6,764 nt of DNA from positions 1 through 6,764 of the forward strand of contig CANQCQ010000050.1 of the NCBI GenBank assembly GCA_947589725.1, given 5' to 3'. The translations under genes were made by a program, and so were the position numbers. Of this stretch, positions 1 through 6,764 are shown one piece after another (the first letter of the stretch is position 1; every line of letters begins with the position of its first letter). This stretch comes from an uncultured Bacilli bacterium (GTDB lineage: Bacteria; Bacillota_I; Bacilli_A; RF39; UBA660). The notes beneath the pieces are model-generated. The model ran no database searches. It saw only the letters and a program-made list of their open reading frames with translations, and had not been told where the DNA came from.

Positions 1-18
1 CGCAAGGTATTCCTTGCA
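1..18 (-). terminator. Inverted repeat, probable terminator stem at the end of the hypothetical pair (U-tract outside the window)
   Basis: A perfect 6-bp inverted repeat (GCAAGG / CCTTGC) with a 4-nt TATT/AATA loop sits at positions 2-17, starting 20 bases downstream of the stop codon of the last leftward gene. Its position and GC-rich stem fit an intrinsic terminator. The U-tract expected on the minus strand would lie left of base 1, so it cannot be confirmed. The stem could also serve a gene arriving from the left on the other strand, since TTTT occurs a few bases to its right. Confidence 0.4.
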
Positions 19-37
19 CAATTTTCCACAAAATTTA

Positions 38-544
38 TTAAAAAAACTTTTTCCTATAAACTTTAATTTTATTTCTAGATTTTTCTAAAGCAATTATTTC
101 ATCGCCTACAACATTTTCACTAAAAGCATCTATTCCTTGTTCATTTATAACTTCTTCTATACTTGTATGTAAATTATTCATTAATTCTTCATATTTAAAT
201 ATCTCATCTATTTCTCTAACATAATTTAAAGTATTATATCTACCAAGAAATTTTAATGCTCTTTCTTTATCATTCTTACCTAACACAAAATTAGCATAAT
301 TATTTGCGATAGAAGCTAGCATATATCTAGCTGTTGGTGATAAATTTTTTACTTGTTCACCAATTTGTTGTCCAAGAATATCTAAAAATACATAATTAAT
401 TGAAATATCGTCATCATAGTTTTCTACATATTCTAAAGTTTTTTTATCTAATCTATTATCTTCATATTCTATAATAAATTTATATTCATCATCACTAAGA
501 TCTTCCCCACTTTTTATCTTATCAAGTAAAATACTTATATCCAT
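38..544 (-). CDS. Hypothetical soluble protein, 168 aa
   Basis: I do not recognise this family. The protein is soluble-looking, acidic in its first half and probably mostly helical, with no signal peptide or membrane segment. Visible features are a D/E-rich N-terminal third (residues 13-48), a central stretch with small and aromatic residues (about 69-88) and a basic C-terminal end (KVYRKKFF). Two in-frame ATGs are possible. The one at 551-553 directly abuts the only purine run (AAAAAGAG) and leaves no spacing, so I chose the ATG at 542-544, 9 nt downstream of a weak GAG. Using the upstream ATG would add only MKF. The gene starts 18-27 nt after the stop of the preceding hypothetical gene and is almost certainly cotranscribed with it. 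The ribosome binding site is much weaker than those of the translation genes nearby, suggesting lower expression or coupling to the upstream gene. Confidence 0.75.
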   Translation of the reverse strand: MDISILLDKIKSGEDLSDDEYKFIIEYEDNRLDKKTLEYVENYDDDISINYVFLDILGQQIGEQVKNLSPTARYMLASIANNYANFVLGKNDKERALKFLGRYNTLNYVREIDEIFKYEELMNNLHTSIEEVINEQGIDAFSENVVGDEIIALEKSRNKIKVYRKKFF

Positions 545-571
545 AAATTTCATCTCTTTTTAGTTTTCATC

Positions 572-1090
572 TTATATTTTACTTTTTAGAGATTTTTCTA
601 ATTTTAAATCATTATTATTAATAAATGAATTTACACGAACATTTAATTCTTTATTTTTCTCATTTAATTGTTCTTGTTTTTCATCTATATCTACTAGTGA
701 AAATATAAGTGAAGAATTACAAGTTTTATTGCTTAATGCATTATAAAGATCATCTGCTATTTTTGAAAAATCACAACAGTATTTAGAAAATTCTTGATAA
801 TCAAAATCATCATATTTATTTTTTAAAACACAAGTTTTTGAATAAATATACATTTTCCTATAATTATTTAAATTTTCATTTAAAAGTTTATCAGCATAAT
901 TTGCCGTGTACAATAAATGATCAAAATAACTTTCATGACTTAACATATCCATTAACGTTATTTTTCTAATTTCTAATAATCTTGTTTTAGTTAAAGCTTT
1001 TTGATACTTATAATTCTTTTTATCTAAATTACTTCTTTCAATAAAATATTTATATTCATTATTAAGTGTCTTAGCCGACGACTCATCCAT
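572..1090 (-). CDS. Hypothetical soluble protein, 172 aa, with C-terminal coiled-coil-like segment
   Basis: I do not recognise this family. The protein is charged and rich in Tyr, Lys and Asn, with no signal peptide or membrane helix. It has four cysteines, at residues 87, 105, 106 and 124, including an adjacent pair, but no clear CxxC metal site. Residues about 134-155 (rich in E, K, Q, L and N) look like a short coiled coil. The start codon is ATG at 1088-1090, preceded by a clear GGAGGG ribosome binding site at a spacing of about 8 nt. It begins about 52 nt after the frr stop. The gap holds a TATAAT-like box but no convincing -35 and no terminator, so read-through from frr is the simplest reading. 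It forms a tight pair with the next gene (18-27 nt). The context says only that it travels with translation genes; I infer no function. Confidence 0.8.
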   Translation of the reverse strand: MDESSAKTLNNEYKYFIERSNLDKKNYKYQKALTKTRLLEIRKITLMDMLSHESYFDHLLYTANYADKLLNENLNNYRKMYIYSKTCVLKNKYDDFDYQEFSKYCCDFSKIADDLYNALSNKTCNSSLIFSLVDIDEKQEQLNEKNKELNVRVNSFINNNDLKLEKSLKSKI

Positions 1091-1142
1091 ATTATTTTCC
1101 CTCCGTCTTTTATTATATATTATGCATAGACAAAAAGAAATA

Positions 1143-1694
1143 CTAAACTGTTAGTAATTCTTGTTCTTTTTCTTTAAATTTAGCTTCAATCTTTTTGTTA
1201 GTATCATTAACTAAATCTTGAATATCTTTTTCCATTCCTTTTTCTTGATCTTCTGGTAATTGAGCATTTTTTAATTCTTCTAATGCTTCATGTCTAATAT
1301 TTCTAACAGAAACTTTTGCATCTTCTGCTAGAGCCTTAACTTGTTTTACAAGTTCTTTTCTTCTTTCTTCTGTTAGTTCTGGAATTACTATTCTAATTGT
1401 TTCTCCATCATTCCCTGGAGTATATCCTAAATTAGATGTAAGAATAGCTTTTTCAATAGCACTTAAACAGCTTTTATCAAAAGGTTTAATAAGTAATTGT
1501 CTTGCTTCTGGAACAGAGATTGTTGCAAGCTGTTTTAATGGTGTCATAACTCCATAATATTCTGCCATAACTCCATCTAGACTAGAAGGATTAGCTCTTC
1601 CTGCTATAACAGTTGTAAATTTCTTTTCTAAGTTTTCAACTGCCTTATCTAAATTTTCAGTAGCCTCTATTATAATTATATCCGTATTCATCAT
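1143..1694 (-). CDS. frr: Ribosome recycling factor (RRF)
   Basis: RRF acts in the cytoplasm with EF-G to split the post-termination 70S ribosome into subunits. The 183-aa product matches the family's usual length of about 185. It shows AGRANPSSLDGV near residues 31-42, followed by EYYG, the PEAR segment, AIEKAIL, the strongly conserved LTEERRKELVKQVK and VRNIRHEA. Domain I, the three-helix bundle, should be formed by the N-terminal helix plus about residues 105-183, with domain II between. The two arginines of the VRNxR motif are kept; the following residue, often Arg, is His here. Two tandem ATGs (1692-1694 and 1689-1691) follow GAGGAGTGA; the second gives the more usual spacing, so the protein may be one residue shorter. 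In many bacteria frr follows pyrH, but here it follows a small membrane-protein gene. Confidence 0.97.
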   Translation of the reverse strand: MMNTDIIIIEATENLDKAVENLEKKFTTVIAGRANPSSLDGVMAEYYGVMTPLKQLATISVPEARQLLIKPFDKSCLSAIEKAILTSNLGYTPGNDGETIRIVIPELTEERRKELVKQVKALAEDAKVSVRNIRHEALEELKNAQLPEDQEKGMEKDIQDLVNDTNKKIEAKFKEKEQELLTV

Positions 1695-1743
1695 TTCACT
1701 CCTCGAAATAATTATATTATATATTTTTTTAATTTAAAAGTAT

Positions 1744-2100
1744 TTAAATTACAATAATAAGTATTAAAAACATAAGTATCAAGCAAATAAGAAATATCGG
1801 TAAATATATATCTTCTACCTTTTTCTGACTAAATGTTAACCTACCTAGATTTATAGTTTCCATTATCTTAGTTTTTTCTTCTGATAAATCATTATCTTTT
1901 TCTTTATTAATAAATACTTTGGTCTTTTCATCATCTGTTATTAAAGAAGACATAATATCACTATTTTCAGTTTGATTCTCTATCTTATTAGAGACATTAT
2001 TAATATTCTCTAATGAATCATCTTCAGACTTTTCTACTAAGTTTCCTTTACTAAGCATATCAATTTGTTGATCTAGTTTTTCTATAGATTTATTTTTCAT
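1744..2100 (-). CDS. Small tail-anchored membrane protein of unknown function, 118 aa
   Basis: I do not recognise this protein. Residues 1-97 are hydrophilic, Asn/Asp/Glu/Lys-rich and probably disordered. Residues 98-118 form one strongly hydrophobic helix of Ile, Leu, Phe and Met that ends the protein, with no charge after it. This is the layout of a tail-anchored protein with its N-terminal region in the cytoplasm. A short motif occurs twice 17 residues apart: two acidic residues, then KTK, then two hydrophobic residues (57-63 and 74-80). ATG at 2098-2100 is preferred because GAGG lies 7 nt upstream; an in-frame TTG two codons earlier has no usable spacing. The gene sits between tsf and frr, where pyrH is normally found, and has its own candidate promoter just after the tsf terminator, so it may lead a transcript including frr. 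Confidence 0.8.
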   Translation of the reverse strand: MKNKSIEKLDQQIDMLSKGNLVEKSEDDSLENINNVSNKIENQTENSDIMSSLITDDEKTKVFINKEKDNDLSEEKTKIMETINLGRLTFSQKKVEDIYLPIFLICLILMFLILIIVI

Positions 2101-2129
2101 ACACAAACCTCTTCTTATTCCATGACTTA

Positions 2130-2159
2130 ATTATATCATAATACACAAAAGAATGCTAA
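2130..2159 (-). promoter_or_regulatory. Candidate promoter for the tail-anchored protein gene and frr
   Basis: A perfect TATAAT -10 box lies at 2130-2135, with TTAGCA (4 of 6 matches to TTGACA) at 2154-2159 and an 18-bp spacer. The start codon is about 30 nt downstream of the -10. The -35 lies inside the tsf terminator hairpin, a compact arrangement that would separate tsf from the next unit. In such AT-rich DNA a TATAAT alone is weak evidence, so confidence is moderate. Confidence 0.45.
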
Positions 2160-2170
2160 TTAAGCATTCC
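2146..2170 (-). terminator. Intrinsic terminator after tsf
   Basis: A perfect 7-bp stem (GAATGCT / AGCATTC) with a 5-nt loop occupies 2151-2169 and is followed on the minus strand by TTTT then G. It starts 11 nt after the tsf stop codon. The U-tract is short, so termination may be partial. Confidence 0.75.
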
Positions 2171-2180
2171 TCAATTAATA

Positions 2181-3056
2181 TTATGAATTTTTTATTTGAC
2201 TCATAACTTCATCAGCAAAGTTTTCTTGTTTCTTTTCAATTCCTTCACCAACAGCAAATCTTGTCATAGAAACAATTTCTCCACCATTATTTTTAACATA
2301 ATCTTTTACTGATAATCCTGAATCTTTAATAAATGTTTGTTCTTCTAAGCAAACTTCTTTATAAAATTTATTAAGTCTTCCTACAACCATTTTTTCTGCT
2401 ATTTCTTCAGGTTTTCCTTCAGCCATTACTTGTTCTTTAATTACTTTTGATTCTCTCTCAAGAACATCAGCAGGTACACCTTCTCTATTTAAAGAAGTAG
2501 GATTCATTGCAGCTGTTTGCATAGCAACATCTTTGGCAACTTCTTCATTAGCTCCTTTTAATACGATAATAGCTCCAATTTTTCCACCTAAATGTTTGTA
2601 AGTACCAAATACTTCATCATCATTCTTAGTTACTTTTTCAAATCTTCTAAAACTAATTTTTTCACCAATTTTTGCCACTAAAGCGATTAGTTTATCATTA
2701 ACTGTTTCAGATCCATCTTTTATAGCTAAAGCTTCATCTAAAGTAGTTACATTATTTTCTAATACTTTATCAACTATATAATCAACAAAATTAGTAAATT
2801 CTTGGTTTTTAGCAACAAAGTCTGTTTCACTATTAACTTCTACCATTACAGCAGTATTACCAGCAACTTTTATTTGACAAACACCTTCAGCAGCTATTCT
2901 TGATTCTTTTTTTGCAGCTTTAGCAATACCTTTTTCTCTTAACCAATCAATTGATTTATCAATATCACCATCATTAGCTTCTAGTGCCTTTTTACAATCC
3001 ATCATTCCAGCACCAGTTCTCTCTCTTAATTCTTTAACATCTGTAATTTTATACAT
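2181..3056 (-). CDS. tsf: Elongation factor Ts (EF-Ts)
   Basis: EF-Ts is the guanine nucleotide exchange factor for EF-Tu, releasing GDP so that EF-Tu can bind GTP and aminoacyl-tRNA in the cytoplasm. The 291-aa product has the usual full length. The N-terminal UBA-like domain (about residues 1-55) includes LRERTGAGMMDCKKAL and the DWLREKGI segment. The TDFVAKN motif that contacts EF-Tu is intact at residues 78-84. The rest corresponds to the core dimerisation-type domains, with HLGGKIG and a full C-terminus ending in KNS. The ATG at 3054-3056 is preceded by a strong AAGGAGGAG site. rpsB and tsf are adjacent as in most bacteria, but a hairpin terminator and a possible weak promoter lie in the 115-nt gap, so tsf may be expressed partly on its own. 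Confidence 0.98.
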   Translation of the reverse strand: MYKITDVKELRERTGAGMMDCKKALEANDGDIDKSIDWLREKGIAKAAKKESRIAAEGVCQIKVAGNTAVMVEVNSETDFVAKNQEFTNFVDYIVDKVLENNVTTLDEALAIKDGSETVNDKLIALVAKIGEKISFRRFEKVTKNDDEVFGTYKHLGGKIGAIIVLKGANEEVAKDVAMQTAAMNPTSLNREGVPADVLERESKVIKEQVMAEGKPEEIAEKMVVGRLNKFYKEVCLEEQTFIKDSGLSVKDYVKNNGGEIVSMTRFAVGEGIEKKQENFADEVMSQIKNS

Positions 3057-3084
3057 TTTGTCTCCTCCTTATTTTATTATTAAT

Positions 3085-3090
3085 ATTATA
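3085..3090 (-). promoter_or_regulatory. Possible -10 element of a tsf promoter (weak)
   Basis: A perfect TATAAT lies 29 nt upstream of the tsf start and would give a leader of about 20 nt carrying the ribosome binding site. No good -35 lies 16-18 bp upstream; the best candidate is a T-run with about 2-3 matches. The position just after the rpsB terminator makes a promoter sensible, but the sequence support is thin in this AT-rich gap. Confidence 0.3.
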
Positions 3091-3123
3091 TCTTAAATAT
3101 TTTAATTTAAAAAGTCGTTTTAG

Positions 3124-3154
3124 AACAAAAAGAGAATGGTTTCCCATCCTCCTT
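3124..3154 (-). terminator. Intrinsic terminator between rpsB and tsf
   Basis: On the minus strand GGAGGATGG pairs with CCATTCTCT around a GAAA tetraloop. This makes 9 pairs including two G-U (3131-3139 with 3144-3152), extendable by two A-U pairs that use part of the following U-run. TTTTGTT follows the stem. The stable GNRA loop and U-tract support a terminator, and the interrupted U-run suggests partial read-through into tsf, which would set S2 above EF-Ts in transcript level. Confidence 0.65.
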
Positions 3155-3171
3155 CCTCATTTATATAACTA

Positions 3172-4182
3172 TTATTTAGTTAATGCTTCAATAATATCAG
3201 CTTTTTTCATCGAAGAAGTTAAAGTAATATTTTTACTTGCAGCAATAGTCTTTAATTCAGCAACTGTTTTCTTTGAATAATCAACAGTTTCTTCTTTAAC
3301 TTCTTTTGCTTTCTTAGTTTCCTTCTTTTCTTTCTTTTCTACTTTTTCTTCTTCTTTTTTAGTTATTTTAACATCTTCCATAGATGGTTGTACTTTTTCT
3401 TCTTCTACTCCAGTTTTTACTTCTTCTTTCTTAGTAGAAACTTTTTTATCAATTTTTTCATTTTTAACTTTGTCTTCTTCTGTAATATAATCAATTACTT
3501 CATTTCCATTTACTTCTGCTATTGCATTAGTTAAAGCTCCAATTAATACTTTTACAGATCTAACAGCATCATCATTTCCAGGAATTACATAATCAACAAC
3601 ATCTGGATCACAGTTTGTGTCAACAACACCAAATACAGGTATTCCTAAAATATGAGCTTCTTTTATTGCAATTTCTTCTTTACGAGGATCTACAATAACC
3701 ATAGCTTGAGGTAATCTTTTCATTTCACGAATACCTCTTAAGTTTTTATTTAACTTATCATATTCTTTTCTTATTTGAATAACTTCTTTTTTAGGTAGTG
3801 CTTCAAAAGTACCATCTTTTTCCATATTTTCAATTTCTTCCATTCTTCTAATTCTTGAACGGATAGTTTTGAAATTAGTTAAAGTTCCACCTAACCATCT
3901 TTCATTTACAAAATAGTTATTTGTTCTTAAAGCATTTTCTTCTGCAGCTTCTTGAGCTTGTTTCTTAGTTCCTACAAATAAAACTTTTCCACCAGCTTCA
4001 GCAATTTCTTTCATAGCAGAATATGCTTCTTCTATTTTCTTAACTGTTTTTTGTAAATCTATAATATAAATATCATCTCTTGTAGTATAGATGAATTCCT
4101 TCATTTTAGGATTCCATCTTCTTTTTTGATGTCCAAAATGAACACCAGCTTCTAATAAATAATTCATTGATATAACTGTCAT
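3172..4182 (-). CDS. rpsB: Ribosomal protein S2 with a C-terminal Rho_N/SAP-like extension, 336 aa
   Basis: S2 is a late-assembling protein of the 30S subunit. Residues 1 to about 228 are a normal bacterial S2: [14 protein letters not shown] near the start, [29 protein letters not shown], the [11 protein letters not shown] signature at 94-104, and VVDTNCDPD with IPGNDDA near 186-206. The family usually ends at 230-260 residues. Here a linker of about 60 residues (234-297), very rich in Lys and Glu, is followed by a compact 39-residue domain (298-336) with TVAELK and [10 protein letters not shown]. This resembles Rho_N or SAP nucleic-acid-binding modules and closely matches the tail of the neighbouring L20. 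The start at 4180-4182 has AAAGGAGA 7 nt upstream and gives the usual MTVISM N-terminus. The gene begins 89 nt after rplT with no clear promoter or terminator between, so it probably continues the infC transcript. Confidence 0.97.
3175..3291 (-). repeat. Paralogous tail domain, copy in rpsB (S2 residues 298-336)
   Basis: This stretch encodes the [11 protein letters not shown]...[14 protein letters not shown] domain ending S2. Apart from one additional residue in the loop it aligns end to end with the tail of L20. The copies share a 17-nt identical run (3251-3267 here) and shorter runs such as CTTTTTTCAT and GAATAATCAAC on the plus strand. The pattern of two short helices around a loop, with conserved VAEL and KKxxIIEAL, resembles Rho_N/SAP modules. 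Confidence 0.8.
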
Positions 4183-4271
4183 TTTATTTTCTCCTTTGTT
4201 TTTATCTTCTATTAACTTCCAAAATTAATCACTCAAATTTAAGCACTAGATTAATCAATCCATTAATATGT

Positions 4272-4868
4272 TTATTTTTCTAAAGCTTCTATTATTTCAA
4301 CTTTTTTCATTCCAGTAACATTGATTTTCTTTTTAGCTGCAACTTCTTTTAATTCAGCAACTGTCATTTTAGAATAATCAACTTTTTCTTCTTTTGTTTT
4401 TTCTACTTTTTTTGTAGTAGTTTCTTTCTTAGTTGTTGTTTTAGAACTTTTTTCTTTACTAGTTCCAATTGTTACTTCTTTTGTATTAACTTCTTTTGCT
4501 TTCTTTATATTTCCACTTTTTCCATCTTTAGCTACTTTAACTAATTCAGCAAATGCTTTTGGATCATTAATAGCGATTTCAGATAACATTTTTCTGTTAA
4601 CTTCAACTCCTGCTTTATTTAATCCTTCAATAAATCTTGAATAACTGATGTCATTCATTCTACAAGCTGCATTAATTCTTGTAATCCAAAGTTTTCTAAA
4701 GTCTCTCTTCTTTTGTTTTCTATCTCTAAAAGCATATTGTCCAGAATGCATTAATTGTTCTTTTGCTGATTTATATAGTCTATGCTTACTACCAAAATAA
4801 CCTTTAGCAGATTTTAATACTTTTTTATGACGAGCTTTTGTAACTGCTCCATTTTTAACTCTTGCCAT
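4272..4868 (-). CDS. rplT: Ribosomal protein L20 with a C-terminal Rho_N/SAP-like extension, 198 aa
   Basis: L20 binds 23S rRNA early in 50S assembly and, in Firmicutes and E. coli, also represses its own operon. Residues 1 to about 116 are a normal L20: ARVKNG start, [38 protein letters not shown] (the family signature, about 46-70), SYSRFIEGL and [11 protein letters not shown]. Most L20 proteins stop near 115-120 residues. Here a Lys/Thr/Glu-rich linker (about 117-161) leads to a 37-residue domain (162-198) with TVAELKEVA and [10 protein letters not shown], matching Rho_N/SAP-type modules and the S2 tail. The ATG at 4866-4868 has AAGGAGGA just upstream, 29 nt after rpmI. The linker and tail are in frame with no stop or frameshift, so this is a true fusion. 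Binding of nucleic acid by the tail is inferred from resemblance only. Confidence 0.97.
4275..4385 (-). repeat. Paralogous tail domain, copy in rplT (L20 residues 162-198)
   Basis: This stretch encodes the domain ending L20: [15 protein letters not shown], then a short loop, then [13 protein letters not shown]. It is the counterpart of the S2 tail domain about 1.1 kb downstream in transcription. The identical 17-nt run lies at 4348-4364. The strongest protein identity is at VDYSK-TVAELK and MKK--IIEAL. One residue fewer than the S2 copy is present in the loop. Confidence 0.8.
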
Positions 4869-4897
4869 CGTAATTCCTCCTTCTTATAGTAAATTTT

Positions 4898-5083
4898 CTA
4901 GATTAAATTTTTTAATCTATTATGATCTGCCTTACTTAAAGTAGATCCCTTTCTACCTTTTCTATTATAACTAGTTGGTTTATCACCAGTGTTATGACGA
5001 GTTCCAGGTTTTCCTATTTTAATATCATTTTTACGTTTGTTAGCAACTTTTGCCCAACCTTTATGTGTCTTAATTTTTGGCAT
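4898..5083 (-). CDS. rpmI: Ribosomal protein L35
   Basis: L35 is a small basic protein of the 50S subunit. The 61-aa product has the family's MPKIKTHKGWAK start, an Arg/Lys-rich middle with a GKPGTRHNTGDK stretch, and a RKGRKGSTLSKAD segment followed by RLKNLI. It is slightly short against the usual 64-66 residues, ending without the extra C-terminal residues seen in many homologues. The ATG at 5081-5083 is preceded by AGGAGGA at 7 nt. It lies between infC (18 nt away) and rplT (29 nt away), the standard infC-rpmI-rplT order, which supports the call for so short a protein. Confidence 0.96.
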   Translation of the reverse strand: MPKIKTHKGWAKVANKRKNDIKIGKPGTRHNTGDKPTSYNRKGRKGSTLSKADHNRLKNLI

Positions 5084-5101
5084 ATCTAATTCCTCCTACT
5101 T

Positions 5102-5632
5102 TTATTTGTCTTTTCTTGGTACCAATAACATAGTCATTGTCTTACCATCTAATTTAGGTTTTTGATCTATATCCGCATAATCTTTAACTCTGTCTGCAAA
5201 ACGCTCAAGAACTTCTTTACCCAATTCAGTATGAGCCATTTGACGTCCTTTAAAACGAATTGAAAGTTTGATTCTATCACCTTTTTGTAGGTATTTAGTG
5301 GCATTTCTAAGTTTAGTTTCAAAATCACCTACATCAATTACAGGTGATAATCTGAATTCCTTCAACTCAGACATATTTGCTTTTTGTCTTTTTAATGCTT
5401 CCTTTTCTTTTTTTTGTTTTTCATAACGAAATTTATTGTAATCCATTACCTTACAAACAGGTGGATTAGCATTTGGACTTATTAAAACTAAATCCAAAGA
5501 AGCATATGTAGCAAGCGTCAAAGCATCTTGCAATGTTTTAACTCCTACTTGTTCTCCATTAGGACCAATCACTAATACCTCACGAGCTTTGATTTGATCA
5601 TTAATCAATAAGCCATTCTTATTGTTTGCGAT
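5102..5632 (-). CDS. infC: Translation initiation factor IF-3, probable AUC start
   Basis: IF-3 binds the 30S subunit, prevents premature 50S joining and checks the start codon and initiator tRNA. The product is 176 aa from the chosen start. The N-domain (about 1-75) has LLINDQIKAREV, and the IF-3 signature KVMDYNKFRYEKQKK is at 61-75. A Lys/Glu-rich linker helix follows, then the C-domain with FRLSPVID, KLRNATKYLQKGD and IRFKGRQMAH. The longest open frame begins with GTG at 5681-5683, but that codon lies inside the leader terminator, so it is not the start. An in-frame ATG at 5645-5647 has no ribosome binding site upstream. The strong GGAGGTG at 5639-5645 instead sits 6 nt before an AUC at 5630-5632, giving the N-terminal length expected of IF-3. 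Non-AUG infC starts are known (AUU in E. coli) and let IF-3 limit its own synthesis. Confidence 0.96.
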   Translation of the reverse strand: MANNKNGLLINDQIKAREVLVIGPNGEQVGVKTLQDALTLATYASLDLVLISPNANPPVCKVMDYNKFRYEKQKKEKEALKRQKANMSELKEFRLSPVIDVGDFETKLRNATKYLQKGDRIKLSIRFKGRQMAHTELGKEVLERFADRVKDYADIDQKPKLDGKTMTMLLVPRKDK

Positions 5633-5645
5633 ACCTAACACCTCC
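5630..5645 (-). promoter_or_regulatory. infC: infC ribosome binding site that fixes an AUC start codon
   Basis: GGAGGTG (5639-5645) is a 7-nt match to the anti-Shine-Dalgarno sequence. Six nucleotides follow, then AUC (5630-5632), then an open frame into conserved IF-3 sequence. The only nearby ATG overlaps this site's own first G and so cannot be served by it. IF-3 rejects non-AUG starts, so the AUC would make infC translation self-limiting. Confidence 0.75.
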
Positions 5646-5651
5646 ATAATT

Positions 5652-5683
5652 AAGAAAAAGCGGATATAAACAATTATATCCAC
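5652..5683 (-). terminator. Leader terminator (attenuator) upstream of infC
   Basis: On the minus strand GTGGATATAA (5674-5683) pairs with TTATATCCGC (5660-5669) over 10 bp, one of them G-U, with a 4-nt TTGT loop. TTTTTCTT follows directly. It lies between the promoter and the infC ribosome binding site, so it must be conditional. An upstream segment can pair with its 5' arm instead (see the leader entry). Confidence 0.85.
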
Positions 5684-5786
5684 TCTTTTTCAAAAACCAT
5701 TAGAAAAAATTTCCACATTTGGCATTTGACCCATCGCTATTCGCAAGATCGGGTGGATATAAAATCTCTTTCCTTTTTTCTCGACT
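5652..5786 (-). promoter_or_regulatory. L20-type autoregulatory leader of infC-rpmI-rplT(-rpsB)
   Basis: The leader runs from the predicted transcription start (about 5786) to the terminator U-tract. Three segments make a switch on the minus strand: TTATATCCAC (5753-5762), GTGGATATAA (5674-5683) and TTATATCCGC (5660-5669). The first and third differ by one base and compete for the second, forming an antiterminator or the terminator. Directly after segment 1, CCC/GGG closes an irregular hairpin (about 5732-5755) with further AUC/GAU and GC/GC pairs, a bulged G, a bulged UU and a GAAUA loop, a candidate protein-binding element. In Bacillus subtilis L20 represses this operon by causing premature termination in the leader. 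The gene context and geometry fit that class (Rfam L20_leader), though I cannot align it to the family model here. The region also accounts for the roughly 220-nt gap between infC and glyS. Confidence 0.8.
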
Positions 5787-5792
5787 AGTAAT

Positions 5793-5821
5793 ATTATATG
5801 TATCTAATCCCTAGTTGTCAA
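5793..5821 (-). promoter_or_regulatory. Consensus sigma-A promoter of the infC operon
   Basis: TTGACA (5816-5821) and TATAAT (5793-5798) are both perfect and separated by exactly 17 bp. Transcription should start near 5786 and enter the attenuator leader. It is by far the best promoter in the window, lies 36 nt past the glyS stop, and fits strong expression of ribosomal genes held in check by downstream attenuation. Confidence 0.9.
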
Positions 5822-5856
5822 TAATTTTATTATATTTTTTTAGTTTTTTTACTTTA

Positions 5857-6764
5857 TTAATTTAATTTAGAAGTAATATAGTCTTCAATTTCTTCTAGTT
5901 TTAAAACTATTTGTTCCATAGTATCTCTATCTCTTAATGTAACTGTTCCATTATTTATAGTTTCATCATCTACTGTAATTGCAAATGGAGTACCAATCGC
6001 ATCACATCTTCGATATCTTTTTCCAATTGAACCTGACTCATCATAACTAGTCATAAATTTCTTAGATAATTTCTCATATACTTCTTCTGCTTTTCCACCA
6101 TGATATTTTTTAGCAAGTGGTAATACTGCTACTTTATATGGAGCAAGTACTGGATTTATTTTTAAAACCTCTCTAGTCTCATTTTCTAAAACTTCTTCAC
6201 AATAAGCATCACAAAGTACTGCAAGAACTAATCTATCAACACCAACAGAAGGTTCTATTACATAAGGAATATACTTCTCATTTGTTTCAGGATCTAAATA
6301 TTTTAATTCAACTTTTGAATGTTTCTCATGAACAGATAAATCATAATCTGTTCTATCGGCAATTCCCCATAATTCTCCCCATCCCATTGGATAATTATAT
6401 TCAATATCAGTAGTTGCTTTACTATAAAATACTAATTCATGAGGTTCATGATCTCTATATCTTAAATTTTCTTCTTTTATTCCTAAAGACTTTAAGAAGT
6501 CTAAACAATTTTTCTTCCAATAATTAAACCATTCTAAATCACTCCCTGGTTTACAGAAAAATTCATATTCCATTTGTTCAAATTCACGAGTTCTAAAAAT
6601 AAAATTTCCTGGAGTTATTTCATTTCTAAATGCTTTACCAATTTGTCCAATACCAAATGGAATTTTTGCTCTTTGACTTCTTTGAACATTATTAAAATTA
6701 ACAAATATTCCTTGAGCAGTTTCTCCTCTTAAATATACTTTACTAGCCGAATCATTAGTAACAC
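5857..6764 (-). CDS. glyS: Glycyl-tRNA synthetase, single-chain class II type (5' end outside the window)
   Basis: This enzyme charges tRNA-Gly with glycine using ATP. The frame is open to the right edge, so about 301 C-terminal residues of an enzyme normally near 450-460 are visible; the ATG at 6571-6573 is only an internal methionine. In visible numbering, [12 protein letters not shown] (12-23) and the [18 protein letters not shown] region lead into class II motif 2 ([10 protein letters not shown], 56-65). [16 protein letters not shown] is the glycine-site region, and motif 3 appears as [14 protein letters not shown] near 170-183. The anticodon-binding domain begins about residue 204 ([13 protein letters not shown]) and ends in a complete C-terminus with [25 protein letters not shown]. 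This is the alpha-2 homodimeric type, not the GlyQ/GlyS heterotetramer. No hairpin terminator is visible before the infC promoter, so some glyS transcripts may run into the infC leader. Confidence 0.97.

Follow-up and report, generated by a model that had tools for sequence, protein, structure and literature searches.

A SAP/Rho_N-like C-terminal module shared by ribosomal proteins S2 and L20, and by FtsH, in a lineage of uncultured Bacilli

Why two neighbouring ribosomal proteins, one of each subunit, should end in the same small domain is the question raised by the 6,764-nucleotide stretch of DNA analysed here, referred to as the window. On its minus strand the genes follow the order glyS (partial), infC, rpmI, rplT, rpsB, tsf, an unknown ORF, frr and two further unknown ORFs. 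S2, L20, EF-Ts and IF-3 were identified by Pfam; the names of glyS, L35 and frr are presumed from the look of their sequences. The features relevant to the analysis are:

3172-4182, minus strand: S2 (rpsB) ORF, 336 aa
3508..4182, minus strand: S2 core, residues 1-225 (Pfam Ribosomal_S2, NCBIfam rpsB_bact)
3289..3507, minus strand: S2 linker, residues 226-298, rich in K and E (sequence; low pLDDT)
3175..3288, minus strand: S2 C-terminal SAP/Rho_N-like module, residues 299-336 (Rho_N above cut-off; predicted fold)
4272-4868, minus strand: L20 (rplT) ORF, 198 aa
4524..4868, minus strand: L20 core, residues 1-115 (Pfam Ribosomal_L20)
4386..4523, minus strand: L20 linker, residues 116-161, rich in K, T and E (sequence)
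4275..4385, minus strand: L20 C-terminal SAP/Rho_N-like module, residues 162-198 (SAP above cut-off; predicted fold)
4898..5683, minus strand: rpmI (L35) and infC (IF-3), just upstream in the same gene run (ORFs; IF3_N, IF3_C)
2181..3056, minus strand: tsf (EF-Ts), just downstream (Pfam EF_TS, 246.6 bits)

Three ORFs (171, 172 and 120 aa; 38-1090 and 1744-2106, minus strand) gave no Pfam match above cut-off, and the Rfam scan of the window produced no match at the gathering threshold; by the same scan, no known L20 leader was detected in the region upstream of infC (5684-5856).

The preliminary description had read both genes as complete, ordinary ribosomal proteins with a common domain added at the C-terminus, and the ORFs are indeed of this kind. 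Pfam Ribosomal_S2 matches residues 9-223 of S2 with 329.9 bits (NCBIfam rpsB_bact, 335.5 bits) and Ribosomal_L20 matches residues 3-109 of L20 with 162.2 bits, both profiles being covered wholly or nearly so. The two modules, of about 37 residues, are identical at 28 of 41 aligned positions (68%; E 2e-15 in a single comparison).

The tails were compared with the Pfam families Rho_N (PF07498, cut-off 24.9 bits), SAP (PF02037, 23.9) and HeH/LEM (PF12949, 28.9). Rho_N matches S2 at residues 303-336 with 28.6 bits, rising to 32.8 when the S2 tail is scanned alone; on L20 it reaches 27.0 bits with the tail alone and 23.5, just below cut-off, with the full-length protein. SAP matches L20 at residues 164-197 with 25.9 bits (29.8 for the tail alone) and stays below cut-off on the S2 tail alone (18.8). 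The kinship with Rho_N and SAP suggested earlier is also found in PDB profile searches, where the module matches the SAP domain of Ku70 as well as Rho, the solved kin being mainly SAP domains and Rho N-termini; that with HeH/LEM is not retained, the scores of S2 (20.0), of its tail alone (24.8) and of the L20 tail alone (14.4) all lying below the Pfam cut-off.

The predicted fold of the module, a short helix-loop-helix, superposes on the SAP domain of Tho1 and on the Rho N-terminus. In the S2 model, residues 301-336 form two helices with pLDDT between 83 and 85, whereas pLDDT is below 50 for residues 253-299, so that S2 is predicted to carry a disordered linker followed by a separately folded module, in keeping with the long linker first described. 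The model of L20 residues 155-198 has a mean pLDDT of 82.7. The charge of the module is about neutral, yet its lysines are near-fixed, and several residues are near invariant over 118 S2 and L20 tails. By profile similarity and predicted structure, both tails are small helical modules of the SAP/Rho_N-like, nucleic-acid-binding kind. They resemble the Rho N-terminal domain (Rho_N, PF07498) in sequence and predicted fold, but the proteins lack the RNA-binding and ATPase domains of Rho, and the module is placed C-terminally on ribosomal proteins. With the SAP domains of Ku70 and Tho1 they share the helix-loop-helix core and a conserved Lys before the second helix; these, however, are eukaryotic nuclear proteins, whereas the module occurs here on the bacterial ribosome and on membrane proteins.

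Fusions of this type are partly known. The NCBIfam model PRK14537 (NF011109), a "50S ribosomal protein L20/unknown domain fusion protein", has an L20 core and a C-terminal module, as the window L20 has, and the window tails match its positions 183-225 (L20) and 185-225 (S2); the window L20 scores 172.8, below the cut-off of 187, and 35 of 139 genomes in a sample of the class have matches above it. PRK14537 is confined to L20 and gives the domain no name; the window module can be described as SAP/Rho_N-like and is found also on S2 and, in relatives, on FtsH. The models 50S_L20_sunset (NF051450) and 30S_S2_sunset (NF051451) describe variants of the same L20/S2 pair and are named for their added domain. 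The window proteins score far less (L20, 145.6 against a cut-off of 375; S2, 288.7 against 710), with matches in core and linker only, and the tails alone give no match to these models up to E 10. At E 1e-50, NF051450 was found in none of 295 genomes of a phylum sample and, among 14 controls, only in Corynebacterium glutamicum, below cut-off. On these scores we reject an identity of the module with the NCBI sunset domain, whose fusion to L20 and S2 looks like a separate, parallel case. In the open-access literature, we found no description of the SAP/Rho_N nature of the tail, of the shared S2/L20/FtsH set or of the tail switching reported below; the available parts of PMC4014445 and PMC7301438 do not mention L20, Rho or FtsH and contain nothing on these tails.

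Among L20 hits, the first by E-value (locus L001) is 81% identical; the labels of the MAGs include uncultured Bacilli, Erysipelotrichaceae and Tenericutes, and one relative is Candidatus Faecimonas, Bacilli incertae sedis. At E <= 0.01, the two tail-region searches gave 1158 and 779 proteins, the best 120 of each being listed. These many matches, together with the tails on L20 and S2 of relatives, exclude chance or an assembly quirk as their origin. In loci fetched from 80 relatives, a set biased by its selection for similarity to the tailed L20, the module is present on 72 of 80 L20 and on all 62 complete S2. It is absent from eight L20 (L047, L048, L049, L061, L065, L069, L072, L073), which keep the K/T-rich linker; seven of these loci include S2, and S2 carries the module in all seven.

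In the order of genome G001, probably the GTDB order RF39, a Rho_N match at E <= 0.01 was found in 116 of 117 genomes: three matches in 66 genomes, two in 32, one in 13, four in 5 and none in 1. In the 98 genomes with two or three matches these fall, where identified, in L20, in S2 and at the C-terminus of FtsH. Each of the genomes G001-G010 has one match in a frame of L20 size, one in a frame of S2 size and one in a frame of 656-669 aa, G008 adding a weak fourth.

Over wider samples, the module occurs in 75 of 139 class genomes and, at E <= 1e-4, in 82 of 295 genomes of the phylum. In the class sample, a genome was scored as having a tail when the open frame holding the module match was as long as its L20 or S2 frame, the frame lengths in the match tables not always being those of single ORFs. 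Matches were listed to about E 0.003; 74 of the 75 matching genomes were entered, G127 (E 0.006) being left out; the S2 count leaves out three genomes without an S2 match (G022, G148, G159). Among the matches listed, L20 is tailed in 54 of 134 genomes, S2 in 45 of 136 and both in 34; the presence of the module on both subunits, first seen in the window, thus extends to many genomes. Where both genes were seen (132 genomes, again among the matches listed), 34 have both tails, 18 that of L20 only, 10 that of S2 only and 70 neither, a co-occurrence with a Fisher p of 3.5e-10, in which kinship is ignored. For the 17 members of the order included in this sample, the listed matches give 13/16 for L20, 16/16 for S2 and 15/17 for a frame of FtsH size. 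L20 with long linkers and the same module was also observed in L269-L272, presumably small-genome, phytoplasma-like organisms.

The genome search for further carriers, proposed in the preliminary description, yielded FtsH as a third carrier in the order and other proteins elsewhere. Six of the 656-669 aa frames of G001-G010 read as FtsH, one of them confirmed by NCBIfam (803.8 bits, cut-off 600). Among the best 30 of 115 FtsH matches in the order (L144-L173), seven of which are themselves rows of the profile used (A1), the module was found at the C-terminus in 25 at E <= 0.01, behind a short acidic linker; L165 is weak (0.084), and L151, L154, L166 and L172 are without it. Outside the order, no module-bearing frame of 650-680 aa occurs among the matches listed for the class sample. 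Two candidates with strong matches, G052 and G057 (frames given as 619 and 625 aa), proved to be S2, and two with weak matches, G205 and G211 (638 and 642 aa), are not FtsH but a different protein with stretches of membrane character. A protein of this description in G205 and G211, 628 aa long and encoded at L321:1292-3178, has SAP-like matches in its interior.

The same module ends an S1 protein in a relative (L197:28-1605), two OppF-like ATPases (L229, L281) and several proteins for which a simple hydropathy rule predicts membrane segments (e.g. L204, L210, L215, L234), and a sigma-70 factor (L214:1974-3863) has two Rho_N-like modules near its N-terminus. With carriers beyond the ribosome, the module appears portable in these lineages, and not a device of the ribosome only.

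S2 is present in 63 of the 80 fetched L20 loci, always (63 of 63) as the next gene downstream and on the strand of L20; 17 loci are without S2, about 6 kb downstream being covered in 9 of them. Counting the window, 56 genomes have both tails, and their S2 tails fall into two types: one proper to S2 (TL..., loop GYS-like) in 33 and an L20 type (TV...) in 23. In all 23 of the latter, the loop matches that of the L20 of the same genome, 15 without and 8 with GY. Parsimony requires 6 changes for tail type and 4 for loop on a core tree that is a quick one, with 11 of 53 inner branches starred. The window and L008 form one group with L20-type S2 tails, starred on this tree, which explains the closeness of the pattern first noticed.

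In some genomes the S2 and L20 tails are near identical in codons too, at identical residues (L017, 31/34; L046, 36/41); in others they are not. Over 28 nearest-relative pairs, the two tails of a genome are slightly more alike in DNA than across the pair (19 up, 8 down, p 0.007) and barely so in amino acids (13 up, 7 down, p 0.05). A plain permutation of the S2-L20 tail pairing never reached the observed mean (0 of 5000), but it ignores kinship, and the claim of pairing therefore leans on the weaker sister-pair test and the tree. S2 tails have changed to the L20 type several times, a pattern resembling concerted evolution of two distinct ribosomal proteins. The comparisons suggest repeated gene conversion between the two tails; co-evolution toward a common ligand would look similar. 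As the switched S2 tails match the L20 of their own genome, the modules would seem to be interchangeable and to share one ligand.

For the function of the tails, we tentatively favour, at somewhat less than even confidence, low-affinity, sequence-nonspecific hooks that would hold the ribosome near nucleic acid, probably RNA. Attached to the C-termini of S2 and L20 by long flexible linkers, the SAP/Rho_N-like modules would grip nucleic acid weakly and keep the ribosome close to it; the ligand would probably be mRNA or other RNA on polysomes, DNA being less likely. If both tails bind the same kind of ligand, they would be exchangeable, and the module on FtsH and other membrane proteins could keep membrane machinery near this ligand as well. 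The tether reading is the best supported, given kin with nucleic-acid function, near-fixed lysines, long flexible linkers and interchangeability.

A protein partner is also conceivable, in view of the near-neutral charge of the module and of those carriers for which membrane segments are predicted. The module might be a protein-docking domain, with S2, L20 and FtsH bound by one common partner, for instance RNA polymerase, a Nus factor, a chaperone or a second copy of the module itself; interchangeability is also compatible with a single shared protein. We consider this unlikely, though to be taken seriously, as the kin of solved structure are mainly SAP domains and Rho N-termini and the lysines are near-fixed.

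Tails could instead make up for functions lost from a reduced genome, ribosomes without Rho and without S1, which docks on S2, catching mRNA by themselves. Rho (Rho_RNA_bind, PF07497, E <= 0.001) was found in none of the 117 genomes of the order, 9 of 14 controls being positive; a Rho_N domain here need not imply Rho biology, and the derivation of the module from a Rho of the lineage itself was discarded. S1 was scored by a best match to NF005208 at E <= 1e-28, G125 (doubtful, with a broken frame) being counted as without it; the curated cut-off, passed by only 9 of 139 class genomes, says little on absence. At the threshold used, a multi-domain S1 was detected in none of the 117 genomes of the order, where the best bacterial S1-model match has 87.6 bits (E 3.8e-25) and the listed matches cover only short stretches, most of them within 700-790 aa frames; 73 of 139 class genomes pass. 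In E. coli, binding of S1 requires S2, its dock, and S2 may protect the Shine-Dalgarno helix, according to the available part of PMC10931766. Outside the order, however, S1 is kept in 29 of 29 S2-tailed genomes of the class sample, and none of 49 genomes without S1 has a tailed S2, among the matches listed. The tail is thus no simple S1 substitute, nor does S1 loss elicit it; at most, it may have permitted that loss. L20, besides, belongs to the other subunit. We regard replacement of lost functions as very unlikely.

Flexible basic tails are common among ribosomal proteins, and the tails could assist rRNA folding during assembly of their own subunit. S2 tails that repeatedly become L20-like would be odd if each bound an rRNA site of its own subunit, and FtsH bears the module too; we rate this explanation, likewise, as highly improbable. 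That the tails are tolerated, spreading modules of little function, as their loss from 8 of 80 L20 with the linker kept and their presence on unrelated proteins could suggest, is the least probable, given several near-invariant residues over the 118 S2 and L20 tails, retention in 62 of 62 complete S2 of the fetched set and occurrence in 75 of 139 class genomes.

Extending the tether reading, the module could mark both subunits and FtsH for one ligand and so bring polysomes together with membrane quality control, in a lineage in which Rho and S1 were undetected, gene conversion between the adjacent rplT and rpsB keeping the tails matched; we hold this to be quite unlikely. This uncultured gut lineage shows that a bacterial ribosome can have its exterior refitted, a portable domain being added to both subunits and also to a membrane protease. 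Should the module bind RNA, this lineage, with neither S1 nor Rho detected, would provide a natural test of how extra tethers affect mRNA capture, polysome packing and contact between ribosome and membrane.
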